This document shows positions 1 through 64,000 of a stretch of DNA of 64,000 nucleotides, piece after piece. Source of the stretch: Holophagae bacterium (GTDB lineage: Bacteria; Acidobacteriota; Holophagae; Acanthopleuribacterales; Acanthopleuribacteraceae); NCBI GenBank assembly GCA_029263455.1, contig JAJCXM010000034.1:124001-188000 (forward strand), in the 5' to 3' direction. Below the pieces are notes generated by a model. That model saw nothing but the letters and a program-made list of their open reading frames with translations, ran no database searches and had not been told where the DNA came from. The first letter of the stretch is position 1; each line of letters starts with the position of its first letter. A program made the translations under genes and the position numbers.

Positions 1-286
1 GCGCAACTACAACATAACCAAATACATACATACCATGCCCTGCTCAATTACTACATCTCCGCTCTCGTTTTTCGGGGACTCAGGTGATTAAATCACAGGA
101 ATGACCGGGAAATCATTATTCCCGCACATATTCTTCAATGCTGAATTGTGAAAGGGGCACCGATCATCCATCGATTGGTGGCGGGACTTCTGAATAGACT
201 CATTCACTAAATTGGAACCGCATCGACGATTAGGCCATCAGGCACCCGGCTGGCTGAATCGCTTTTCAATTTCAAGGTGCGGAATT
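1..286. other. gene-free left flank
   Basis: I see no convincing reading frame here. A small hairpin (GGGAA at 107-111 with TTCCC at 119-123) is the only clear local structure. The stretch ends where the left inverted repeat of the RAYT element begins, so it may be decayed accessory DNA like the sequence on the other side of the element. Confidence 0.5.
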
Positions 287-301
287 CGGTGACAGGGAGC
301 G
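287..301 (+). repeat. left inverted repeat of RAYT cassette
   Basis: The 15 bases CGGTGACAGGGAGCG are the exact reverse complement of 1636-1650. The match stops on both sides of the 15 bases. The transposase start codon lies 146 bases inside. Confidence 0.7.
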
Positions 302-447
302 CTTAACGAGGTTATAGGCTTGGATAATCTGAATTTCCTGTTTTCAGTGGGTTTGTTCTTTTTGGTTTATTGATTTTGATCAATATATTCGTTACGATTG
401 GTTTACCCAATTTCAACTCGGTGTTCCTCAACTTAAAGAGGAAACCG

Positions 448-1377
448 ATGACTAGACAACCCCGCATAAAATCGAAGCTTGATAATCAGGTTTATCACGT
501 CATGACGCGTACCATTCGACGTAGTTATTTGTTTGATAACGATGGGCGTAAAGAGTGGATTTACAAGGAAATACAAACCTTGGCTTCGATCTACTGTGTT
601 GACTTGTTTGCCGTTACGGTCATGAGCAATCACTATCACATCGTCTTGTCGATGCGTAAACCGTTACTTACGGAAGCACAGGTGCAGCAACGATTTGAGC
701 GATATCAGGCACGCATTAAGCGGCCTGCGCCATGGCGGCCCTGGCTCTTTAAAGAATGGTCGAAAAGACTTACCGATTTATCTCGTTTCATGCAGGACCT
801 CAATCGCAACATCTCCATCAACATGAATACACGTGATCGCACTCATGGCCATTTCTGGGGCGAGCGCTACAAGAGCGTGCTAATTGACGACGACGAAGGA
901 CTCTTTCGCTGCATGGTGTACGTGGAAATGAATAGCGTGCGTGCTGGTTTATGTCAGCGCCCGTCCGAGTACCGGTTTTGTTCGGCCGGTCGATTTCATC
1001 TAGGCGGCGCCGGGGCCGCAGGCGTCACTATTCCAAAGATGAAGAATTTGAACTTTTGTCGCTCGGGTAAAGAAAGGCAACGAGCTTTTGGGTTGTTCTG
1101 CGATCATGTGGCTGACAAAGACGCTGAACGAGAAACCGAGTCCGCATACCTGATCCCTGACAAGGTTATGGGCTTTGCTACGGCAGAACTAGCTGACCTA
1201 GTGCTAAGACGGACGCAATGGGCGGTCTATTCGCTAGTTTTAGGATCCGAGGAATTCTGCCGCACCATGATGGACCGCTTCAAGATTCGTCCTCTAGCGG
1301 CGCACAGTAACCCGTATGCTTTAACGGACACGCTCTTCAATACCCATCAACGGGCCGGACCTCACGCTCACCACTAA
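448..1377 (+). CDS. REP-associated tyrosine transposase (Y1_Tnp family)
   Basis: This 309-residue protein resembles single-strand DNA transposases of the Y1/HUH superfamily. The metal-binding HUH motif is NHYHIV (His62-Tyr63-His64). The likely nucleophile is Tyr158 in MVYVEMNSVRAGL, which corresponds to the Y-x-E-x-N-P-V-R-A-G motif typical of RAYTs. The C-terminal extension of about 110 residues also fits this group, which nicks at REP-like palindromes rather than acting as an ordinary IS. I chose the ATG at 448 because AAAGAGGA lies five bases upstream; an in-frame ATG at 370 has no such site. HUH and Tyr are intact, so it may still be active. It lies between 15-base inverted repeats. Confidence 0.85.
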   Translation: MTRQPRIKSKLDNQVYHVMTRTIRRSYLFDNDGRKEWIYKEIQTLASIYCVDLFAVTVMSNHYHIVLSMRKPLLTEAQVQQRFERYQARIKRPAPWRPWLFKEWSKRLTDLSRFMQDLNRNISINMNTRDRTHGHFWGERYKSVLIDDDEGLFRCMVYVEMNSVRAGLCQRPSEYRFCSAGRFHLGGAGAAGVTIPKMKNLNFCRSGKERQRAFGLFCDHVADKDAERETESAYLIPDKVMGFATAELADLVLRRTQWAVYSLVLGSEEFCRTMMDRFKIRPLAAHSNPYALTDTLFNTHQRAGPHAHH

Positions 1378-1635
1378 GGTCAACGTTTCTTCAAATCGCT
1401 CAAATAGATCACTTAAATAGCCGACTCAGCTGAGTCTATGATCCAGGTTTGTGCCCATTTTCGGAAATCCCAATGGGCAGGACCGATTTACGAAACAGCT
1501 GTTAGATTTGCACTCGAAGGTCAAGACTTGAAAGCTCCGTTGGCCTCATCGTCGAACGAAGCCAAGCCCCTCAACCCCACTAATCGATGCCTAAAGCCAT
1601 TCCACATACTCAACTAGCTACTAGTCCTCTCTCCA
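1378..1635. other. gene-free stretch between transposase and right inverted repeat
   Basis: No open frame or recognisable remnant was found. This is presumably the non-coding right arm of the RAYT cassette. Confidence 0.4.
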
Positions 1636-1650
1636 CGCTCCCTGTCACCG
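1636..1650 (-). repeat. right inverted repeat of RAYT cassette
   Basis: CGCTCCCTGTCACCG is the exact reverse complement of 287-301. A GxxExxY-type coding fragment starts at 1661, just outside it. Confidence 0.7.
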
Positions 1651-1660
1651 TTTCATCACA

Positions 1661-1801
1661 GGAATTGAAAACGGACTGCTCATCAACTTCGGGCCCGACA
1701 AGGTCGAAGTGAAACGCAAATACAAAACCTATCGCTTAACAAGAAATCCTGTCCAAAAAACAAGCGGACAGGATGGACAAGATTTACAGGATGAGGAATG
1801 A
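1661..1801 (+). pseudogene. C-terminal fragment of a GxxExxY-type protein
   Basis: Reading from 1661, the frame gives GIENGLLINFGPDKVEVKRK and then KYKTYR, and continues to TGA at 1799-1801 (46 residues). GLLINFG followed by a K-VE-KR segment is the typical C-terminus of the GxxExxY family, a PD-(D/E)XK-like fold often found near mobile elements. The N-terminal part with the diagnostic GxxExxY motif is missing, and there is no start codon or ribosome site. The homology begins just outside the right RAYT repeat, so the rest was probably lost at that boundary. The last codons overlap an AGGAT/TCCTG repeat cluster. The family call is from memory of the consensus. Confidence 0.6.
1744..1797. repeat. 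ATCCTGTCC hairpin and ACAGGAT repeat cluster
   Basis: ATCCTGTCC (1746-1754) and GGACAGGAT (1766-1774) form a perfect 9-bp stem with an 11-base loop. Another ACAGGAT copy occurs at 1787-1793, and the segment between them (GGACAAGATTT) looks like a diverged copy. Similar TCCTGT/ACAGGAT series occur as dispersed repeats at the 3' ends of GxxExxY genes in other bacteria; that comparison is from memory. Confidence 0.5.
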
Positions 1802-1812
1802 GCAGGCGCTAC

Positions 1813-1986
1813 ATGATCGACTAGCTCCAACTCACCGGCGGTTTCCTCCGATACGCCACCGAAGACTCGCAATCGCGTGTACAGTGCCGTTTCCAGGAGG
1901 AGACGATCTGTTTAAGCCAACAGGTGATGTCGAAACTTTTCGATGTCGAGGTGCCTACCATCAATGAGCACTTAAATCCTCTATGA
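1813..1986 (+). pseudogene. broken N-terminal piece of a RhuM-family protein
   Basis: From the ATG at 1813, the frame has a TAG at 1822-1824, then reads LTGGFLRYATEDSQSRVQC, ETICLSQQVMSKLF and DVEVPTINEHL before TGA at 1984-1986. This resembles the N-terminus of virulence RhuM family proteins, whose consensus runs roughly LYxTEDGxxRxxxRxxxETxWLSQxxMAxLF, then DVxxPTIxxHLKxIF. The next conserved block seems to continue in another frame (ILYESS near 1979-1996), indicating a frameshift. With one stop, one frameshift and no C-terminus it cannot be functional. RhuM genes are frequent companions of mobile DNA. The family call is by eye. Confidence 0.5.
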
Positions 1987-2099
1987 ATCAAGCTGAAATT
2001 GGTATCTGGGTGATAGACTTGCCTCAGGACAACATGTCTCGTTAGATTGCTCAATCGCTCAAATCCGTATTCGAGCATTTACACAAACGGAGAGTCGCT

Positions 2100-2501
2100 A
2101 TGAATCAACTGGTTGCGCGTCTGATTTGGTGGATTTTGATCGTAATAAATGGGATCTATATTGTCTTCGGGTTGATGCTAACAAATGACCAACCTGTCGT
2201 CGTCCACTATTTCGTAGGATTGGCAGTTTTCGAAGCCTCGGGTTGTTTGATCGGTCGAATCGTCTTGGTACGCCTATTGAATAGAACTTCTGAAAACCAA
2301 AGGTCAAGAGTCTTAAATTTTGGAATGTTATTACTGTGGGTGTTATCGCTTGGTGTGTCTCTTTGGGGCTTCTTGGTTTCTATTCTCGGGAATAATGACA
2401 TGACTGGCATATTCATTATCACGGTGGGATTAGGCCTTTTGCTCATGAATTCACCTTGGCTTTTTTCAAGATTATTGGAGCGCAGCAAAGACTGTAACTA
2501 A
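2100..2501 (+). CDS. small four-helix membrane protein, unknown
   Basis: This 133-residue protein is almost entirely hydrophobic, with four likely membrane helices at about residues 5-27, 33-58, 72-94 and 100-122. A short basic, polar stretch (NRTSENQRSR) separates helices 2 and 3. ACGGAGAG lies five bases before the ATG, a good ribosome site. I recognise no family. It stands alone between the mobile-element scar and the broken kinase gene, so context gives no clue. It could be a small inner-membrane protein of a lineage-specific family. Confidence 0.6.
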   Translation: MNQLVARLIWWILIVINGIYIVFGLMLTNDQPVVVHYFVGLAVFEASGCLIGRIVLVRLLNRTSENQRSRVLNFGMLLLWVLSLGVSLWGFLVSILGNNDMTGIFIITVGLGLLLMNSPWLFSRLLERSKDCN

Positions 2502-3055
2502 CAGCCAAGATATATGGAGACGGGGGATGATTGGGCAATTTCACGACAACATATCCCGATAAAGCTGTGTTTTTTGCTGTAAGACCATCATTCGCGAGTT
2601 GATTTGTCACGGATGCCTGAGCTTTGAGCCCGGCTCCCCACCAGCAACAACAAAAGCCACCTTCACCTAGTGAATGGGATTGTGACTTACGTGACCTGTC
2701 CCTGTAGACTTCTGGCGTGCTCCCTTAGTTATCGAACAGTTATGCGGCTAAATGCTGAGAAAAGTCAACCTCTGAGCGGCTCGTAATGGGTATTCTTTCT
2801 TAATTTCTTAGAGAGGCTGTAAACAACGTTAACACACTGATATAAAACGGCTTGTGTAGGCCAGCTAGAGCGTCAAAAAATCGGTGAAACGGACCGTTTA
2901 ACGATTATTTCCATGTACATCACAATTTACTCCAAATCGGTTGGCTGGGTTCCTACAACTGGCTACTAATCGGAGACTGGTCTCACGACAGCGGGTCCCC
3001 ATAAAGTTCCAGGTTTTACAGTGATTTGGGCATAGAGGACAAACATGATTCGAGC
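2502..3055. other. gene-free stretch
   Basis: I see no supported gene on either strand in these 554 bases. An open frame of 89 codons on the minus strand (2898-3167) overlaps the end of the kinase-tail fragment in another frame and has no family signature. No tRNA or clear terminator was found. It may be a remnant of sequence around the damaged kinase gene. Confidence 0.45.
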
Positions 3056-3849
3056 TTAAGGTACCGTATACAGGCACACACCATTGATGGACTCGACTAA
3101 AGACAATAGGCCCTCTTCTATAGACCATAAAGGGTATCCCAAACTTATTTCGTTGAGACCCCTGCAAAGATTTTCGCTATCCAATTGGACGAGTGCTCCC
3201 GACGCCGTCATTCCATAAACATGGTTTTCTTGAACACGTAGATTTGCAATTTTTTCGTTCAGATCGATAGAAAAAACCTGTTCCAACACCAGAGGATCGA
3301 GATTATCGTAGACGTCAATTGATTTTGCGACGGGTACCAACAGATTCGGATAACGCACCTCCAAGCTCGCATCAGTTCCGCCTATTGGACCGGTCGCCAA
3401 GACGGTCATAGTAGGTTGATCAATCGCAAGCGTAGTAATGATTGGCCAGAATGAACGTTTGTCTATATACCAACAAATATCACCATTGCCTACAAAATAT
3501 CCTGCAAATCCAATCTGATCATAAGAACTCAATGCAATAGGATTAAATGGATCTGAAAAGTCTTGAACAAACAAGCGAGTAGGATTGGTGATATAACCAA
3601 TATTATCGACCACGCGTATTTTCTGTCCTATATTAAAGCTACGCAAATGGTCCAGTTGACCTCCTGCTGTGAGTCGATGTAGTTTTTGACGAACGTGGAC
3701 AGGGCAATTGGGGTCCACAGTATCTGAATTAGCGATTTCTGTACATCGCTGACACATCGATTCCGCTGTCTCGTCCTGTTTCAAGTCACTAAATACGCTC
3801 GCCATGTTGGACACGGTCATCAGATTACGTCGATCATTCTGCCCACAGG
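3056..3849 (-). pseudogene. C-terminal remnant (last TPR plus LVIVD-like repeats) of a Ser/Thr kinase-TPR protein
   Basis: This frame continues, shifted, from the truncated kinase upstream. Its first residues (NDRRNLMTVSNMASV and FSDLKQDETAESM) match a kinesin-light-chain-type TPR in which L-x-T-x-x-N-x-A and A-E repeat. Two or three weak repeats follow of the kind R-L-F-V-Q-D-F-S-D-P-F-N-P, resembling LVIVD beta-propeller repeats. The first in-frame ATG is at 3820, but the homology begins upstream of it, near 3849, without its own start. I infer that kinase and tail were one gene whose middle, most of the TPR array, was deleted out of frame near 3846-3855. Translation from 3820 by coupling cannot be excluded. 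Confidence 0.6.
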
Positions 3850-4476
3850 ATTGACATCGGTGCGCGAATCCACGTCCATACCTTGAATAGTTTCAGGGCT
3901 CATGTATGCGGGTGTGCCGACCAATTTCTTGCCCGTTTGAAGCGTGGCATCGATAAGCGGATCATCGATGGCTTTGGCGACTCCGAAATCAATGATCTTT
4001 GGTACTGGAATTCCATTTTCCTCGGTGATCATCACGTTGGATGGTTTTAAGTCGCGATGCAGGATTCCTTTCTGATGGGCGTACTGCACGCCTTTACAAA
4101 TATCCTGAAACAAGGTCAGTCGATGGAGTAGGCTAAGTCGGTGACGGGCACAGTAAGCGTTGACGGGTTCACCATTCACCGCTTCCATGGCGAAATAGGG
4201 ATAGCCTTCTTCGGTGGTGCCGGCATCATACAATCGAGCAATGGCGTTGAGGTTCAGGCGCGCGAGGGCTTGCCGTTCACTTTGAAAGCGTAGCCGTGCT
4301 TCGTCAGATCGTAGCGTCAAGTGCATTAACTTGAGCGCCACATTACGGGTGACTGGCTCCTTTTGCTCGGCCAGGTAGACCACGCCCATCCCGCCCTCAC
4401 CCAACTGGCGAATCAACCGATAGGGGCCAATGCGACGTGCATTAGTTGACGGTGGCAATGGCCTTTCATCCGACAT
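3820..4476 (-). pseudogene. truncated Ser/Thr protein kinase (N-terminal kinase domain)
   Basis: This 218-residue frame begins like a bacterial Hanks-type kinase: glycine loop GEGGMGVVY (about 27-35), ATP-anchoring Lys in VALKLM, catalytic loop HRDLKPSN, DFG in IIDFGVAK and activation-segment end GTPAYMSPE. It breaks off straight after the start of subdomain IX (SRTDV), where W-A-L-G-V is expected. Ten unrelated residues and a stop follow. Subdomains X-XI are absent, so a working kinase is unlikely. The sequence after the break is a TPR in another frame, evidence of an internal deletion. The ATG lies three bases after the stop of a 70-codon frame. Confidence 0.75.
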
Positions 4477-4479
4477 CGA

Positions 4480-4692
4480 CTAACGCCTTGTCAAGGATAT
4501 CGGCTGAGCCACCATAAACATGAGCTGCTGATGAATCCAGCGATAACTTAGTCTTTTCTTTTGCCAAAGATATTCTTGTTCAACTGCACGGACATGCTCT
4601 CGTGACCCACAAATAAATAATGGTTGTTGAGATCGTTTTTCAGAAACCATCTTGGGTACACTTTGTGAAGCTAACCTATGATCAACGGCCAT
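4480..4692 (-). CDS. 70-residue open frame before the kinase remnant, doubtful
   Basis: This 70-codon frame ends three bases before the kinase ATG and fills the gap between tex and the kinase remnant. It is basic, with no recognised motif. Kinase genes of this type are often preceded by a small regulatory gene, but the sequence does not resemble an ECF sigma factor. It may be a gene fragment or a chance frame; the position is the only support. Confidence 0.2.
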   Translation of the reverse strand: MAVDHRLASQSVPKMVSEKRSQQPLFICGSREHVRAVEQEYLWQKKRLSYRWIHQQLMFMVAQPISLTRR

Positions 4693-4713
4693 TAAGCGCA
4701 GGCCGAATATTGG

Positions 4714-6891
4714 TTAGTGCTTAACCGCGTCGCCCGCGTTTGATTTCATGGACAGCGCTATGCGGCGTCTCTCGATGTCCACCGATTCAACCCGTACCTG
4801 CACCACGTCCCCGGTCTTGACCACATCGCGTGGGTCTTTGACAAAATGGTCAGCTAACTGAGAGATATGGACCAAACCGTCTTGGTGCACGCCGATATCG
4901 ACAAAGGCACCAAAATGAGTCACGTTGGTGACCACACCTTCGAGGCGCAATCCACTTTTTAGATTCTTAATATCCGTGATACCCGCCGAAAACGTCGCCG
5001 TTACAAATGAAGGTCTAGGATCCCTTCCCGGTTTATCTAACTCGTTGATAACGTCCAACACCGTAGGTAAACCCGAGTTAGCGTTGACGAATTCCTGAGC
5101 GTTGAGCTTCTTCAACACATTGGAATTGCCTATTAGTTGTTTTAACGACGAACCACAGGACTCGGCGATTCGATCTACGAGTTGATAGGATTCTGGGTGC
5201 ACGGCCGAGGAATCCAGCGGTTGATTGCCGCCACGAATGCGCAAAAAACCCGCCGCCAACTCAAAGGTACGTTGACCAAAGCGAGGGATGTGCATCAGTT
5301 GCTTGCGATTCCTAAAAGCACCCTGCTCATTTCGAAGATCAACCAGGTTTTGAGCCAATGTCTTATTGAGCCCGGAAACATGGGTTAACAAGGCAACCGA
5401 TGCCGTATTGACATCTACACCCACGGCGTTGACACAATCCTCAACCACGGCGTCCAGTCGAGCGGCGAGCTGATTCTGATTTACATCGTGTTGGTATTGG
5501 CCTACACCGATCGATTTCGGATCAATTTTCACTAACTCGGCTAACGGGTCTTGCACCCTTCTGGCGATCGAAACGGCACCACGATAGGACACATCCAAGT
5601 TTGGAAACTCATCCGCCGCCAAGGCTGAGGCGCTATAAACCGACGCTCCCGACTCGCTTACCATCACGTGTTCTACATCAAGTTCTGGATTTTCCAGCTC
5701 GACTTCGGCGATCAACTGATCGGTCTCTCGCCCGCCTGTCCCATTACCTACACAAATGAGTGATACGCTGTATTTCTTAATCAACGCGACCAATGTCTCT
5801 TTGGCCTGTGTCCATTCGCGTTTTGGCACGTGGGGGAAAATAACTGCATGTCCCAACAACTGGCCCGTTTCGTCGACAACAACAAGCTTTACGCCCGTTC
5901 GCAGTCCCGGATCTAAACCCATGACCCGACGTGCCCCGGCTGGTGCGGCAAGCAACAGATCTTTGAGGTTAAACGCGAAGACATCAATGGCTTCGGCTTC
6001 TGACCGCTCGCGCAATTCACCTAAAAACTCGGTCTCTAAGTGCGGGCGTATCTTCAGTCGCCATGTCTGATCAATCACTTGAGACATCCAAGCGTCGCCT
6101 GCACGATCACGATCTTGGAACTTGAGGTGGCGGGCAATGATGTCCTCGCCAGGATTTGGGGATGATTTCGGCACATTAAGCTGAATCGATATTTTAAGGA
6201 TACCTTCACGATTTGCACGGAAAATGGCCAGCGCCCGGTGTGACGGTATCTTGCCAATCGCTTCCTGATACTCAAAATAGTCAGAGAACTTGCGACCCTC
6301 TTCTTCTTTGCCCTTGGCTACTTTTGCAACCAACAAGCCACGTTGTTTCGTCATACGCCGGCATTCTGCGATGATGGCGGCACGCTCCGACAAGCGTTCA
6401 ATGAGAATTGCTTGAGCACCTTTCAAAACCTCGTCTACTTGGCCATAGCCTAACTCCGCATTAACGAAGGGCTTGGCCTCAATGGCAGGGTTAAGTTGCT
6501 GATCCGCAAATAGTTTTTTGGCGAGCGGTTCCAAGCCAGCCTCAATGGCTTTTTGACCCTTGGTTCGTCGCTTTGGCTTATAGGGCAGATAGAGATCTTC
6601 GAGTTCCGTTTTCGTGTTCGTCCGATTCAGCTGATTCAACAAGTCATCGGTCAATAGACCTTGACTCTTAATCTGCTCAATAATGCTCTGTTTACGTTCA
6701 TCAAGGGCGCGTAAATAGACAAGCCGATCGCTCAGTACTCGTAAATGATCGTCGCTCAATCCGCCCGTTTGTTCTTTGCGATAACGGGCGATAAAGGGGA
6801 CCGTTGCCCCTTCATCAAGTAATGCAATCGCCGCTTGCACGGAACTGGCAGCTACGGCCAGTTCATTGGCGATTTGTTGAACAAGATCCAT
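4714..6891 (-). CDS. tex: Tex-family transcription accessory / RNA-binding protein
   Basis: This 725-residue protein matches Tex from end to end. An N-terminal helical domain contains ATVPFIARYRKEQTGGL. A YqgF/RNase H-like core follows (GLDPGLRTGVKLVVVD, about 327-342), then helix-hairpin-helix repeats (about 505-560). A C-terminal S1 RNA-binding domain has GVVTNVTHFGAFVDIGVHQD and HISQL (about 650-715). Tex binds nucleic acid and affects transcription and RNA turnover; its exact role is not settled. It is the last gene of the gap-sucA-sucB-lpd-tex run, 11 bases after lpd. The start has only a weak ribosome site (GGCGCCC), consistent with translation following lpd. Confidence 0.93.
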   Translation of the reverse strand: MDLVQQIANELAVAASSVQAAIALLDEGATVPFIARYRKEQTGGLSDDHLRVLSDRLVYLRALDERKQSIIEQIKSQGLLTDDLLNQLNRTNTKTELEDLYLPYKPKRRTKGQKAIEAGLEPLAKKLFADQQLNPAIEAKPFVNAELGYGQVDEVLKGAQAILIERLSERAAIIAECRRMTKQRGLLVAKVAKGKEEEGRKFSDYFEYQEAIGKIPSHRALAIFRANREGILKISIQLNVPKSSPNPGEDIIARHLKFQDRDRAGDAWMSQVIDQTWRLKIRPHLETEFLGELRERSEAEAIDVFAFNLKDLLLAAPAGARRVMGLDPGLRTGVKLVVVDETGQLLGHAVIFPHVPKREWTQAKETLVALIKKYSVSLICVGNGTGGRETDQLIAEVELENPELDVEHVMVSESGASVYSASALAADEFPNLDVSYRGAVSIARRVQDPLAELVKIDPKSIGVGQYQHDVNQNQLAARLDAVVEDCVNAVGVDVNTASVALLTHVSGLNKTLAQNLVDLRNEQGAFRNRKQLMHIPRFGQRTFELAAGFLRIRGGNQPLDSSAVHPESYQLVDRIAESCGSSLKQLIGNSNVLKKLNAQEFVNANSGLPTVLDVINELDKPGRDPRPSFVTATFSAGITDIKNLKSGLRLEGVVTNVTHFGAFVDIGVHQDGLVHISQLADHFVKDPRDVVKTGDVVQVRVESVDIERRRIALSMKSNAGDAVKH

Positions 6892-6902
6892 GGGTCGGGC
6901 GC

Positions 6903-8297
6903 CTAAATGTGAATAGGTCGGCCGTCAACTGCCAGCGCAGCTTCCTTAACCGTCTCAAAAAGCGTTGGATGACCGTGAACAGTTCTGGCAACATCCTCGG
7001 CGCTGCCGCCAAATTCCATCACCGACACCAGCTCTTGAACCAATTCAGACACGTTAGGTCCAATCAGATGTGCACCCAAGAGACGGTCAGTTTCAGCGTC
7101 GGCAATGAGTTTAACGAAACCTTGGCTCTCGTTAACACAGCGAGCTCTTGAGTTAGCTTTAAAGGGGAATTTACCCACGTTATAGGCCACGTTTTCGGCT
7201 TTTAACTCATCTTCGGTTTTCCCTACCGAGGCCACTTCAGGCCACGTATAGATAATGCCAGGAATGACATTGTAGTTGACGTGTCCTGCTTTGCCGGCGA
7301 TACGCTCGACGGCTGCAATGCCTTCTTCTTCCGCTTTATGAGCGAGCATGGGTCCATCAATCACATCGCCAATGGCGTAAACCCCAGGAACGGACGTTTG
7401 GTAGTGATCGTTTACGTTGATGCGTCCCTTTTTATCCATCTCAACGCCGATGTTTTCTAAGCCAAGACCCCGTGTGTATGGTTTGCGACCGACACATACC
7501 AAAACCTTATCGGTTTCAAAGGATTTCTTCTCGCCTTCCATGGTTTCGGCCGTGAGCACGATGTGGTCTTCTTGCCGTGCCATGCCTGTGACTTTGGTTG
7601 ACAGTTCGAATTTCAAGCCGTCTCGTTTCATGATTTTCAACAGTTCCTTGGCCAGTTCTGTATCCATTCCAACGGCAATTCGATCTAAGAACTCGATAAC
7701 CGTCACCTGGCTGCCAAGTCGACTCCACACGGAGCCTAACTCCAAGCCTATGACGCCTCCGCCAATCACGGTTAAGCGTTTGGGGATCTCAGTAAATGAC
7801 AAGGCACCGGTTGAACTAACAACATCCTTCTCATCAAATGGCAGGAACTGCAATTCAATTGGAGCACTGCCCGTGGCGATTAAGATGTGTTTGCCTTCAA
7901 CGATTTGTGACTCGCCATCCTTGACGACGCTTAATTTGTTGGCCGCTTCAAATTTGGCAGTGCCCTCGAACCATTGGATCTTGTTCTTTTTGAAAAGACC
8001 GGCGATACCACTGGTCAGGTTGGTGACTACCTCTTCTTTTTTGTGCATCATTTTGGCCAAATCTATTTCTACATCTTTAGCCATGACCCCAAAATCGCCC
8101 ATTTTGTGGGACGCCGTATGGAATAGTTCCGTTGCGTGTAACAAGGTTTTTGAAGGGATACAGCCCACATTGAGACAGGTACCGCCTAATGTGGAGCCTT
8201 TCTCTATACAGGCGGTTTTCAGACCCAGCTGAGCTGCCCGAATTGCGGCAACATAACCACCAGGTCCTGCACCAATGACCACAACATCAAAAGACAT
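6903..8297 (-). CDS. lpd: dihydrolipoyl dehydrogenase (E3)
   Basis: This 464-residue FAD enzyme reoxidises the dihydrolipoyl arm of E2 with NAD+. It has the FAD-binding GAGPGGYVAAI at the N-terminus, the redox disulfide GGTCLNVGC (Cys41/Cys46), an NAD-binding GGGVIGLELGSV near 180, and the C-terminal catalytic pair in HGHPTLFE (His443, Glu448). Its ATG directly follows the sucB stop with no gap. This is consistent with E3 being made in step with the 2-oxoglutarate dehydrogenase, although the same E3 may also serve other complexes. tex follows 11 bases downstream. Confidence 0.96.
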   Translation of the reverse strand: MSFDVVVIGAGPGGYVAAIRAAQLGLKTACIEKGSTLGGTCLNVGCIPSKTLLHATELFHTASHKMGDFGVMAKDVEIDLAKMMHKKEEVVTNLTSGIAGLFKKNKIQWFEGTAKFEAANKLSVVKDGESQIVEGKHILIATGSAPIELQFLPFDEKDVVSSTGALSFTEIPKRLTVIGGGVIGLELGSVWSRLGSQVTVIEFLDRIAVGMDTELAKELLKIMKRDGLKFELSTKVTGMARQEDHIVLTAETMEGEKKSFETDKVLVCVGRKPYTRGLGLENIGVEMDKKGRINVNDHYQTSVPGVYAIGDVIDGPMLAHKAEEEGIAAVERIAGKAGHVNYNVIPGIIYTWPEVASVGKTEDELKAENVAYNVGKFPFKANSRARCVNESQGFVKLIADAETDRLLGAHLIGPNVSELVQELVSVMEFGGSAEDVARTVHGHPTLFETVKEAALAVDGRPIHI

Positions 8298-9536
8298 CTA
8301 TATCTCCAATAGCATGCGCGCTGGATCTTCCAACGCTTGTTTGACCTTTACAAGAAAGGATACGGCCTCTTTGCCGTCGACGATCCGATGGTCGTACGAC
8401 AGCGCTAAATACATCATTGGACGCACGACGATCTGGTCATTTTCATCTACCACAGCCCTCTTCTCGATTTTGTGCATACCGAGAATGCCACTTTGAGGAG
8501 GATTCAAGATGGGTGTAGACAATAATGATCCATAAATTCCGCCATTTGAAATCGTGAATGTTCCACCTGTAAGTTCATCGAGGCTAATGCGACCCTCTTT
8601 GGCGCGTCGCCCATAATCGGCAATGGTCGATTCAATTTCGGCAAAACCCATATTTTGAGTATCGCGAATGACTGGAACGATGAGGCCACGCTCACTACCA
8701 ACCGCAACACCGACATCAATATAGTCATGATAAATAATTGTCTGATCTTCGATCTTGGCGTTGATCTCAGGAATCGTCTTGATGGCGTCCACACAAGCGC
8801 GAATAAAAAAGGACATGAAGCCCAATTTGATGCCGTGTTTCTTTTGGAAGTCTTCCTGGTGCGTTTTACGCATATTCATGACGGCTGTCATGTCGACCTC
8901 ATTGAAGGTCGTCAAGATTGCTGCGCTGCGTTGCGCTTCGACAAGACGTTGAGCAATTCGTCGGCGCAACATACTCATAGGCACGGCGCGTGTCGAGCGC
9001 TGACCCGGCGCTGATTGTTCGGTGACAGCTTCTTTCTTAGGTGCAGGCTGAGCTTTAGCCGGTTCCGGTTTTGCTTCCACTTTGGGTTCTGGTTTCTTGG
9101 CGGCCTGTAAAGCGTCACCTTTGGTGATACGACCGTCTTTTCCTGTCCCCGACACAGCGCTGACGTCTAACTTTTCTTCTTCGACAATACGGCGAACAGC
9201 GGGAGAAAGTGACGGTTCTGCAGGCTTGGACGGTTGTGCAGGCTTAGCTGCAGCTTTGGCAGCCGGTTCTGACTCTGCTTTGCTCGGTTGGTCAGCTTCT
9301 TCGCCAACCTCAATAAAACCGATAATATCGCCCACTTGTACGACTGCGCCTTCAACGGCATTGATGGTGAGCTTTCCTGCTTGGTCAGCCACCAATTCAA
9401 GATTACTCTTGTCGGTTTCTAGCTCGACCAAAGTCTCATCTTTGTCGACGTGTTCACCATCGCCCTTATACCAAGAGCCGATCATGGCTTCCGTAACCGA
9501 CTCCCCTGCTTGAGGCACTACAATATCTATTCTCAT
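8298..9536 (-). CDS. sucB: 2-oxoglutarate dehydrogenase E2, dihydrolipoyl succinyltransferase
   Basis: This 412-residue protein is the E2 core of the 2-oxoglutarate dehydrogenase complex and transfers succinyl groups to CoA in the TCA cycle. One lipoyl domain carries the modified Lys43 in ELETDKSN. An Ala/Pro/Lys-rich linker (about 84-105 and 148-175) flanks the E3-binding domain ([15 protein letters not shown] and [12 protein letters not shown]). The catalytic domain ends with [13 protein letters not shown] (His383, Asp387). Its ATG overlaps the sucA stop by four bases and its stop touches the lpd start, a sign of tight co-translation. The complex order E1-E2-E3 supports the succinyl rather than acetyl assignment. 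Confidence 0.95.
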
Positions 9537-12241
9537 ACCGTCACAACTCCTGTTAATTCAGGCTCAAACGCCGCTCGCATTATTTTTTCCTGCTCTGCTA
9601 AATGAACTCGAAGAGAACCCACAGCGGGACTTGATGAAGGATCACGTCCGACATAAATCACATCAGTTTTGAACAAACGCTCCAGGTATGGTCGCACATG
9701 AGCCCACGCACCCATATTTTCTGACTCTTCTTGAACCCAAACCACCTGCTTGAGTCCGTCAAATTGACGAGCCAAATCACTGAGCGCGGATTCATTCAAA
9801 GGATAGAGCTGTTCCAATCTTAAGATCGGCATAGTTTGATCAACTTCATCTCGCCGTTTTGCTAAATCGTAATAGATCTTACCTGAACACACCAATAATC
9901 GGGGACTTTCGCTGAAATCTGCGCGGTCACAGATCACCGGTCTGAAAACGCCGTCACTGAAATCTTGTAGCGAAGATACGCATTGAGGGTGTCGCAACAA
10001 ACTTTTGGGCGTCATCAAAATCAACGGTTTCCGTGTCTCGCAAAGGGCTTGTTGCCTGAGGGCATGAAACAGTTGCGCCGGTTCGGTTAGGTTCATGACA
10101 CGCATGTTTCTTTCCGCGCATAGTTGAAGGAAGCGCTCCAAACGTCCACTTGAATGTTCGGGACCCTGGCCTTCATATCCGTGAGGAAGCATCATCACCA
10201 AGTTACTGGTTAGGTTCCATTTGCTTTCGGAACTGGCGATGAATTGGTCGACGATGACCTGTGCGCCATTGGCAAAATCGCCAAACTGCGCCTCCCACAA
10301 TACCAAATGTTTTTGTTTTGCTAGTGAATAACCAAAGTCGAATCCTAAGACGGCAAACTCACTGAGTGGTGAGTTGTAGATGTCGAAACGGGTTGAACCT
10401 CCGTGAATATGTTTCAGCGCACAATATTCTGTGCCTTGTTCCAAGTCAAACCAAACGGCATGACGATGAGAGAAGGTACCTCGTTTGACATCTTGCCCAC
10501 TAAAACGACACGGCACACCTTGTGAAATGACCGAGGCCAAGGCAAGTTGTTCCGCCATACCCCAATCAATGGATTGTCTTTCACTGACCATCGCATAACG
10601 CTCTTTGAGCAATCGTTGCAATTTCTTGTGCGCTTTGAATTGTTGCGGAATTTGAGTGATGTGCTTAGCTAAAGATTCCAGGTCAGTAGCAGGCAGACGT
10701 GTGTCCAATGGTTCTTCTTCAGGCTGTGACTGTTCCTGCATCCGTCGGTAAAGATGATTGCCTAAAGGTTTATGCGGCGTGATGACTGAGCTGCGAGCCT
10801 TGTCCAACGCAAATTCAAGTTGCTGGGCAAATTCCTGTTCGAGTTCCCGTGCTACCTGAGCATCCAAATCACCGCGTTTGATGAGTTGATTCACATACAC
10901 TTTCCGACAGCTAGGTAACTTCTTTAACAAACGAACCATGTCTGGTTGTGTGAATGAGGGCTCGTCGCCTTCGTTGTGCCCATGTCGTCGGTAACAGACC
11001 AAATCAATGACGACATCGCGCTGGAAGGACTGGCGAAACTCTGCCGCAATGCGAATGGCATGAACAACCATCTCTGGGTCATCGCCATTCACATGAAAAA
11101 CAGGTGCCATTATCTGACGAGCCACATCCGTGCAGTAGGACGTGCCACGGGCATCGCTTGGATTGGTGGTAAAGCCTATTTGATTGTTGACGACAATGTG
11201 GATGGTGCCACCGGTGCGGTAGCCTTCCAGCATCGACAAATTGAGGGTTTCCGAAACCACGCCTTGCCCTGGAAATGCCGCGTCTCCGTGGATGAGGACC
11301 GGCACAACTCTTGTGAATCCGTCCTGCAAGTCGTCTTGATTTGCTCGCGCTAGTCCTTGAACAACGGGACCGACAGCTTCTAAATGGCTAGGGTTATCCA
11401 CCAAAGTGACATGCACATTCTTATGCGATGGCGTTTGAAAATCGGCAACGAACCCTTTGTGATATTTGACATCACCGTCGCCTTCGACACTACCTGTGAC
11501 GTAATTCGGTTCAAATTCGGAGAATATTTCTTCGTTGGTTTTGCCCATGATATTTGAGAGCACATTTAAGCGGCCTCGGTGTGACATTCCCAGAATAACT
11601 TGATCGGCACCCAAATCACAAAGCGCGTACAACATCTCGGCTAAGGTAGGGATCAGTGATTCGGCGCCCTCGAGAGAAAAACGCTTTTGACCCACGTATT
11701 TGGTATGGATGAAGCGTTCAAAGAGTTCGGCTTGGTTGAGATAGGCAAGAATGCGACGCTTAGCCTTTAACGACAACTGCGGCCGATTGAGATGTGCTTC
11801 AATTCGTTGCTTGAACCATGTTTCGGTTTCCAGGTCGGGACCGTCGAGGTACTCAATTCCCATCGTTGCGCAATAAATGGTCTGTAACGCCTGAATCAGT
11901 TCCTTAAGCGTTACTTGGTGGCTGTCTAACACGCCACAGCTAGGTACTGGCTTATCAAGGTCTTCAGGCGTAAATCCGAACTGAGCTTCATCCAATTGGT
12001 GTGGTTTGTTTGGGCTGCTCTTTAGAGGATTGAGATTGGCCGCTAAGTGACCCCATTTACGGTAAGCGCGGATTAGTTGTTGAACCACCAGGGTTGAATC
12101 TGAAGATGTAGGAGACAAACCACCCGCGAACGCGACGCCCATAAAAAAATGGCGCCAACTGGGTTCAACCTCCGCAGGGTTTTCGCAGTAGCGGCGCCAA
12201 ATTGAGTCGACATAATCCGGGGAAAGACTCGGAACATCCAT
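9533..12241 (-). CDS. sucA: 2-oxoglutarate dehydrogenase E1 component
   Basis: This 902-residue thiamine-diphosphate enzyme decarboxylates 2-oxoglutarate and succinylates the E2 lipoyl arm. Family motifs are [33 protein letters not shown] (ThDP and metal binding) and [11 protein letters not shown]. The N-terminus has the short [12 protein letters not shown] segment used to dock on E2 in this family. Length is near the usual 900-950. GAAGG lies ten bases before the ATG. gap lies 29 bases upstream on the same strand and sucB overlaps the stop by four bases, so gap and the whole complex are probably one transcript. Confidence 0.96.
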
Positions 12242-12270
12242 TTGTCTAATACCTTCTCGTGGAACCTTAG

Positions 12271-13272
12271 CTATAAGGCGCTGATGTGCTGCACCAAGTC
12301 GAGCATGCGATTGGCGTAGCCCACTTCATTGTCATACCAAATAATCAACTTAAAGAAGCGATCATTGAGTTCGATACCTGCGGTCGCATCATAAATTCCT
12401 GAAGATCGGCATCCAATCATATCGCTCGATACAACGGCATCCTCGGTATAACCCAAGATGCCTTTCATGGCACCTTCCGATGCCTTTTTCATGGTTTGAT
12501 TGATCTCAGCCATCGAGGTGGATCGGCTTAAGCGAATCGTGAGGTCAATTACGGATACATCAGGGGTTGGCACACGAAACGCCATGCCCGTCAACTTCCC
12601 TTCAACCTCCGGAATACATTTCGCAACTGCCTTCGCGGCACCTGTCGACGTCGGGATGATATTCACTAATCCCGAGCGACCAATGCGAGGATTCTTCTTG
12701 GCCGGCATATCCAAAATACCTTGGCTTGCAGTGACCGCATGTACGGTTGTCATCAAGCCCTCATCGATGCCAAAGTTTTCTAACAAGACCTTAACCACAG
12801 GAGCGAGTGCGTTAGTCGTGCAGGAGGCATTGGATACCACCAAGTCGTCCGCAGAAACGGTTTCGTGATTAACACCCATGACGATCATCTTGGTGTCGTC
12901 TTTGGTTGGGGCTGAAATAACGACACGACCTGCGCCCGCGTCTAAATGAGGCTGAACGGCTTTACTGGAAACAAATGCGCCGGTCGCTTCGAGTACAAAA
13001 TCAACGTCCAGTTCTTTCCATGGCAACTGGCCTGGGTCTCGTTGTGAAAAATAGGGTATTCGTTGTCCATCAATGACAAGATCGCTGTCTTCGTGACTCA
13101 CGTCACCCGGATAGCGACCGTGCGTTGAATCAAACTTGAACAGATACGCCGCGCGTTCAATATCATAGAGATCGTTGATGGCGACAAAGGTCATGTCTTC
13201 GCGCTCAAGACCTCGTCGAAGCATCAGGCGGCCAATTCGGCCAAATCCATTAATTGCAATTCTTATTGGCAT
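12271..13272 (-). CDS. gap: glyceraldehyde-3-phosphate dehydrogenase
   Basis: This 333-residue enzyme converts glyceraldehyde 3-phosphate to 1,3-bisphosphoglycerate with NAD(P)+. The Rossmann motif is [13 protein letters not shown] at the N-terminus. The catalytic Cys is in [12 protein letters not shown] (about Cys149-152) and the C-terminal [12 protein letters not shown] is present. GAAAGGAC lies about eight bases before the ATG. It is the first protein gene of a run leading into sucA, an unusual partnership, as gap usually sits with pgk. Immediately upstream is tRNA-Pro on the same strand; I found no strong promoter between them, so read-through from the tRNA promoter is possible. Confidence 0.95.
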
Positions 13273-13383
13273 GACACAAGTCCTTTCAGAAATAACTCAT
13301 CTCTCGCCTTGTGATCAAGACGCCTTCAACTTTGGGGGATGTGATTGTTTGAGTAAACCGCCTCGTGATTCGCGAAAACGAAA

Positions 13384-13460
13384 ATGGTCGGAGCGATAAG
13401 ATTTGAACTTACGACCTCTCCCACCCCAAGGGAGTGCGCTACCAGGCTGCGCCACGCTCC
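13384..13460 (-). tRNA. tRNA-Pro(GGG)
   Basis: This 77-base cloverleaf has acceptor CGGAGCG/CGCTCCG, anticodon stem CTCCC/GGGAG and loop TTGGGGT giving anticodon GGG. The T-loop is TTCAAAT. The CCA end is encoded (complement of 13384-13386). It reads CCC proline codons. A near-consensus promoter lies just upstream within the 3' end of the MerR-like gene. Confidence 0.95.
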
Positions 13461-13471
13461 GACACGCGGCA

Positions 13472-13500
13472 CATTATAGGCATACCCCTAGTTCGAATCA
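13472..13500 (-). promoter_or_regulatory. sigma70-type promoter of tRNA-Pro
   Basis: On the minus strand, TTGATT (13500-13495), a 17-base spacer and a perfect TATAAT (13477-13472) place transcription start near 13465, a few bases before the tRNA. The -35 box lies inside the last codons of the MerR-like gene. Confidence 0.75.
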
Positions 13501-13865
13501 AGCAGATTCCTTGCTTCATGCAATATGCTTCGCACTTCCTGTAGCTCTCGAATTGCTTCACTTACGAGCCGTTCACTAGGCCTTTTTGATTGCATGGAAA
13601 CGACATTTCCGCTTTTGTTTTGGGTCATTTGTAGCTGTGCGCCCCGAAGTGTGAATCCCTGCTCGTGAACGAGATTCTTTATTTTACAAATTAGATCGAC
13701 GTCGCTTTGTTCAAAAATGCGATGACCTGCTCGATTCTTTTTTGGTCTTAAAGCCGTAAAGATATCTTCCCACGACCTAATCACATGTGACTCCAGGCCC
13801 ACTAATTCGCAGACCTCGCCAATCTTCATAAATCGTTTACGCTTTTTCTTCGCTTCAGGTGCCAT
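13488..13865 (-). CDS. MerR-family transcriptional regulator
   Basis: This 125-residue protein has a MerR-type winged helix: MKIGEVCELVGLESHVIRSW (helix-turn-helix, about 13-32), then the wing AGHRIFEQSDVDLICKIKNL. A short C-terminal coiled region (about 95-120) probably dimerises. There is no effector domain or metal-binding cysteine cluster, as in the small MerR proteins usually encoded next to ihfA. I chose the ATG at 13865 because CTGGAGAGAG precedes it and an HTH protein should start near there; the longer frame to 13982 would overlap the IHF-like gene fully in its basic arm. It overlaps the end of the IHF-like gene by 11 bases. Confidence 0.85.
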   Translation of the reverse strand: MAPEAKKKRKRFMKIGEVCELVGLESHVIRSWEDIFTALRPKKNRAGHRIFEQSDVDLICKIKNLVHEQGFTLRGAQLQMTQNKSGNVVSMQSKRPSERLVSEAIRELQEVRSILHEARNLLDSN

Positions 13866-14166
13866 CACTCTCTCCAGACTGATTGACCAGTAACTTGAGC
13901 TTCGGAGAAGGCTTGAATTGCACCCGCATATGATCGAGGGAGCGTGTCCAATGCCCATCCGGCATTTTGATACGACGGGCACCTACTTTCATTGCCCTAA
14001 AACTACCAAAATCTTTAATAGTCACTTTTTCGCTACCTTGAATGGCACTGCCTAAAATATTCAAGATTTCTGTAACGTATCCACTGGCCTCATCCCGCGA
14101 GATACCACCGTGTTTTTCATAAATGCGTTCTACGATGTCTTTCTTGATGGTCGTGGACTTACTCAT
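13855..14166 (-). CDS. integration host factor alpha / HU-like DNA-binding protein
   Basis: This 103-residue protein has the HU/IHF fold: N-terminal helices (MSKSTTIKKDIVERIYEKHG) and the core segment KVTIKDFGSFRAMKVGARR. A beta-arm follows where the usual G-R-N-P-x-T-G is replaced by KMPDGHW, and then FKPSPKLKLLVN. It should bend DNA. The position between ddl and a small MerR gene favours an IHF-alpha-like role, since ihfA-merR pairs are common, but the divergent arm means binding specificity may differ. Its ATG overlaps the ddl stop by four bases. Confidence 0.85.
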   Translation of the reverse strand: MSKSTTIKKDIVERIYEKHGGISRDEASGYVTEILNILGSAIQGSEKVTIKDFGSFRAMKVGARRIKMPDGHWTRSLDHMRVQFKPSPKLKLLVNQSGESDGT

Positions 14167-15242
14167 GTTTCAAACCAGTTACTATTTGAGCGGAAGTCTC
14201 GACGCCGTTGGTTGCGCTCACGATTGAGGGCTAACTCCACGAGTTGTTGCATCATTTCGTTTGAGTTTACGCCGCTCTCGCGTAGGAGTCTCGGGTACAT
14301 AGAAATATCGGTGAAGCCAGGAACCGTATTGACTTCGTTTAGGAAGATTTGATCGTTCCCTACCAGAAAATCAACTCGTGCCAAGCCATAACAGTTCATG
14401 ATTCGCCAAGTCCGTTTGGCGTAATCGCTAATCTGGCCAATTTGTTCACTGCTCAGCATGGCCGGTATCTCGAAACTTGTCGTGTTTTTGACGTACTTCT
14501 CTTCGAAATCATAAAAATCGTTTTCTGGAATGATTTCGCCCGGTGCAGAAATGATCGGGTTCACGGCCCCTAACAAGGCAACCTCGATTTCTCTGCCGAC
14601 AATGTTCTCCTCAACGATAATCCGGTCGTCGTATTCAAATGCAGTGCTTAGAGCTGCTTCTAGCTGTGACCTAGATGCCACTTTACTGACGCCAATACTC
14701 GAACCTGTCCGAGACGGCTTAACAAAAACCGGGTAAGTAAAGGTTTCCTCTATCTGGTCAATAACCCAATAACGACCGCCCACAAATTGCTCTACAAAGA
14801 ATGGTAGAAACACGGGTTGTGGCAGGCCGTGATGTGAGAGTATTTGTCGGGTCGCCAATTTATCGTAACAAAGCGATTGGCAAAGGGAATCACCGCCCAC
14901 AAACGGTAATCCAAGTAGCTCACAAAAACCTTGAATTCCGCCGTCTTCACCGGTTACACCGTGAATCAAGGGAAAAACCACATCGAAATCGCCATTTAGC
15001 AGGCTAGCCAAAGTCGCGACTCGCTTTTTCTGATCCAGCTTATAGTCTTTACCGACTAATGCGACGAGTTCATCAAACACATTCTTGCCGCTATGCCAAC
15101 CACCCTGCTGATCGATACCAAAGCCTTCAACCTGAAAACTGGCATCAAGTAAATTACGATGAACCGACCGCGCCGAAACAATTGAGACTTCGTGTTCGGG
15201 ACTTACACCACCAAAAATGAGCGCAACTTTAAGTGACATCAA
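14163..15242 (-). CDS. ddl: D-alanine--D-alanine ligase
   Basis: This 359-residue ATP-grasp enzyme makes the D-Ala-D-Ala dipeptide for peptidoglycan. Signatures are FGGVSPEHEVSIVSARSV at the N-terminus, PLIHGVTGEDGGIQG, the ATP-grasp VKPSRTGSSIGVSKV and the metal-binding FLNEVNTVPGFTDISMYP. GAGG lies six bases before the ATG. It heads a run ddl-IHF-like-merR with overlapping ends. It is divergent from map, with separate promoters between them. Confidence 0.96.
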   Translation of the reverse strand: MMSLKVALIFGGVSPEHEVSIVSARSVHRNLLDASFQVEGFGIDQQGGWHSGKNVFDELVALVGKDYKLDQKKRVATLASLLNGDFDVVFPLIHGVTGEDGGIQGFCELLGLPFVGGDSLCQSLCYDKLATRQILSHHGLPQPVFLPFFVEQFVGGRYWVIDQIEETFTYPVFVKPSRTGSSIGVSKVASRSQLEAALSTAFEYDDRIIVEENIVGREIEVALLGAVNPIISAPGEIIPENDFYDFEEKYVKNTTSFEIPAMLSSEQIGQISDYAKRTWRIMNCYGLARVDFLVGNDQIFLNEVNTVPGFTDISMYPRLLRESGVNSNEMMQQLVELALNRERNQRRRDFRSNSNWFET

Positions 15243-15254
15243 TACCTCAACTTC

Positions 15255-15263
15255 ATTCTAGCA
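15255..15263 (-). promoter_or_regulatory. extended -10 promoter of ddl
   Basis: On the minus strand, TGCTAGAAT is an extended -10 element (TGn plus TAGAAT), 12 bases before the ddl ATG. No good -35 is seen at 17-18 bases (GCATAA or TGGCAT), which extended -10 promoters can tolerate. The implied leader is very short. Confidence 0.4.
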
Positions 15264-15310
15264 GTGCCTGACAGTCTTATGCCAGCCACAGCGTATTGAT
15301 CATCGTGAAC

Positions 15311-15339
15311 TTGCCATGCCCGGCTGAATGCCTGATAAT
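15311..15339 (+). promoter_or_regulatory. sigma70-type promoter of the methionine aminopeptidase gene
   Basis: TTGCCA (15311-15316), a 17-base spacer and GATAAT (15334-15339) each match consensus at five of six positions. Start of transcription near 15346 gives a short leader with AAGGAG before GTG 15361. The ATG at 15328 falls inside this promoter and so cannot be the translation start. Confidence 0.7.
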
Positions 15340-15360
15340 TGCGAGCGAAAAGGAGTCATC

Positions 15361-16269
15361 GTGAAACTTGGCCGAAACGATCCCTGCTGGTGTGGCAGCG
15401 GAAAAAAATTGAAACGGTGTCATGGCAGCGCGCCTCAGACGATGATGCCAAGACCGCCGCGTAATTTGCAAATCATGCATGGCGCTGACTTAGTCAAAAT
15501 GCGCGCAGCTTGTCGCTTAGCGGCAAATATCCTTGATGAGGTTTGTGAGCGCGTTACGCCCGGTACAAACACGGAAACGATTAATCAATGGGTACACGAT
15601 TTAACTCTAGCGGCAGGCGCCTATCCTTCGCCATTAAATTACCCTAAGGGCGAAACCGATCCTCGCGCCCCTAAGATAACGCCAGGTGGTTTTCCTAAGA
15701 GCGTTTGTACCAGTATCAATGATGTGGTCTGTCATGGCATACCAAAGGCCACAGATGTGCTCAAAGATGGCGATATAGTGAACATTGATGTGACCGTCAC
15801 TTTGGATGGTTTTTACGGCGATACGAGCCGCACAGTTTATGTAGGTACGCCATCAGCAGACGCTAAACAAGTGGTTGAGACGGCACGCGAGTGCCTTGAT
15901 TTAGGCATTAAGGCCGTTCGTCCCCACGGACGACTCATCGAAATTGGCGAGGCGATTTTTAACTACGCTACAAAACGCGGATTAGGTGTGGTGCGCGATT
16001 ATACTGGCCATGGTATCGGCCGAATTTTCCATGCGGAACCACAGGTTTGTCATTATCCGAACAAGGACAGCGATTGTGACTTGATTCCGGGGATGACATT
16101 CACTATTGAGCCGATGATCAATTTGGGATCATGGCGGACACAATTAGATCATAGTGATCAATGGACGGTTTACACGCAAGATCGTAAGATATCCGCCCAG
16201 TTTGAACATACGATCCTAGTTACCGATCAAGGGTCGGAGATTCTGACACTTGCGGATCGTTCGGCTTAA
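15361..16269 (+). CDS. map: methionine aminopeptidase with N-terminal SEC-C zinc motif
   Basis: This 302-residue enzyme removes the N-terminal Met from new proteins. It opens with a SEC-C motif, DPCWCGSGKKLKRCHG (Cys9, Cys11, Cys20, His21), which binds zinc and in relatives helps ribosome association. The pita-bread catalytic domain follows: NYPKGE, the metal ligands in IDVTVTLDGFYGDTSRT, GHGIGRIFH, TIEPM and the final Glu in FEHTILVT. The GTG start at 15361 is set by AAGGAG seven bases upstream and by the promoter position. Its last 50 bases overlap the convergent methyltransferase gene. Confidence 0.93.
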   Translation: MKLGRNDPCWCGSGKKLKRCHGSAPQTMMPRPPRNLQIMHGADLVKMRAACRLAANILDEVCERVTPGTNTETINQWVHDLTLAAGAYPSPLNYPKGETDPRAPKITPGGFPKSVCTSINDVVCHGIPKATDVLKDGDIVNIDVTVTLDGFYGDTSRTVYVGTPSADAKQVVETARECLDLGIKAVRPHGRLIEIGEAIFNYATKRGLGVVRDYTGHGIGRIFHAEPQVCHYPNKDSDCDLIPGMTFTIEPMINLGSWRTQLDHSDQWTVYTQDRKISAQFEHTILVTDQGSEILTLADRSA

Positions 16270-16984
16270 GTTGAAAAACTAAAAAGAACTGGCGCGGCAG
16301 AAACGCATGCCTGCCTTCAGGCATCAAACGAAAACCCAGTTTATCGAATTCACCGATGAGCAGACTCAAGTTAAGTGGATAACTGTAGCCCGTATCTGGG
16401 TCTGACACATGTTTGGAGTCGATAACCACCAGTCTCGATTGTGGGTGCATGATCAATTGCACCTGTTTCAAGAATTCGGCTTGACGATCTACTTCTCCAA
16501 GGACTTGGATCATAAAGATTAAGTCCATCGTTTCGTCAATGCCGATGCCTGTCGGGGTGGCCTGAATAAGGACTAAGCGTGGCATTAAATCGTCGGAAAC
16601 GCGACCCTTCAACTCAGCCAACATTTCCGCTTGAATATCCGTGGCAAAAACCTGGCCGAGAGGCCCGACTCGATCCAATAGGCGCAAAGTAAAATAGCCT
16701 TCACCACATCCGATATCGGCGACGCGTAAGCTGCTGATATCACCGATAGCCTCAAGCACTTGATCTGGTTTCTGCCAAAAATCGCGTTCCGGTTCTCGAA
16801 ATCCCAAGGCCCATTGAGGGTCATAGGTGGGGCGAGGAGGAATAAGTGTCGTAGCTGGCAGTGTCTTCAATTCGGGAGGTTTGATGCCTCTATTCAAATA
16901 CCATAAGGTATAGCCGATGAAAATGGCGACTGCGATCACCAATATCACGTGGGTCATACCTGAAGATTGAGCTCGTCCTGGCAA
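16220..16984 (-). CDS. membrane-anchored SAM-dependent methyltransferase
   Basis: This 254-residue protein starts with one membrane helix (about residues 10-28, VILVIAVAIFIGYTLWYL) and a Pro-rich linker. A class I methyltransferase domain follows with VADIGCGEGYFTLRL (SAM loop, about 88-102), FATDIQAEM and a final beta-hairpin. The segment FREPERDFWQKPDQVLEAI before the SAM loop matches the predicted-methyltransferase group whose members end in similar beta strands. The substrate is unknown. The catalytic domain probably faces the periplasm or cytoplasm at the inner membrane. Its 3' end overlaps map by 50 bases on the opposite strand. Confidence 0.75.
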   Translation of the reverse strand: MPGRAQSSGMTHVILVIAVAIFIGYTLWYLNRGIKPPELKTLPATTLIPPRPTYDPQWALGFREPERDFWQKPDQVLEAIGDISSLRVADIGCGEGYFTLRLLDRVGPLGQVFATDIQAEMLAELKGRVSDDLMPRLVLIQATPTGIGIDETMDLIFMIQVLGEVDRQAEFLKQVQLIMHPQSRLVVIDSKHVSDPDTGYSYPLNLSLLIGEFDKLGFRLMPEGRHAFLPRQFFLVFQLKPNDPQVSESPTLDR

Positions 16985-17004
16985 CCTTGTCTCCTAACTT
17001 ACCC

Positions 17005-17034
17005 TTGCAGCTGCGATGGTGGCATCGATAGAAT
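17005..17034 (+). promoter_or_regulatory. possible promoter of pyrR
   Basis: TTGCAG (17005-17010), an 18-base spacer and TAGAAT (17029-17034). The -10 is good (five of six) and the -35 weak. The leader from about 17041 to the pyrR ATG is some 44 bases, too short for a classical PyrR attenuator. Confidence 0.4.
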
Positions 17035-17084
17035 AGCGCGTTCTACCTAGTTTTCGTCAATCCGTCGGATGAAAGGCATCTTAA

Positions 17085-17636
17085 ATGGCACTTGAATTAA
17101 AAAGGCAACTGCTTGATCGTGACGGCCTCAAGACAATGTTGGACAAAATGGCAGATGTAATTTCGGAACAGCCTTATCAATTTTCTAATTTGGCCCTCAT
17201 CGGAATCATGAAGACTGGCGCGCCTATTGCCGATTATCTGGCCAAAAAAATATCCCAGCTTAAACAAGTCGACGTGCCTGTCGCCTATATGGACATTTCG
17301 CTCTATCGCGACGACATGATCGACAGTCAATTTGAGCCCTATAGCCGACAAACGGAAATCCCATTTTCCGTCCGTAACCGCGAAATCATTTTGGTGGACG
17401 ACGTGCTATTTACGGGCCGCACCGTACGCGCGGCTCTGACATCCATCGTTGCATTGGGCCGTCCTAAACTTGTTAGGTTGGCCGTTGTCGTTGATCGTGG
17501 CCATCGCGAGTTGCCTATCAATGCCGACTATGTTGGCATGACCGTTGAGACGACCCATCGAGAAGGGATTCGTGTGCGCATTAATTCACCCGATCTCGAT
17601 ACTGGCGTCTATCTTTACGAAGAGCCTTTGGTCTAA
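17085..17636 (+). CDS. pyrR: PyrR bifunctional pyrimidine regulator / uracil phosphoribosyltransferase
   Basis: This 183-residue type I PRTase has the PRPP loop IILVDDVLFTGRTVRAAL (about 101-118), the KTGAPIADYLA segment and the RGHRELPINADYVG block typical of PyrR. It can use uracil and PRPP to form UMP; in many bacteria it also attenuates pyr operons. No pyr genes are nearby and the short leader shows no antiterminator, so salvage or regulation elsewhere is inferred. GAAAGG precedes the ATG. smc starts 19 bases after the stop and is probably co-transcribed. Confidence 0.92.
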   Translation: MALELKRQLLDRDGLKTMLDKMADVISEQPYQFSNLALIGIMKTGAPIADYLAKKISQLKQVDVPVAYMDISLYRDDMIDSQFEPYSRQTEIPFSVRNREIILVDDVLFTGRTVRAALTSIVALGRPKLVRLAVVVDRGHRELPINADYVGMTVETTHREGIRVRINSPDLDTGVYLYEEPLV

Positions 17637-17655
17637 GGGTTATCCGCACTTACTT

Positions 17656-20600
17656 ATGCTAAGACTTAAATCACTGGAGTTACACGGGTTCAAGTCCTTT
17701 GCCGACAAAACTAAACTCACCTTTCCAGGTGGCATTTCATGTGTCGTCGGCCCAAACGGTTGTGGTAAATCAAACATAGCCGATGCTGTTTCCTGGGTTC
17801 TGGGTGAGCAAAGCGCAAAGAGCTTGCGTGGCGACAAGATGGAAGATGTGATTTTCGCAGGCTCGTCTTCACGTAAGCCCTCTTCATTCGCTGATGTCAC
17901 TATGACCTGGATTCGATTAGAAGCACTTAGTAAGCAAGATGAAGATCAACTGATCATCACTAGGCGTTTACATCGTAATGGGGTTTCTGAATACCTGATG
18001 GACGGCAAGGCCTGTCGGCTAAAAGACATTCAGACAGCTTTGATGGATTTCGGCATGGGGTCAAAGGCTTATTCCATTATTGAGCAGGGCCGCATAGGTC
18101 AAATACTCAATTCCAAACCTACTGAGCGAAGAGCGATCATCGAAGAAGCGGCCGGCATCATGAAATACAAAATAAGACGCCGCGAATCAGAACTGAAATT
18201 ACGTTCTGCCGAAGACAACCTGACGCGTATCAATGACATCATTAACGAAATCCAAAAACAACGCTCCCACCTAAACCGCCAAGTCGGGAAAGCGCGCAGG
18301 TACAAACACTTAAAAGATGAAATCAGAGAACTTGATTATCAGCTTCTAAACTTCGAACTAGTTCGCTATCACGATGAATTGAGACAACTTGCGAAAGCCT
18401 ACCAACAGGCAGACAAACGAGAAATCACACACAATGCAGAACTAGGAAAACAGGACGCTGCAATTACCCAACTTCGTCAACGCCTGATTCAAGAAGAGCA
18501 ATCCCTGCGCGCCATGGAGTCGGCCTATAACCAGATCATCAACCAGATCAATCTATTTGAAGAACGCATTAAGTTTAATCAAGCCAAAGCAGCGGAGCGT
18601 CAGCAACAGTTAACGGCCTACGCCAGTGAACGTGTTGCCTATCAAGAAGAGAACAACCGCATCAATGAAAAGATGGCACTGCTGCAAGTGGATCTTCAGA
18701 ATCACGAAAACAAGCACAAGCAGGGTCAATCTCAATTGGGCGAAGTGCAAACAAGTTACAAAACCGCGAAACAAGGGCTCGACCAGGCCGTGCTTTCATT
18801 AGACGGTGTCGCAAAAACGATCAGACAATTAGCCGATGCCAACGCAAACTTGAACGCGGAACGCAATCAATTAGACTTACGCGTACAGCAATTACAGCAG
18901 CAGTCGACCGACATGAACGCACAGTTGCATTCGTTGAAAGAAGAGCAATCCAGCTTGGATCAACATCGAATTCAACAGCAGCAGAATAATCTAGAAAAAG
19001 ATGATGATCTCAGCGAACAAGTTAAACAACTGCAAGAGCTGGAAGCCCAACTACCTCAAGTCACAGAACAAAAAAGAAGCGCACAGGAGCAGCTCCAACA
19101 ACACGAAAGGAAATGCCAATCCCTAAAAGACCGGATTGAACATTTACAGGCGATCCTTGATTCACGTCGCGACATTGCCGACGATCTCAAACAAATCCTA
19201 AATAGATGCCGACAGCCCGTCACCCTTCTACGCGACCTCGTTGACTCTACGCATACCTATGACGCTGCCCTTGAAAGGGCTCTAGAGGGACTTTTAGACA
19301 GCTTTGTGGTGAAGACGGACGAAGAGGCAACGGTTATTCAAGAGGCAGCACAAGGACGACCTTATCAATGGATTGATTTGCGCCAATACCCGACCGCCAC
19401 GGCCAAGCAGAACACACCAGCCAACACCATCGCAGCAGCCGATCTATTATCAGTCGATGACAAACTAGCGGCACACTTGCGTCCGCTACTGGCAGACGTA
19501 TATGTCTGTTTGGGCAAGCAGTCAGAGTCCCAAACTTTGTGGCTCGAGCATCCCGGCTTAAGATTCATTTCCGAAGATGGTTTGATTCAATGGCGATCTA
19601 GTCTCACCCAGATCAAAGGCAACAAAAAGACGCTGGGTTTCCTCAGCCTAAAAGGCGAACTGCAACAGGCCAACAAAGATTTGAAGGGCCTCTTGAAGCA
19701 GCAAGGGCCTTTAGTTGAGCATCAGACAAAGGCACAGCTAGCTTTAGATCAACTTCAAAACGATCTCGACAAGCTAAGGCGCCAGCGCCACCAAATGGAG
19801 AAAGAGCAACTGGTAGCTCGCCAAAAACTCGACCATTTGCTTTCCGTAAAGGCACGACTCGACGCCCGCGTCATCGCCGACCAAAAACACGAGCAAGCAA
19901 TTAAGCAACAAAATGATCAATGCAGAGCCAGAATCATCGAACTTGAAGGCCAAATCAAAAATCAGCATGCTGAGTTGAAGGAGTTGGAGCTTAAGTATCA
20001 AGATGGTCAGCAGCGACTTGAGGGTGATCGCGAAAAACATCAAAGATTGCACGCCGAGCTAGCAACCGTTGAGGCCCAACAACAGGCACTGGAATCAGCC
20101 ACAAAGCGCATAAAGTCTGAATTAGAACACTTACAACTATCACATACACAACTAGATGCACGCATGTTGCGCGGTGAGCAGCAAAAAGCTAGTTGGGAAA
20201 GCGATATTCAAAACGCACTGCGGTCCAGTGATGAGTTAAGCGTGCAAATCAAGAATGCCATCAATACAAAATCCGAATCGCACGAACGTCTAAAGAACCA
20301 AGAACAATTGCTTGCGGAACTGCAGACACAGGCATCTGGCATGGAGAACTCGCGTAAAGCAATGCTGCAAATTCGCGACGATGTGCGTGCTGAACAGGGT
20401 CGTTTTGAACTGGAAACGGCGCGTGTTTCTAGTAAAGTCGCCCATCTGGAAGAAAAGTTTCTGTCCAATAAGGGACAGGCATTTGCCCGTAATGAGGTAC
20501 AAACAGAAGATCTCATCGACGCCGATCAGTTCTCGCAAAAGAAACAGGTCGTAGATGAACTCAATCGTAAACTTCAAGCACTAGGTACGGTAAACCTGTT

Positions 20601-21174
20601 GGCCATTGAAGAGTTTGAAGAGATTGAGACTCGCTATACGTTCTTAGTGGAACAGCAGAAAGACCTAATCGACTCCATCGCCGAGATACGGTCGGCAATT
20701 CATAAACTCAATCGCATTTCAATCGACAAATTCAAATCAGCCTTTGAGGTTATAAACACTCAGTTTTCCAAGATATTCGTCGACTTGTTTGGGGGTGGTG
20801 AAGCCAGACTAGAACTGCTCGACGATAGCGACGTTTTGGAATCCGGCATTGACATGTTGGTTCGACCCCCGGGCAAGAAGCTGCAAAACGCCCTACTTAT
20901 GTCCGGCGGCGAAAAGGCTTTAACGGCCATTGCGCTGCTGCTGGCGGTTTTTCAATACCGCCCTTCTCCTTTCTGTCTATTGGATGAAGTTGATGCCCCG
21001 CTTGATGATGCCAACGTAAATCGCTTCATCAACAAGATAGAAGAGCTCAAAGGTGACACACAATTCATCGTGATCACACACCAGAAATCGACCATGACGG
21101 CGGCCTCCTCACTCTTCGGCGTAACCATGGAAAACAGCGGTTGCTCCAAGCTCGTTTCTGTCAAGTTTGACTGA
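17656..21174 (+). CDS. smc: chromosome segregation ATPase Smc
   Basis: This 1172-residue protein has the full SMC plan. The N-terminal head carries Walker A GPNGCGKS (32-39). Two long coiled coils, very rich in Gln, Glu and Lys, flank a hinge at about 510-640 (AALERALEGLLDSFVVKT). The C-terminal head has the ABC signature LMSGGEKAL (about 1081-1089) and Walker B FCLLDEVDAPLDD. It dimerises, traps DNA loops and compacts the chromosome, usually with ScpA/ScpB, which are not in this window. I chose the ATG at 17656 because MLRLKSLELHGFKSF is the family N-terminus; the longer frame runs into pyrR. A tandem pair of unknown genes follows. Confidence 0.95.
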   Translation: MLRLKSLELHGFKSFADKTKLTFPGGISCVVGPNGCGKSNIADAVSWVLGEQSAKSLRGDKMEDVIFAGSSSRKPSSFADVTMTWIRLEALSKQDEDQLIITRRLHRNGVSEYLMDGKACRLKDIQTALMDFGMGSKAYSIIEQGRIGQILNSKPTERRAIIEEAAGIMKYKIRRRESELKLRSAEDNLTRINDIINEIQKQRSHLNRQVGKARRYKHLKDEIRELDYQLLNFELVRYHDELRQLAKAYQQADKREITHNAELGKQDAAITQLRQRLIQEEQSLRAMESAYNQIINQINLFEERIKFNQAKAAERQQQLTAYASERVAYQEENNRINEKMALLQVDLQNHENKHKQGQSQLGEVQTSYKTAKQGLDQAVLSLDGVAKTIRQLADANANLNAERNQLDLRVQQLQQQSTDMNAQLHSLKEEQSSLDQHRIQQQQNNLEKDDDLSEQVKQLQELEAQLPQVTEQKRSAQEQLQQHERKCQSLKDRIEHLQAILDSRRDIADDLKQILNRCRQPVTLLRDLVDSTHTYDAALERALEGLLDSFVVKTDEEATVIQEAAQGRPYQWIDLRQYPTATAKQNTPANTIAAADLLSVDDKLAAHLRPLLADVYVCLGKQSESQTLWLEHPGLRFISEDGLIQWRSSLTQIKGNKKTLGFLSLKGELQQANKDLKGLLKQQGPLVEHQTKAQLALDQLQNDLDKLRRQRHQMEKEQLVARQKLDHLLSVKARLDARVIADQKHEQAIKQQNDQCRARIIELEGQIKNQHAELKELELKYQDGQQRLEGDREKHQRLHAELATVEAQQQALESATKRIKSELEHLQLSHTQLDARMLRGEQQKASWESDIQNALRSSDELSVQIKNAINTKSESHERLKNQEQLLAELQTQASGMENSRKAMLQIRDDVRAEQGRFELETARVSSKVAHLEEKFLSNKGQAFARNEVQTEDLIDADQFSQKKQVVDELNRKLQALGTVNLLAIEEFEEIETRYTFLVEQQKDLIDSIAEIRSAIHKLNRISIDKFKSAFEVINTQFSKIFVDLFGGGEARLELLDDSDVLESGIDMLVRPPGKKLQNALLMSGGEKALTAIALLLAVFQYRPSPFCLLDEVDAPLDDANVNRFINKIEELKGDTQFIVITHQKSTMTAASSLFGVTMENSGCSKLVSVKFD

Positions 21175-21286
21175 TGTCGGGTAAAAACGGTTTTCACATA
21201 AACAACGTTTTTGTAGCAACGATAGATCCATTTCTTATCCTGTGAATGTCCCTTAAAGCCACGTAAAAACATGTAAAAGTAAGTCC

Positions 21287-21315
21287 TTGTCTTGCATAGA
21301 TTAAACGTGTAAAGT
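21287..21315 (+). promoter_or_regulatory. possible promoter of the tandem HTH-like genes
   Basis: TTGTCT (21287-21292), a 17-base spacer and TAAAGT (21310-21315), each four of six to consensus. It lies 22 bases before the first gene. The 163-base gap after smc also holds a weak AAAAACG/CGTTTTT hairpin, so the pair is probably a separate unit. Confidence 0.35.
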
Positions 21316-21337
21316 TAAAAAAAACGCGAGGCTGAAG

Positions 21338-21901
21338 ATGGCATCAGGAAATCGGACTAAAGATGAAAAAACACCAATAGACGTACCCAAAATTTTCGAT
21401 AAAGACGAAATGAGTCTTAAAAGTATCGATCCCAACATATCGTCTGATGAGCTTCTCAACACCGAAGGTGTTTACTATTTGAAGGATGTTGCCAAGCTAT
21501 TAGAAATCGCGCCCCACGATCTCAAACGCAGAGCACATACGTTTGAAGACAAAGGACGCGATCCCTGGGAAATCATGGGTGTCAGGAAGACTTGGTCTCA
21601 TTGGATCATTCGTATGACCCGTTTCTCGCCCTACTTTAGAAAGTTCATGCTGCCGCGGCTCAACGCAGTTGAATCCAAATGGGACTCCAACGAAATGCTT
21701 GCTCAAAAAGGGATCTTTTATTTGAGTGAAGTATGCGAAAAGTTGCCGCTAACGCCCCATCACATTAAGTACCAAGTTCGACGCAACAAGAAATCGCGTG
21801 AGCAGTTTGGCGTATGGAAGGATATCGAGTACAAAACCTACTTGGTAGACATGGAGGTTTTTTCGAAGTGGATCGAAAAGATCTGGAACGAAGAAGCTTA
21901 G
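21338..21901 (+). CDS. two-repeat HTH-like protein, first of tandem pair, unknown family
   Basis: This 187-residue protein contains two copies of a repeat of about 65 residues, at roughly 37-101 and 117-181. The shared pattern is E-[LM]-L-x(3)-G-[VI]-[YF]-Y-L-x-[DE]-V-x(3)-L-x(2)-[AT]-P-H-x-[LI]-K, then G-V-x-K and [WY]-[IL]-[IV]-[RD]-M-x(2)-F-S. The segment YLKDVAKLLEIAPHDLKRRA looks like the helix-turn-helix of MerR/AlpA-type domains. I infer a DNA- or RNA-binding protein with two winged-helix-like units; no family name is recognised. GAGG lies seven bases before the ATG. The next gene is a diverged copy with the same two-repeat plan. Confidence 0.8.
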   Translation: MASGNRTKDEKTPIDVPKIFDKDEMSLKSIDPNISSDELLNTEGVYYLKDVAKLLEIAPHDLKRRAHTFEDKGRDPWEIMGVRKTWSHWIIRMTRFSPYFRKFMLPRLNAVESKWDSNEMLAQKGIFYLSEVCEKLPLTPHHIKYQVRRNKKSREQFGVWKDIEYKTYLVDMEVFSKWIEKIWNEEA

Positions 21902-21928
21902 TCGCCGATGCAAGGAGATGTGAACAGC

Positions 21929-22462
21929 ATGGTAAAGAAAAAAATCTTTGAACCCATCGAGATGGAACTCAAGGACGTAAGCAGTGAGATATTACCTGAG
22001 GAGCTCTTAAAGCAGGACGGTATTTATTTAATGAATCCGGTCGCCAAGAAGCTTGGCATCGACTCAGCCGACCTACGTAAGAAAGCCAAAGACATGCTTG
22101 CTCAGGGTCGGTCTCCCTGGACAGAAATGGGTGTCCGCAAAACCTTGAGCGTTTGGATCATTCGCATGAAGACGTTCGCCCCTTACTTCGAATCTGATAA
22201 GTACTTCAAGATTCTGAGGGTAAACCCAAAGTGGGACGGCAACGAACTACTCACAAAAAAAGGCCTCTTCTATTTGACCGATGTTTGCCGCAAGATACCT
22301 TTCACTCCTCATCAATTTCGTCACCAAGTAAGACAGAATCCCAATTCACGTACGGAATATGGCGTATGGTGGGACGACGACTTGAAACATTACCTGGTCA
22401 ACATGGATGTCTTTTCTAAGTGGGTTATTGACTTGTGGATTAACCGTCGAAAGGGCTTCTAA
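21929..22462 (+). CDS. two-repeat HTH-like protein, second of tandem pair, unknown family
   Basis: This 177-residue paralogue of the preceding gene has the same two-repeat layout (about 23-87 and 103-167). Both share MGVRKT, WIIRM, GV(W), VFSKW and the first-repeat ending F-x-P-Y-F. The first repeat's HTH is changed (IYLMNPVAKKLGIDSADLRK), the second kept (FYLTDVCRKIPFTPHQFRHQ). I chose ATG 21929 because AAGGAG lies 11 bases upstream; the in-frame ATG at 21908 has no such site, and a GTG at 21920 sits too close. The gene follows the first by 27 bases. Retention of both copies argues for a heterodimer or divided roles, but this is inference. Confidence 0.78.
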   Translation: MVKKKIFEPIEMELKDVSSEILPEELLKQDGIYLMNPVAKKLGIDSADLRKKAKDMLAQGRSPWTEMGVRKTLSVWIIRMKTFAPYFESDKYFKILRVNPKWDGNELLTKKGLFYLTDVCRKIPFTPHQFRHQVRQNPNSRTEYGVWWDDDLKHYLVNMDVFSKWVIDLWINRRKGF

Positions 22463-22506
22463 ACGGCACTAGCCAATACCGCCTCAACCATATAATTTAG
22501 AGTCTG

Positions 22507-23838
22507 TTAACGAAAAATCGGCACCCCTGGCATCAATGACTGGTACGCAAAATAGTAGGCCAAATGAGACGGCACCAGTTTTAGCGGCGCCCCGTTCGCG
22601 CCTACTGGTTGCGATCGACTAAATGCTATTCCGTTTCGATCTGGATCGACGATTAAGAGCTCACCTTCCCTGTCTTCTAATTGGTTTTCAGCCAGGAAAT
22701 AGCCACGAACTGTAATAGGTACACCATCAGTTACGATCAAGATACGCTGGCCATCTAACTCATCTACTAAAAGCGGATTTTGGATTAACCTTTTAAGCGC
22801 GTAGGCTTTCGAGGCCTTAGCCAAACGGACAATCCAAAGTACGTCCTTCTTTTTCATTCCGGCATCGTCCGTTGCATTCCAAACAGGATACATAAGCTTT
22901 GGGCTGGAGAAATAGGCCTTATACGCGGCGCCCGGTTCGTAACGTCGTTCATACCCTGTTTCCATGTCGAGAACTTGACTGTCCGGGTACGTTTTGAGCC
23001 AGTCTGCCCAGGTTGTAAACAGCAATGGCATCACTTTGAGTCGGATATCACGGCCCTGCAATTTTCCAAAAACGGGTTCACCGCTGAATTGATTCCACAA
23101 GGTTTCGGTTTGGTGATCGTACATGAGTTTATTTGAGCGATATAGGAGGCCTGAGGTAGAAAAAGTATAGATTCCGGAGCCCGTGCTCCCCTCATAGGCA
23201 ATGGCAGCTCGACATAGAGTGCAATAGGCGATCGATACGGGCGTCTCTGCCACCACGTCATTAACCATTTCATGCCAATCCATAATGCGCTGGGGATAGG
23301 CACGAGCCACGCCGTTGATCACCAAGCCAAAGACCCTTTCGTCGTCCAACAAGTAGTCTGCGGTCGACGCTGAGATGAACTTAGGCATCATGAGCGCTGG
23401 AATCCCGTCTTTGGCAACACCGCCCCATACGATTTCTTCGAGACGGATACTCGACGGATAATCATTAGCAAAAAAACGAGCAAGATGGGGGTCAATGGCC
23501 GACATGAGAGTGGCTCGCAGTTGTCGATAGCCGTCGTGAGTTGGATAGGGATGCGAACCAATGAAGCCTATCCATTCCAGGTAGGATTCCCATTTTTCGC
23601 CGGTCAGAGACTGCAGACATGAAAGCACATACGGCTTAGAATCTGGACAAAACAGCAGAAGCTCGACTAATGCTGGCACATAGCGCAAATCGTCAGATCG
23701 GCTGATCGTTCTAACTGTTCTCTTTACCTGAGCCACATCAGATCGATCACAAAGTGCGAGAATCTGTTTTTCGTCAATATCTGTGCCTGAATAAGCCCAC
23801 AAATTTATGACAAAAGTTAGCAGCAAGAACGTCCGCAT
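22507..23838 (-). CDS. secreted DUF3179 domain protein
   Basis: This 443-residue protein starts with a signal peptide (MRTFLLLTFVINLWAYS). The C-terminal two thirds match DUF3179: VFGLVINGVARAYPQRIMDW, then ETPVSIAYCTLCRAAIAYEG with two conserved Cys, and a later WNQFSGEPV block. The N-terminal part (about 20-130) looks like a short helical, HEAT-like region. DUF3179 proteins are extracytoplasmic and of unknown biochemical role. It lies 75 bases after the subtilase on the same strand, so both may be exported together. It converges on the tandem HTH-like genes. Confidence 0.85.
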   Translation of the reverse strand: MRTFLLLTFVINLWAYSGTDIDEKQILALCDRSDVAQVKRTVRTISRSDDLRYVPALVELLLFCPDSKPYVLSCLQSLTGEKWESYLEWIGFIGSHPYPTHDGYRQLRATLMSAIDPHLARFFANDYPSSIRLEEIVWGGVAKDGIPALMMPKFISASTADYLLDDERVFGLVINGVARAYPQRIMDWHEMVNDVVAETPVSIAYCTLCRAAIAYEGSTGSGIYTFSTSGLLYRSNKLMYDHQTETLWNQFSGEPVFGKLQGRDIRLKVMPLLFTTWADWLKTYPDSQVLDMETGYERRYEPGAAYKAYFSSPKLMYPVWNATDDAGMKKKDVLWIVRLAKASKAYALKRLIQNPLLVDELDGQRILIVTDGVPITVRGYFLAENQLEDREGELLIVDPDRNGIAFSRSQPVGANGAPLKLVPSHLAYYFAYQSLMPGVPIFR

Positions 23839-23913
23839 CCAGACTCCCTAATTCACTAGACAGTCATGCGCCGTAGAAGCATTCCAATTATTCAGTCAGG
23901 AGTGCCGGCCGAC

Positions 23914-26900
23914 CTATAGGCAGTCAACCATATCTGTCACCGAAATTGGGTTTGGCCAAAACTGAATTTGACTAAGTAGAGGCAAACACGTTGGTTCTTG
24001 TTTTGCCAGCACGCGGAAATCATCAACCGCGGCCTCCACGAGTGAAGACGAGCCAGAATCTTCTGCAACGAAGCGAACTTGTACGCTTGCATTAGGTACC
24101 AAGAAATCGGAAACCAAGAATCGATGTTTCAGCCATGATCCATTGGTACCAATGCCCGTGGGACCAATGGTCTCTACGTTCGTCCAGTCTGTGCCGTTAT
24201 TGGTGATATCGACTCGAAAAGTATCGTCGACAGCACTGCCAAATTTATTGGCAAACCAACGCCAATACTCGATTTCCGCATCGGGTTCGACGCTTAGGTC
24301 AAACACCGGTGAAATCAAGGTTGTTTTTCCACCCGAAACATCGTTTTCACTATTTGAGGACGGATCATTGCTTTGGCCAGTCACGAAAGCTCTAGTTCCA
24401 ACACCATCGGTATGGTCCAGTTCAGTTTGCAGTACCGTGCTAACAGGGTCAACTCGTGTCCATAGCCCCGCAGAAGCGGTGTCGTCACCTGCCCCGGCGG
24501 TCCAGCCCATATTGGACTCGAAATCGTCAGCAAAGATCTCTTCATCTTCCGTCACTTCGATGGCAAACAAAGAGGTTGGTGCTAGTTCTGGATAGGTTTG
24601 ACCTTGAACGGAAATATAAAATTCAGGCTGATAACCAATAGACATTGCCGGAATTTCGACGCTGTAAACATCACCACCCATGGCCGTCATTGGTAAGTTG
24701 ACGAATGCGCCTCCCATAATGCGAAAATGCAGGGTCGGCGTTCCAGAGAGTGTGCCAGTTCCTTCGGTCACATGGACCTGAATGGGGGTTGTCACTCCTT
24801 CAGCAATGGAAAGAGGGAATTCGGACGCAGGTGTCACATAAAAAGCTGGCAATGCTGCTTCAACAGGATGAGCGACTAACGCATAATCCACATCAACGAC
24901 GCCGTCCGACTCCGAGCGGTTATCAACCACGATATTGGCGGCAATCACTTCGACAATCCAGGTGCCTGGCGTTGGATTTTCAATCCAAACATTTTCAACT
25001 GTATCCAGAGTGTTGGCAACGCCGCCCGCCCTCGAAAAATTACCATCGGTGAGCCCGACATTGCCCCAATATATTTCGCCGCTCGGAGAGGTCACACGAA
25101 GATTAAGGTCGTTTATGGTGTGTAACGTTGCTGCTGGATTACCAGCCGGGTCCAAGAAAGTCATCGTCACGCGCAACTCGGGCTGTGAAGGCGAAACGGT
25201 CAAGGCGTAAACATTCTTTTCCAGGTTTTGTAGAACATCGGTCTCATCGACGATAAAGAAGTCGTCTCGATTATCGTAAAGTCGCTGCAGATCGCCACGG
25301 CCCCAACCTTGTTGGAAACGGCTCATGTCATCCGCTGCCCCTACAAATTCGTATTGCCATGCCGTGTTTATCATCATGGCCTTACCCGTGGTTAGGTGCG
25401 GTCGATTATCGAAGACAGTGGATCCGGGTGTGGCGTTACCGAAAATGCCGTCCGACCACATCTGGAAAAAGAGTCCATGCAAGCCACATGTGATTGGGGT
25501 CGCGCCACTGGTGCCGCCAAAATTACCGTAAGAGGTGGTGCTGCCGGTGGTTACGGTTAGTGTCGAATCATAAAAATGGCTTAAGTCTGGTTTGATTCTG
25601 CCGTCTGGAGCCGGACCAATGCTCGCCCCTCCGTCGTCCCAACTATCGTCGTCAGGTGTAAGTGTGTTGTGGTGGTCAAAGCCGCCTACAGACACCATGT
25701 TCTTCGCCCATGCCTGAGGCCTGGAGTCGCGCGTGCCCGAGTTACTTTGGCTTTGGCAGTGGAGTAAGTCGAAATCAAAGAGCATGGTATCTGAATCAGC
25801 AGATAGATTTGTATAGTTGGTTACACGCGGGGAACCCACGCTAGAGGTTTGAAACACGGCTTCGTAAGGAGCGGTTAGCAATTCGCCGGTTAAGTCGTAA
25901 CGTGACATGCCAGCTATCGGGACCGCCGTATATGCTGCGACAATGCCTTGCGCGTTGGGCATGAGGCCACGGGCCGCTGCATTACCCGTACCATCACCAA
26001 ATATGATTCCAGATGTCGCGGCGCCATGTGAAGCACTGCCAACGACTGTATGTTCAATCAATGGATCATGTTGGAAATCCACGTGCGTGACGTTGAACCC
26101 GGAGTCGAACACCTCCGCGCGAACGCCGGCACCGGTATATCCAGCAATGGTTTCAACATAGTTGGCGCCTGAATATTCGCGAACAATATCCATATCTTTT
26201 TCGTATTCGCCCCATGCATCTACAAACGAAACCTCATCCCAGTTAATCACTTCAATCAGTTGATTGGGCGTTAGACGGGCGGAGATCAGGTGGCGACCTG
26301 CATTGGCGGTCATCATTTCTGCGCCCAGCTGAGTGATCCTCAACGCAACATCGTCTTTTTGATCTTGATCGTGGTCAAACAGCCGTATGTTGTAGGCCAA
26401 TATTGGAAAAAGCGTCTCCGCAGTGCCGATATTATTAACAAAGTAAGGGTCCACCTTGAAGGCTGGCAAAAATGAACCAAACCAACGCACAAATGTGAGT
26501 GTGTTTAATCGGTCCGATATATTCTTCGGCATATTTACAATCAGAGCATTGGCCGGTAAATAGTCCAAAACTTCAGCACCTATCTGCGCAAGCGCCGCAC
26601 GATATTGAGGCAATGCAGGTGTGTGAAATTGAACGATAAACAAGTTCCCATCTGGGTTTGCACTGCTTAGATCTTCTACATTAACGGCATCTTTTAGAGG
26701 GTCAAAAGACAAGAGCCGTAAATGGAGATTGGTATCCGTCTGTCCTGTTTTGCGCAGGACACCACCCGAGAGGATCGCATAGTGTTCGCTACGATCCTGG
26801 CTAGCTGTCCAAGTCACCACGTGCAAATTATCGACGTTTATGACGCGCACAGCTTCAAAGGTGCCTTTGTTACTGGAAATTAGCGTCGGGCCCCATTTCA

Positions 26901-26982
26901 GATGCTGCTGTCCGTTATTGCTATGGATCGAGACTGAATTATCAGTAAACAAGAATAGACTTATGAGAAGCGGTAACGGCAT
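23914..26982 (-). CDS. secreted subtilisin-like (S8) serine protease
   Basis: This 1022-residue protein has a short signal peptide and a pro-region to about 270. The S8 catalytic domain has Asp293 in AEVFDSGFNVTH, His319 in SASHGAATSG and Ser492 in GGTSGATP. A beta-rich domain resembling a P/PPC-type domain (about 600-720), an Ig-like stretch and a jelly-roll/MAM-like domain (about 830-990, starting FADDFESNMGW) follow. All three catalytic residues are in standard context, so it should be active outside the cell on proteins. AGAGGA lies nine bases before the ATG. DUF3179 follows on the same strand. The C-terminus (WPNPISVTDMVDC) may be a lineage-specific tail. Confidence 0.88.
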   Translation of the reverse strand: MPLPLLISLFLFTDNSVSIHSNNGQQHLKWGPTLISSNKGTFEAVRVINVDNLHVVTWTASQDRSEHYAILSGGVLRKTGQTDTNLHLRLLSFDPLKDAVNVEDLSSANPDGNLFIVQFHTPALPQYRAALAQIGAEVLDYLPANALIVNMPKNISDRLNTLTFVRWFGSFLPAFKVDPYFVNNIGTAETLFPILAYNIRLFDHDQDQKDDVALRITQLGAEMMTANAGRHLISARLTPNQLIEVINWDEVSFVDAWGEYEKDMDIVREYSGANYVETIAGYTGAGVRAEVFDSGFNVTHVDFQHDPLIEHTVVGSASHGAATSGIIFGDGTGNAAARGLMPNAQGIVAAYTAVPIAGMSRYDLTGELLTAPYEAVFQTSSVGSPRVTNYTNLSADSDTMLFDFDLLHCQSQSNSGTRDSRPQAWAKNMVSVGGFDHHNTLTPDDDSWDDGGASIGPAPDGRIKPDLSHFYDSTLTVTTGSTTSYGNFGGTSGATPITCGLHGLFFQMWSDGIFGNATPGSTVFDNRPHLTTGKAMMINTAWQYEFVGAADDMSRFQQGWGRGDLQRLYDNRDDFFIVDETDVLQNLEKNVYALTVSPSQPELRVTMTFLDPAGNPAATLHTINDLNLRVTSPSGEIYWGNVGLTDGNFSRAGGVANTLDTVENVWIENPTPGTWIVEVIAANIVVDNRSESDGVVDVDYALVAHPVEAALPAFYVTPASEFPLSIAEGVTTPIQVHVTEGTGTLSGTPTLHFRIMGGAFVNLPMTAMGGDVYSVEIPAMSIGYQPEFYISVQGQTYPELAPTSLFAIEVTEDEEIFADDFESNMGWTAGAGDDTASAGLWTRVDPVSTVLQTELDHTDGVGTRAFVTGQSNDPSSNSENDVSGGKTTLISPVFDLSVEPDAEIEYWRWFANKFGSAVDDTFRVDITNNGTDWTNVETIGPTGIGTNGSWLKHRFLVSDFLVPNASVQVRFVAEDSGSSSLVEAAVDDFRVLAKQEPTCLPLLSQIQFWPNPISVTDMVDCL

Positions 26983-27208
26983 AATTTGGGTTCCTCTTTT
27001 AGCTCAGGTTTTCCAGCCAGTATAGAGAGCGCAACCCTTGGAATCAAACTTAATAGGGTGTCTTCACTTTGTAATGCCGAAATTGATGTGAGCGCTTCGT
27101 CCTTATTAAGGATGTAAATTCCCTATTTGGGGAGGCCGATAGGCCCAAAACGAGCCATAGCGGCTGGCATCGTCTTTGCCTTAAAGGACACAAACAAGGA
27201 GGTACTTT

Positions 27209-27808
27209 ATGATTTATGTCAATTTGATCTTTGCTACGTTAATTAGCTTCGCCATGGCGATGGGAGACAATCACCAAAACATACGAGTCGTTAGCCATGA
27301 TAACTTTGTCGTTGAAATGCAACAAAAAGGCGATGACAGTGAGTTGATTGTTCATCAAGATGGTGACGAATGGATTTTGAACGTATCGCATATGCAAGAT
27401 GGAGATGTGGAAAGCCATCGACTTGCTTCAGGAGAAGATATCGTCATTGAGAAGCATTCATCCAACTGGCAATTAACCATCGGTGACACCGAGATTGATT
27501 TGGTTGAACCCGATCTTCATCGTAAGTTTGGCCTTACAGACATCCATCGTGATTCTTCAAAGAAAATTACAATAAATGGACTCGACAGTCTCGACGACGT
27601 TCAGAAACAGGCCATTAGAGACGCGATCATTAAGCAAGGCGTCAGCAAGGAAGTCGTCTTTAACCCAGATTACCGTGAGCAAATGATGTGGACCATGGAG
27701 GATGGTGACGAGGACGGAACTCAAGATCGCAAAATCATCGAAATAAAATCCGGCAATCACGCTCAAGTGATTTTCGTTGAGCAAGACGATTCTGGAGATT
27801 TGCACTAG
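27209..27808 (+). CDS. secreted acidic protein, unknown
   Basis: This 199-residue protein begins with a signal peptide (MIYVNLIFATLISFAMAMG). The mature part is acidic and beta-rich, with many short Asp/Gly turns and alternating hydrophobic residues, plus one helical segment (about 128-147, DVQKQAIRDAIIKQG). A very strong ribosome site, AAGGAGGT, precedes the ATG, suggesting high expression. I recognise no family. It stands alone, divergent from the subtilase and ahead of yqgE, and its stop is followed by a long hairpin. Confidence 0.7.
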   Translation: MIYVNLIFATLISFAMAMGDNHQNIRVVSHDNFVVEMQQKGDDSELIVHQDGDEWILNVSHMQDGDVESHRLASGEDIVIEKHSSNWQLTIGDTEIDLVEPDLHRKFGLTDIHRDSSKKITINGLDSLDDVQKQAIRDAIIKQGVSKEVVFNPDYREQMMWTMEDGDEDGTQDRKIIEIKSGNHAQVIFVEQDDSGDLH

Positions 27809-27862
27809 GGATAAAGCCTTGCCGTTGCTTTGAGCCACAAGTGGCGGCAAGCTTGCTATCCC
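27808..27862. other. long imperfect hairpin after the acidic-protein gene
   Basis: GGGATA (27808-27813) pairs with TATCCC (27857-27862) and CTTGCCG (27818-27824) with CGGCAAG (27845-27851), plus AAG/CTT between them. Only small bulges interrupt about 16 pairs. No T-run follows, so it is not a textbook terminator; it may protect the mRNA 3' end. An alternative inner stem GCCAC/GTGGC also exists. Confidence 0.5.
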
Positions 27863-27980
27863 GTTATTCAGACGGACAAAGTCTCAAAAATGACGTCGAC
27901 CAATTCTGCGATGTTTTGCGTTTGAACTTATGCATTCACTTTGAATGTTCAGCTCAGCGACTTAATTCTGCCAATCCACT

Positions 27981-28009
27981 TTGCCTTTTACGTCTGATTC
28001 GCCTAGATT
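27981..28009 (+). promoter_or_regulatory. possible promoter of yqgE
   Basis: TTGCCT (27981-27986), a 17-base spacer and TAGATT (28004-28009), each four of six to consensus. Start near 28016 would leave a leader of about 12 bases carrying AGGA. Confidence 0.4.
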
Positions 28010-28027
28010 AGTTAACAGGACAAATCG

Positions 28028-28660
28028 ATGGGTGAAATCATGCGCGAATCAGCAGACAGCCTAGGATATGTGGCTCATGCCAATGAGAAGCCGGGCTTTT
28101 TCTCTGAAATGGCCCGAACAGCTCCGGGCTTACTTATCGCAATGCCTGACCTCAGCGATCCTAATTTTCATAAATCTGTCGTTCTGATGCTGGAACACAG
28201 TGCAGAAGGTGCCTTGGGTCTGGTGATTAACCGCCCTACCCCGATTCGAATTGAGACCGTTTTTGATGCGCTTGAACTTGAGTGGCGTGGTGAGCCTGAT
28301 GTAGTCGTTTGGACAGGTGGACCCGTCATGCGCGAAGTCGGTTGGATTTTGCATGGACCGTCAGAAGACACGAACCTGGAAAACAAAACACAAATCGTTC
28401 CAGACTTGTTCTTATCAACCACGTCAGAACGTATGCGACAAATTGCATTAAAACCCCCAGAACAAATGCGTTTCATTTTAGGTGCCGCTGGCTGGGGACC
28501 GGGTCAACTGGAAAACGAGTTAGGCGAGGGAGCATGGATGACGGCTGAACCACAACGTCAGCTTATTTTTGACACACCATGTGAAGAAATGTGGGATGCG
28601 GCGTTCAAGTCCATCGGCATCGACCCAATGCTCTTACGAAGGGTCGACGGCGTCCATTAA
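28028..28660 (+). CDS. YqgE/AlgH (UPF0301) family protein
   Basis: This 210-residue protein matches YqgE/AlgH: PGLLIAMPDLSDPNFHKSVV near residue 37, then the E-H-x-x-E-G-A-L-G-L-V-I-N-R-P-T core. GGPV and GWILH follow, and then FILGAAGWGPGQLENEL. The fold is known, but the biochemical role is not firmly established. The first ~30 residues are not conserved, so the start could be a little downstream; I kept ATG 28028, which has AGGA seven bases upstream. It stands alone and converges on mscS. Confidence 0.9.
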   Translation: MGEIMRESADSLGYVAHANEKPGFFSEMARTAPGLLIAMPDLSDPNFHKSVVLMLEHSAEGALGLVINRPTPIRIETVFDALELEWRGEPDVVVWTGGPVMREVGWILHGPSEDTNLENKTQIVPDLFLSTTSERMRQIALKPPEQMRFILGAAGWGPGQLENELGEGAWMTAEPQRQLIFDTPCEEMWDAAFKSIGIDPMLLRRVDGVH

Positions 28661-28709
28661 ACATGGACACCGTATTCAAGTTATGACAACCCAGATAATG
28701 CTCTGAAAT

Positions 28710-29546
28710 CTAAACAGATTCTTGCTTGACGCGAATAGGTGATTTTGACCCCAAGTACACATCCATTTGTGGAAACGGAATACCGATACCGGCATTGTCT
28801 AACGCGTATTTGACGGCGCGCACGGTTTCTTCTTTCGCAAACCAAAAATCTGCTGTTGGTACCCAGACTCGCACTTGCCAATCAACTGAGGAGGCGCCTA
28901 GCCCAACAAGTAAAATCTGTACCTCGCGATCAGGTAACTTCTGCGGTACCGCCATGGCTGCGGCCTCAAGTACCTCACGTGTTTTGTCGATATCGGCTGA
29001 GTATTCACAACCGACACTCACGTCCACACGTCTTTGTGCGTGGTAGGTAACATTTTCGATTGTCGATCCAAAAATCGCGCTATTGGGAATGACCATGCGG
29101 CGATTGTCTGGAGTATCCAGAAAAGTGGTAAATAACCCAATCTCCGCTACCAGGCCAGTTTCTCCGCCAGCCCGAACATAGTCACCGATTCGAATGGGGC
29201 GAAAGATGAGCAACATGACGCCGGAGGCAATGTTTGACAAGCTGCCCTGGAAAGCTAATCCGATAGCCAAGCCGCCGGCACCCAATATGGCGGCAAAACT
29301 AGTGGTTTCTATTCCAAACCAGCTCAAACATACCAGAGCCCCAACCAAGAGCACTGCCCAACGAGTCGTCGCTGAGATAAACAAGGTCAATGTGAGGTCA
29401 AAATGGATGCGTTTCAGGGATTTTTCGACCACCGATTTTGAAATCTTAGATGTAATCCAAACGATGATAAGAACCGCTAGCGCGCCGCCCAAGCGAAACG
29501 AATATTCGGTGATCATTGGCATATAGTCCTTAAGCTGTAAATCCAT
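28710..29546 (-). CDS. mscS: small-conductance mechanosensitive channel MscS
   Basis: This 278-residue protein is a compact MscS. There are three membrane helices at about 14-33, 55-80 and 83-110. The pore helix has the Gly/Ala pattern GAGGLAIGLAFQGSLSNIASG. The cytoplasmic beta-domain starts RPIRIGDYVRAGGETGLVAEIG and contains VIPNS. It forms a heptameric safety valve opening on osmotic downshock. AGGAG precedes the ATG by six bases. It is a single gene between yqgE and the deacetylase. Confidence 0.93.
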   Translation of the reverse strand: MDLQLKDYMPMITEYSFRLGGALAVLIIVWITSKISKSVVEKSLKRIHFDLTLTLFISATTRWAVLLVGALVCLSWFGIETTSFAAILGAGGLAIGLAFQGSLSNIASGVMLLIFRPIRIGDYVRAGGETGLVAEIGLFTTFLDTPDNRRMVIPNSAIFGSTIENVTYHAQRRVDVSVGCEYSADIDKTREVLEAAAMAVPQKLPDREVQILLVGLGASSVDWQVRVWVPTADFWFAKEETVRAVKYALDNAGIGIPFPQMDVYLGSKSPIRVKQESV

Positions 29547-29621
29547 GAAAATCTCCTATAGCTCTATCTTGATCGCTCACTGTCACTCTAACAAAGCTCA
29601 CTCATGAGTTAAATATTGACC

Positions 29622-30569
29622 CTAGTGATACTGTTTAACCCAGTCAGGAACATCTGGTTCAACGTCAAATGTGGAACTCGGCATTTTTTTGGTGATAGCC
29701 CAGCGGTGTAACCAAGTAATGCCCGCTGGCCCAGTATAGCTGTCCGCGGTCGCATAAGCTGGATGACGCAATGCTTGTTTAAGGGATATGAATTGATAGC
29801 CCCTAGCCACAATTGCGCCCAATAGTTCGTTTAAGTAGTCTGCATTAAGCTCGTAAGCATGAATGAGTAGGATTTGTGGAAATCGCTCGCCCACGATGCG
29901 TCTCGCCTGTTCTTCATAGTAGGTCAGCATATCCAACATATACGAAATGTATGCAATGCCAACGCGCTCTTTTAGTTCTATGCTGTCGCACTCAATGTAG
30001 GCTCGGCCAAATAGCCACTCTTGATTATCGATGGTAACCGGAGCGACTTGATAACCTTGGTGCGTTAACGCGTTCAAACACCTTTGACGAATTTCTAAAC
30101 TGCGCCCTGTGTGTAAGAAAGGGTACCTGAAATAGCGCGGTCTTTTTCCGTAATCAGACAGTAAAGGCCGGAGTCGGCGGTCGCCCAAAGCGATATCGTC
30201 GATCCATCGCGAATCATCCACTGAGTGCAGATCCAAGTGGGCGTATCCGTGATTGCCCAATTCCATTTCAGCATCCAACCAAACTCGCAATAGATTGACT
30301 TTCTGGGGATTAAGCTGCCCACCATCTTCTAATTTATTCTCGTTGACGAAACCAATAGCCGGTACCTGGAATTGCTGAAGTGTGTGCACCAGTTTGGCTG
30401 TAATTTCTTGTTGTTCAGTCAAACTATGAGTATGACCAAGGGCAACAGGTAAATCGTCGACCGTGATCACCATCTGCTTGTCTCCCGCCAACAAGGAAAC
30501 CAGCCCGGCCAAGATAAAGATATGGCGCGGACCCAGAAACGTTTTTTGGGCCTTTGAGCTAAAATGCAT
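29622..30569 (-). CDS. polysaccharide deacetylase (NodB-like) family protein
   Basis: This 315-residue protein begins with a hydrophobic helix (about 12-26), probably a signal peptide or anchor. A carbohydrate esterase 4-type fold follows. ITVDDLPVALGHT carries the first catalytic Asp pair, GNHGYAHLDLHS gives the metal-binding His pair, and RYFRYPFLHTG matches the third motif. HAYELNADYL supplies the last His. It should remove N-acetyl groups from a polysaccharide outside the cytoplasm; the substrate is not determined. It stands alone, divergent from the peroxiredoxin gene. Confidence 0.87.
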   Translation of the reverse strand: MHFSSKAQKTFLGPRHIFILAGLVSLLAGDKQMVITVDDLPVALGHTHSLTEQQEITAKLVHTLQQFQVPAIGFVNENKLEDGGQLNPQKVNLLRVWLDAEMELGNHGYAHLDLHSVDDSRWIDDIALGDRRLRPLLSDYGKRPRYFRYPFLHTGRSLEIRQRCLNALTHQGYQVAPVTIDNQEWLFGRAYIECDSIELKERVGIAYISYMLDMLTYYEEQARRIVGERFPQILLIHAYELNADYLNELLGAIVARGYQFISLKQALRHPAYATADSYTGPAGITWLHRWAITKKMPSSTFDVEPDVPDWVKQYH

Positions 30570-30687
30570 TTGCTTTTTTTGACCTCAACAACAATCAACC
30601 AAGATGTACGTCCGAAAGCTAGCTAGTCTAACACTGCCCTGGCAGGTCATAGAACAAGGCCCGACCACAATCGAATGCCTAAAAGCA

Positions 30688-30717
30688 TTTCAATCGATAA
30701 CAAAGAAACGATATGAT
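30688..30717 (+). promoter_or_regulatory. possible promoter of the peroxiredoxin gene
   Basis: TTTCAA (30688-30693), an 18-base spacer and TATGAT (30712-30717, five of six). It leads into AGAAGGAG before ATG 30757. No OxyR-type operator was recognised. Confidence 0.4.
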
Positions 30718-30756
30718 TGTGGTTACCCCCCCATAAATTTCCAGAAGGAGTTCAAT

Positions 30757-31395
30757 ATGGCTATTCGTCTTGGAGACATCGCCCCAGATTTCACGGCACA
30801 AACATCAGAAGGAGCCATCAAATTTCATGAATGGTTAGGCGACTCTTGGGGTATTCTTTTCTCCCATCCAGCAGATTACACCCCTGTCTGCACGACCGAA
30901 CTTGGCGCAGTGGCTAAATTGAAGTCGGAATTCAGCCAGCGAAACACAAAAGTGATCGCGCTCTCGGTCGATGCGGTCGATTCTCATCATGGCTGGATCA
31001 AAGACATCAACGAGACCCAGAAAACCAGTGTCAACTATCCCATCATTGCCGACTCCGATCGCAAAGTATCGGATCTGTACGATATGATCCATCCCAACGC
31101 CTCCGATACGCTTACCGTTCGTTCGGTATTCATCATTGGTCCAGACAAGAAAGTGAAATTGACTTTGACTTATCCGGCATCGACTGGCCGAAATTTTGAA
31201 GAGATTTTGCGCGTATTGGACTCCCTGCAATTGACCGTTTCGCATAGTGTCGCTACACCAGTGAACTGGAAAGATGGCGACGACTGCGTCATCGTTCCGT
31301 CCATACAAGACCCAAAAGAACTGGCCAGCAAATTTCCTAAAGGCTATGAAGTCATCAAGCCATATTTGCGCATGACGCCACAGCCCAACAAATAA
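30757..31395 (+). CDS. 1-Cys (Prx6-type) peroxiredoxin
   Basis: This 212-residue thiol peroxidase reduces hydrogen peroxide and organic peroxides. The peroxidatic Cys45 is in SHPADYTPVCTTELG, the Prx6-group motif. The C-terminal extension (about 160-212, PVNWKDGDDCVIVPSI) is typical of that group. AGAAGGAG precedes the ATG at 30757. A longer frame from 30604 has no family match in its first 51 codons and overlaps the promoter. It is a single gene between the deacetylase and ppx. Confidence 0.94.
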   Translation: MAIRLGDIAPDFTAQTSEGAIKFHEWLGDSWGILFSHPADYTPVCTTELGAVAKLKSEFSQRNTKVIALSVDAVDSHHGWIKDINETQKTSVNYPIIADSDRKVSDLYDMIHPNASDTLTVRSVFIIGPDKKVKLTLTYPASTGRNFEEILRVLDSLQLTVSHSVATPVNWKDGDDCVIVPSIQDPKELASKFPKGYEVIKPYLRMTPQPNK

Positions 31396-31560
31396 TAGTC
31401 AGCTTTAACCCTACACAACAGGATAACTAGAGATAACCGAGCAGCGCATAATTGGTGCTGACGGATTCGATGAGACTGCGCCAGCTCGATCTCATATGGC
31501 TGTTCCTTTTCTCGACGCGACAACCTATGATGGAAGTCTAATTCAATTAATTCGAGTGAT

Positions 31561-33042
31561 ATGGAACCTTTCACCATTGCCGCGTTAGACCTTGGTTCAA
31601 ACAGCTTTCACTTGGTGATTGCACGAGTCGAGGACGACCAACTCATCTACTTGGATCGCATTCGCGAACATGTATGTCTCGCCGAGGGACTAGGCAAGGA
31701 CGGCCGTATCGATCAAGAAGCTCAGGATAGAGCTCTGACGGCCTTGGCGAAAATTGGACAACGCTTACGAGAAATACCTCCAGAAAATATCCGAGTCGTA
31801 GGCACAAACACACTACGAGCGGCGAAGAACTCGAAAGAATTTATTCGTAAGGCCACCGAGGTCCTGATGCAGCCCATCAGTGTCATAGCAGGTATGGAGG
31901 AAGCTCGCCTTATCTATCGAGGCGTCGCCAGGCATCTACCCTACTCTACGCAGCTGCGAATGGTCATTGATATCGGAGGCGGATCAACAGAAATGATTAT
32001 TGGTCACCAGGAAACACCGACTCGTATGGAAAGCCTGCATATGGGCTGCGTTACTTTCAGTAAGCGCTATTTTCCCAAAGGACGAATAAACGATAAATCG
32101 ATGGATGAAGCTGTCCATGCAGTTCAAAGGGAGCTCCAGCCTTTTCGCGACAATTTTGACGCCAACAAATGGCAAGAAGTAATAGGCGCTTCCGGAACGA
32201 TCAAGGCGGTTGCCGGCGCATTGTCCAGCATGGGCCAAAAATTCGAGGGTATTCAGCTAGAGGGTATGGAGCAATTGGCCCGACGCCTTACCAAGCTAGG
32301 ACACACAAGCAAATTGACCGAATTAGGCTTAAAAGCAGAGCGTCTACCTGTTTTTGCGGGAGGCTTTGCTGTCCTTTACGGGTTATTTAAGGGACTCGAC
32401 ATAAAAGAAATGAGGGTTTCTCAATACGCGCTCAGAGAAGGTCTTTTGATTGATATTCTTGGACGACATCAGCGACAAGACACTAGGTCTGAAACGGTTC
32501 GTACCATGATGAAACAATACAAAGTAAGTCTCAGACAAGCTGCCCGAGTTAAGAAACTGGCTCTCGAACTACTCCCTCAAGTGGCGAATCAAAAGTCCTT
32601 CGATCAAGATGCCGCCAGTCACCTTCTACAATGGGCAGCTTGTTTACACGAAATGGGCTTATCCGTATCTCACAGCGGCTATCACAAGCACGGAGCTTAC
32701 CTAGTATCTAACGCGGACATGCCCGGATTCACAAAGAGCGAACAGGAAATCATTAGCCACCTCATCCTCAATCATCGGCGCAAAATAAGGACACCGGAGT
32801 ACCGATTTGGGCATCGAGATGATTGGCCTTTGGTCCTCATCCTAAGGCTGGCTTGTCTATTCAACCGGCCGAGAATCACTCAGGAGTTCCCTCCTATTCA
32901 AATCAAGCTCATCGGGGACAAGGTTCGCGTCAAGCTTTCAAAAACATGGCTAGACCATCACCCTCTTACCGTTGAAGATCTCATGCTAGAGCCAGCTTAT
33001 TGGAAAGCCACCGGTATCAAATTCAAATTAGAACCCCAGTGA
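31561..33042 (+). CDS. ppx: exopolyphosphatase / pppGpp phosphatase (Ppx/GppA)
   Basis: This 493-residue protein has the Ppx/GppA actin-like fold: ALDLGSNSFHLVIARV (phosphate 1) near the N-terminus, VVGTNTLRAAKN and DIGGGSTEMIIG (phosphate 2, about 140-151). The C-terminal part is HD-type helical (HEMGLSVSHSGYHKHGAYL). It releases phosphate from polyphosphate and may hydrolyse pppGpp; sequence alone cannot separate the two activities. The ribosome site (CGAGTGAT) is modest. A strong bidirectional terminator lies downstream, shared with rpsU. Confidence 0.9.
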   Translation: MEPFTIAALDLGSNSFHLVIARVEDDQLIYLDRIREHVCLAEGLGKDGRIDQEAQDRALTALAKIGQRLREIPPENIRVVGTNTLRAAKNSKEFIRKATEVLMQPISVIAGMEEARLIYRGVARHLPYSTQLRMVIDIGGGSTEMIIGHQETPTRMESLHMGCVTFSKRYFPKGRINDKSMDEAVHAVQRELQPFRDNFDANKWQEVIGASGTIKAVAGALSSMGQKFEGIQLEGMEQLARRLTKLGHTSKLTELGLKAERLPVFAGGFAVLYGLFKGLDIKEMRVSQYALREGLLIDILGRHQRQDTRSETVRTMMKQYKVSLRQAARVKKLALELLPQVANQKSFDQDAASHLLQWAACLHEMGLSVSHSGYHKHGAYLVSNADMPGFTKSEQEIISHLILNHRRKIRTPEYRFGHRDDWPLVLILRLACLFNRPRITQEFPPIQIKLIGDKVRVKLSKTWLDHHPLTVEDLMLEPAYWKATGIKFKLEPQ

Positions 33043-33106
33043 CCATGGCTGACACCCATTTTGCTGACGATATATGTTTGCCATACGGACTATGAATTCA
33101 TGGAAC

Positions 33107-33140
33107 AAAAAAAGGTCAAGCCCTAGAGCTTGACCTTTTT
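33107..33140. terminator. bidirectional terminator between ppx and rpsU
   Basis: AAAGGTCAAGC (33111-33121) and GCTTGACCTTT (33128-33138) form a perfect 11-bp stem with a six-base loop. It is flanked by A's on the left and T's on the right. It can stop ppx (plus) and rpsU (minus). Confidence 0.85.
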
Positions 33141-33165
33141 GGTTATCAAAATGAAAGGAAAGAGA

Positions 33166-33381
33166 TCAGTCGAAACGTTTCATACGCTCACGTTCTTGAC
33201 GTAGCTTTTTGAGAAGTTTCTTGCGCGCTTCCAATTTTTGTTTGCGTTTCATTTCAGACGGTTTGACAAAATGTTTGCGCTTCTTTATCTCGTAAAAAAG
33301 CCCTTCACGTTCGCATTTCCGTTTGAAGTGTTTGAGCGCTCGATCAATCGAGTCATTATGCTCAACAATCACTTTTGGCAT
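33166..33381 (-). CDS. rpsU: 30S ribosomal protein S21
   Basis: This 71-residue basic protein matches bS21: PKVIVEHNDSIDRALKHFKR at the start, then LFYEIKKRKHFVKPSEMKRK and an Arg/Lys-rich C-terminus. It helps 30S subunits select mRNA. I chose the ATG at 33381 because MPKVIV is the normal N-terminus; the longer frame adds 23 unrelated residues. AAGGGG lies some 14 bases upstream, a little far. A possible promoter lies at 33441-33470. Confidence 0.94.
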   Translation of the reverse strand: MPKVIVEHNDSIDRALKHFKRKCEREGLFYEIKKRKHFVKPSEMKRKQKLEARKKLLKKLRQERERMKRFD

Positions 33382-33440
33382 GTAGTGGAAATCACCCCTT
33401 CCCTTTATGAATAAAAGTCCGTTAGGACATAAACCCGGAG

Positions 33441-33470
33441 ATCCTATCACGCCGGCCGACCAAAAGTAAA
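33441..33470 (-). promoter_or_regulatory. possible promoter of rpsU
   Basis: On the minus strand: TTTACT (33470-33465), an 18-base spacer and TAGGAT (33446-33441), each four of six to consensus. The leader would be about 50 bases. Confidence 0.4.
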
Positions 33471-33556
33471 CAGCATCTCGATTGGCTAATTAAGTTATGG
33501 CGCCAAAGTGGTGTCACGACAAAATTCCGTGCCATCTACCGGCCTGTATTGCCGGG

Positions 33557-34543
33557 TCATTCGTCACTGGATTCTTGAAAGACAAGCGCTTGCGATCGAA
33601 TCCTTTCAAATTCTTCGAACGCATGTGGGTTAGGCGTCAGCTTAGATGCTTCAATCCACTGCCAATCGGCTTGTTCAAAAGCCAAGTCATTCAGAGCTGC
33701 CGATGGTGAGACCGTAGCCAAATGAATATACAGTCTATTATTCTCGTCATTACGAATAATCTGCGTGCCATCAAGGATACCCCAGGCTTCGGCACTCTCC
33801 GGATCCACAACATAGGCAGACACGAGGGCTATGGCGTATTCCAGATGCGCGCAGTCATCAGGTACAAACACTTTCAGATGCGGATCACTACGACGGCGCA
33901 TGTCGCGCCGCATTACTAGTTGATGCCGTGAGGCAGATTTTTTCCAATGGACAAGGCGAACGTCTTCGCCAGCTCTGTAATCGTCGAGATATTGATAGTC
34001 ACCGCTGGAAATTGGCATGGCGCCTCCAGAGTCGTGAGACAATTCCGACTCAATAAACTCCAGGGGCAAAACCCATGGCAAGACAGTCACTTGATGTTGA
34101 CGATCATCACTAACGCGATATGAGATAAATCCAAAGGGATACGAAGACTCAGCGTAAACACGATTCACTTCTAGTTTGCCGCGCCAGAATTTATCAGCTT
34201 TCAGCTTGATTTCTGTCTCATCTACCAAATTGTCGACTCGCAAATCATGGACATGAGCATGGTCAGTCTCAGCGCCAAAAGTAACATCAAACGCTCTCCT
34301 TGCTGCCCTAACTTGAATCGCAATTGTGCCAGGCGAGCCAGCGGTCCATTCACCGACGATATTAGCCCTTATCTGAATACGCCTCATATTCAGCCAAACG
34401 AAAACAGCATTGTAGACCACAATGCCCATAAAAAATCCAGTCAGCAGAAATAGCAGGCTATGACTCATGAGATATGAGGGGATGGTGACAAAAACTACCG
34501 CCAACAGGAATAGGTAACCGCGGCGGGTCATCCTCATACGCAT
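33557..34543 (-). CDS. DUF58 domain membrane protein
   Basis: This 328-residue protein has two membrane helices near the N-terminus (about 9-25 and 28-50) and then the DUF58 region with its signature YLDDYRAGEDVRLVHWKKSA (about 195-214). In many genomes DUF58 proteins sit beside MoxR ATPases and VWA proteins; neither is adjacent here, so this is an orphan. A role in complex assembly or cell envelope is only a guess. A 40-codon gene lies 18 bases upstream on the same strand. Confidence 0.87.
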   Translation of the reverse strand: MRMRMTRRGYLFLLAVVFVTIPSYLMSHSLLFLLTGFFMGIVVYNAVFVWLNMRRIQIRANIVGEWTAGSPGTIAIQVRAARRAFDVTFGAETDHAHVHDLRVDNLVDETEIKLKADKFWRGKLEVNRVYAESSYPFGFISYRVSDDRQHQVTVLPWVLPLEFIESELSHDSGGAMPISSGDYQYLDDYRAGEDVRLVHWKKSASRHQLVMRRDMRRRSDPHLKVFVPDDCAHLEYAIALVSAYVVDPESAEAWGILDGTQIIRNDENNRLYIHLATVSPSAALNDLAFEQADWQWIEASKLTPNPHAFEEFERIRSQALVFQESSDE

Positions 34544-34561
34544 GATTATCGATTGACTAAA

Positions 34562-34684
34562 TTACGCCTCGTCATCGTAGTCATAAAATGGATCGCGGTA
34601 GAATTCTTCTTTTACATACATTAAACCAAAGGCTGCGACGCCAATAACGATGGGGCTGATGATAAGGGCCCAAGTAAATAACAT
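34562..34684 (-). CDS. 40-residue single-helix membrane peptide
   Basis: The ATG at 34684 opens 40 codons that encode one hydrophobic helix (about residues 2-23: TWALIISPIVIGVAAFGL) and an acidic, Tyr-rich tail (about 24-40: EEFYRDPFYDYDDE). GAAAGGTG precedes the ATG by five bases. Such single-helix peptides are often subunits or regulators of membrane complexes. The stop lies 18 bases before the DUF58 gene, so they are probably co-transcribed. No family is recognised. Confidence 0.55.
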   Translation of the reverse strand: MLFTWALIISPIVIGVAAFGLMYVKEEFYRDPFYDYDDEA

Positions 34685-34741
34685 ATGACACCTTTCAGTG
34701 AACAAATCGACCCTTAAACTAGTCTCTTTCTGGGCTTTGTG

Positions 34742-35863
34742 TCAAGTCTTGATCGTTGAATTAGCACCTTGTCGCACATCGCGAGGACGACCCTCGAAAT
34801 CACAGGCGACTCGAATGATTCCGCCGCCCAAGCATTGATCACCTTGATAAATGACGATGCTTTGACACGGGCTTATTGCTCGCTGAGGTATGCTAAATCG
34901 AGCAATATATTGGCCGTTCCCCCAGGGTTCGATGTGCACGTCCTGATCCTCTTGGCGGTAACGTATTTTGGCCTGGCCTGTTAATGGCCATTCCGGTTCT
35001 CCGTTGACCCAACTCGGATCATCAAAAATCAATGCTGGCGCATACAAGAGCGGATGCTTTGCTCCTTGAACAGCGATCAATTGATTACGTTCCATGTCTT
35101 TACCTGCTACGAACCACGGCTCTCCTGGCCCGCCTATACCCAGACCTTTTCGTTGTCCGATGGTGTGATACATCAAGCCATCGTGTTGACCCAGAATACG
35201 ACATTCCACGTCAATGATGTCCCCTTTAGAGGTACCGAGATAATCACTCAGAAACGTCTTGAATCGAGCCTGACCCACAAAGCAGATACCTACAGAATCC
35301 TTACGATCAAAATTCGGCAGTCCGCGTTCCTTGGCTATGGCGCGCACATCGCTCTTTTCCAGCTCGCCTAACGGAAACAGAGACTTATTTAGTGCAGCTC
35401 CTGGAACGGCATAGAGAAAATAACTTTGGTCTTTGCTGGCGTCCAAGCCTTTGCATAATGCAATCCCTGCATCATCCCGCCGGATACGGGCATAGTGGCC
35501 CGTTGCAATATATTCAGCATCCAGCTCAAGGCAACGGTCCAAGAACGCCTTAAATTTGATTTCCTTGTTACAAAGAATATCGGGATTAGGCGTAAAGCCT
35601 TCTTTGTACTCTTTCAAGAATCGTTCGAACACATGATCCCAGTAACGATCCGAAAAGTTGAAGCTATAAAATGGAATGCCAATTTCCGCAGCAACTAGAC
35701 GAGCTTGATGATGATCTTCTTCGACCGTACACTCCTCACCCTGACCCTGCCAATTACGCATAAAAACCGCGGTAACGTCGTGGCCCTGGTCTTTGAGTCG
35801 CAACGCGGCCACCGCCGAGTCGACGCCTCCTGATAGTCCAACAATGATGCGTGACTTTTTCAT
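34742..35863 (-). CDS. mnmA: tRNA-specific 2-thiouridylase
   Basis: This 373-residue enzyme makes 2-thiouridine at position 34 of tRNAs for Lys, Glu and Gln. The ATP pyrophosphatase loop GLSGGVDSAVAA is at the N-terminus. The catalytic pair are Cys98 in PDILCNKEIKF and Cys194 in VGICFVGQ. The tRNA-binding and C-terminal beta-barrel segments (HTIGQRKGLG and RYRQEDQDV) are present. It starts six bases after the stop of a small zinc-ribbon-like gene and is probably in the same transcript. Confidence 0.95.
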   Translation of the reverse strand: MKKSRIIVGLSGGVDSAVAALRLKDQGHDVTAVFMRNWQGQGEECTVEEDHHQARLVAAEIGIPFYSFNFSDRYWDHVFERFLKEYKEGFTPNPDILCNKEIKFKAFLDRCLELDAEYIATGHYARIRRDDAGIALCKGLDASKDQSYFLYAVPGAALNKSLFPLGELEKSDVRAIAKERGLPNFDRKDSVGICFVGQARFKTFLSDYLGTSKGDIIDVECRILGQHDGLMYHTIGQRKGLGIGGPGEPWFVAGKDMERNQLIAVQGAKHPLLYAPALIFDDPSWVNGEPEWPLTGQAKIRYRQEDQDVHIEPWGNGQYIARFSIPQRAISPCQSIVIYQGDQCLGGGIIRVACDFEGRPRDVRQGANSTIKT

Positions 35864-35869
35864 TTGTCT

Positions 35870-36148
35870 TTACGGATAACGGAAATTTTGCCGGCAATTG
35901 TCCGTACAAAATTCGAGCACATGACCTTCGATCACTTTACTAATAACCCGTGATTCCGGGAAAAAACAGCCACAATTGTGGCAGCGAAGCATTCGCCCCT
36001 GATTAACGGGACTTCGTTTGGGCGTCTTATGGTCAAACCAGCGACCAAACGGTGTCGTCGTCGCCTTATTGTTTCGAACACGGGGCGTCGTATTGATAAA
36101 CATATAACTCAGTATGAGGCCAAGTCCTATTACGGCAAAAGTAGTCAT
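35870..36148 (-). CDS. small membrane-anchored zinc-ribbon-like protein (PP0621-like)
   Basis: This 92-residue protein has one N-terminal membrane helix (about 2-16) and a C-terminal cysteine cluster: MLRCHNCGCFFPESRV and LEFCTDNCRQNF. The order C-x2-C-x-C ... C-x3-C resembles the PP0621 family, whose role is unknown. I chose ATG 36148 because GGAGAG lies just before it; the ATG at 36169 falls inside a likely -10 box. mnmA follows after six bases. Confidence 0.75.
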   Translation of the reverse strand: MTTFAVIGLGLILSYMFINTTPRVRNNKATTTPFGRWFDHKTPKRSPVNQGRMLRCHNCGCFFPESRVISKVIEGHVLEFCTDNCRQNFRYP

Positions 36149-36164
36149 CTTCTCTCCAACCAAG

Positions 36165-36194
36165 AGCATAACGAGCTGTTCACAAGGATGTCAA
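36165..36194 (-). promoter_or_regulatory. possible promoter of the small protein-mnmA pair
   Basis: On the minus strand: a perfect TTGACA (36194-36189), an 18-base spacer and TATGCT (36170-36165, four of six). The start near 36158 leaves a very short leader that still includes GGAG. Confidence 0.45.
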
Positions 36195-36498
36195 CTGGAG
36201 GCAGCAAGCGGGGCCGCTTAGCGCTCACCAAGAGTTAGTACGTCGAAGCCTGGCTGAAGCTGCGTTGCACCTGATTGACAGGCGATCTTGAGGCCGTCTC
36301 ATAAACGCAACGCCGTTGACCCGCCAGAACATACGGCAATAAGGTGCTGGTGTAGTAGTCCGAAAAATATAATACTTAGAGCCCCTTGCAGGCCGCTTCA
36401 CCAGTTCCGCCGCGCCGTGGCGGCCTGACTCACGTTATTGATGGCTGATACCAGTTACCTAGCAAGCACCACACTGATGACCCGTGCAAAGGTTAGAA
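36195..36498. other. gene-free stretch after the nucleoside transporter gene
   Basis: No coding frame was found. A GCCGCGCCGTGGCGGC stem lies near 36410-36425, but no T-run follows in the direction of the transporter transcript. It may include an end signal for that transcript. Confidence 0.35.
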
Positions 36499-38127
36499 TT
36501 AGACGATTAGAATACCGGCAATGGTTGCTGTCGTAAATGACGCCAACGCACCGCCAAACATCGCTTTAAGGCCCAGTTTCGCGAGATCACTTCTGCGTTC
36601 AGGTGCCAAAGCGCTGATGCCGCCAATTTGGATTCCAATCGAAGAAAAATTAGCAAACCCGCATAAGGCGTATGTTGAAATGATTTCACCGCGAGCTGTG
36701 AGCACGCCTTCTTGAACGTAGTTGCCTAACAAGCCAAAGGCGACAAATTCGTTGAGCGAAATTTTGATTCCCAGTAGGTTGCCGACTAGTGTTGCGTCTT
36801 GCGCTGGAACACCCATGGCACGAGCAAGGTATTGGAGTACGTTGCCAAAGAATGTCTGCAATGACCCAGGGAACATACCCGCAAATTCGCCTTTTGCTGG
36901 CGATAGACCCGATTCTCGGTAGGCGTAATAAGCTCCACCCAACAGGTCACCATCAATCCATTTATCGAATAGATTCAACATCACATCAATGACGGCAATA
37001 AGCGCAATAAAGCCGATCAACATGGCACCCACATTTACAGCCAATTTCAAGCCGTCGGTAATGCCGTTCGAGGCGGCTTCAAGAGGGTTACTGCCCACAT
37101 TAATGTCTGGCAGCGCCACATCACCTGCTGTAACCGAGTGTTCCGTCTCGGGAAACATTATTTTTCCAATGACTAATGCGGCCGGGGCTGACATGACACT
37201 GGCTGCCACCAAATGCCCGGCATCGACACCCATGGATATGTAACCGGCAAGCACACCACCTGCAATCGTTGCAAAGCCACCCACCATGATGGTTAGCAAT
37301 TCCGAATTCGTCATTTTGTCTATGAATGGCTTAATTAGAAGCGGCGCTTCTGTTTGACCGACAAAGATATTGGCGCTACATGAAAGGGTTTCGGCGCCGC
37401 TTGTCCCAATCGTCCAGCGCATAAACCGACTAATCACTTCAATTACTTTTTGCATGATACCGAAGTAGTACAGCACACCCATAAAGCCACCAAAAAAGAT
37501 TATGGTGGGCAAGACTTTGAATGCGAACTGGAAGCCGAATCCGGGCCAGGTGCCTGTATCAGGAAAGAAATATTGGCCATCGGCCAAGTTTCCGAACAGG
37601 AATTGAGCACCATAGTCAGAAAGGCTGAGGAATGTGGCTACGCCGTCGCTAAAACTACGGAACAGCTCTTGCCCATAGAGCTCTCGTTGCATCATGAATC
37701 CGACGGTCAAGGCAAATAGACTAGCCACCAAGTAAGGCTGTACGCCGGTCCTGAACTTAAAAAACGCGTTAATGACGCATAGACCCGCAATCACGACTAG
37801 CACCCAACCAAAGGGCGTTTGCTGCGAAGCGAAAAACCCCAGCGCCGCTACCAAAGCGGCAGCGATCAACACATAAACTGTACCCAGGTATTTGCCGCCC
37901 CATTCCTCGACCCGCTCATGGAAGACATAGGAAATAAGCAATGCGCCTAAAGCAGACATACCCACGAAGCTCAAATAATCGTGTCTCAAGATGATTAGAG
38001 CGAATACGAACTGTAATCCGAGTCCCCATACGACGGTTTTAACACTTACTTTTGTACGATGGTAGGACCATGCCCATGCGATCGCTAAGATGAGTGCTAG
38101 TCCGAGTAAGCTCAAAAGCCGTTCCAT
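36499..38127 (-). CDS. concentrative nucleoside transporter (CNT/NupC family), long form
   Basis: This 542-residue membrane protein carries the CNT core: GTSGAETLSCSANIFVGQTE (nucleoside/Na+ site), GGFATIAGGVLAGYISMG and the C-terminal GFANFSSIGIQIGG. It should import nucleosides with Na+ or H+. About 110 extra residues, with three or four additional helices, lie between the first helix pair and the FGNL segment, making it longer than NupC (400 residues). It is divergent from punA-cdd, so uptake and breakdown of nucleosides sit side by side. Confidence 0.9.
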   Translation of the reverse strand: MERLLSLLGLALILAIAWAWSYHRTKVSVKTVVWGLGLQFVFALIILRHDYLSFVGMSALGALLISYVFHERVEEWGGKYLGTVYVLIAAALVAALGFFASQQTPFGWVLVVIAGLCVINAFFKFRTGVQPYLVASLFALTVGFMMQRELYGQELFRSFSDGVATFLSLSDYGAQFLFGNLADGQYFFPDTGTWPGFGFQFAFKVLPTIIFFGGFMGVLYYFGIMQKVIEVISRFMRWTIGTSGAETLSCSANIFVGQTEAPLLIKPFIDKMTNSELLTIMVGGFATIAGGVLAGYISMGVDAGHLVAASVMSAPAALVIGKIMFPETEHSVTAGDVALPDINVGSNPLEAASNGITDGLKLAVNVGAMLIGFIALIAVIDVMLNLFDKWIDGDLLGGAYYAYRESGLSPAKGEFAGMFPGSLQTFFGNVLQYLARAMGVPAQDATLVGNLLGIKISLNEFVAFGLLGNYVQEGVLTARGEIISTYALCGFANFSSIGIQIGGISALAPERRSDLAKLGLKAMFGGALASFTTATIAGILIV

Positions 38128-38284
38128 TGAGACACCTCAATTTTATGTTGGAATTGAAATAACCTCTGAGTTTAGCCGAGGCGCACGATGGGCCGCAACC
38201 AGAAGCCGCATGAAAAAGTCGTGACCCCTATAAATGGCGGTGTTATGGTTAGTTAATTAGTTACTCAGGAGACCATAAACAAAT

Positions 38285-39118
38285 ATGTCACGTATTCCAG
38301 CAGCACAAGCCTGTGCCGATGTTTGCCGAGTCATTCGTGAGAAGGTTGGCGATTTTTCACCTGAAATTGGAGTGGTATTAGGCTCGGGCTTAGGTAACTT
38401 TGCTTCTCGAATAGAGGTCGTGGCTCAGCTAGCATATGCAGATATCCCTCATTTTCAGCCTTGCCACGTGGAAGGCCACAGCGGGAATTTGATTTTGGGT
38501 CGCATTGGTAAACGGCGCATTATTTGTCAGCAAGGTCGGTATCACTATTACGAAGGCCATGATCCTCAGGACATTGTTCTGCCAATTCGTGTGATGTCCC
38601 AAATGGGCGCCAAATCACTGCTTGTTTCAAATGCAGCAGGAGGCATCAACGAAGGATTCGAAGCGGGCGACGTCATGCTCATCCGTGATCACATCAACTT
38701 TATGGGCATGAACCCATTGCGAGGAATCAACGCCGATGTTTTTGGTGCACGCTTTCCAGATATGACTTTTGCCTACAACCGCGAACTCGGCGAGTTAATG
38801 CTGAATGTAGCGAGAGAGAACTCTATTTTCATGCGTGAGGGTGTTTATCTCGCGGTTTCAGGCCCGTCTTACGAAACACCTGCGGAAATCAACATGTTTC
38901 GTACGCTTGGTGCCGACGCCGTGGGCATGTCGACCGTTCCAGAAGTAATAGCTGCCAATCACGCAGGCATGCGCGTCGTTGGCTTGTCATGCATTGCCAA
39001 TGCTGCGGCAGGTATGGACAATGTGGTGTTGCAGCACGAAGACGTCAATGAAGTCGTCGGCAAGGCCAGCAAGCAATTTGAGGAATTGGTGGAACAATGG
39101 ATTCAGACAGTCCCCTGA
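38285..39118 (+). CDS. punA: purine nucleoside phosphorylase (trimeric type)
   Basis: This 277-residue enzyme phosphorolyses inosine and guanosine. Signatures are GVVLGSGLG near 30, PHFQPCHVEGHSGN (phosphate-binding His), GRYHYYEGHDP, VSNAAGGINEGF and VSGPSYETPAEI; VGMSTVPEVIAANHAGM completes the class II (trimeric) pattern. AGGAG lies 13 bases before the ATG, a long spacing. The cdd start lies 22 bases inside its 3' end. The nucleoside transporter is divergent upstream. Confidence 0.94.
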   Translation: MSRIPAAQACADVCRVIREKVGDFSPEIGVVLGSGLGNFASRIEVVAQLAYADIPHFQPCHVEGHSGNLILGRIGKRRIICQQGRYHYYEGHDPQDIVLPIRVMSQMGAKSLLVSNAAGGINEGFEAGDVMLIRDHINFMGMNPLRGINADVFGARFPDMTFAYNRELGELMLNVARENSIFMREGVYLAVSGPSYETPAEINMFRTLGADAVGMSTVPEVIAANHAGMRVVGLSCIANAAAGMDNVVLQHEDVNEVVGKASKQFEELVEQWIQTVP

Positions 39119-39525
39119 TCGATCGCTCCAAGTTACTTCGAGAGGCATGGCTAGCCAAGTCGAGCGCCTACGCCCCCTACTCTAATTTCCGTGTTGGATC
39201 TGCTATTCAAACCAGATCGGGCGAGATCTTTGCCGGTTGTAATGTAGAGAATGCTTCGTATGGCGGCACGATATGCGCCGAGCGCGTGGCCATTTCAACA
39301 GCTGTCGCAGCTGGTCAACTGGGTCCAGGTGACCTTGTCGCCGTGTTAGTCGCTACGCAAACCCCTGAGCTCATTTCACCCTGTGGAATATGCCGCCAAT
39401 TCATTGAAGAGTTCGCGACCTCTTCGACCCTTATTCTACTGTCGAACGATCCAGATCAGGTCGGAACGGAACTGCGTCACACAGAACTGTTGCCACACTC
39501 ATTTAATCCGTCCCACTTGGACTAG
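39097..39525 (+). CDS. cdd: cytidine deaminase
   Basis: This 142-residue zinc enzyme deaminates cytidine and deoxycytidine. The active site is GGTICAERVA (Cys ligand and catalytic Glu) and SPCGICRQF (two Cys ligands). NVENASYG binds the ribose. Its start overlaps punA by 22 bases, so translation is coupled. It belongs with the transporter and phosphorylase in nucleoside salvage. Confidence 0.94.
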   Translation: MDSDSPLIDRSKLLREAWLAKSSAYAPYSNFRVGSAIQTRSGEIFAGCNVENASYGGTICAERVAISTAVAAGQLGPGDLVAVLVATQTPELISPCGICRQFIEEFATSSTLILLSNDPDQVGTELRHTELLPHSFNPSHLD

Positions 39526-39590
39526 GGCCTCATCGAAGCAGAATTCATTAATTGACCGGATCAGGCCCTAAACGGGCTCAAAAAAGGAAA

Positions 39591-39667
39591 TGGCGGGAGC
39601 GACGGGACTCGAACCCGCGACCTCCGGCGTGACAGGCCGGCATTGTAACCAACTCAACTACGCCCCC
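39591..39667 (-). tRNA. tRNA-Asp(GTC)
   Basis: Cloverleaf with acceptor GGGGGCG/CGCTCCC, anticodon stem CCGGC/GCCGG and loop CTGTCAC giving anticodon GTC. The T-arm is GCGGG-TTCGAGT-CCCGT. CCA is encoded at 39591-39593. It follows tRNA-Val by 13 bases on the same strand. Confidence 0.95.
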
Positions 39668-39680
39668 GCATGATATCCGG

Positions 39681-39756
39681 TGGTGGGCGATAACGGACTC
39701 GAACCGCTGACATCTTGCTTGTAAGGCAAGCGCTCTACCAGCTGAGCTAATCGCCC
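39681..39756 (-). tRNA. tRNA-Val(TAC)
   Basis: Cloverleaf with acceptor GGGCGAT/ATCGCCC, anticodon stem CTTGC/GCAAG and loop CTTACAA giving anticodon TAC. CCA is encoded at 39681-39683. It is the first gene of the Val-Asp transcript. Confidence 0.95.
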
Positions 39757-39769
39757 GCACCGCCGATCA

Positions 39770-39785
39770 GTTGTCTTGCGACAAC
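39770..39785 (-). other. GNRA-tetraloop hairpin at the 5' end of the tRNA-Val/Asp transcript
   Basis: On the minus strand: GTTGTC-GCAA-GACAAC, a perfect six-pair stem closed by a GNRA-type tetraloop (GCAA). It begins about two bases after the predicted transcription start and ends 14 bases before the tRNA. Confidence 0.6.
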
Positions 39786-39793
39786 GAAGGCTT

Positions 39794-39822
39794 ATTATCC
39801 TGATGCGGCCCTAGAGTGTCAA
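39794..39822 (-). promoter_or_regulatory. sigma70-type promoter of the tRNA-Val/tRNA-Asp transcript
   Basis: On the minus strand: a perfect TTGACA (39822-39817), a 17-base spacer and GATAAT (39799-39794, five of six). Start is near 39787. This is the strongest promoter seen in the window. Confidence 0.8.
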
Positions 39823-39992
39823 GGTATTTATTGTTGAAGTAATTAGGAGATGTATTAGGACTTACAGAGACGCTTAGCAAACCTGCTGCTGATGCAGGAT
39901 TACGTATATAGAGACCGTAACACCATTGGATCTAACTCTCTCCAAACGACAAAGTTTTGCAGATACACTCCTTGCTAACTAGTCGTCAAAAT

Positions 39993-40580
39993 TCAAAGTG
40001 TTTCGATCATTTCTTGATAGTTGGCAAATTTATTGGAAATGAGGCCACAGGTCAGAGCTTCGTCTGCCGACAATATCGACCCACTAATCAACATCCAACG
40101 TGCTTTTCTTGGGCCAACCTTTTGCGGCAACCGGACCGTGCCCCCAAAACCAGTCATAATGCCCAATTTGGGCCCTGGATGGCAAAAACTAGCGCGTTCG
40201 GTCGCCCAGACATGGTTGCAGGCCAGGATCAAGTCCAATGCACCGCCATAGCAGGGACCTGAAACCAAGGCGAAAACCTGGGCCTCACAGACTTCAATGC
40301 GCATCATTAAGCTCTGTCCTAAACTAGCGTATTCCTCAGCGGATTGTGGATTCAAGGCTAATAACTCGCGAATATCAGCGCCTGCAGCAAATATGGATGC
40401 TGATTCGCTGAGGATAACGATCTGACTGGGTTTTTCGCGCTCGATCTGGTCCCAAACGCGATGTAGCGCTGTCAGCCGATCGATTGAGAGGATGTTCTTG
40501 TTTTTGGAATCGGCCAGAACTATACGAGCGACTCCAGCATTTAAGTGTAGTTGAACCCCGTGCGATTGGTAGGGACCCAC
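39993..40580 (-). CDS. crotonase-fold protein lacking both catalytic glutamates
   Basis: This 195-residue protein has the crotonase fold: the oxyanion-hole segments FAAGADIREL and GPCYGGALDL, then LGIMTGFGGTVRL. Enoyl-CoA hydratases carry one catalytic Glu in the P-E before L-G and another about 20 residues later; here an ungapped alignment gives Gly (HPGPKLG) and Trp (ARWML) instead. It also stops about 60 residues earlier than the usual 255-260, so the C-terminal trimerisation helices are missing. It may be a non-hydratase acyl-CoA binder, or a gene losing function. It begins one base after the Crp/Fnr regulator's stop. Confidence 0.75.
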   Translation of the reverse strand: MGPYQSHGVQLHLNAGVARIVLADSKNKNILSIDRLTALHRVWDQIEREKPSQIVILSESASIFAAGADIRELLALNPQSAEEYASLGQSLMMRIEVCEAQVFALVSGPCYGGALDLILACNHVWATERASFCHPGPKLGIMTGFGGTVRLPQKVGPRKARWMLISGSILSADEALTCGLISNKFANYQEMIETL

Positions 40581-40581
40581 G

Positions 40582-41256
40582 TCACGGAAACGCCTTATTC
40601 AATTCATCGCGGATGATGATGTCTTTGCCCGAAATTCGAAGATAACCATCACGGCTTAATTCGCCGATCATACGCGATACGGTTTCCCGAGAGGTGCCAA
40701 CCATGCTTGCAATCTCTTGATGGGTGGGTCGACGAAATACCACCGAACCGTCTAACAACTTGCGGCCTTCTTTGCTGGCGATTTCCAAAAGTAACTTGGC
40801 AATACGTCCCAACACATCTAACAAAGCCAAGCTGCGTATTTGGGCATTCGCATGTCGTAGCCGCTGAGAAATGGTTGATAGTAGGTTAGAAAGTAATTCA
40901 CGATTCTGTTCTAACAGGCTGTGAAAGTCTTTGCGGCGTAATAGCAACATTTCGGTTGCCTCCAGGGTAACAACCGTAGCCGAGCGCGGCTCTTCGTCGA
41001 GAAGTGCCATTTCTCCGAAAAAATCACCTGGTCCAAGGACCGACAAAATCACTTCCTTACCGTCAGAGCCAACGTTGGTGACCTTCACTTTGCCTTCCAT
41101 GATCATATACATGCAATCGCCTAGTTCATTTTCCTGAACCAGAATCGTGTCTTTCGAGATACTTTTGCGGACAGTTAGTCGGCGAATATCATCCAGAGCT
41201 GCATCGGTCATGCCCAAAAATAGCGGCACGGTTTTTAATATCCCAACATCCATCAT
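40582..41256 (-). CDS. Crp/Fnr-family transcriptional regulator
   Basis: This 224-residue protein has an N-terminal cyclic-nucleotide-binding fold (about 8-120; GDFFGEMALLDEEPRSATV is the phosphate-binding cassette with Gly-Glu-Met-Ala and Arg). A dimer helix follows, and then a C-terminal winged helix with recognition helix THQEIASMVGTSRETVSRMI. The intact R-S-A motif suggests cAMP or a related nucleotide could bind. There is no Fe-S cysteine cluster, so it is not Fnr-like. It lies 23 bases after hfq. Confidence 0.92.
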   Translation of the reverse strand: MMDVGILKTVPLFLGMTDAALDDIRRLTVRKSISKDTILVQENELGDCMYMIMEGKVKVTNVGSDGKEVILSVLGPGDFFGEMALLDEEPRSATVVTLEATEMLLLRRKDFHSLLEQNRELLSNLLSTISQRLRHANAQIRSLALLDVLGRIAKLLLEIASKEGRKLLDGSVVFRRPTHQEIASMVGTSRETVSRMIGELSRDGYLRISGKDIIIRDELNKAFP

Positions 41257-41279
41257 CCCCCCTTCCCTTGGCTACACTA

Positions 41280-41525
41280 TCAATCTAGTGAGAAGTGTTG
41301 GCGTTGTTTTAGAAATTTTGCAGGTGTCAAAGATGAAACAGCGTGCTTAAAAACTAACTGTTCTTGACGATTGGCCAATTCAAGTAAAAGAGTGAATCGG
41401 TCGAAGTTTTTTAACTTGCCAACGATTTTCTTTCCATTCGTGAAGAACACTGCGAGAATTGTTTTTTCCTTGCGCGCGCTGTTTAGAAACTCATCTTGCA
41501 CATTCATAAGGTCCTTTTCCGACAT
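41280..41525 (-). CDS. hfq: RNA chaperone Hfq
   Basis: This 81-residue Sm-like protein shows the Hfq pattern: Sm1 VQDEFLNSARKEKTILAVFF with NG-x-K-I-V-G-x-L-x-x-F-D-x-F-T, and Sm2 VFKHAVSSLTP, matching the conserved [YF]-K-H-A-[IV]-S-[TS]. It forms hexameric rings that pair small RNAs with mRNAs. AAGGAG precedes the ATG by seven bases. The order miaA-hfq is the same as in Proteobacteria. Confidence 0.94.
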   Translation of the reverse strand: MSEKDLMNVQDEFLNSARKEKTILAVFFTNGKKIVGKLKNFDRFTLLLELANRQEQLVFKHAVSSLTPAKFLKQRQHFSLD

Positions 41526-41569
41526 GTGCGGGCTCCTTCAGTTGAGATCGATCATTTATAGATCTGCAA

Positions 41570-42520
41570 TCAAGACTTATTCATATACTGACGTATTTGT
41601 GAGAGCATCAGTTCTATATTGTATCCCGAGCTAACTTGGTAAGGGAACCATTGGATATCATGCATTTTCCTAAACCAGGTCATTTGTCGTTTTGCGTAGC
41701 GGCGCGTATGAACGAAAATCGACGTCATTGCTTGATCCAAATCGCACTTATTTGCCGCTACTTCAAACAATAATCGATAACCTATCGGTCCGGTTTTTTG
41801 CACCTGATCACGCAAACCCGCGGCCGATAAACGCTCGACTTCAGCTAGAAAGCCCGCGTCCATCATGACTTGCAGGCGTTTTTCAAGGCGTTGCCACAAA
41901 AGAACACGATCCATTTGCAGTCCGATCACAAAGGGTTGAGAACTCGTTTGTTGAGATTGGAGATCCCAATGATCCAGCAGACTCTGTCCTGTCATCAACC
42001 TCACTTCCAAAAAACGTTGAACACGTTGGCTGTCGCCTGGGTTGAGGTGGGCGGCGGCGCGAGGATCGACACGTTTCAATATGTTGAACAGCCGATTTAT
42101 GCCATGTTTCTTAACTCGAAGATTTAGTCGATCGCGCAACCACGGTGGCGTTTCAGGTAGGTTTCGGGGTGACTGGAACAGAAACCGCAAATAGAGACCG
42201 GTACCGCCCACTAAAACTGGCAACCGATTTCGTGCCTGAATTCCGGCGATGATTTGACTAGTAATACTTGCGTAACGAGCGCTACTCATAGGGTCAGTGA
42301 CAGAAAACGCGCCGAAGAGGTGGGCGGGCGCGGCGGCCAACTCCTCTTTTGTAGGCGCGGCAGTGCCGATTACCATCTCGCGATAGAGTTGCATGGAGTC
42401 CATACACACAAACTCGACGTCCATTCGTTTAGCTATGGCGTCTGCAACCGCAGTTTTACCGGACCCAGTGGGTCCAACGATTACGACGACGCGATGAGGA
42501 TCAAAAGCCAAACTAGGCAC
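41570..42520 (-). CDS. miaA: tRNA dimethylallyltransferase
   Basis: This 316-residue enzyme attaches a dimethylallyl group to A37 of tRNAs that read codons starting with U. Motifs are the P-loop GPTGSGKTAVADAIA, the MDSMQLYREMVIGTA region, VGGTGLYLRFLF and, near the end, THTRRYAKRQMTWFR-like (FVHTRRYAKRQMTWFR). Length is normal. hfq starts 44 bases downstream. Confidence 0.94.
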   Translation of the reverse strand: MPSLAFDPHRVVVIVGPTGSGKTAVADAIAKRMDVEFVCMDSMQLYREMVIGTAAPTKEELAAAPAHLFGAFSVTDPMSSARYASITSQIIAGIQARNRLPVLVGGTGLYLRFLFQSPRNLPETPPWLRDRLNLRVKKHGINRLFNILKRVDPRAAAHLNPGDSQRVQRFLEVRLMTGQSLLDHWDLQSQQTSSQPFVIGLQMDRVLLWQRLEKRLQVMMDAGFLAEVERLSAAGLRDQVQKTGPIGYRLLFEVAANKCDLDQAMTSIFVHTRRYAKRQMTWFRKMHDIQWFPYQVSSGYNIELMLSQIRQYMNKS

Positions 42521-42577
42521 ATCAAAACCAAAAAAACTAACCAGTTACGTGCAAAATCAAACAGGTGACGATGTCGG

Positions 42578-43657
42578 TCAGACATTCGCTTCTAATCGTT
42601 CAAGCAGCACGGTCTCGTGTTCGGTGCCAAGGGCTTTCTTAACGCCGAGAATACAAGCATAAAGGAATTCACTTAAGGACTCTTCTAAAGCCATTTGCGT
42701 GTGTTCCAATTCGAGACTGAGCGCCTCCATGTTGGCAACCACTTGTGCAGAACCCAAACTGCCATCTTTTCCCATCTTGACGTTTGCGAGCGTCGCTTGG
42801 TGGAGGGGCCTGGTTTCGTCCAAGTACTTACGCATGAGTGATGTACCGACACTACCCATGTGTTCTGTCAGGTAGCTATTGATCTGACGGTACATCTTGT
42901 TGTACTTCGTCATCACAGGCGCCAAAGGGTGGCTACTGCTGGCTTCTTTAAAAGAAAGTGGCTCGGTTAAGCCCAAAACTTTCAATAGGAACATCACCCT
43001 CAAAGTCTCTTCAGTACCCAAATCACTAACTTCACATAGCTCGCCAATACTTGTATCGCCATCCAAACGGTCTAAGACATATTCTTCATATGGCTCCAGC
43101 TCAATTTGAGCCTGGGAATTAGCCACTATCCCCAAAACAATATTCATATCTGGAAACTTACTGCGGAAAATGGCTCGCTCGTCGTAATGGCGAATAATAT
43201 CGACGAGCAACGTCATCACAGGAAGCTCCAACGTGATTTGCTCTTTCTGTCTGATCTCTTGTTTTACGAATTCAAATGAGCCGTCGGGAAGCGGTATCAC
43301 GGAATAAGCTATTTGCTTAATTTGGTCCTGAACGGCACGCCACAGTTGTTTAGGCGTGATAGCCCCAATCTCAACTAAAGAGCGCCCGTGTCGGTAACCC
43401 TTTTCTTTGAGTAACTGCGTTGCCATGTCGTACTGTTCTTGAGTTATGACACCCTGATTGAGTAATAAATCACCCATACGGTCATTTGTTTGATTGCTAC
43501 GAGCAAAAACAATATTCCCCTCATGGATGACTATCGCTTTCTCAACATCATCTCGACGCACTGAAAGAATGCCCGATTCTTTGACACGAGATATATATGA
43601 AAGAACTTCGATCAAGCCCAATGCTTCAAGCTTGCCGCGCAACATTTGCGTCTTCAT
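42578..43657 (-). CDS. DUF4388 domain protein
   Basis: This 359-residue protein starts with DUF4388 (PATAN-like): LRGKLEALGLIEVLSYISRV, SGILSVRRDD and KAIVIHEGNIVFARSN. A second part follows with YDMATQLLKEKGYRHGRSLVEIG, resembling an effector module of signalling proteins. There is no receiver domain, so it may act as an adaptor or output partner in gliding or regulation circuits; the role is not known. The start is uncertain: ATG 43657 lies 12 bases after AGAGG. It precedes miaA on the same strand by 57 bases. Confidence 0.8.
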   Translation of the reverse strand: MKTQMLRGKLEALGLIEVLSYISRVKESGILSVRRDDVEKAIVIHEGNIVFARSNQTNDRMGDLLLNQGVITQEQYDMATQLLKEKGYRHGRSLVEIGAITPKQLWRAVQDQIKQIAYSVIPLPDGSFEFVKQEIRQKEQITLELPVMTLLVDIIRHYDERAIFRSKFPDMNIVLGIVANSQAQIELEPYEEYVLDRLDGDTSIGELCEVSDLGTEETLRVMFLLKVLGLTEPLSFKEASSSHPLAPVMTKYNKMYRQINSYLTEHMGSVGTSLMRKYLDETRPLHQATLANVKMGKDGSLGSAQVVANMEALSLELEHTQMALEESLSEFLYACILGVKKALGTEHETVLLERLEANV

Positions 43658-43769
43658 ACGCGCGTGAAACCTCTTCGAAATATTCACCCTATGGTACATG
43701 AAAAGATTAACAAAACAAAACAAGTAGCTAAATCGATGTCGATTTTTTCCTTGTCAATGACGTCACGAC

Positions 43770-45932
43770 TTAATTAGTAGTTTTTTTGTCATCGATATGT
43801 ACTATCTCTACGCCGGTATAGTAATGATGCAAGATTTGGTCAAATGTCCAACCTTGGCGGGCCAAACCAAATGCGCCTACCTGTGACATGCCGACACCGT
43901 GACCCCACCCTCGTCCAACAACCGACATATGGACAAGGCGATTGTTTCGATACGAAGGCATCAATTCAAACATATTATCGCGAACCCCAAGTGACCAGCG
44001 GATGCGTAAGCCTTCAACCACATGCACACCTGATTCTGCCACGTACTTAAGTTTAGTTACCCTGCCAGTTGAAGAGCGGGACAACACCTGAACATCCTTA
44101 AGCCCGCGTAGATTGCTAATGTAGCGTCGGGCCCGCGTTTCAAGCTCTGCCGTTGTCTTCTTGTCTATCCAGTAATTGTAAGCGCTGACACGATCCGCGC
44201 TTGCTACCCAGCCATTGACTTCCAGCTTCACGATAGGACGTGCCAATACGCCATCAAGGACAAAAGCGATATCGCCTTCCACAACGTTTGGGGATGTCAC
44301 GAATCGATGTTTACGCGCCTGCTCCGTCACGTAACACGTAATGCGTTCAAAGCCCACTATGCGCTCTCTACCTTTACGAACAAGGACCAAATCGTCGCCA
44401 ACAACATCTTGCACATAATATTTTGACCAATCAGGGTTGGGGCCAAACACACGGCAAAGCGATAAGAGCACAGCCATAGCTTCTGATTTCGGTACCTTGT
44501 CAGTTAATTCCATTTGCCGCTCTTGCTGGGCAGTAAGCACTTCGTATCTGTGCAAGAAATTACGCAACACAGCCAGGTTATTGGAAGATTTTTCAACCTC
44601 CAGACCGCGAATTGTATCTGCTTTATTCACTTGACGATTGACACTTTCCTGAAACCTAGGACGAGACCAGATCACTTGCCAAAAATCCCGAAAACTTAGG
44701 TCGGCCGACATCAAATCGTGGGCAACTTCTTGACCACCAATCCAACTGAAGTGATCGAGCCAGACGAGCAAGTCATGACCACCTAAAAGGCCATCAAGTG
44801 ATGGCGCAGACGGGAAACCATACATCATTGCTTGAATCTGCAAATCTTGGTTGTCTAGATTGTGACTTGCCTGCCCGACTTCTTTTGCGACAAGCTGCCA
44901 CGATGCAGGCTCCATCAAATAGCTCGTTTTGCCGCGCAAATAGGGTTCTGCTCGCCCAGGAAAGACGTTTTCTACGTCGTCTGTCTCACCGCCACAGGTG
45001 GAAGTATACAAAGCGTCAATGAATTCCCCCTGATAGGTCATCACTAACCCGGCTGTTTCAGCCACAGCCTGATCACTTAAAGGGTGTTCTGTACCAGCTC
45101 CAAAATAAGCTTGGCAGGCCGGACCATCACAAATATCGTAGCCAGACTTTGAGTAGCGGCCCAGACTCTTGATGGCATAGGTTCTAGCAGCCACGGCCTG
45201 AGACTTAAGAGCTTCAAGCTCGGGATACACCTGAGGACCCAATTCCGAAGGCACCACAGCCCGTAAATAGCTCTCAAGCGGCAGTTCATTGACGACCCGA
45301 TATTTATCGCCTTTCTTGATGAACCACAGAATGCCGCGATAGCTGCGATCACCAAACCCAATCGGCGTTTCGGGATTAGCGGACACAATGCCGAGTTGTT
45401 GCACGTCAAATGCTGTCTTATCAAAATTTTCATTGACCCACGCGTATGGCGAGCGAATCGCATCTTTGACGAAGAATGCGTCTCTAAAACCGGCAGCCAC
45501 AACACGTGTCCGTACGGGATCTGCCCTTTTTTGAGTGGCGAATGGGCCCGCACGCAATGCCGACATCGATGAATTACTTGAGCGCACGATCACCATGGGC
45601 ACATCGGATAAATGACTGGAGATTCTATCTTTCGTTTCTTCGAGTACACGTTGCTGGCGGCTCGCTTGAATCTGCACCCAATAGATGTGGCTATTGGATG
45701 GGTTCTTTTCAAGAATTACATGGAAAGAACCGTTTGGTTTGAATTCACCAACGGCTTTGGTCCCATCCAAGATTAACAGCCGGCTCTTGCTATGAAACTT
45801 CCCCTGATTTACGGGCTCTTGTAAACCGGATTTTATCCAATTAGCGTTACTCGCTCTCCATTCATCGAAGGAGCGATGATCAACGGCTCTTAGGGCGGCA
45901 ATACAAAAAAAACAAAACAAGTAAGCGCGCAA
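43770..45932 (-). CDS. SpoIID/LytB domain protein, secreted
   Basis: This roughly 720-residue secreted protein begins with a hydrophobic signal peptide and contains the SpoIID/LytB domain: RGILWFIKKG and ELPLESYLRAVVPSELGP, then SQAVAARTYAIKSLGR and YFGAGTEHPLSD. TSTCGGETDDVENVF closes the block. The C-terminal GRGWGHGVGMSQVGAFGLAR is the other conserved end. Relatives cleave or remodel peptidoglycan glycan strands. I chose the TTG start at 45932: GGGGAG lies six bases upstream and the signal peptide starts there. The ATG at 45977 lies inside exbD. The gene follows exbB-exbD. Confidence 0.87.
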   Translation of the reverse strand: MRAYLFCFFCIAALRAVDHRSFDEWRASNANWIKSGLQEPVNQGKFHSKSRLLILDGTKAVGEFKPNGSFHVILEKNPSNSHIYWVQIQASRQQRVLEETKDRISSHLSDVPMVIVRSSNSSMSALRAGPFATQKRADPVRTRVVAAGFRDAFFVKDAIRSPYAWVNENFDKTAFDVQQLGIVSANPETPIGFGDRSYRGILWFIKKGDKYRVVNELPLESYLRAVVPSELGPQVYPELEALKSQAVAARTYAIKSLGRYSKSGYDICDGPACQAYFGAGTEHPLSDQAVAETAGLVMTYQGEFIDALYTSTCGGETDDVENVFPGRAEPYLRGKTSYLMEPASWQLVAKEVGQASHNLDNQDLQIQAMMYGFPSAPSLDGLLGGHDLLVWLDHFSWIGGQEVAHDLMSADLSFRDFWQVIWSRPRFQESVNRQVNKADTIRGLEVEKSSNNLAVLRNFLHRYEVLTAQQERQMELTDKVPKSEAMAVLLSLCRVFGPNPDWSKYYVQDVVGDDLVLVRKGRERIVGFERITCYVTEQARKHRFVTSPNVVEGDIAFVLDGVLARPIVKLEVNGWVASADRVSAYNYWIDKKTTAELETRARRYISNLRGLKDVQVLSRSSTGRVTKLKYVAESGVHVVEGLRIRWSLGVRDNMFELMPSYRNNRLVHMSVVGRGWGHGVGMSQVGAFGLARQGWTFDQILHHYYTGVEIVHIDDKKTTN

Positions 45933-45945
45933 AGCGCTCTCCCCT

Positions 45946-46356
45946 CTATGGTTGTTTCTTGCCAGGTCGAGCGGCAAAGGTTAAGCCTGTGGCGCCTGAC
46001 GCTTTAGCAGCATCCATCATTTCAACGACTAAGCCATGAGAAACCGATTCATCAATTTTGAGAACGATCATCTTATCTTCGCGATCATCTAAGATTCTTT
46101 TAAGTGATTTGTCTAGGTCGTCCTTGGTTATTGTCTCACCATTAAGCAATAGTAGACCCTGAGCGTCTACCGCCAATGTGATGGCACTATCGCCAGCTTT
46201 ACTTTCACTTGTTGCGGTGGGTAGATTCAAATCCATTCCTTTTTCGTCTTTAAATGTAGTTGAGACCATAAAAAAGATCAGCAGTAAAAAAACAACATCA
46301 ATCAACGGCGACAATTCGACATTGATGTCGGATCGTCTCTTACGCTGATATAACAT
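45946..46356 (-). CDS. exbD: ExbD/TolR-type biopolymer transport protein
   Basis: This 136-residue protein has a single N-terminal helix (LSPLIDVVFLLLIFFMV, about 16-32) carrying the Asp that conducts protons in ExbD/TolR, then a periplasmic domain. With the ExbB-like partner upstream it forms a proton-driven motor. No TonB or TolA is adjacent, so the driven process is unknown. It overlaps the ExbB-like gene by 17 bases and precedes the SpoIID-like gene. Confidence 0.9.
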   Translation of the reverse strand: MLYQRKRRSDINVELSPLIDVVFLLLIFFMVSTTFKDEKGMDLNLPTATSESKAGDSAITLAVDAQGLLLLNGETITKDDLDKSLKRILDDREDKMIVLKIDESVSHGLVVEMMDAAKASGATGLTFAARPGKKQP

Positions 46357-46957
46357 TTTGTCTCCGGATCAAGAGCATAAATTCGATCATCATTTTTTCC
46401 ATACGCAGCAGCACTTTAGCGGCGCGACGTTCAAGACCGTTATGCACGATGATGGTGGGGATGGCAACCATCATGCCAGCAGCGGTTGTGATCAAAGCTT
46501 CGGATATGCCACCTGACAGATGAGCGGCTTCCGTCATCCCTTCAACGGACAGGGTTTGAAACACCTTGATCATGCCTGCAACGGTGCCCAAAAGACCAAG
46601 TAGAGGAGCAATCGTGGCAATCGTCCGCAAGCTGGTCAAGAAACGTTCCAAATAATTGGCTTCTTGTCGTGATTGATCTTCAAGTAACTGTCTTAATTCC
46701 ACGTTGTCTAACTCTCGGAACTGAATGGCCGTTTCCAGTAAACGATGGAACATGATGTTATTGGACTGGCATAAGTTTAACGCCGCTTCGAATTCACCCT
46801 TCAAAAGCGCTTGTCGCAGTCTGGCCATAATGTCATCGTCCATGAATTTTGACATGCGCAAATTCACCAAGCGTTCGATGGAAATCGCCAGAGCGGCCAA
46901 AAGGCAGGTTCCAATGGGAACCATAAACCAACCACCACTCATTATTGTCTGCCACAT
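46340..46957 (-). CDS. exbB: MotA/TolQ/ExbB-type proton channel protein
   Basis: This 205-residue protein has three membrane helices. The first is near residues 10-28. The pair at about 112-135 and 150-176 contains the family core TIATIAPLLGLLGTVAGMIK and GGISEALITTAAGMMVAIP. It pairs with the ExbD-like protein next to it. A good promoter lies upstream (46992-47020). The tolQ reading is possible; tolA, tolB and pal are absent. Confidence 0.9.
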   Translation of the reverse strand: MWQTIMSGGWFMVPIGTCLLAALAISIERLVNLRMSKFMDDDIMARLRQALLKGEFEAALNLCQSNNIMFHRLLETAIQFRELDNVELRQLLEDQSRQEANYLERFLTSLRTIATIAPLLGLLGTVAGMIKVFQTLSVEGMTEAAHLSGGISEALITTAAGMMVAIPTIIVHNGLERRAAKVLLRMEKMMIEFMLLIRRQNVISA

Positions 46958-46991
46958 GTAACCATCCCCATCATGCTATTAAGTCCCAGTC

Positions 46992-47020
46992 ATTCTAGCG
47001 TTCCGTATTTCAACTCGCAA
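46992..47020 (-). promoter_or_regulatory. sigma70-type promoter of exbB-exbD-spoIID
   Basis: On the minus strand: TTGCGA (47020-47015, four of six), a 17-base spacer and TAGAAT (46997-46992, five of six). Start near 46985 gives a leader of about 28 bases with GGGG before the exbB ATG. Confidence 0.65.
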
Positions 47021-47128
47021 AAACCTAGGCACAAATCGTGCCGACCTACGACGGAAATCACTTGTAATGACCTTAATCCTTATGGCAAGGACTGAAGATC
47101 AGTATGGCTAGATCAAGAATCGCAAAAA

Positions 47129-48595
47129 TTACCACTTATCAGTAGTTTGCGACAATTCGAACGACGTCACAGAATCAGCGATTAGCCAAGGTGGTTTAAG
47201 GCGCCGCATCAAGGAGCAAAGCTCGTCCTGCACCTGATTGACCGCCGCCGTCTCGCAACTATAGTTGTTGACCATGATCGAAAAAACAAGCGGTTCTCCG
47301 GCCATTGTTTCAACGTAACCAGATAAACAGCGGGCGCGATAGATATAGCCGGTTTTGGCCCACACAAATCCCCTAGTGATCTCGTTCCCGCGACGTTTGA
47401 GCGTCCCATCCATGCCAAAAACTGGAAAGGAGACAAGCCAGTCATGCGAAAATGACGTGTCTAGTGCTCTATTGAGTACATCAACTAATAAAGCAGGTCG
47501 AATGTAGTTTTGAGCACTGAGCCCCGAGCCGTCACGAATACTCAGACCCTGTGTATCTAACCCTTCGAACTCAAGCTGACGCTTCACTGTTTCGGAGAAG
47601 GCATCAAAACTTCCTGTCCCCGACGACATATAAGCAGCACTTTTTGCAAAGCAGTCAGCATAACGATTCTGGGAAATTTTCATCATCGTTTGCATTAGCA
47701 GCCGCAATGGTTCTGAATAGTAAGTGAACAGCGGTTTCGCATCTAATGGCCAATTCTGAATGGAACGCCAGCTGCCTTCCACTTGTATTCCGTTTTGCTC
47801 CAATCGAGACATCAACGAATTGGCGAAACTAGCAGCCGGATTCTTGACTGCCATGGTTATTTGAGACTGAGAACACGAAGCCAGTGATCCCGTGATCCTA
47901 AAACTACCATCGAAGGTGCGTTGCAGGTCTAAATCTGTAGAGTCGCCGTGGACCAAATCAAAACGAAACGGCGTGCGCACATAAGCAGGCACGAAATGGT
48001 ATCGGGCTGAGCCATTTTCGTCCGTCTCAATGTTCAAAACACTCCAAGCATCATTCATGGCTAACGCATTAACCGCCGCACCATAGTAGGCACCGAGGTC
48101 ACTTATCTCCCACGATCCATCCTCCAACTCAGCATCGAACGAGCCTTCGTAAGTCAGTAGATTGCCCGAAACAGACCGGATCCCGGCGGTGCGCAGACGT
48201 TCAATCAAACTGTCAATAAGCGTGCCGGTTTCAAGTCCGTCGACATAATTACCACTCAAACTTGGGTCACCCCATCCGGCGATTACCAGGTCACCGAGCA
48301 ATTCACCATCGGTATGCTCGCCAACAAATGCAAATTCGGTTGGGTAGGCGTAGCTTGCACCAAGAACTTGAAAAGCTGTGTATGCGGTTAGGATTTTCAT
48401 ATTGGATGCGGGCCGGAAATTTACCCTTGCGTTGATATCCAGCAGTGTTTTTTCGCGTCGCGGAGCATATATCGAAATGCCCCAAACACCGTCGGCAAGC
48501 TCGGGACGCGTCAAAACTTGTTTTACTTCCTTTCGAAGGTTCCTAACCGAAAGGTCGCTACCCGAAACTAAAACCATACACAGAATGCAGATCAT
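47129..48595 (-). CDS. dacB: D-alanyl-D-alanine carboxypeptidase/endopeptidase, PBP4 (S13) type
   Basis: This 488-residue penicillin-binding protein starts with a signal peptide (MICILCMVLVSGS). Its active-site motifs are S-x-x-K in ASNMK (Ser64, Lys67), S-x-N in ISQNRYAD and K-T-G in VWAKTGYIYRA. It removes terminal D-Ala and can cut cross-links in peptidoglycan. The start codon lies two bases after the alr stop, so alr-dacB are co-translated. It belongs to the wall-turnover cluster of 47-54 kb. Confidence 0.9.
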   Translation of the reverse strand: MICILCMVLVSGSDLSVRNLRKEVKQVLTRPELADGVWGISIYAPRREKTLLDINARVNFRPASNMKILTAYTAFQVLGASYAYPTEFAFVGEHTDGELLGDLVIAGWGDPSLSGNYVDGLETGTLIDSLIERLRTAGIRSVSGNLLTYEGSFDAELEDGSWEISDLGAYYGAAVNALAMNDAWSVLNIETDENGSARYHFVPAYVRTPFRFDLVHGDSTDLDLQRTFDGSFRITGSLASCSQSQITMAVKNPAASFANSLMSRLEQNGIQVEGSWRSIQNWPLDAKPLFTYYSEPLRLLMQTMMKISQNRYADCFAKSAAYMSSGTGSFDAFSETVKRQLEFEGLDTQGLSIRDGSGLSAQNYIRPALLVDVLNRALDTSFSHDWLVSFPVFGMDGTLKRRGNEITRGFVWAKTGYIYRARCLSGYVETMAGEPLVFSIMVNNYSCETAAVNQVQDELCSLMRRLKPPWLIADSVTSFELSQTTDKW

Positions 48596-48596
48596 G

Positions 48597-49682
48597 TCAG
48601 GCTCCTAAATACACGCGTGGCAGGCGCATCCCCAATTGACAACATCGTTCATAGGCGATCGTGTCGAGCCGTTTTGCGTCATCGGAGATCGAAATTGACT
48701 GCGGCTGATCGTCAAATATGATCACTTCTTCACCGAGTTGTGGACGGTCAAAGCCACTCAGGTCGAACACTAATTGATCCATACTTACCCGTCCCAGGAC
48801 GGGTGTAATCTGACCACGGAAAGCCACACTAATCGGTCCACCATGAATGCGCGACAAGCCATCACCGTAACCAATGGCACACAGCCCGGTTACCATTTCT
48901 TTTTTCGCGACGAATGTGGCTCCGTATCCCACCGAGTCTCCGGGCTGGAGGCGCTTTACCAAGCAAAGCTGTGCCACCACTTTCATAATCGGCTTTTGCG
49001 CGATCAACCCATTACCTTGGTATTGTCCATACAATGCAATTCCCGGCCGAACCATGTCAAAGTGAGAGTCCGGTAAATTGACGATCGCGCCACTGTTTGC
49101 GGCGTGTACTTGAAGTGATTTACGCAGCTTGGCTGGCATAGAATTGATTACTTGTTCAAAGCGCGCCAATTGTTTACGTGCATGGACCAAATCATTTTCG
49201 TCGGCGCAGGCAAAGTGAGTGGCCAGTCCCACCCATTTCAAAGTCTTTTGCTGAGCCAACGTTGTACATAGATCTGAGAAATCCTGCCACGGAAAACCGG
49301 CACGTCCCAGACCGGTGTCTAACAAGAGATGGAACCGGGTGCCTTCCGCCAAGCAATCCAAATCATCCGCATGGCTAATGACGGCTTCAAAGTTGTATTT
49401 TGTGTAATCGCTTGCCTGTACGCGAAATTCAGGCTGGAAAACGACGATCTGATCTCTTAGGTCAGCTTCACGCAATTTCTTCGCTTCCTTGAGATTAGCC
49501 ACCCCAAAACAATCTACGCCAATTGTGTGCAAATGTTTGGCAACGCGAACGGATCCATGACCGTAAGCGTCACTCTTGATCATGGCCATGACTCTCGTCT
49601 GCGTTTGCAGTTGGCCACAAATGGAGTTTAAATTTTGGCTCAGTGCAGATAAGTCAATTCTTAATTCCGCTAAATGTTTCAT
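48597..49682 (-). CDS. alr: alanine racemase
   Basis: This 361-residue PLP enzyme interconverts L- and D-alanine. The Schiff-base Lys36 is in AMIKSDAYGHGS. The C-terminal GYGDGLSRIHGG and PVLGRVSMDQ blocks contain the second-domain motifs, and the catalytic Tyr is in VGYGATF/YGDG regions as usual. It supplies D-Ala to Ddl. It starts divergently from the BadF-type kinase gene, with 159 bases between them, and dacB follows after one base. Confidence 0.93.
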   Translation of the reverse strand: MKHLAELRIDLSALSQNLNSICGQLQTQTRVMAMIKSDAYGHGSVRVAKHLHTIGVDCFGVANLKEAKKLREADLRDQIVVFQPEFRVQASDYTKYNFEAVISHADDLDCLAEGTRFHLLLDTGLGRAGFPWQDFSDLCTTLAQQKTLKWVGLATHFACADENDLVHARKQLARFEQVINSMPAKLRKSLQVHAANSGAIVNLPDSHFDMVRPGIALYGQYQGNGLIAQKPIMKVVAQLCLVKRLQPGDSVGYGATFVAKKEMVTGLCAIGYGDGLSRIHGGPISVAFRGQITPVLGRVSMDQLVFDLSGFDRPQLGEEVIIFDDQPQSISISDDAKRLDTIAYERCCQLGMRLPRVYLGA

Positions 49683-49841
49683 TGCCGCAAACCGCCAAAC
49701 CCGTTGACATGGAAAGGATCATTATAGATCTGACGCGCATTAGGTGGATCATTGAGTTTGCATGAACGATCAATTATTCGAATGTACGAATTGGGCGCAG
49801 AAAAGCGGTAGAATACTTAAACATTCACGAGTGAGGAAAGA

Positions 49842-50708
49842 GTGTTTGGTGGTCTTTTGGTCGCGGACAGTGGCGGAACTAAAACAGAGTGGCGTTATGG
49901 AAGTGGACCGCAGTTCCATATGTCGGCCAAGACAGAGGGTCTGAACCCTAGCATGTCAACGGCCAGCCAAATCAGCGCCGTTATCAAACGGATCCGTATG
50001 TGGCTGGGCGATGCGAAAGTTGATCACCTCCACTTTTTTGGAGCAGGCTGCGGTCGGCCTGACACGGTTACCGCCATGAAACGTCACCTAACGTTATTGG
50101 GCGTTAATTTTGATCGCATCCGGGTTGAGTCCGACCTTCAGGCGGCAGCTGGCGTCGCTTTTGGCTACAAATCGGGTGCCGGGGCGATCATTGGGACCGG
50201 ATCTGTTGCCTTCAGTTACGATGGTCGACGAATCACGCAGCGACACGGCGGTTACGGCTATCTGCTGGGCGATGAAACCGGCGGCATCACACTTGGGAAG
50301 AAGTTGATTTACGCCTATTTGCGCAGAGTCATGCCAGGAGAATTGATTGCAGCCTATGATCAATTTACGGGCGGCATGAATTCTGACCGTATGTTGTCGG
50401 TGATTTACCAAAAAGATCACCGTAAAGCTTTAGAGTTTTTGGCCAAACAGTCGCTGTTTTTAAGTCATTGGTCTCATAATCCGTGGGTCAGAACCATGGT
50501 TCGGCACTCATTCCAGCAATTTATTTCTGAACAAGTCATGCCTTGCTATCAAGATAGCCGGGGCGAACTGGCCTTTGCTGGCGGTTTAGCCAATGCTTTC
50601 CAGGATCTATTAGTTGAAGTCTGCGAGGAATTCGAAATGCCCGAGCCGAGGATTATTAAGGACCCACTGGCTGATTCACTCTATCCATTTGTGCGCGGTG
50701 ATATATGA
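49842..50708 (+). CDS. BadF/BadG-type ATPase, N-acetylglucosamine-kinase-like
   Basis: This 288-residue actin-fold ATPase has phosphate-1 GLLVADSGGTKTEWRY, the middle FFGAGCGRPD and phosphate-2 GAIIGTGSVAFSY, then GGYGYLLGDETGGITLG. This pattern is shared by NagK-like sugar kinases and BadF-type activases; with the PG-turnover neighbours, an amino-sugar kinase is more likely, but this is inference. It starts at GTG 49842 after GAGGAAAGA. Its stop overlaps the epimerase ATG by four bases. Confidence 0.85.
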   Translation: MFGGLLVADSGGTKTEWRYGSGPQFHMSAKTEGLNPSMSTASQISAVIKRIRMWLGDAKVDHLHFFGAGCGRPDTVTAMKRHLTLLGVNFDRIRVESDLQAAAGVAFGYKSGAGAIIGTGSVAFSYDGRRITQRHGGYGYLLGDETGGITLGKKLIYAYLRRVMPGELIAAYDQFTGGMNSDRMLSVIYQKDHRKALEFLAKQSLFLSHWSHNPWVRTMVRHSFQQFISEQVMPCYQDSRGELAFAGGLANAFQDLLVEVCEEFEMPEPRIIKDPLADSLYPFVRGDI

Positions 50709-51727
50709 GTGAATGGTCATGGGAAACAATGGAATTGCGCTTGAAACATCGATTCACCATTGCCCACCGTACCAGTGACTTTCGCACAAACGTCATTTTA
50801 CGCGGATCGTTAACTGACCGCTTGGTATGGGGCGAAGCGGCTCCCAATCCCCGTTATGGCGAAGATGCGCAAACGACTCAAAACGCGTTTGAGCTGTTAA
50901 CGGAGCAAGATATTACGGCAGACGATCCCAAGCTTTGGTGGTCACAGATTGCACAAACGACGGAAGGATCATTCGCTGCTAAAGCTGCGCTTGACATGGC
51001 TTTGTATGATGATTGGGGGAAGCGCATAGGTGAATCCGTACGTAGACGCCTTGGCCTTCCTGCGTCGCCCGAAAATGGTCTGCCATTGTGTATGACGATT
51101 GGCATGGATGACGTTGAAACGGTGAAGATGAAGGTCAAAGAAGCGGAACCCTTTCCCATACTAAAAATCAAACTAGGTTCAAATCAGGATCGAGTCTTGA
51201 TACAAGCAATTAGATCTGTGACAGATAAGCCGTTAAGAATTGATGCCAATGAAGGTTGGGCAAACCGTGAACAAGCGCTACGAGAGATCGAATGGCTGGC
51301 AACGCAGGGCGTTCAATTTATTGAGCAACCTTTGCCTGCAAGACAAGTTGAGGACGCGATTTGGCTCAAGCAACGATCGCCGCTACCGCTAATGGCTGAT
51401 GAATCGCTCAAAACACATCACGACCTAGGCGAGATCAGCCAAGGTTTTCACGGCGTCAATATTAAGTTGATGAAATGTGGCGGAATTTCACCAGCGCTGA
51501 ATTTGATTCATGAGGCGCGTGCGCTTGATCTGCGCATTATGTTGGGCTGCATGATTGAAACATCAATCGGTATCGCTGCAGCGGCACAACTCGCCACCTT
51601 GGTGGATGATTTAGACTTGGATGGCAATTTATTAATATCCAACGACCCATTCGTGGGTCATCCTGTCATCAATGGGCACCTGCACCTTAATGAAAACCCT
51701 GGGCTCGGCGTTCACATCGCCCCTTGA
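50705..51727 (+). CDS. L-Ala-D/L-Glu epimerase (dipeptide epimerase)
   Basis: This 340-residue enolase-superfamily enzyme has the muconate-lactonizing-type ends. The catalytic Lys pair is in LKIKLG (about 150) and VNIKLMKCGG (about 253). Metal ligands are in RIDANEGW (about 177), FIEQPLP (about 203) and MADES (about 228). Such enzymes epimerise L-Ala-D-Glu from peptidoglycan to L-Ala-L-Glu. It is translationally coupled to the kinase (ATGA overlap) and converges on the SSF transporter with a 16-base overlap. Confidence 0.9.
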   Translation: MSEWSWETMELRLKHRFTIAHRTSDFRTNVILRGSLTDRLVWGEAAPNPRYGEDAQTTQNAFELLTEQDITADDPKLWWSQIAQTTEGSFAAKAALDMALYDDWGKRIGESVRRRLGLPASPENGLPLCMTIGMDDVETVKMKVKEAEPFPILKIKLGSNQDRVLIQAIRSVTDKPLRIDANEGWANREQALREIEWLATQGVQFIEQPLPARQVEDAIWLKQRSPLPLMADESLKTHHDLGEISQGFHGVNIKLMKCGGISPALNLIHEARALDLRIMLGCMIETSIGIAAAAQLATLVDDLDLDGNLLISNDPFVGHPVINGHLHLNENPGLGVHIAP

Positions 51728-53139
51728 CTCATTTTGCGACGGCTATAGGTATCGAAAACCCAAGCGACGATTAGGAAAGATGCCGTTCCGATCGGCGTAA
51801 GCCAGGGCCAAGCAACACCCAGTCCAGAGAAACGAATGAGCGCAGTGATTGAAAATGCACTGACGAATCCGGCTAACGCCGATTGCGAATTGGGCGACTT
51901 CTCTATGAACGCATAGATGAAAGTACCCAGCAGCGCCGAATAAGTCATGGTTGCAATTCCTAACGCAAAGCCCACCAAATCCACGGGACCTTCCCTCGTT
52001 TCCCTAAACAGAAAGCATGTCAGCGCAAAACCAAGGGCGGCTACTACCACGGTTTTACGCGACGCAATCAGTTCACGCGTACTACCAACGTGGCGACTGA
52101 AATCCGCGATCCATGAAGCCGAGATGGCAGACAGCGAAGAGCTCAGGGTTGAAATGGCCGCAGAAAAAATGGCGGCAACCAACAACCCACGAACACCTAC
52201 TGGCAGCTCGGAGACAATAAATCTCGGAAAGGCTTGCGGGCCTGCCAATTCTGGATCTTGGCCGTGAAAATAGCCCCAAAGGAATACGCCCAACGTGAGA
52301 AACAACACCATTTGAAACAGGATTGCCCAGCCACTCACCACCATAGCCCGTTGCGCGAGCCTGACATTTGCACAACTCAAACTTCGTTGCACAATTAATT
52401 GATCGGTTCCGTGTGAGGCCAAGGTAAAGACCGCACCGCCAAATAATCCTGACCAAAGACTGTAATCCGAGCTGGACCACAAATTAAAATCAAATACCTG
52501 GAATTTACCCATTTCCCAAGCCTCAACAATCGCTCCAGCAGGTAACTTCTGCCAGACGACGAAGAGTGCAAAGAGAGCGCCGCACACGTAAATAATTAAC
52601 TGAATGAAGTCCGTCCAAAGAACTGCTCTTAGTCCACCAAGCAATGTAAGAAGTAGACTGGCAACGAGAATAATTGATGCCGAGAGCCAGAACCCAAGCT
52701 GAAAGGCCTCTTGCAGAACCACCGCGCCAGCGTAAACACGTACGCCATCGGCAGCCAATCGTGTCGATATGAATACAGCTGCAGATACTTTTGATAATCG
52801 ACTGCCTAAGCGGGATTTAACCCATTCATAAACCGACACCATCGCGCCACGGTGATATTTTGGAATGAAAAGCCAGGCCACCAAGTAGCGGCCTAATACG
52901 TAACCGGCAACCAATTGCAGGAACCTAAAATCGGTATCGTAAGCTAAGGCCGGAATACCCACGACCGTTAATATACTGGTTTCCGTGGCCACGATTGAAC
53001 CACTAACAAGCCACCATGGTGCCCGCCCTGCTGCGGAGAAAAAGTCACTTGCGTTATGCTGTTTACCGCCGATAGCGATGCCTAGCCAGACCACGGCTGC
53101 CACGTAAAACACAAGTATGATGTAATCTATGGTACTCAC
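51712..53139 (-). CDS. sodium:solute symporter (SSF family)
   Basis: This roughly 475-residue membrane protein has about 13 helices with the SSF pattern: SDFFSAAGRAPWWLVSGSIV near the N-terminus, the Na+-site helix IFISTRLAADGVRVYAGAVV, and later STLSSSLSAISASWI. The substrate is not set by sequence; the position suggests wall-derived peptides or sugars. I chose GTG 53139 (VSTIDYIILVFYVA), as the first ATG at 53196 would run through the divergent M20 gene's ribosome site. Its 3' end overlaps the epimerase gene on the other strand. Confidence 0.85.
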   Translation of the reverse strand: MSTIDYIILVFYVAAVVWLGIAIGGKQHNASDFFSAAGRAPWWLVSGSIVATETSILTVVGIPALAYDTDFRFLQLVAGYVLGRYLVAWLFIPKYHRGAMVSVYEWVKSRLGSRLSKVSAAVFISTRLAADGVRVYAGAVVLQEAFQLGFWLSASIILVASLLLTLLGGLRAVLWTDFIQLIIYVCGALFALFVVWQKLPAGAIVEAWEMGKFQVFDFNLWSSSDYSLWSGLFGGAVFTLASHGTDQLIVQRSLSCANVRLAQRAMVVSGWAILFQMVLFLTLGVFLWGYFHGQDPELAGPQAFPRFIVSELPVGVRGLLVAAIFSAAISTLSSSLSAISASWIADFSRHVGSTRELIASRKTVVVAALGFALTCFLFRETREGPVDLVGFALGIATMTYSALLGTFIYAFIEKSPNSQSALAGFVSAFSITALIRFSGLGVAWPWLTPIGTASFLIVAWVFDTYSRRKMSQGAM

Positions 53140-53180
53140 GGACCCAACATAACATGCTTGATGCACCGGAGTTACACCAA

Positions 53181-54317
53181 ATGAACGACATCCCAATGGA
53201 CTCTTTACGACAGTGCGTGCAATCGAAACGTGAGTCCTTCATAGAAGACGTACGTAGTTGGAGTGCTATTGAAAGTCCAACAGGGCACGCCCAATCGCAG
53301 ACCTTGATTATGAATGCGGTGGCCCAACGACTAAAGACCCTTGGTTATGCTTACCAAATCCATCAACACGAACGTGCGCCTATGCTTGAAATAGGTGATG
53401 CCAAAGATCAGTACCAAATGGTCGTGGGACACACGGATACGGTTTGGCCCGTGGGGCAGCTAAAGGAACAACCGCTGCATTCCCAGCATGATTATCTGTA
53501 TGGTCCTGGCGTTTTTGATATGAAGGCCGGAATCGCTATGCTTGTTTTGGCGTTAGAAGTCATCGCTGACCTTAAGTTGACATTGGCCTACCCTATTAAG
53601 ATATTGCTGAACTCTGACGAGGAGACAGGTAGCGCTGTGTCTAAAGGATTGATCGCTGATCTCGCCAAAGACGCTCGTCGTGTATGGGTCCTAGAGCCTG
53701 CCTTAGGTCTCGATGGCGCGTTAAAGACCTCGCGAAGAGGACTGGTTAGATTGAAGTTGGATGTGCAAGGCAAGGCTGCTCATTCCGGCATGGACCCAGA
53801 ATCTGGAGTTAATGCGATCATAGCTACAAGCCAATTGATCATTTCATTGGACAAGCTAAGTTGTCCGCAAGATGGGCTTCATATCAACGCAGGCACGATA
53901 ACTGGCGGGGTTGCGGCTAATATTGTCGCGCCAACGGCCAGCGCCATTATCGAAATTCGATACCGCCGCCAGACTCAAATTGAATCCTGTCTTGAGCAGT
54001 TGAGCCTTATCATCGAGTCTTGTCGTCCAGCTCAGTGCGTTTTCAATATCCAAACCCAAATACGCCCTATGGAGTCAAACCAAGAACAAAACCAATTGAT
54101 GGATAAGGTTCATAGTTGTGCACAAGCACTAGGACTTACCTTAAAGACGGCCATGTCTGGCGGTGCGTCTGACGCCAATACAACTAGTCAATTTGCAGCG
54201 ACGATCGACGGGTTAGGTGCTGTCGGCGATGGTGCACATGCCATCCATGAGCACATCCAAATAGACGCGACGCTGAAGCGCGCGTCCCTTTTAGTCCTCC
54301 TACTTTGCTGCCAATGA
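53181..54317 (+). CDS. M20-family metallopeptidase (carboxypeptidase G2-like)
   Basis: This 378-residue zinc peptidase has the M20 metal and catalytic motifs: VVGHTDTVWPVG, YGPGVFDMKAG, LNSDEETGS and AAHSGMDPESGVNAI, with the final His in DGAHAIHEH. It resembles glutamate carboxypeptidase (CPG2). It may cut L-Ala-L-Glu or similar dipeptides made by the neighbouring epimerase, an inference from context. I chose ATG 53181 because CGGAG lies nine bases upstream. It is divergent from the SSF gene with 41 bases between starts. Confidence 0.87.
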   Translation: MNDIPMDSLRQCVQSKRESFIEDVRSWSAIESPTGHAQSQTLIMNAVAQRLKTLGYAYQIHQHERAPMLEIGDAKDQYQMVVGHTDTVWPVGQLKEQPLHSQHDYLYGPGVFDMKAGIAMLVLALEVIADLKLTLAYPIKILLNSDEETGSAVSKGLIADLAKDARRVWVLEPALGLDGALKTSRRGLVRLKLDVQGKAAHSGMDPESGVNAIIATSQLIISLDKLSCPQDGLHINAGTITGGVAANIVAPTASAIIEIRYRRQTQIESCLEQLSLIIESCRPAQCVFNIQTQIRPMESNQEQNQLMDKVHSCAQALGLTLKTAMSGGASDANTTSQFAATIDGLGAVGDGAHAIHEHIQIDATLKRASLLVLLLCCQ

Positions 54318-54321
54318 ACAA

Positions 54322-55539
54322 TCAGTCATGAAGCGTATCTCTGCGTCGCTGGGTGAAGAAGGTGGCAATCTCACTAGCTCGTCTTATGGCGACCGCAAGT
54401 TCCGATGCCGATTGCTGAGCCTTGTTCTTCAGATCAAAATCTGCCCCCGCCTCTACTAATATTTTCACTTGATCCAGTTGATTCAAACGAACAGCAAGCA
54501 TAAGTGCAGTGTCACCAGCCAAGTCCTGATGATTGGGATTAGCACCCTTGTTCAAAAGAAGCTTAACTATTTCTCCTTGAGAATGGTTGGTCGCATAAAA
54601 GAGGGCTGTCTGTCCAAGGACATCACCGTGCTCAATATCGGCCTTTTTCAGGGCACGTTTCAATAATTTTTGATCACCGATTGAACTAGCAAAATGCAAC
54701 GTTACCAGCCAATCGTCACTAGGTTCAAATGACCTTGAACCATTATCTTGTAGCCGAGCTAATAGATTTTCGTCGCTGTTCAGGCGCCCTATCATGACGA
54801 GCGACCAACCAAATTCATCGCGACAATTAAGGTCGGCTCCGTTCGCAATCAATAAATCAAACGTTTCAAGTTCACCCCGCTTGTAGGCCAAAGTTAGAGC
54901 ATGAGGGCCCTGTTTTACTTGTTTATTGACGTTTGCGCCAGCTTTGATCAAAGCTTTAACCATCTTAATTGAATTAGCGTGCATTAGCGCGGTCATTCCC
55001 TTGGTATCAGTTTGATCAAGCTGCGCTTCGGCCCCAATGAGACGGTTCAAACACGCGATTCGAATACCTTGGGCTGCAGTCATTAATGCCGTTTCGCCGC
55101 TTTGATTGGGTTGATTGACATCTGCGCCAGCTTTGAGCAGTAAATCAATCGATTCGATGAACCCTACACGCGCGGCGATCATCAAGTTTGTGTCTCCTTC
55201 ACCATTTAACGTATCAAGATAAGCGCCAGCATCAATGATGGTGCCCACAACCGATGTGACGCCTAATCGAAGGGCCATCTGCAACGCATTGTCACCGCGA
55301 CCGTTTGCAAACTCGGGATCACAACCCAGTTTCAGCAGAAAGGCTACGGCATCGGCTGATCCGCTTAAGATGGCATAATGAATAGGCGAATAACCTCTAA
55401 GAGGGTCCGATGATTGCAAATCTGCACCGGAGGCTATCGCCGCTTTCATTCCAGCCACGTTGCCAGAGGATGCTGCTTCAGCTAGTAGCAAATTGGAATC
55501 AGATTGAATTAAAGTAAGTAGTAGAAAAAGCGTAATCAC
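54322..55539 (-). CDS. secreted ankyrin-repeat protein
   Basis: This 405-residue protein has a signal peptide (MITLFLLLTLIQSDSN) and about eleven ankyrin repeats of the L-L-x-A-G-A-D-x-N type (such as LLKAGADVNQPNQSGETALM and LLNKGANPNHQDLAGDTALM). Two repeats in the middle (about 240-300) are diverged. It probably binds a protein partner outside the cytoplasm. The stop lies four bases from the convergent M20 gene's stop, and the start is divergent from the secreted operon at 55.7 kb. Confidence 0.87.
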   Translation of the reverse strand: MITLFLLLTLIQSDSNLLLAEAASSGNVAGMKAAIASGADLQSSDPLRGYSPIHYAILSGSADAVAFLLKLGCDPEFANGRGDNALQMALRLGVTSVVGTIIDAGAYLDTLNGEGDTNLMIAARVGFIESIDLLLKAGADVNQPNQSGETALMTAAQGIRIACLNRLIGAEAQLDQTDTKGMTALMHANSIKMVKALIKAGANVNKQVKQGPHALTLAYKRGELETFDLLIANGADLNCRDEFGWSLVMIGRLNSDENLLARLQDNGSRSFEPSDDWLVTLHFASSIGDQKLLKRALKKADIEHGDVLGQTALFYATNHSQGEIVKLLLNKGANPNHQDLAGDTALMLAVRLNQLDQVKILVEAGADFDLKNKAQQSASELAVAIRRASEIATFFTQRRRDTLHD

Positions 55540-55696
55540 ACGTTACTCCCTGGGTCGGCCTCGTAAATTACAGCGGCTTAAATTCGGCCAATTTAGCTCC
55601 AACTTGATGCCGCCGCCTAAGTTCCGAAAAGCATGTCAGCCAATACCACGAGCTTTCATGCTTGCGACACGAATTGGTGAACTTACATGCCACTAG

Positions 55697-55726
55697 TTGT
55701 TTTCGTGACAACTTTACTTGCATAAT
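55697..55726 (+). promoter_or_regulatory. possible promoter of the secreted three-gene operon
   Basis: TTGTTT (55697-55702, weak), an 18-base spacer and CATAAT (55721-55726, five of six). Its position argues against the open-frame start at 55662 and for ATG 55755. Confidence 0.4.
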
Positions 55727-55754
55727 CAACACAGATCAATGGTTTGGAATATTG

Positions 55755-57254
55755 ATGCCTATTTGTTTTTTACTCTTCATGCAGATCACAGAAAGCGATC
55801 AAGATCTGCTTGCTCCTTTTAGGCTCGCCTATTGGGATTACACCCTCCATCTCGGCAACTATCAGGCGGACGAACGATACACGTACTCAGTAGAAGGTGA
55901 ACAGACCCTCGAGCAGGATTCGATATTCATTTATTACGAGCACGGTTTTCCTCAACTGCAGGTCAACGAATTCCATCTACCGAACAATGATCGATTCGTT
56001 TTTTTTAAACGCATGCGCGCCGCTAACAAGAATGATCGAGCTATAGCCGAACTACGCTCGATAAACGAAGAATGGACACGAAATTACGCGAACTTGCCCG
56101 ACATTACCTTTATCCTACCCAATGTTCCCTTCCTAAACCGTCAAAAGATGGCCTATTTTGACTATGCTGTTGATGAACACCCAAATGAACTGCCCAGTGG
56201 TTCATTATTGCGATTTACCGATGATTTGGGCCATTCAGGCACGCTCTTGATTGACGAAAACAAACGGCTCGTTGAACTCAAGCAATGGCTACCCCTGACG
56301 CAACCGCAAAATGCCTTTCTCAGTGTGTCGATTCATTTTGAATCCACGCCAAGCGGTGTACTCTTCGTTTCTAAAGCTGAGCGGAGAGCCACACTAGAAG
56401 CTCAGGAATTATGGCGAGACACATGGTCATGGTCGGATCCACGCTCAATTCGCCCATCGATGAGTCTTGGGAAATCGCTAGATGCGACTAAGCCCATCGA
56501 CATCGAATTACTACTTGCCCTCTCAAATGAGGTCAGCGAATACGATCGTCAGCTCGCTCAAGTAAGCTCTATTGAAAGAAAAGAGATGGTTGTGAGAGAC
56601 GGCGCGAAAACAACCAAGCGCACGGTTGTATCTGAATTTCTTGTCGTTCCTCTGGATCGCAGCCCTAACGAACGTGTTGAATTAAGAATCGTGCAAACGG
56701 TTGATGGCAAGAAAGTCAATTTGCAGGATGACTTGATCGATCTCATGAGCCGGGATTTTAGCGATCGGCGTGATGAAATTAGGCGAATCAATGAATTTTC
56801 AGACCAATTTGATTTAGGTGGTAGCCCACACGGTTTCACCATTAATCAAGCGGCTTGCTTCAACGATGAGTGGCTTGGCCTTTTTCAGCATCAAACCGAA
56901 CAACAAACGCTAGGCGGACGAAACTTTACGGTTGTAACATCCGTACAAACTCGTGGACGTGGTTTGATCAGGGGTGGTCTGCTCGCGTTTCGACCCAAGT
57001 TCGTTACATATGTAAACGAGTCTGGTACCATGACTCGAGTCGAAACCACCTATGACATGACGCGTCCTTATCGAACGCGCATTGTCATCGATTATTTGAG
57101 GAACATGGATCAAATCACTTACCCTTCTTACATCGAGCACACCGTTTACCGCGGTGACACGATTGTTGAGGAGATTAAGTACGACTACTCCGAATTCGAA
57201 AAAATCAAAGTCAAGGTTGAGACACAAGTCCAAACGGACGATGTAAGAAACTAA
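55755..57254 (+). CDS. secreted protein, unknown, first gene of the secreted operon
   Basis: This 499-residue protein has a short hydrophobic start (MPICFLLFMQITES) and then a mixed acidic/aromatic mature part with many charged beta-strand segments. The middle (about 280-350) is rich in Glu and Arg. No family motif is recognised. ATG 55755 is supported by a weak TTGGA and by the promoter position; the longer frame has no signal-like start. The VWFA-related gene follows after nine bases, so a joint envelope role is likely. Confidence 0.65.
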   Translation: MPICFLLFMQITESDQDLLAPFRLAYWDYTLHLGNYQADERYTYSVEGEQTLEQDSIFIYYEHGFPQLQVNEFHLPNNDRFVFFKRMRAANKNDRAIAELRSINEEWTRNYANLPDITFILPNVPFLNRQKMAYFDYAVDEHPNELPSGSLLRFTDDLGHSGTLLIDENKRLVELKQWLPLTQPQNAFLSVSIHFESTPSGVLFVSKAERRATLEAQELWRDTWSWSDPRSIRPSMSLGKSLDATKPIDIELLLALSNEVSEYDRQLAQVSSIERKEMVVRDGAKTTKRTVVSEFLVVPLDRSPNERVELRIVQTVDGKKVNLQDDLIDLMSRDFSDRRDEIRRINEFSDQFDLGGSPHGFTINQAACFNDEWLGLFQHQTEQQTLGGRNFTVVTSVQTRGRGLIRGGLLAFRPKFVTYVNESGTMTRVETTYDMTRPYRTRIVIDYLRNMDQITYPSYIEHTVYRGDTIVEEIKYDYSEFEKIKVKVETQVQTDDVRN

Positions 57255-57263
57255 GGAGCCTTT

Positions 57264-58799
57264 ATGATTGCGACCACATTATTGCTCTCGTTGTTTTGGG
57301 TGCAAGATGTGCACGAAGAGTTAGAGGTCCGCTTGGTGGAGCTCGACGTTCGTGTCGTTAACTTATTACATAAGCCGGTCAACGGCTTAGACCGTGGTCT
57401 ATTCGCTGTTCGTGAAAATGGGAAAGAGCGAAACATCGACCATTTTGAGGAAATAAGTTACCTAGAAATGCAACCTGGCGATGCCTATGAATCACCTCGT
57501 CTTTTGATTTTGTTCAACTTCATGGACGACCCAAATCAGGTGTCCAAGTACATAGACAAAGTAGAATCTTATCTGCTTTACAAGGAGACTGGCGCCTGGC
57601 AAGTTGCTATCGGATACGTAGCGCGCGAAGGCGTGAGGTTACTATCGCCTTTTACCCACGAACAAACACATTGGATCGAGGGCATTCTCGCTACTCGAGA
57701 AGCCTATCGAAATTGGAATGACCGTACGCTTTACACAACCGCTAATGCACGCGCCAAAGAAGATGTCACACGTCGAGAATCCGGGGATTACGGATTCGAA
57801 ACCAATACACGTGCGCCAGAATCGACCGACGATTCGGGCGTGGCGGAGCCAACCCTGCCCGTCTCCCCTTTCGGAAATAAAGAAGTCACTTTTGCCGAAA
57901 AAGAATCACCGGCCATGGATTTGGATCCACGTGCACTTTCCCGATTCATTCGCCTGTTAACAGCGTACGACGGCATTAAGGAAGTCTTGGTCATCGGACC
58001 AGAACTATGGTCATTTGAAGACGATTCGGACGAACATTGGATAAAAACACCTGTACCTGAATTCGTTCGACCCAGTAGCCTGTCGGCCTATTCGTCAAGC
58101 AACCGGTCTGGTGATTTAAAGTCGGGCGACCAAACGGCTTTCGATTTACAAGAAATGTTGACGAACTGCGTGAAGAGCAAAATACGACTCAATCGTCTGC
58201 AAACAGAAGTTACCCTACGAGACAATCTGGTGAGTGCAACAGGAGGATCGACGTACCCTTGCAATAACAATGGCATCCATGAAGCGATCGACCGCTTCCT
58301 TGATCGCGCCGGTCATATGTATCGACTTAGATATTCTACTGAAGTCAAGACCAATGACTTTAAGTACCGACGCGTAAAAGTTGGGGTAAAGGGCTTAAAT
58401 CTCATTACAGAGCATGTCAATCGCTTCTATCCAGCACTTCTCATTGACCGCAATGAATTATCATCCAACCTAGACGTTCAGCGCGAAAAGATGACTTTTG
58501 TTTATGCGCTTCCTTGGGATAGTTTGTTTTTTGAAAAGTCAGGAAAAGAGTTGACCGCCCAACTTGCTGTATCGCAGCGCATCTACCTTGATCATCGCTT
58601 GGTTTTCGAAAACGTGCGCGTGTTTAACCCCAAGAAGCCAGTCAAGGTTAATCGGGGGAACTCCAATTTGACCGAAGACAAGTTAAGCATCGAGTTTGAC
58701 TTGCCAGTCTATGAAGAAGGTATCTACCGAGTTGAGTTCAGCTCCGTAGATCTTGTAAATGGGGCTAAGAGCAATCAGTCCGTTACGGTTGAGTTGTAA
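57264..58799 (+). CDS. VWFA-related (acidobacterial type) secreted protein with degenerate MIDAS
   Basis: This 511-residue protein begins with a signal-like helix (MIATTLLLSLFWVQ), then the entry strand VRLVELDVRVVNLLHKPVNG and LFAVRENGKERNIDHFEE typical of acidobacterial VWFA-related proteins. The next strand, RLLILFNFMDDPNQV, stands where family members normally have a metal-binding F-D-D or D-x-S-x-S; Asn and Phe replace the usual Asp. The rest is extended and acidic with repeated charged strands. AAGGAG precedes the ATG. It lies between the unknown secreted gene and the transglutaminase-like gene. Confidence 0.75.
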   Translation: MIATTLLLSLFWVQDVHEELEVRLVELDVRVVNLLHKPVNGLDRGLFAVRENGKERNIDHFEEISYLEMQPGDAYESPRLLILFNFMDDPNQVSKYIDKVESYLLYKETGAWQVAIGYVAREGVRLLSPFTHEQTHWIEGILATREAYRNWNDRTLYTTANARAKEDVTRRESGDYGFETNTRAPESTDDSGVAEPTLPVSPFGNKEVTFAEKESPAMDLDPRALSRFIRLLTAYDGIKEVLVIGPELWSFEDDSDEHWIKTPVPEFVRPSSLSAYSSSNRSGDLKSGDQTAFDLQEMLTNCVKSKIRLNRLQTEVTLRDNLVSATGGSTYPCNNNGIHEAIDRFLDRAGHMYRLRYSTEVKTNDFKYRRVKVGVKGLNLITEHVNRFYPALLIDRNELSSNLDVQREKMTFVYALPWDSLFFEKSGKELTAQLAVSQRIYLDHRLVFENVRVFNPKKPVKVNRGNSNLTEDKLSIEFDLPVYEEGIYRVEFSSVDLVNGAKSNQSVTVEL

Positions 58800-58867
58800 A
58801 CTCAACAATCATTTCTACGTAGGAATAGTTAGTGTCGCAAGGGTGTTGATGGCTTAAGGAGAACTAG

Positions 58868-59917
58868 ATGAATACAAGTTGGATCATTTGTTTTTGTGTA
58901 CTGCCTTTTTTTTCTCAGCCAGAACAGGTTGATCCGCTTCAAGTTAGTCCGCAGATGAAGGAATTTGTTCATCAGCGCGTTGGCCACATCAAGAACCCTT
59001 TTCTGAAAGTACACCGTCTAGTTGAAGCGATCTTTGACGAAAACGACCTTAACCTCACCTATTCACTTGAATTGACACAGACGGCGCAGGAGACCTTCAT
59101 CAAACGGGCAGGCAACTGCTTGTCATTCACCAATATGTTTGTAGCACTCTCTAGAGAGGCTGGCTTCAAGACTTACTTCAAAGAAGTAAACGACATCGCC
59201 ACCTGGGACCGACGTCAGAACGTCATTTTTCATCATAAACACATGGTTGCGAGCGTTTATATTGATGGCCGCTTGATTGACATCGATTTTTATCCATTCC
59301 GCGAAAAAGAATATCGACTGACTAGAGTCATCAACGACAAAAGAGCTCGAGCCCACTACTACAACAATCTGGGCGCCGAAAAATACGCAGATGGCGATTA
59401 TGATCAGGCCGAATCTTACTTCAGCAAGGCCATGGAACTTGACTCCCGCCTTTCACAGGTGGTGCTCAATATGGGCGTCATGTGCAATCGACGCGGTGAC
59501 CAAGGACGGGCCATCTCCCTTTTTGAACAGGTTCTTGAAGAACAGCCCCGCAATATTCCCGCGTTAACCAATCTGGCTAGCCTATATCAAACCAATGGCC
59601 AGCGCGATCTTGCGCAAAGAATGATTCGCGCACTTGATATTTATCGAAACAAGAACCCCTATTTTTATCACATGATGGGTGAACAGGCCTTTGCCGATAG
59701 CAACTACAAGGAAGCTTTGGATTATTTCCGAAAAGCCGTCAAGTTACACCCAAGAGAACCGATATTCCACATCGGATTGGGCAAGACCTACCACCGGCTC
59801 TCAAACATATTGGCTGCTGATGATGCATTTGCTGATGCCATGAGCCGTGCTTCTGAACGCGACGAATTGGATCGATTCCAAACCCAAATAACACAGGTCA
59901 AAGAATCGCTTAAATAG
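58868..59917 (+). CDS. transglutaminase-like plus TPR secreted protein
   Basis: This 349-residue protein has a signal peptide (MNTSWIICFCVLPFFS). A transglutaminase-like core carries Cys84 in RAGNCLSFTNMFVALSREAG, His125 in HKHMVASVYIDG and Asp140 in LIDIDFYPF, matching a Cys-His-Asp triad. Four or more TPRs follow (about 160-335: YYNNLGAEKYADGDYDQA and similar). This arrangement resembles proteases or cross-linkers held in a scaffold. AAGGAG precedes the ATG by seven bases. It is 68 bases after the VWFA-related gene and ends six bases from the convergent rsmE. Confidence 0.82.
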   Translation: MNTSWIICFCVLPFFSQPEQVDPLQVSPQMKEFVHQRVGHIKNPFLKVHRLVEAIFDENDLNLTYSLELTQTAQETFIKRAGNCLSFTNMFVALSREAGFKTYFKEVNDIATWDRRQNVIFHHKHMVASVYIDGRLIDIDFYPFREKEYRLTRVINDKRARAHYYNNLGAEKYADGDYDQAESYFSKAMELDSRLSQVVLNMGVMCNRRGDQGRAISLFEQVLEEQPRNIPALTNLASLYQTNGQRDLAQRMIRALDIYRNKNPYFYHMMGEQAFADSNYKEALDYFRKAVKLHPREPIFHIGLGKTYHRLSNILAADDAFADAMSRASERDELDRFQTQITQVKESLK

Positions 59918-59923
59918 CGATTA

Positions 59924-60661
59924 TTAACCCGAGTCCCCAAAACACCTTTGCGCCCAGAAACAAGCGCCCACAACCGCTGTTTCGGTTCGTAAAATCCGTG
60001 GGCCCAGCGAACAGACTTGAAATCCATGTTCCTGTGCTTGCATAACCTCGGCATCACTGAATCCGGCCTCGGGACCAACAGCCATAGCTACGGAATCAAT
60101 TTTCAATTGAGGGTCAGGTCTATCGCCAGCAGTCTCTCCCGTTGGGTGAAAAATCAGCTTCACTTCGTGCGCAGCCGCCTGCTGCAATGCTTTTGTCCAG
60201 TCGGGCTGAATTTCAAATTTGGGTGCACGCAATCGACCACATTGCTTACGTGCCTGGTCCGCAATGGAGGTAAAACGCTTCTGAATCTTTTGAGCGTGAC
60301 TAATTTTTCCAGAATAAATTGAGCTAACCAAACTTACATGACTTACGCCAAGCTGAACCAAGGCCGGAACAAGATCGGTAAACGTTTGGCGGTGCACGGG
60401 ATAAGCCATAATGACCGACATGCTTAAACAAGACTCTCGATCGTCCGTCAAGGCACCTTCACTCATCAATTGACCGCTTTGTTTGCCGGTCACTAAAACT
60501 CGAGCACGTGCTATTTGATGGTCACCAATGATCTCAACCTCTTCACCATCTTTGACTCGAAAAACGCGTAGTAAATGATGCCATTCATCGGCTGAAATTT
60601 CTATTTCTTGACCCGCCGAAAAATCGGGTTGTCCACTAACGATGACCCGTTTCACGGCCAT
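59924..60661 (-). CDS. rsmE: 16S rRNA m3U1498 methyltransferase
   Basis: This 245-residue SPOUT methyltransferase methylates U1498 of 16S rRNA. An N-terminal PUA-like part (HLLRVFRVKDGEEVEI) precedes the knotted domain with MAVGPEAGFSDAEV and CSLGPRILRTETAV. The start is uncertain between ATG 60661 and GTG 60655; the GTG overlaps the prmA TGA as GTGA, so coupling is possible either way. It follows prmA and der. Confidence 0.92.
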   Translation of the reverse strand: MAVKRVIVSGQPDFSAGQEIEISADEWHHLLRVFRVKDGEEVEIIGDHQIARARVLVTGKQSGQLMSEGALTDDRESCLSMSVIMAYPVHRQTFTDLVPALVQLGVSHVSLVSSIYSGKISHAQKIQKRFTSIADQARKQCGRLRAPKFEIQPDWTKALQQAAAHEVKLIFHPTGETAGDRPDPQLKIDSVAMAVGPEAGFSDAEVMQAQEHGFQVCSLGPRILRTETAVVGACFWAQRCFGDSG

Positions 60662-61488
60662 TCCGACTGCACAAGAATCCACTCACCTCGGCGCGCCAAA
60701 ACCACGCTCTTGGCCCCAAGTTGACGTAATTGCTCGAGGGCTTGTGTCTCCTGCTCTACTAATAGTCCAGAACTCAGCAATACACCTCCTTGATTGAGAA
60801 GGCCCGATACATGGGGCCAAACTTCTCGCAAAGCGTTCAACGTGATGTTAGCTAACACTACATCGAACGAGTCTGTCACTTGCAGGATCTGGCCAATTCT
60901 TAATTCAACGTTTTGACAATCATTCATGCTCAGGTGGCGCAACATATTCTCATCACAATCGGGATCTAACTCAATGCCTAACGCGTAGCTAGCACCACAT
61001 TTTTCAGCAGCTATTGCCAGGATTCCAGTGCCACAGCCCACGTCGAGCATACGTTTGCCTTTGAGATCCCTTCGCGACAATTCAGCTAACATCAAATGAG
61101 TTGTTTCGTGCTGACCGGTGCCAAATGCTTGACCTGGATAAACTCGTATCACTGGTTCGGCAAAGTCACCCTGCTGCCATTCGCCAACCACCCAGAAGTC
61201 CCCAATCTTGAGCGGTTCAAATTCATCACGCCAACGCTCTTGCCAGCCGTCATCTCGAACGACACGATATTGCATGTCTGTGACCGTGTTAGGCGCAACT
61301 AGTTCGTTCAACAAGTCACTAACCACTTGTGCGTCATCACTGAGTTGGTTATCCACGAAAAAGGCTTGCAGCTGGATTGGCTCGCGATCATCGGGTGTGG
61401 TCGACACCGATGTCGCTCCGACTCCCCAAAAAAAAGATTCTACTGTGTTTAGGTCGGAACTCGACAACGTACAGGACCAGCAGATCAT
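60652..61488 (-). CDS. prmA: ribosomal protein L11 methyltransferase
   Basis: This 278-residue enzyme trimethylates lysines of ribosomal protein L11. The family fingerprint PGQAFGTGQHETTHLML, the SAM loop MLDVGCGTGILAIAAEKCGA and the VVLANITLNALREVWP motif are all present. The N-terminal recognition domain is a little shorter and less conserved than usual. Its ATG overlaps the der stop as TAATG-A, with AAGGAC just inside der. Confidence 0.93.
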   Translation of the reverse strand: MICWSCTLSSSDLNTVESFFWGVGATSVSTTPDDREPIQLQAFFVDNQLSDDAQVVSDLLNELVAPNTVTDMQYRVVRDDGWQERWRDEFEPLKIGDFWVVGEWQQGDFAEPVIRVYPGQAFGTGQHETTHLMLAELSRRDLKGKRMLDVGCGTGILAIAAEKCGASYALGIELDPDCDENMLRHLSMNDCQNVELRIGQILQVTDSFDVVLANITLNALREVWPHVSGLLNQGGVLLSSGLLVEQETQALEQLRQLGAKSVVLARRGEWILVQSEWP

Positions 61489-62876
61489 TACAAGTCCTTT
61501 TGCTTCTTCGACTTGGGTTTAAGCACCAATCTTATGGGTACCCCGTGAAGGTCAAACTGATCGCGAATGCGATTAAGAAAATACCGTTGCTGTGAAAAGT
61601 GAAGACCCTTATGTGCGTTGGTTGTGGCTACAAATGTGGGTGGGTTCACCGCTACTTGAGCCATGTAATAGACCTTAATTCGTTTACCTTTGTACGGCGG
61701 AATAGATTTTGTCGTGTCGAGTTCAGTAACGAATCTATTAAGCACGCCCGTTGTTACCCGGGTCAATGCTCTTTCTTGAATCTCTTTTGACATATCTAAT
61801 AGTCGAGTCACGCGCTGTCCCGTTTTGGCTGAAATGAAGACAAAGGGCGTCTTCTCAAGAAATTTAAGTTTACGCCGAATCCGATCTTCGTATAGACGAG
61901 GGGTATCGCTATCTTTTTCGTCAACTAGATCCCACTTGTTAACGGCAATAATAACCGGCTTATAGGCATCATTGGCAATGCCAGCGATAGCCGCGTCTTG
62001 CGACGCCACCGGCTCCGTCGCATCAACGACGACAACAATCACGTCTGCCTGAGAAACCTGGCGAGACGCCATCATGACTGACAGCGATTCTTGTGAGCCT
62101 TCTATCCGACCCTTGCGCCGAATACCGGCCGTATCTATCAAACAGTAGGTTTCATTCTGATAACGAAGAAATGAGTCTATAGGATCACGGGTTGTACCCG
62201 CTATTTCACTAACCATGACTCGGTCTTCGCCAAGCAGTTGGTTAACAATTGAACTTTTACCGGCGTTGGGCCTTCCAATAATCGCTAATTTGCGAACGGG
62301 CTCTTCCTTTATTGCACGCGGCGCTCGCCAATTGCCTGCCAATTTTGAACCGAGCTTATCTAATAAGGCCTCAATACCCAGATTATGTTCTGCGGAGCCA
62401 AACATGACATCATCAAACCCTAAGCCAAAGACGTCGGTATCCACTATGTGGTCTTCACCGCCATCAACCTTGTTCACAAAAATAATGATGGGTTTGGCTA
62501 AGCTGCGGAGCGCGGCAGCAATCGCTTCATCGCTGGCCAATAGACCAGCACGTCCATCGGTCATAAAAACGACCAATTTCGCTTCGCGTATGGCTGAATC
62601 CGTCTGGTCCTTAATCATACTGGCGATTCGATCTGGATCCGATTCAATCCCGCCAGTATCCACTAAGCGGAATCGGCCTTCAGGGCCATCTACGCTTCCG
62701 TAAAGGCGGTCTCTTGTCATACCAGGCTTAGGGTCGATAATCGCCCTTCTCGACCGCGTTAATCGATTGAACAGGGTACTTTTGCCGACATTGGGCCGAC
62801 CAACCAATGCTACGACCGGTAAGTCTCGATCTTCAAATTCGCTGAGTATAGTTTTATAGTGTTCCGGCCGCGCCAT
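61488..62876 (-). CDS. der: ribosome assembly GTPase Der (EngA)
   Basis: This 462-residue protein has two GTPase domains: GRPNVGKSTLFNRLTRSR (about 25-42) with DTGG and NKVDGG, and GRPNAGKSSIVNQLLGED (about 200-217) with DTAG and NKWD. A C-terminal KH-like domain (PPTFVATTNA onward) follows. It is needed for 50S subunit assembly. I chose ATG 62876, with AGGAG five bases upstream. It heads a der-prmA-rsmE run. Confidence 0.95.
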   Translation of the reverse strand: MARPEHYKTILSEFEDRDLPVVALVGRPNVGKSTLFNRLTRSRRAIIDPKPGMTRDRLYGSVDGPEGRFRLVDTGGIESDPDRIASMIKDQTDSAIREAKLVVFMTDGRAGLLASDEAIAAALRSLAKPIIIFVNKVDGGEDHIVDTDVFGLGFDDVMFGSAEHNLGIEALLDKLGSKLAGNWRAPRAIKEEPVRKLAIIGRPNAGKSSIVNQLLGEDRVMVSEIAGTTRDPIDSFLRYQNETYCLIDTAGIRRKGRIEGSQESLSVMMASRQVSQADVIVVVVDATEPVASQDAAIAGIANDAYKPVIIAVNKWDLVDEKDSDTPRLYEDRIRRKLKFLEKTPFVFISAKTGQRVTRLLDMSKEIQERALTRVTTGVLNRFVTELDTTKSIPPYKGKRIKVYYMAQVAVNPPTFVATTNAHKGLHFSQQRYFLNRIRDQFDLHGVPIRLVLKPKSKKQKDL

Positions 62877-62974
62877 GCGCTCTCCTACTGAGCAGACTAG
62901 GCGAGGATTATAGCCGAAGCGCAAGCTAACTGTGTCGATTTGTCCGTTTTGTTAACTTAAAAGCATTTGGGTTT

Positions 62975-63946
62975 CTAATTTAGGGTGCTAGCAACATCCA
63001 TGGCGTTTAGTCGTTGCCTGATCGTCATTTCTAGATATGGCCGATACATAGAGGCAAATCTTCTGACGTCTTCGTCTTCACTTTCTGCCACCAGCTCAAA
63101 CACCTTTTTCTGTATTTTTGATGGGCCGAAGATGAGACCACCCATATCGAAATAATGGATGATTGAGGCCTGTAACTGCAGTTCCACTTGTAAGCTGATT
63201 GGAAAGGAGTCGTCTTTCAACCAACCTTCGATGATGGTTAGTCCCTGTTCAGACAGGCAAATACCACCTAATGATCGAAACACTTTAGTGCGCTGTTCAT
63301 GTATCTGGTTGGCAGCTGATGACACTTGCGAAGCTAATGGGGCATCTTCATGATTGATCGACATGTAAAAGTCAGTTAGCGCTGGCGCCACTCTCTGTAG
63401 AATCGCAACGCCCACAATATAGGAAAGCGGTGCTACGTTTCTTGCCAAATGGTCACCGATAGAAACCAGATCCAAATAAATCGCTTGGGCTGACGCTGGA
63501 TTCCCAGAATCAGACTCAAGCATGGCCCTCTCCAAGGCCCGATCCACCATGTGGTTGAAACCAAATAGCTCAGGCACTTCAAGTTGGAATGGGTCGTCGA
63601 CAAAGGCGTAAACATCTGGATAGAAACGACACGTTTTCATAGAAGCCGCATGGGCCAAGCGCTTTATGTCTACCTCACTGATAGCAACGTCAGCTGAGCG
63701 AAATGGCACGATCAACTCAATAATGATTGGCGCTGCATTGCCGTCTTCAACGCGACGAAGGGCCGCCAATTTTTCGGCTTCCTGCAATTGGCTATTCAAT
63801 CGAAGCACATCAAATGTCTCAAAAAATGCCAAACTATCTTTAGCCGCTGGAAGGACGACCGTCCTCTGAACATAAGTCCTGAATCCAAAGATCAATAAAC
63901 CAACAAACAGTGACAAAAGCGAAACGATGATGAGAACACGTTTCAC
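62975..63946 (-). CDS. membrane-anchored protein, unknown
   Basis: This 323-residue protein starts with one membrane helix (VLIIVSLLSLFVGLLIFGFR, about 4-23). The remainder is helical with many alternating Leu, Ala and Glu, resembling a HEAT-like or TPR-like solenoid without clear repeats. No family is recognised. The start is GTG 63946, whose GTGA overlaps the TGA of the upstream frame that runs off the window; GGAGG precedes it. It is followed by the der operon 98 bases downstream. Confidence 0.65.
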   Translation of the reverse strand: MKRVLIIVSLLSLFVGLLIFGFRTYVQRTVVLPAAKDSLAFFETFDVLRLNSQLQEAEKLAALRRVEDGNAAPIIIELIVPFRSADVAISEVDIKRLAHAASMKTCRFYPDVYAFVDDPFQLEVPELFGFNHMVDRALERAMLESDSGNPASAQAIYLDLVSIGDHLARNVAPLSYIVGVAILQRVAPALTDFYMSINHEDAPLASQVSSAANQIHEQRTKVFRSLGGICLSEQGLTIIEGWLKDDSFPISLQVELQLQASIIHYFDMGGLIFGPSKIQKKVFELVAESEDEDVRRFASMYRPYLEMTIRQRLNAMDVASTLN

Positions 63947-64000
63947 CCTACACCTCCATCATCGATTTTGGGCACCTCAATACTCGACATAGGTTGCGTT
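63943..64000 (-). CDS. 3' end of an upstream gene (partial)
   Basis: An open frame entering from the right edge ends TQPMSSIEVPKIDDGGVG and TGA at 63945-63943. The stop overlaps the GTG start of the next gene by four bases, which supports a real coupled gene. Only 18 codons are visible, so nothing can be said of its function. Confidence 0.4.
   Translation of the reverse strand, partial: TQPMSSIEVPKIDDGGVG

Follow-up and report, generated by a model that had tools for sequence, protein, structure and literature searches.

Tandem winged-helix proteins encoded beside smc in a Holophagae bacterium: an undescribed lineage-specific family of probable DNA-binding regulators

The two proteins, P1 and P2, that are encoded by adjacent genes in a stretch of 64,000 nucleotides from a Holophagae bacterium (hereafter the window, meaning the whole of the DNA analysed) are probably tandem winged helix-turn-helix (wHTH) regulators that bind DNA sequence-specifically, in which repeat 2 would recognise a half-site common to the family and repeat 1 a private one, with a possible tie to phospho-signalling. 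The family to which they belong is real, lineage-specific and undescribed, although its module is of a known kind; Pfam, NCBIfam and PDB sequences offer no confident match. This unnamed family, with up to about 20 paralogues per genome, occurs in most likely animal-associated Acanthopleuribacteraceae and relatives, and its predicted layout is unusual in that a single chain combines a constant and a variable reading head, both of excisionase type. Should these proteins be regulators tied to PP2C/FHA signalling, they would constitute a regulatory network specific to this lineage and at present overlooked by databases.

The gene pair and its upstream region

As the earlier note had described, two adjacent open reading frames lie on the forward strand (Table 1), encoding proteins of 187 and, when counted from the ATG at 21929, 177 residues. 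The reading frame of P2 (21908-22462, +) is open from 21908; the ATG at 21929, which is preceded by AAGGAG, is the likelier start. The smc gene (about 17659-21174) lies upstream of P1 across a gap of 163 bp. The two proteins share identities of 83% and 78-81% with those of the second species of the genus, and comparison of P1 and P2 with the other species of the genus yielded a pN of 0.12 and a pS of 0.84-0.92, the latter being saturated; both proteins are under strong purifying selection.

Most of the smc-P1 intergenic sequence has diverged from that of the sister species, unlike the block GTAAAAACGGTTTTCAC, whose palindrome AAAACGGTTTT occurs once in the window. This block is an unproven candidate for an operator or an smc end signal, and the second conserved block, GTGTAAAGTTA, is a likewise unproven candidate for a promoter or operator element. 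A promoter scan upstream of P1 found no sigma-70-type site on the forward strand, and no convincing shared motif was found upstream of 58 copies of the family. The best gapped word, AAGT-N2-GTTT (9/58 versus 4/512), owes most of its occurrences to three orthologues and to coding sequence preceding P2, and it also overlaps a promoter-like stretch at locus L040; it is not claimed as an operator. At the orthologous loci L033, L036 and L037, a stretch of about 110 bp leading up to the start codon is shared almost letter for letter by two genera, which exceeds the expectation for a simple promoter and, judged from sequence, possibly marks an operator or a structured leader.

Table 1. Features of the gene pair and of its upstream region (window coordinates)
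Feature	Position	Strand	Basis
Block GTAAAAACGGTTTTCAC with palindrome AAAACGGTTTT (21184-21194), just after the smc stop	21181..21197	+	Identical in sister species
GTGTAAAGTTA, second conserved block, about 20 bp upstream of the P1 start	21307..21317	+	Sister-species comparison
Gene 1 (P1), 187 aa, two predicted winged-helix repeats	21338..21901	+	ORF list, repeat comparison, AF2 model
P1 repeat 1 (residues ~33-104): strand, HTH, two-strand wing, C-terminal helix; putative recognition helix 59-71 varies among paralogues	21434..21649	+	AF2 model, conservation
P1 repeat 2 (residues ~112-186): topology as repeat 1; putative recognition helix 140-149, with HQLRYQ as the family consensus, almost invariant across the paralogues	21671..21895	+	AF2 model, conservation
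Gene 2 (P2), 177 aa from ATG 21929, two predicted winged-helix repeats	21929..22462	+	ORF, AF2 model
P2 repeat 1 (residues ~20-91)	21986..22201	+	AF2 model
P2 repeat 2 (residues ~99-172)	22223..22444	+	AF2 model

Internal repeats and history of the pair

The proposal that each protein contains two copies of one repeat, here measured at ~70 residues, is well founded. All six pairwise comparisons among the repeats of P1 and P2 score above every one of 1,000 shuffles (P1r1/P1r2, 75 versus a shuffle maximum of 46), including the weakest pair, P2r1/P2r2 (46 versus 43), and the family-wide profiles of repeat 1 and repeat 2 match at 99%. The highest scores are obtained between repeats of like position (P1r1/P2r1, 167; P1r2/P2r2, 250), which indicates that the internal duplication is older than the split of the P1 and P2 genes. 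The order of events envisaged in the earlier note, an internal duplication followed by a gene duplication, holds in this respect; however, the pair probably did not arise by tandem duplication in recent times. P1 groups in the family tree with singletons of other genera (L033-L037; support 96/73, suggestive only), and P2 lies just outside this group (support for the nine-member group, 98/90); on account of these positions, the P1-P2 pair probably predates any local duplication.

The first HTH of P2, which had been described as altered, does differ in sequence, but its model retains the strand-helix-helix element without visible damage. Conservation in related genomes, on which the proposal had been made to depend, is seen at both levels: the pair is kept in the sister species and the repeats are present family-wide.

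Predicted fold and family searches

The AlphaFold models of P1 and P2, each built on only four sequences, reached pLDDT values of 78.6 and 81.7, and both agree with the assignment of two HTH-type repeats to each protein. In these two independent models, all four repeats follow the same order of elements: a short helix, a strand, the HTH, a short helix, a two-strand wing and a C-terminal helix. The predicted models show the strand-HTH-two-strand wing-helix arrangement, over about 60 residues, of the excisionase/MerR-type (HTH_17-like) wHTH fold. With pTM values of 0.47 and 0.54, they leave the relative placement of the two wHTH domains unfixed, including that in any TraN-like pseudo-dimer.

The excisionase Tn916 Xis is the first structural match for both models (Z 4.9 over 59 residues at 2.8 Å, and Z 4.8 over 59 residues at 2.6 Å), and RacA, BldC, BmrR, NmlR and TraN match at Z 4.1-4.5 (TraN at 4.5 and 4.4, RacA at 4.5 and 4.1 for the two models), values that are modest, below 5, and within the range in which chance matches between small, widespread folds occur. 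The rows with a Z above 4 in both comparisons are nearly all excisionase/MerR-superfamily DNA-binding proteins, and most rows above this value span 51-61 of ~65 residues at 2.3-3.2 Å. The structural check against known families that the earlier note had proposed hence returned excisionase/MerR-type matches of modest Z and no confident match to a characterised family; the nucleic-acid-binding role it had suggested is supported as the likeliest one by the predicted fold and the structural matches.

At the sequence level, the family is indeed not a recognised one, as searches of Pfam, NCBIfam and PDB sequences returned no confident match and nothing above a curated cut-off. HTH_17, as a sequence family, gave a best E-value of 0.012, in only 2 of 51 members, the curated cut-off not being reached. 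PHROGs yielded weak excisionase matches, and the family profile matched HTH_17 proteins of the same genomes weakly and in register (30% and 19%). A match to Pfam Swi3 (best E-value 0.0079; the window protein at 16.2 bits versus a cut-off of 25) is not claimed.

Distribution of the family

Of seven genomes in one family of the Acidobacteriota, six carry copies, 70-odd altogether, and the seventh has none; 71 family open reading frames were found by HMM in the retrieved copies with their flanks. Four copies, two of them very divergent, are held by the window's genome, two by the sister species, and 14-20 by each of four large relatives (G003-G006). Among 396 genomes sampled across the phylum, matches were confined to the window's genus, the large relatives having been covered by the genome-wide search, and a scan of species-representative contigs for close relatives retrieved the sister species only (Acidobacteria bacterium HKST-UBA04). 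Most copies elsewhere are single genes amid unrelated neighbours (more than one copy in 11 of 59 loci), so that a heteromer of the P1-P2 type, as had been envisaged for the pair, is no rule of the family.

Recombination directionality factors, or other mobile-element control proteins dispersed with genomic islands, would share the excisionase-type fold, and would be in keeping with the phage integrases near two loci (L048 and L051), with the mobile-looking 41.6-kb contig bearing two divergent copies and with the repeated cassette on small contigs of G005 (L062-L064). We regard such a role as distinctly unlikely, however, because no relative was found in viral contigs (two single-protein scans), plasmids or phages, most copies lie away from any recognised integrase, the genes on either side of the window pair are ordinary chromosomal ones, and several orthologous groups hold their position across genera (L033/L036/L037; L045/L047/L049).

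The 41.6-kb contig belongs to the window's genome (G000:C9; L089, L090); one of its very divergent members overlaps a gene whose kinase match stays below threshold, and the other is fused to a DUF4379 treble-clef zinc finger. At L048 (10227-15539 and 796-4374), a copy pair adjoins an RHS-repeat protein of 1770 aa, the C-terminus of which is a borderline Ntox10 match, and also a DUF4815 protein and a phage integrase; the locus is possibly a polymorphic-toxin or tail-related island.

Adjacency to smc

The position of the pair had also suggested a link to chromosome organisation, which did not withstand closer comparison. Smc-accessory (KITE-like) or chromosome-organisation proteins, whose tandem winged helices act with the neighbouring Smc, might be expected directly after smc, where the genes indeed lie, also in the sister species; the top Foldseek row is ScpB (E-value 2e-3), and most copies are held by the four relatives without Smc-ScpAB. 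The ScpB row, however, has a TM-score of 0.18 and an rmsd of 18.8 Å, the profile comparison with ScpB (hhalign) gives less than 1%, SMC_ScpB (PF04079) is absent from the Pfam matches, and the window's genome possesses its own canonical ScpB together with ScpA on another contig. Furthermore, the adjacency recurs in just one further genome, the other one of this genus, and no copy outside the genus adjoins smc. We consider this role very unlikely.

The large relatives G003-G006 (~10-12 Mb) have no detectable ScpA or ScpB, yet each carries its 14-20 copies, and they show no match to the window's Smc at 1e-30, their other SMC_N matches being of RecN/RecF/ABC size only; three smaller relatives have Smc, ScpA and ScpB, all three. 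A dedicated partnership of the family with Smc is thereby ruled out, as neither Smc nor ScpA nor ScpB is detectable in the four copy-richest relatives, and the coincidence of Smc loss with family expansion carries little weight because each is one event on one branch. The bolder idea, that the family contributes to chromosome organisation, with 14-20 DNA-binding paralogues (each having a common and a private head) having taken over part of the nucleoid architecture in the four relatives lacking Smc-ScpAB and the smc-side copy of the smaller genomes representing the ancestral link, appears highly improbable to us.

One of these genomes, G003, is a single contig of 11,786,365 bp. SbcC_Walker_B searches of G003 and G005 returned SbcC-sized proteins, and in G003 also one protein of 1435 aa. 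Four large genomes without detectable Smc-ScpAB bear on what bacteria need for folding and segregating an 11-Mb chromosome.

Gene neighbourhoods and recognition helices

Of the 37 PP2C_2 genes in three genomes, 10 have a copy of the family no more than 3 kb away, against 0.39 expected, the cases deriving partly from one duplicated cassette (L062-L064, L066) and not all being independent. PP2C genes are found near 9 of the 59 loci and a membrane-TPR protein near 10, and an FHA-domain protein adjoins the closest relatives of P1 (L033, L036). These neighbourhoods suggest, by association only, phospho-signalling control and regulation; since the window pair has no recognised kinase, phosphatase or FHA neighbour, the signalling link comes from the paralogues only.

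The cassette contains a membrane-TPR gene, a PP2C gene, a 90-aa single-repeat gene, a 186-aa two-repeat gene, a PP2C gene and, on contigs long enough to show it, a gene for a β-propeller protein. Copies of the cassette occur on several small contigs of G005 and G006; the single repeat of its 90-aa genes is repeat 2. Another dispersed family, with proteins of ~97 residues (GRPMKY...YTPATIA...RFSNNHNFPDEGDG), is likewise lineage-specific, occurs in ~45 places and has no Pfam match. In 9 of 45 cases its gene is found no more than 3 kb from a tandem-wHTH gene, versus 0.46 expected, and once (L079) it stands in the same reading frame as such a gene; examples are L051:10326-10619, L050:8044-8337, L053:9356-9667 and L040:9273-9566.

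When 42 paralogues are compared, conservation amounts to 2.9 bits per column in the repeat-2 recognition helix and to 1.7 bits in its repeat-1 counterpart, where mainly K and R positions are kept. The polar residues of the repeat-2 helix (family consensus letters) are conserved: H141 in 31 of the 42, Q142 in 36, R144 in 39, Y145 in 32 and Q146 in 32. From the near-constancy of one helix and the variability of the other, we infer a shared and a private half-site. Two excisionase/MerR-type winged helices per chain would allow one polypeptide to act as the DNA-reading pair of a dimer, for which TraN of pIP501 offers a precedent, with repeat 2 reading the half-site common to the family and the variable helix of repeat 1 directing each paralogue to its own target. 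Regulation would extend to the gene of the paralogue itself and to genes close by, of which many are linked to Ser/Thr phosphorylation (PP2C, FHA).

The near-constant repeat-2 helix could equally reflect binding of a shared protein partner. Winged-helix protein-protein adaptors in a Ser/Thr-phosphorylation network, acting without DNA binding, would fit the clustering with PP2C, membrane-TPR and FHA proteins and the overlap of one family gene with a weakly kinase-like gene, and a near-constant repeat-2 surface suits a single shared partner. We nevertheless hold this to be unlikely, as the proteins closest in structure bind DNA, the residues of the conserved helix (H, Q, R, Y, Q, K) have the polar and basic character typical of DNA recognition, and the zinc-finger fusion is better suited to nucleic acids. 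The tandem wHTH regulator is preferred, followed by the adaptor, the mobile-element factor and chromosome architecture, in that order.

Comparison with known systems

ScpB and other KITE proteins resemble P1 and P2 in having two winged helices per chain, and smc adjoins the P1/P2 genes; they differ in that there is no profile match and no good whole-chain superposition, and that the canonical ScpB is encoded separately in the genome. The MerR superfamily (BmrR, NmlR, BldC, RacA) shares the fold of its DNA-binding domain with the P1/P2 repeats at the Z values given above. P1 and P2 are without the C-terminal dimerisation helix or coiled coil and the effector domain of the MerR family, the chain ending at the second wHTH, and their tandem repeat may stand in for MerR-type dimerisation.

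Tn916 Xis, RdfS, TorI and other excisionases have a fold like that of each P1/P2 repeat, but they are single-domain proteins tied to an integrase, whereas P1 and P2 have two domains per chain; no integrase was recognised beside the window pair when the open reading frames at 15-30 kb were read through.

TraN differs from P1 and P2 in belonging to a type IV secretion operon and in being shorter (~117 residues in the structure), and no sequence match to it was found. To our knowledge, TraN has undergone no paralogue expansion. It is nonetheless among the best structural matches of both models and is, like P1 and P2, a small chain with two excisionase/MerR-type winged helices (PDB 4p0z, 4pm3), which in P1 and P2 are predicted. 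In TraN of pIP501, both winged helices of one chain contact specific double-stranded DNA (PMC10877727).

Follow-up and report, generated by a model that had tools for sequence, protein, structure and literature searches.

P1C, a domain named here for residues ~245–499 of the first protein in a three-gene run, is occasionally fused to or adjoins VWFA domains in acidobacteria outside the genus that holds the run, and none of these VWFA domains has a canonical MIDAS where the motif is readable. This association is new here. The run lies in the window, meaning the whole stretch of 64,000 nucleotides analysed, on contig C34 of the 6.25 Mb source genome (G000). Its genes and their products are called P1, P2 and P3 in order; G001 denotes the other genome of the same genus and G002–G006 a further five from the same family. 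The preferred explanation, which is given about an even chance, is that P1 and P2 are two halves of an extracytoplasmic module and that P3 is a diverged paralogue that joined the run in this genus. A P1–P2 envelope module is moderately supported, and its best-supported part is the P1–P2 link itself, the pairing of P1C with MIDAS-degenerate acidobacterial VWFA domains. The features of the run are as follows.

55755–57254, plus strand: P1, 499 aa, defined by its open reading frame (ORF), its relatives, a 36-row alignment and an hhalign comparison of its N-terminal half.
57255–57263, plus strand: P1/P2 gap of 9 bases with a Shine–Dalgarno-like AGGAG; the G001 gap is also 9 bases.
57264–58799, plus strand: P2, 511 aa, TIGR03436-like over residues 21–377, with a degenerate MIDAS and ~100 C-terminal residues without a family.
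58800–58867, plus strand: P2/P3 gap of 68 bases with a Shine–Dalgarno-like AAGGAG; the G001 gap is 117 bases.
58868–59917, plus strand: P3, 349 aa, with Transglut_core at residues ~37–135 (Pfam) and TPRs from ~160.

The three plus-strand ORFs form one run and are separated by 9 and 68 bases, as the original prediction had described, and they may be co-transcribed. The ORF finder permits an upstream extension of P1 to 55662; the start was put at 55755, in agreement with where the G001 protein begins in the alignment. A consensus scan upstream of P1 returned no promoter. A terminator between P2 and P3 was considered and rejected: the hairpin at 58788–58806 has no poly-T tail, the region holds no excess of such sites over chance (9 found against 6.9 expected), and no such hairpin was seen in G001.

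Export of all three proteins had also been predicted, and this claim stands in part. Their homologues carry ordinary-looking signal peptides, as judged by eye, but their own N-termini are short and uncharged; P1, P2 and P3 are probably exported. Very short hydrophobic N-termini with no basic residue ahead, unlike textbook signal peptides (judged by eye; for example MITLFLLLTLIQSD and MIATTLLLSLFWVQD), occur in the products of the genes that start at 55755, 57264 and 58868, and in those at 54322–55539, 47129–48595 and 23914–26982, all three on the minus strand. The gene at 54322–55539 is divergent to the trio and encodes an ankyrin-repeat protein, whose G001 counterpart is 36% identical.

P1 had been described as a protein without recognised relatives. 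This proved wrong, as P1 alone matches two genomes of family f22, which belongs to another class. With P1 as the query, matches were found in 4 of 150 genomes, namely G000, G001 (56% identity) and the two f22 genomes, in which the matches are confined to P1 residues 259–401. Among 297 genomes of the phylum, 42 were then matched by a four-row P1C profile (E ≤ 1e-5), with 78 matches in total; 76 of these are genes from 40 genomes outside the genus, and G000 and G001 account for the rest. A 36-row profile matched 36 of 199 genomes at E ≤ 1e-10, and P1 scored E 1.3e-49 against it, in an alignment that includes P1 itself. P1 has no significant Pfam or NCBIfam match, ten P1C members yielded no convincing Pfam family, and all 36 members scanned singly against Pfam produced isolated weak matches only. 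On these profile searches, P1C is a domain family of acidobacteria for which the Pfam and NCBIfam searches found no model. Residues 245–499 of P1 share motifs with this family, such as a V-D-G stretch and Y..F near the end. P1 differs from it in sequence, being ~19–25% identical to most rows with a few insertions or losses, and in having an additional N-terminal half.

The N-terminal half of P1 itself resembles P1C. Comparison by hhalign of its profile, which consists of two sequences only, with the P1C family gave a score of 38.4 over 167 columns (P 6.6e-5, probability 64%), and a score of 36.7 (P 1.3e-4) when the two genus members were left out. Controls scored lower: column shuffles reached at most 20.3 (n = 100), reversal of the halves gave 13.7 and 12.3, and three unrelated alignments gave 18.9, 17.3 and 13.6. 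The N-terminal half in reverse scored 11.4 and 23.5 when set against unrelated alignments, the latter being the top non-shuffle control. Residues ~16–196 look like a diverged second P1C copy, and the match and its controls together make a tandem duplication within P1 likely, though not proven.

Profile comparison yields a lead on the fold of P1C. Sequence searches of solved structures returned none up to E 1 with the four-row P1C profile and a best E of 1.3 with the 36-row profile. Structure prediction for P1 from three rows reached a mean pLDDT of 36.4, which is very low confidence, and the regular helix/strand repeat in the model was set aside as evidence. Against 25 LolA_like sequences collected with PF17131, P1C gave an hhalign score of 32.8 over 83 columns (P 0.0011, probability 20%), compared with controls of up to 18.1 and with 14.2 for the N-terminal half of P1. 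Among the 36 members scanned singly, one matched LolA_like (E 0.027) and one MucB_RseB (PF03888; E 0.1), and a stronger single-member match was to an unrelated phage tail terminator family (E 0.0016). The likeness is thus a weak profile match of P1C to the LolA_like set, but P1C has no significant Pfam match and the N-terminal half of P1 does not share the likeness. A relationship of P1C to LolA/RseB is suggested as a lead only.

P2 matches TIGR03436 (acidobact_VWFA) with E 8.6e-19 over residues 21–377, in agreement with its description as VWFA-like. The match covers profile positions 6–310 of 324, but at 68.2 bits (68.5 in the genome search) it falls below the curated cut-off of 81.25. P2 further departs from the family in reading N-F-M-D-D at the MIDAS and in its ~100 extra C-terminal residues, and by these comparisons it is a diverged acidobacterial VWFA protein. 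The missing MIDAS that had been pointed out (FNFMDD at the MIDAS position, without D-x-S-x-S) is real but not unusual. The TIGR03436 family is expanded in G000, with 18 matches at E ≤ 0.001, of which 11 exceed the cut-off, and 15 at E ≤ 1e-8; D-x-S-x-S is present in 7 of these 15 and absent from the other 8, P2 included. The motif occurs in 13 members of a 20-sequence TIGR03436 reference set, picked from the best-scoring among the matches listed. Six P2 homologues from G002–G006 read D-x-x-N-T or D-x-x-N-S, and this retention of the first Asp indicates that it was lost in this genus. Solved structures gave no match to P2 up to E 1 in a sequence search, and structure prediction from two rows had very low confidence (mean pLDDT 27.7). 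A TIGR03436 gene with a canonical MIDAS lies at C34:192007–192804 of G000, ~4 kb past the right end of the window.

TIGR03436-type VWFA genes are numerous in acidobacteria, each of 42 genomes having between 8 and 36 matches. In a passage of one paper, the Solibacter paralogues listed include a VWF type A gene (PMC3174227). In the literature searched, neither TIGR03436 nor the phrase 'VWFA-related Acidobacterial domain' occurs in any paper. The recurrent fusion partner P1C offers the first handle here on a possible role of one VWFA sub-group, and P1C is itself a domain family fit for database entry and testing.

Within the genus, G001 carries the trio in the same order, with identities of 56, 72 and 75% for P1, P2 and P3. 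The G001 trio is uninterrupted and has one extra ORF on either flank. Eight genes flanking the trio are also syntenic between G000 and G001, so synteny of the trio alone says little. In G002–G006, P2-type and P3-type genes are found at different loci and do not adjoin in the stretches fetched, and no convincing P1 was found in these five genomes, G006 giving one weak partial match (E 0.008). The predicted co-occurrence of all three genes therefore holds for G001, in a block with syntenic flanks, but not for the rest of the family, in which the P2 and P3 types are apart. The three could then be unrelated envelope genes that are chance neighbours in a genus-syntenic block, with P1 working alone, P2 being one VWFA paralogue of many and P3 a paralogue that has relocated. 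The separation of P2-type and P3-type genes in all five other family genomes and the syntenic flanks favour this account, as does the frequency of such genes, since with 18 TIGR03436 matches and three P3-type genes in G000 (G001 also has three of the latter) chance proximity is not rare. It is considered a possible but less probable explanation.

Stretches around all 76 P1C genes outside the genus (75 loci) were fetched, and their ORFs were searched with local P1C, VWFA, P2 and P3 profiles; several stretches are cut off by the end of a contig, and some neighbours may therefore have gone unseen. P1C is fused to VWFA in one ORF in three of the 76 genes (L102, L104 and L129). In an NCBIfam search, TIGR03436 scored above cut-off in L104 (165.8 bits) and L129 (88.3 bits) and below it in L102 (68.6 bits). 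As L102 (G311) and L129 (G222) come from one genus, they may represent one fusion event. A VWFA gene directly adjoins P1C on the same strand in another three (L098, L131 and L138): the two ORFs overlap in L098, a 103-base gap separates them in L138, and in L131 VWFA-like genes lie on both sides, the upstream match being weak (E 6.5e-6). At L131, the VWFA-like genes form a one-strand run around the P1C gene, which itself appears in two overlapping frames. The expected number of same-strand adjacencies is 0.43, giving a Poisson P of 0.009 for at least three, on the assumption of one gene per kilobase with 60% on the same strand and with genome kinship ignored. At four more loci (L139, L152, L155 and L178) the stretch includes a VWFA gene, though not one adjacent to P1C on the same strand. 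Further fusions were considered in the large ORFs of L134, L141, L149, L154, L170 and L171; their extensions have no Pfam match and look by eye like non-coding read-through, and they were not counted for this reason. The ORFs of L132 and L165 likewise had no Pfam match.

A readable MIDAS position is present in seven linked VWFA domains: P2, the fused L102, L104 and L129, those at L098 and L138, and the gene upstream of P1C in L131. The gene downstream of P1C in L131 could not be read, its match being confined to a later part. D-x-S-x-S occurs in 0 of these 7, compared with 13/20 in the reference set and 7/15 in G000, a comparison made after seeing the data. The divergent VWFA neighbour of P1C in L178 has a canonical MIDAS (D-V-S-D-S), against this pattern.

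These fusions and adjacencies argue against unrelated neighbours, as does the 9-base P1/P2 gap kept in both genus genomes. On the other side, 70 of the 76 P1C genes have neither a fused nor a same-strand adjacent VWFA in the stretch fetched, which makes the P1C–VWFA link occasional and fits the account of unrelated genes.

In the preferred explanation of a P1–P2 module, P2 would be a VWFA protein without canonical metal binding that serves as a protein-binding platform. P1 would be its beta-rich partner, built from two domains of the P1C type that may be LolA/RseB-like, and would sense or hold a ligand that is either hydrophobic or a protein; the two proteins may form a complex. Some other acidobacteria have both parts in a single polypeptide, and here they are the products of separate, probably co-translated genes. 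The wider proposal, that Acidobacteriota possess a two-part, metal-independent module of a MIDAS-less VWFA and the undescribed, putatively beta-rich P1C, to which this genus has added a transglutaminase-like enzyme, is tentative and rather doubtful as a whole.

P3 matches Transglut_core (Pfam PF01841) with 27.9 bits against a gathering cut-off of 23, followed by TPRs, and the triad of Cys84, His125 and Asp140 lies at the positions originally assigned. As in PF01841 proteins with TPRs, the triad positions are occupied, and they are invariant in all 14 aligned sequences (P3, its G001 orthologue, two G000 paralogues, five sequences from the family and five from the class). In the tree of these sequences, P3 and its G001 orthologue sit together on a long branch (1.57), and their place among the paralogues is uncertain. 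Of 61 genomes searched with P3, 54 contain a match at E ≤ 1e-10, in some cases over the TPRs alone. In the best 60 of 114 matches of solved structures to P3, the best stretches lie in or mainly in the TPR part. No description of the P3 sub-family was found in the literature searched.

The original prediction joined the three proteins in a possible cross-linking or proteolytic envelope system with an adhesive scaffold. In the version considered here, P2 would be the scaffold on which P3 cross-links or cleaves proteins of the envelope or surface, and P1 would be the substrate or the adhesive part. The invariant Cys-His-Asp triad in a Transglut_core domain is consistent with such chemistry, and the three-gene run is kept in both genus genomes. 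However, this genus (2 of 2 genomes) is the only place where P3 was seen to adjoin P1 and P2: the stretches around the 76 P1C genes (75 loci) outside it contain no P3-type gene, and in the family P3 is not beside the P2 homologues. No adhesion-related domain was found, nor anything else in favour of an adhesive scaffold or of cross-linking by the trio. Members of the transglutaminase-like superfamily are also peptidases more often than cross-linkers. The data point only weakly to a three-part cross-linking system, which is judged improbable.

Under the module explanation, P3 would instead be a TPR-bearing thiol enzyme from the transglutaminase-like superfamily. As a diverged paralogue, it would have become the last of the three genes in this genus, and it may act on envelope proteins by processing or modifying them. 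Its place in the run appears genus-specific, and any role for it there is a guess. The P3-type genes of L037, L039 and L040, from three genomes of the family, each lie between what are presumably arginine decarboxylase-like and uvrB-like genes.
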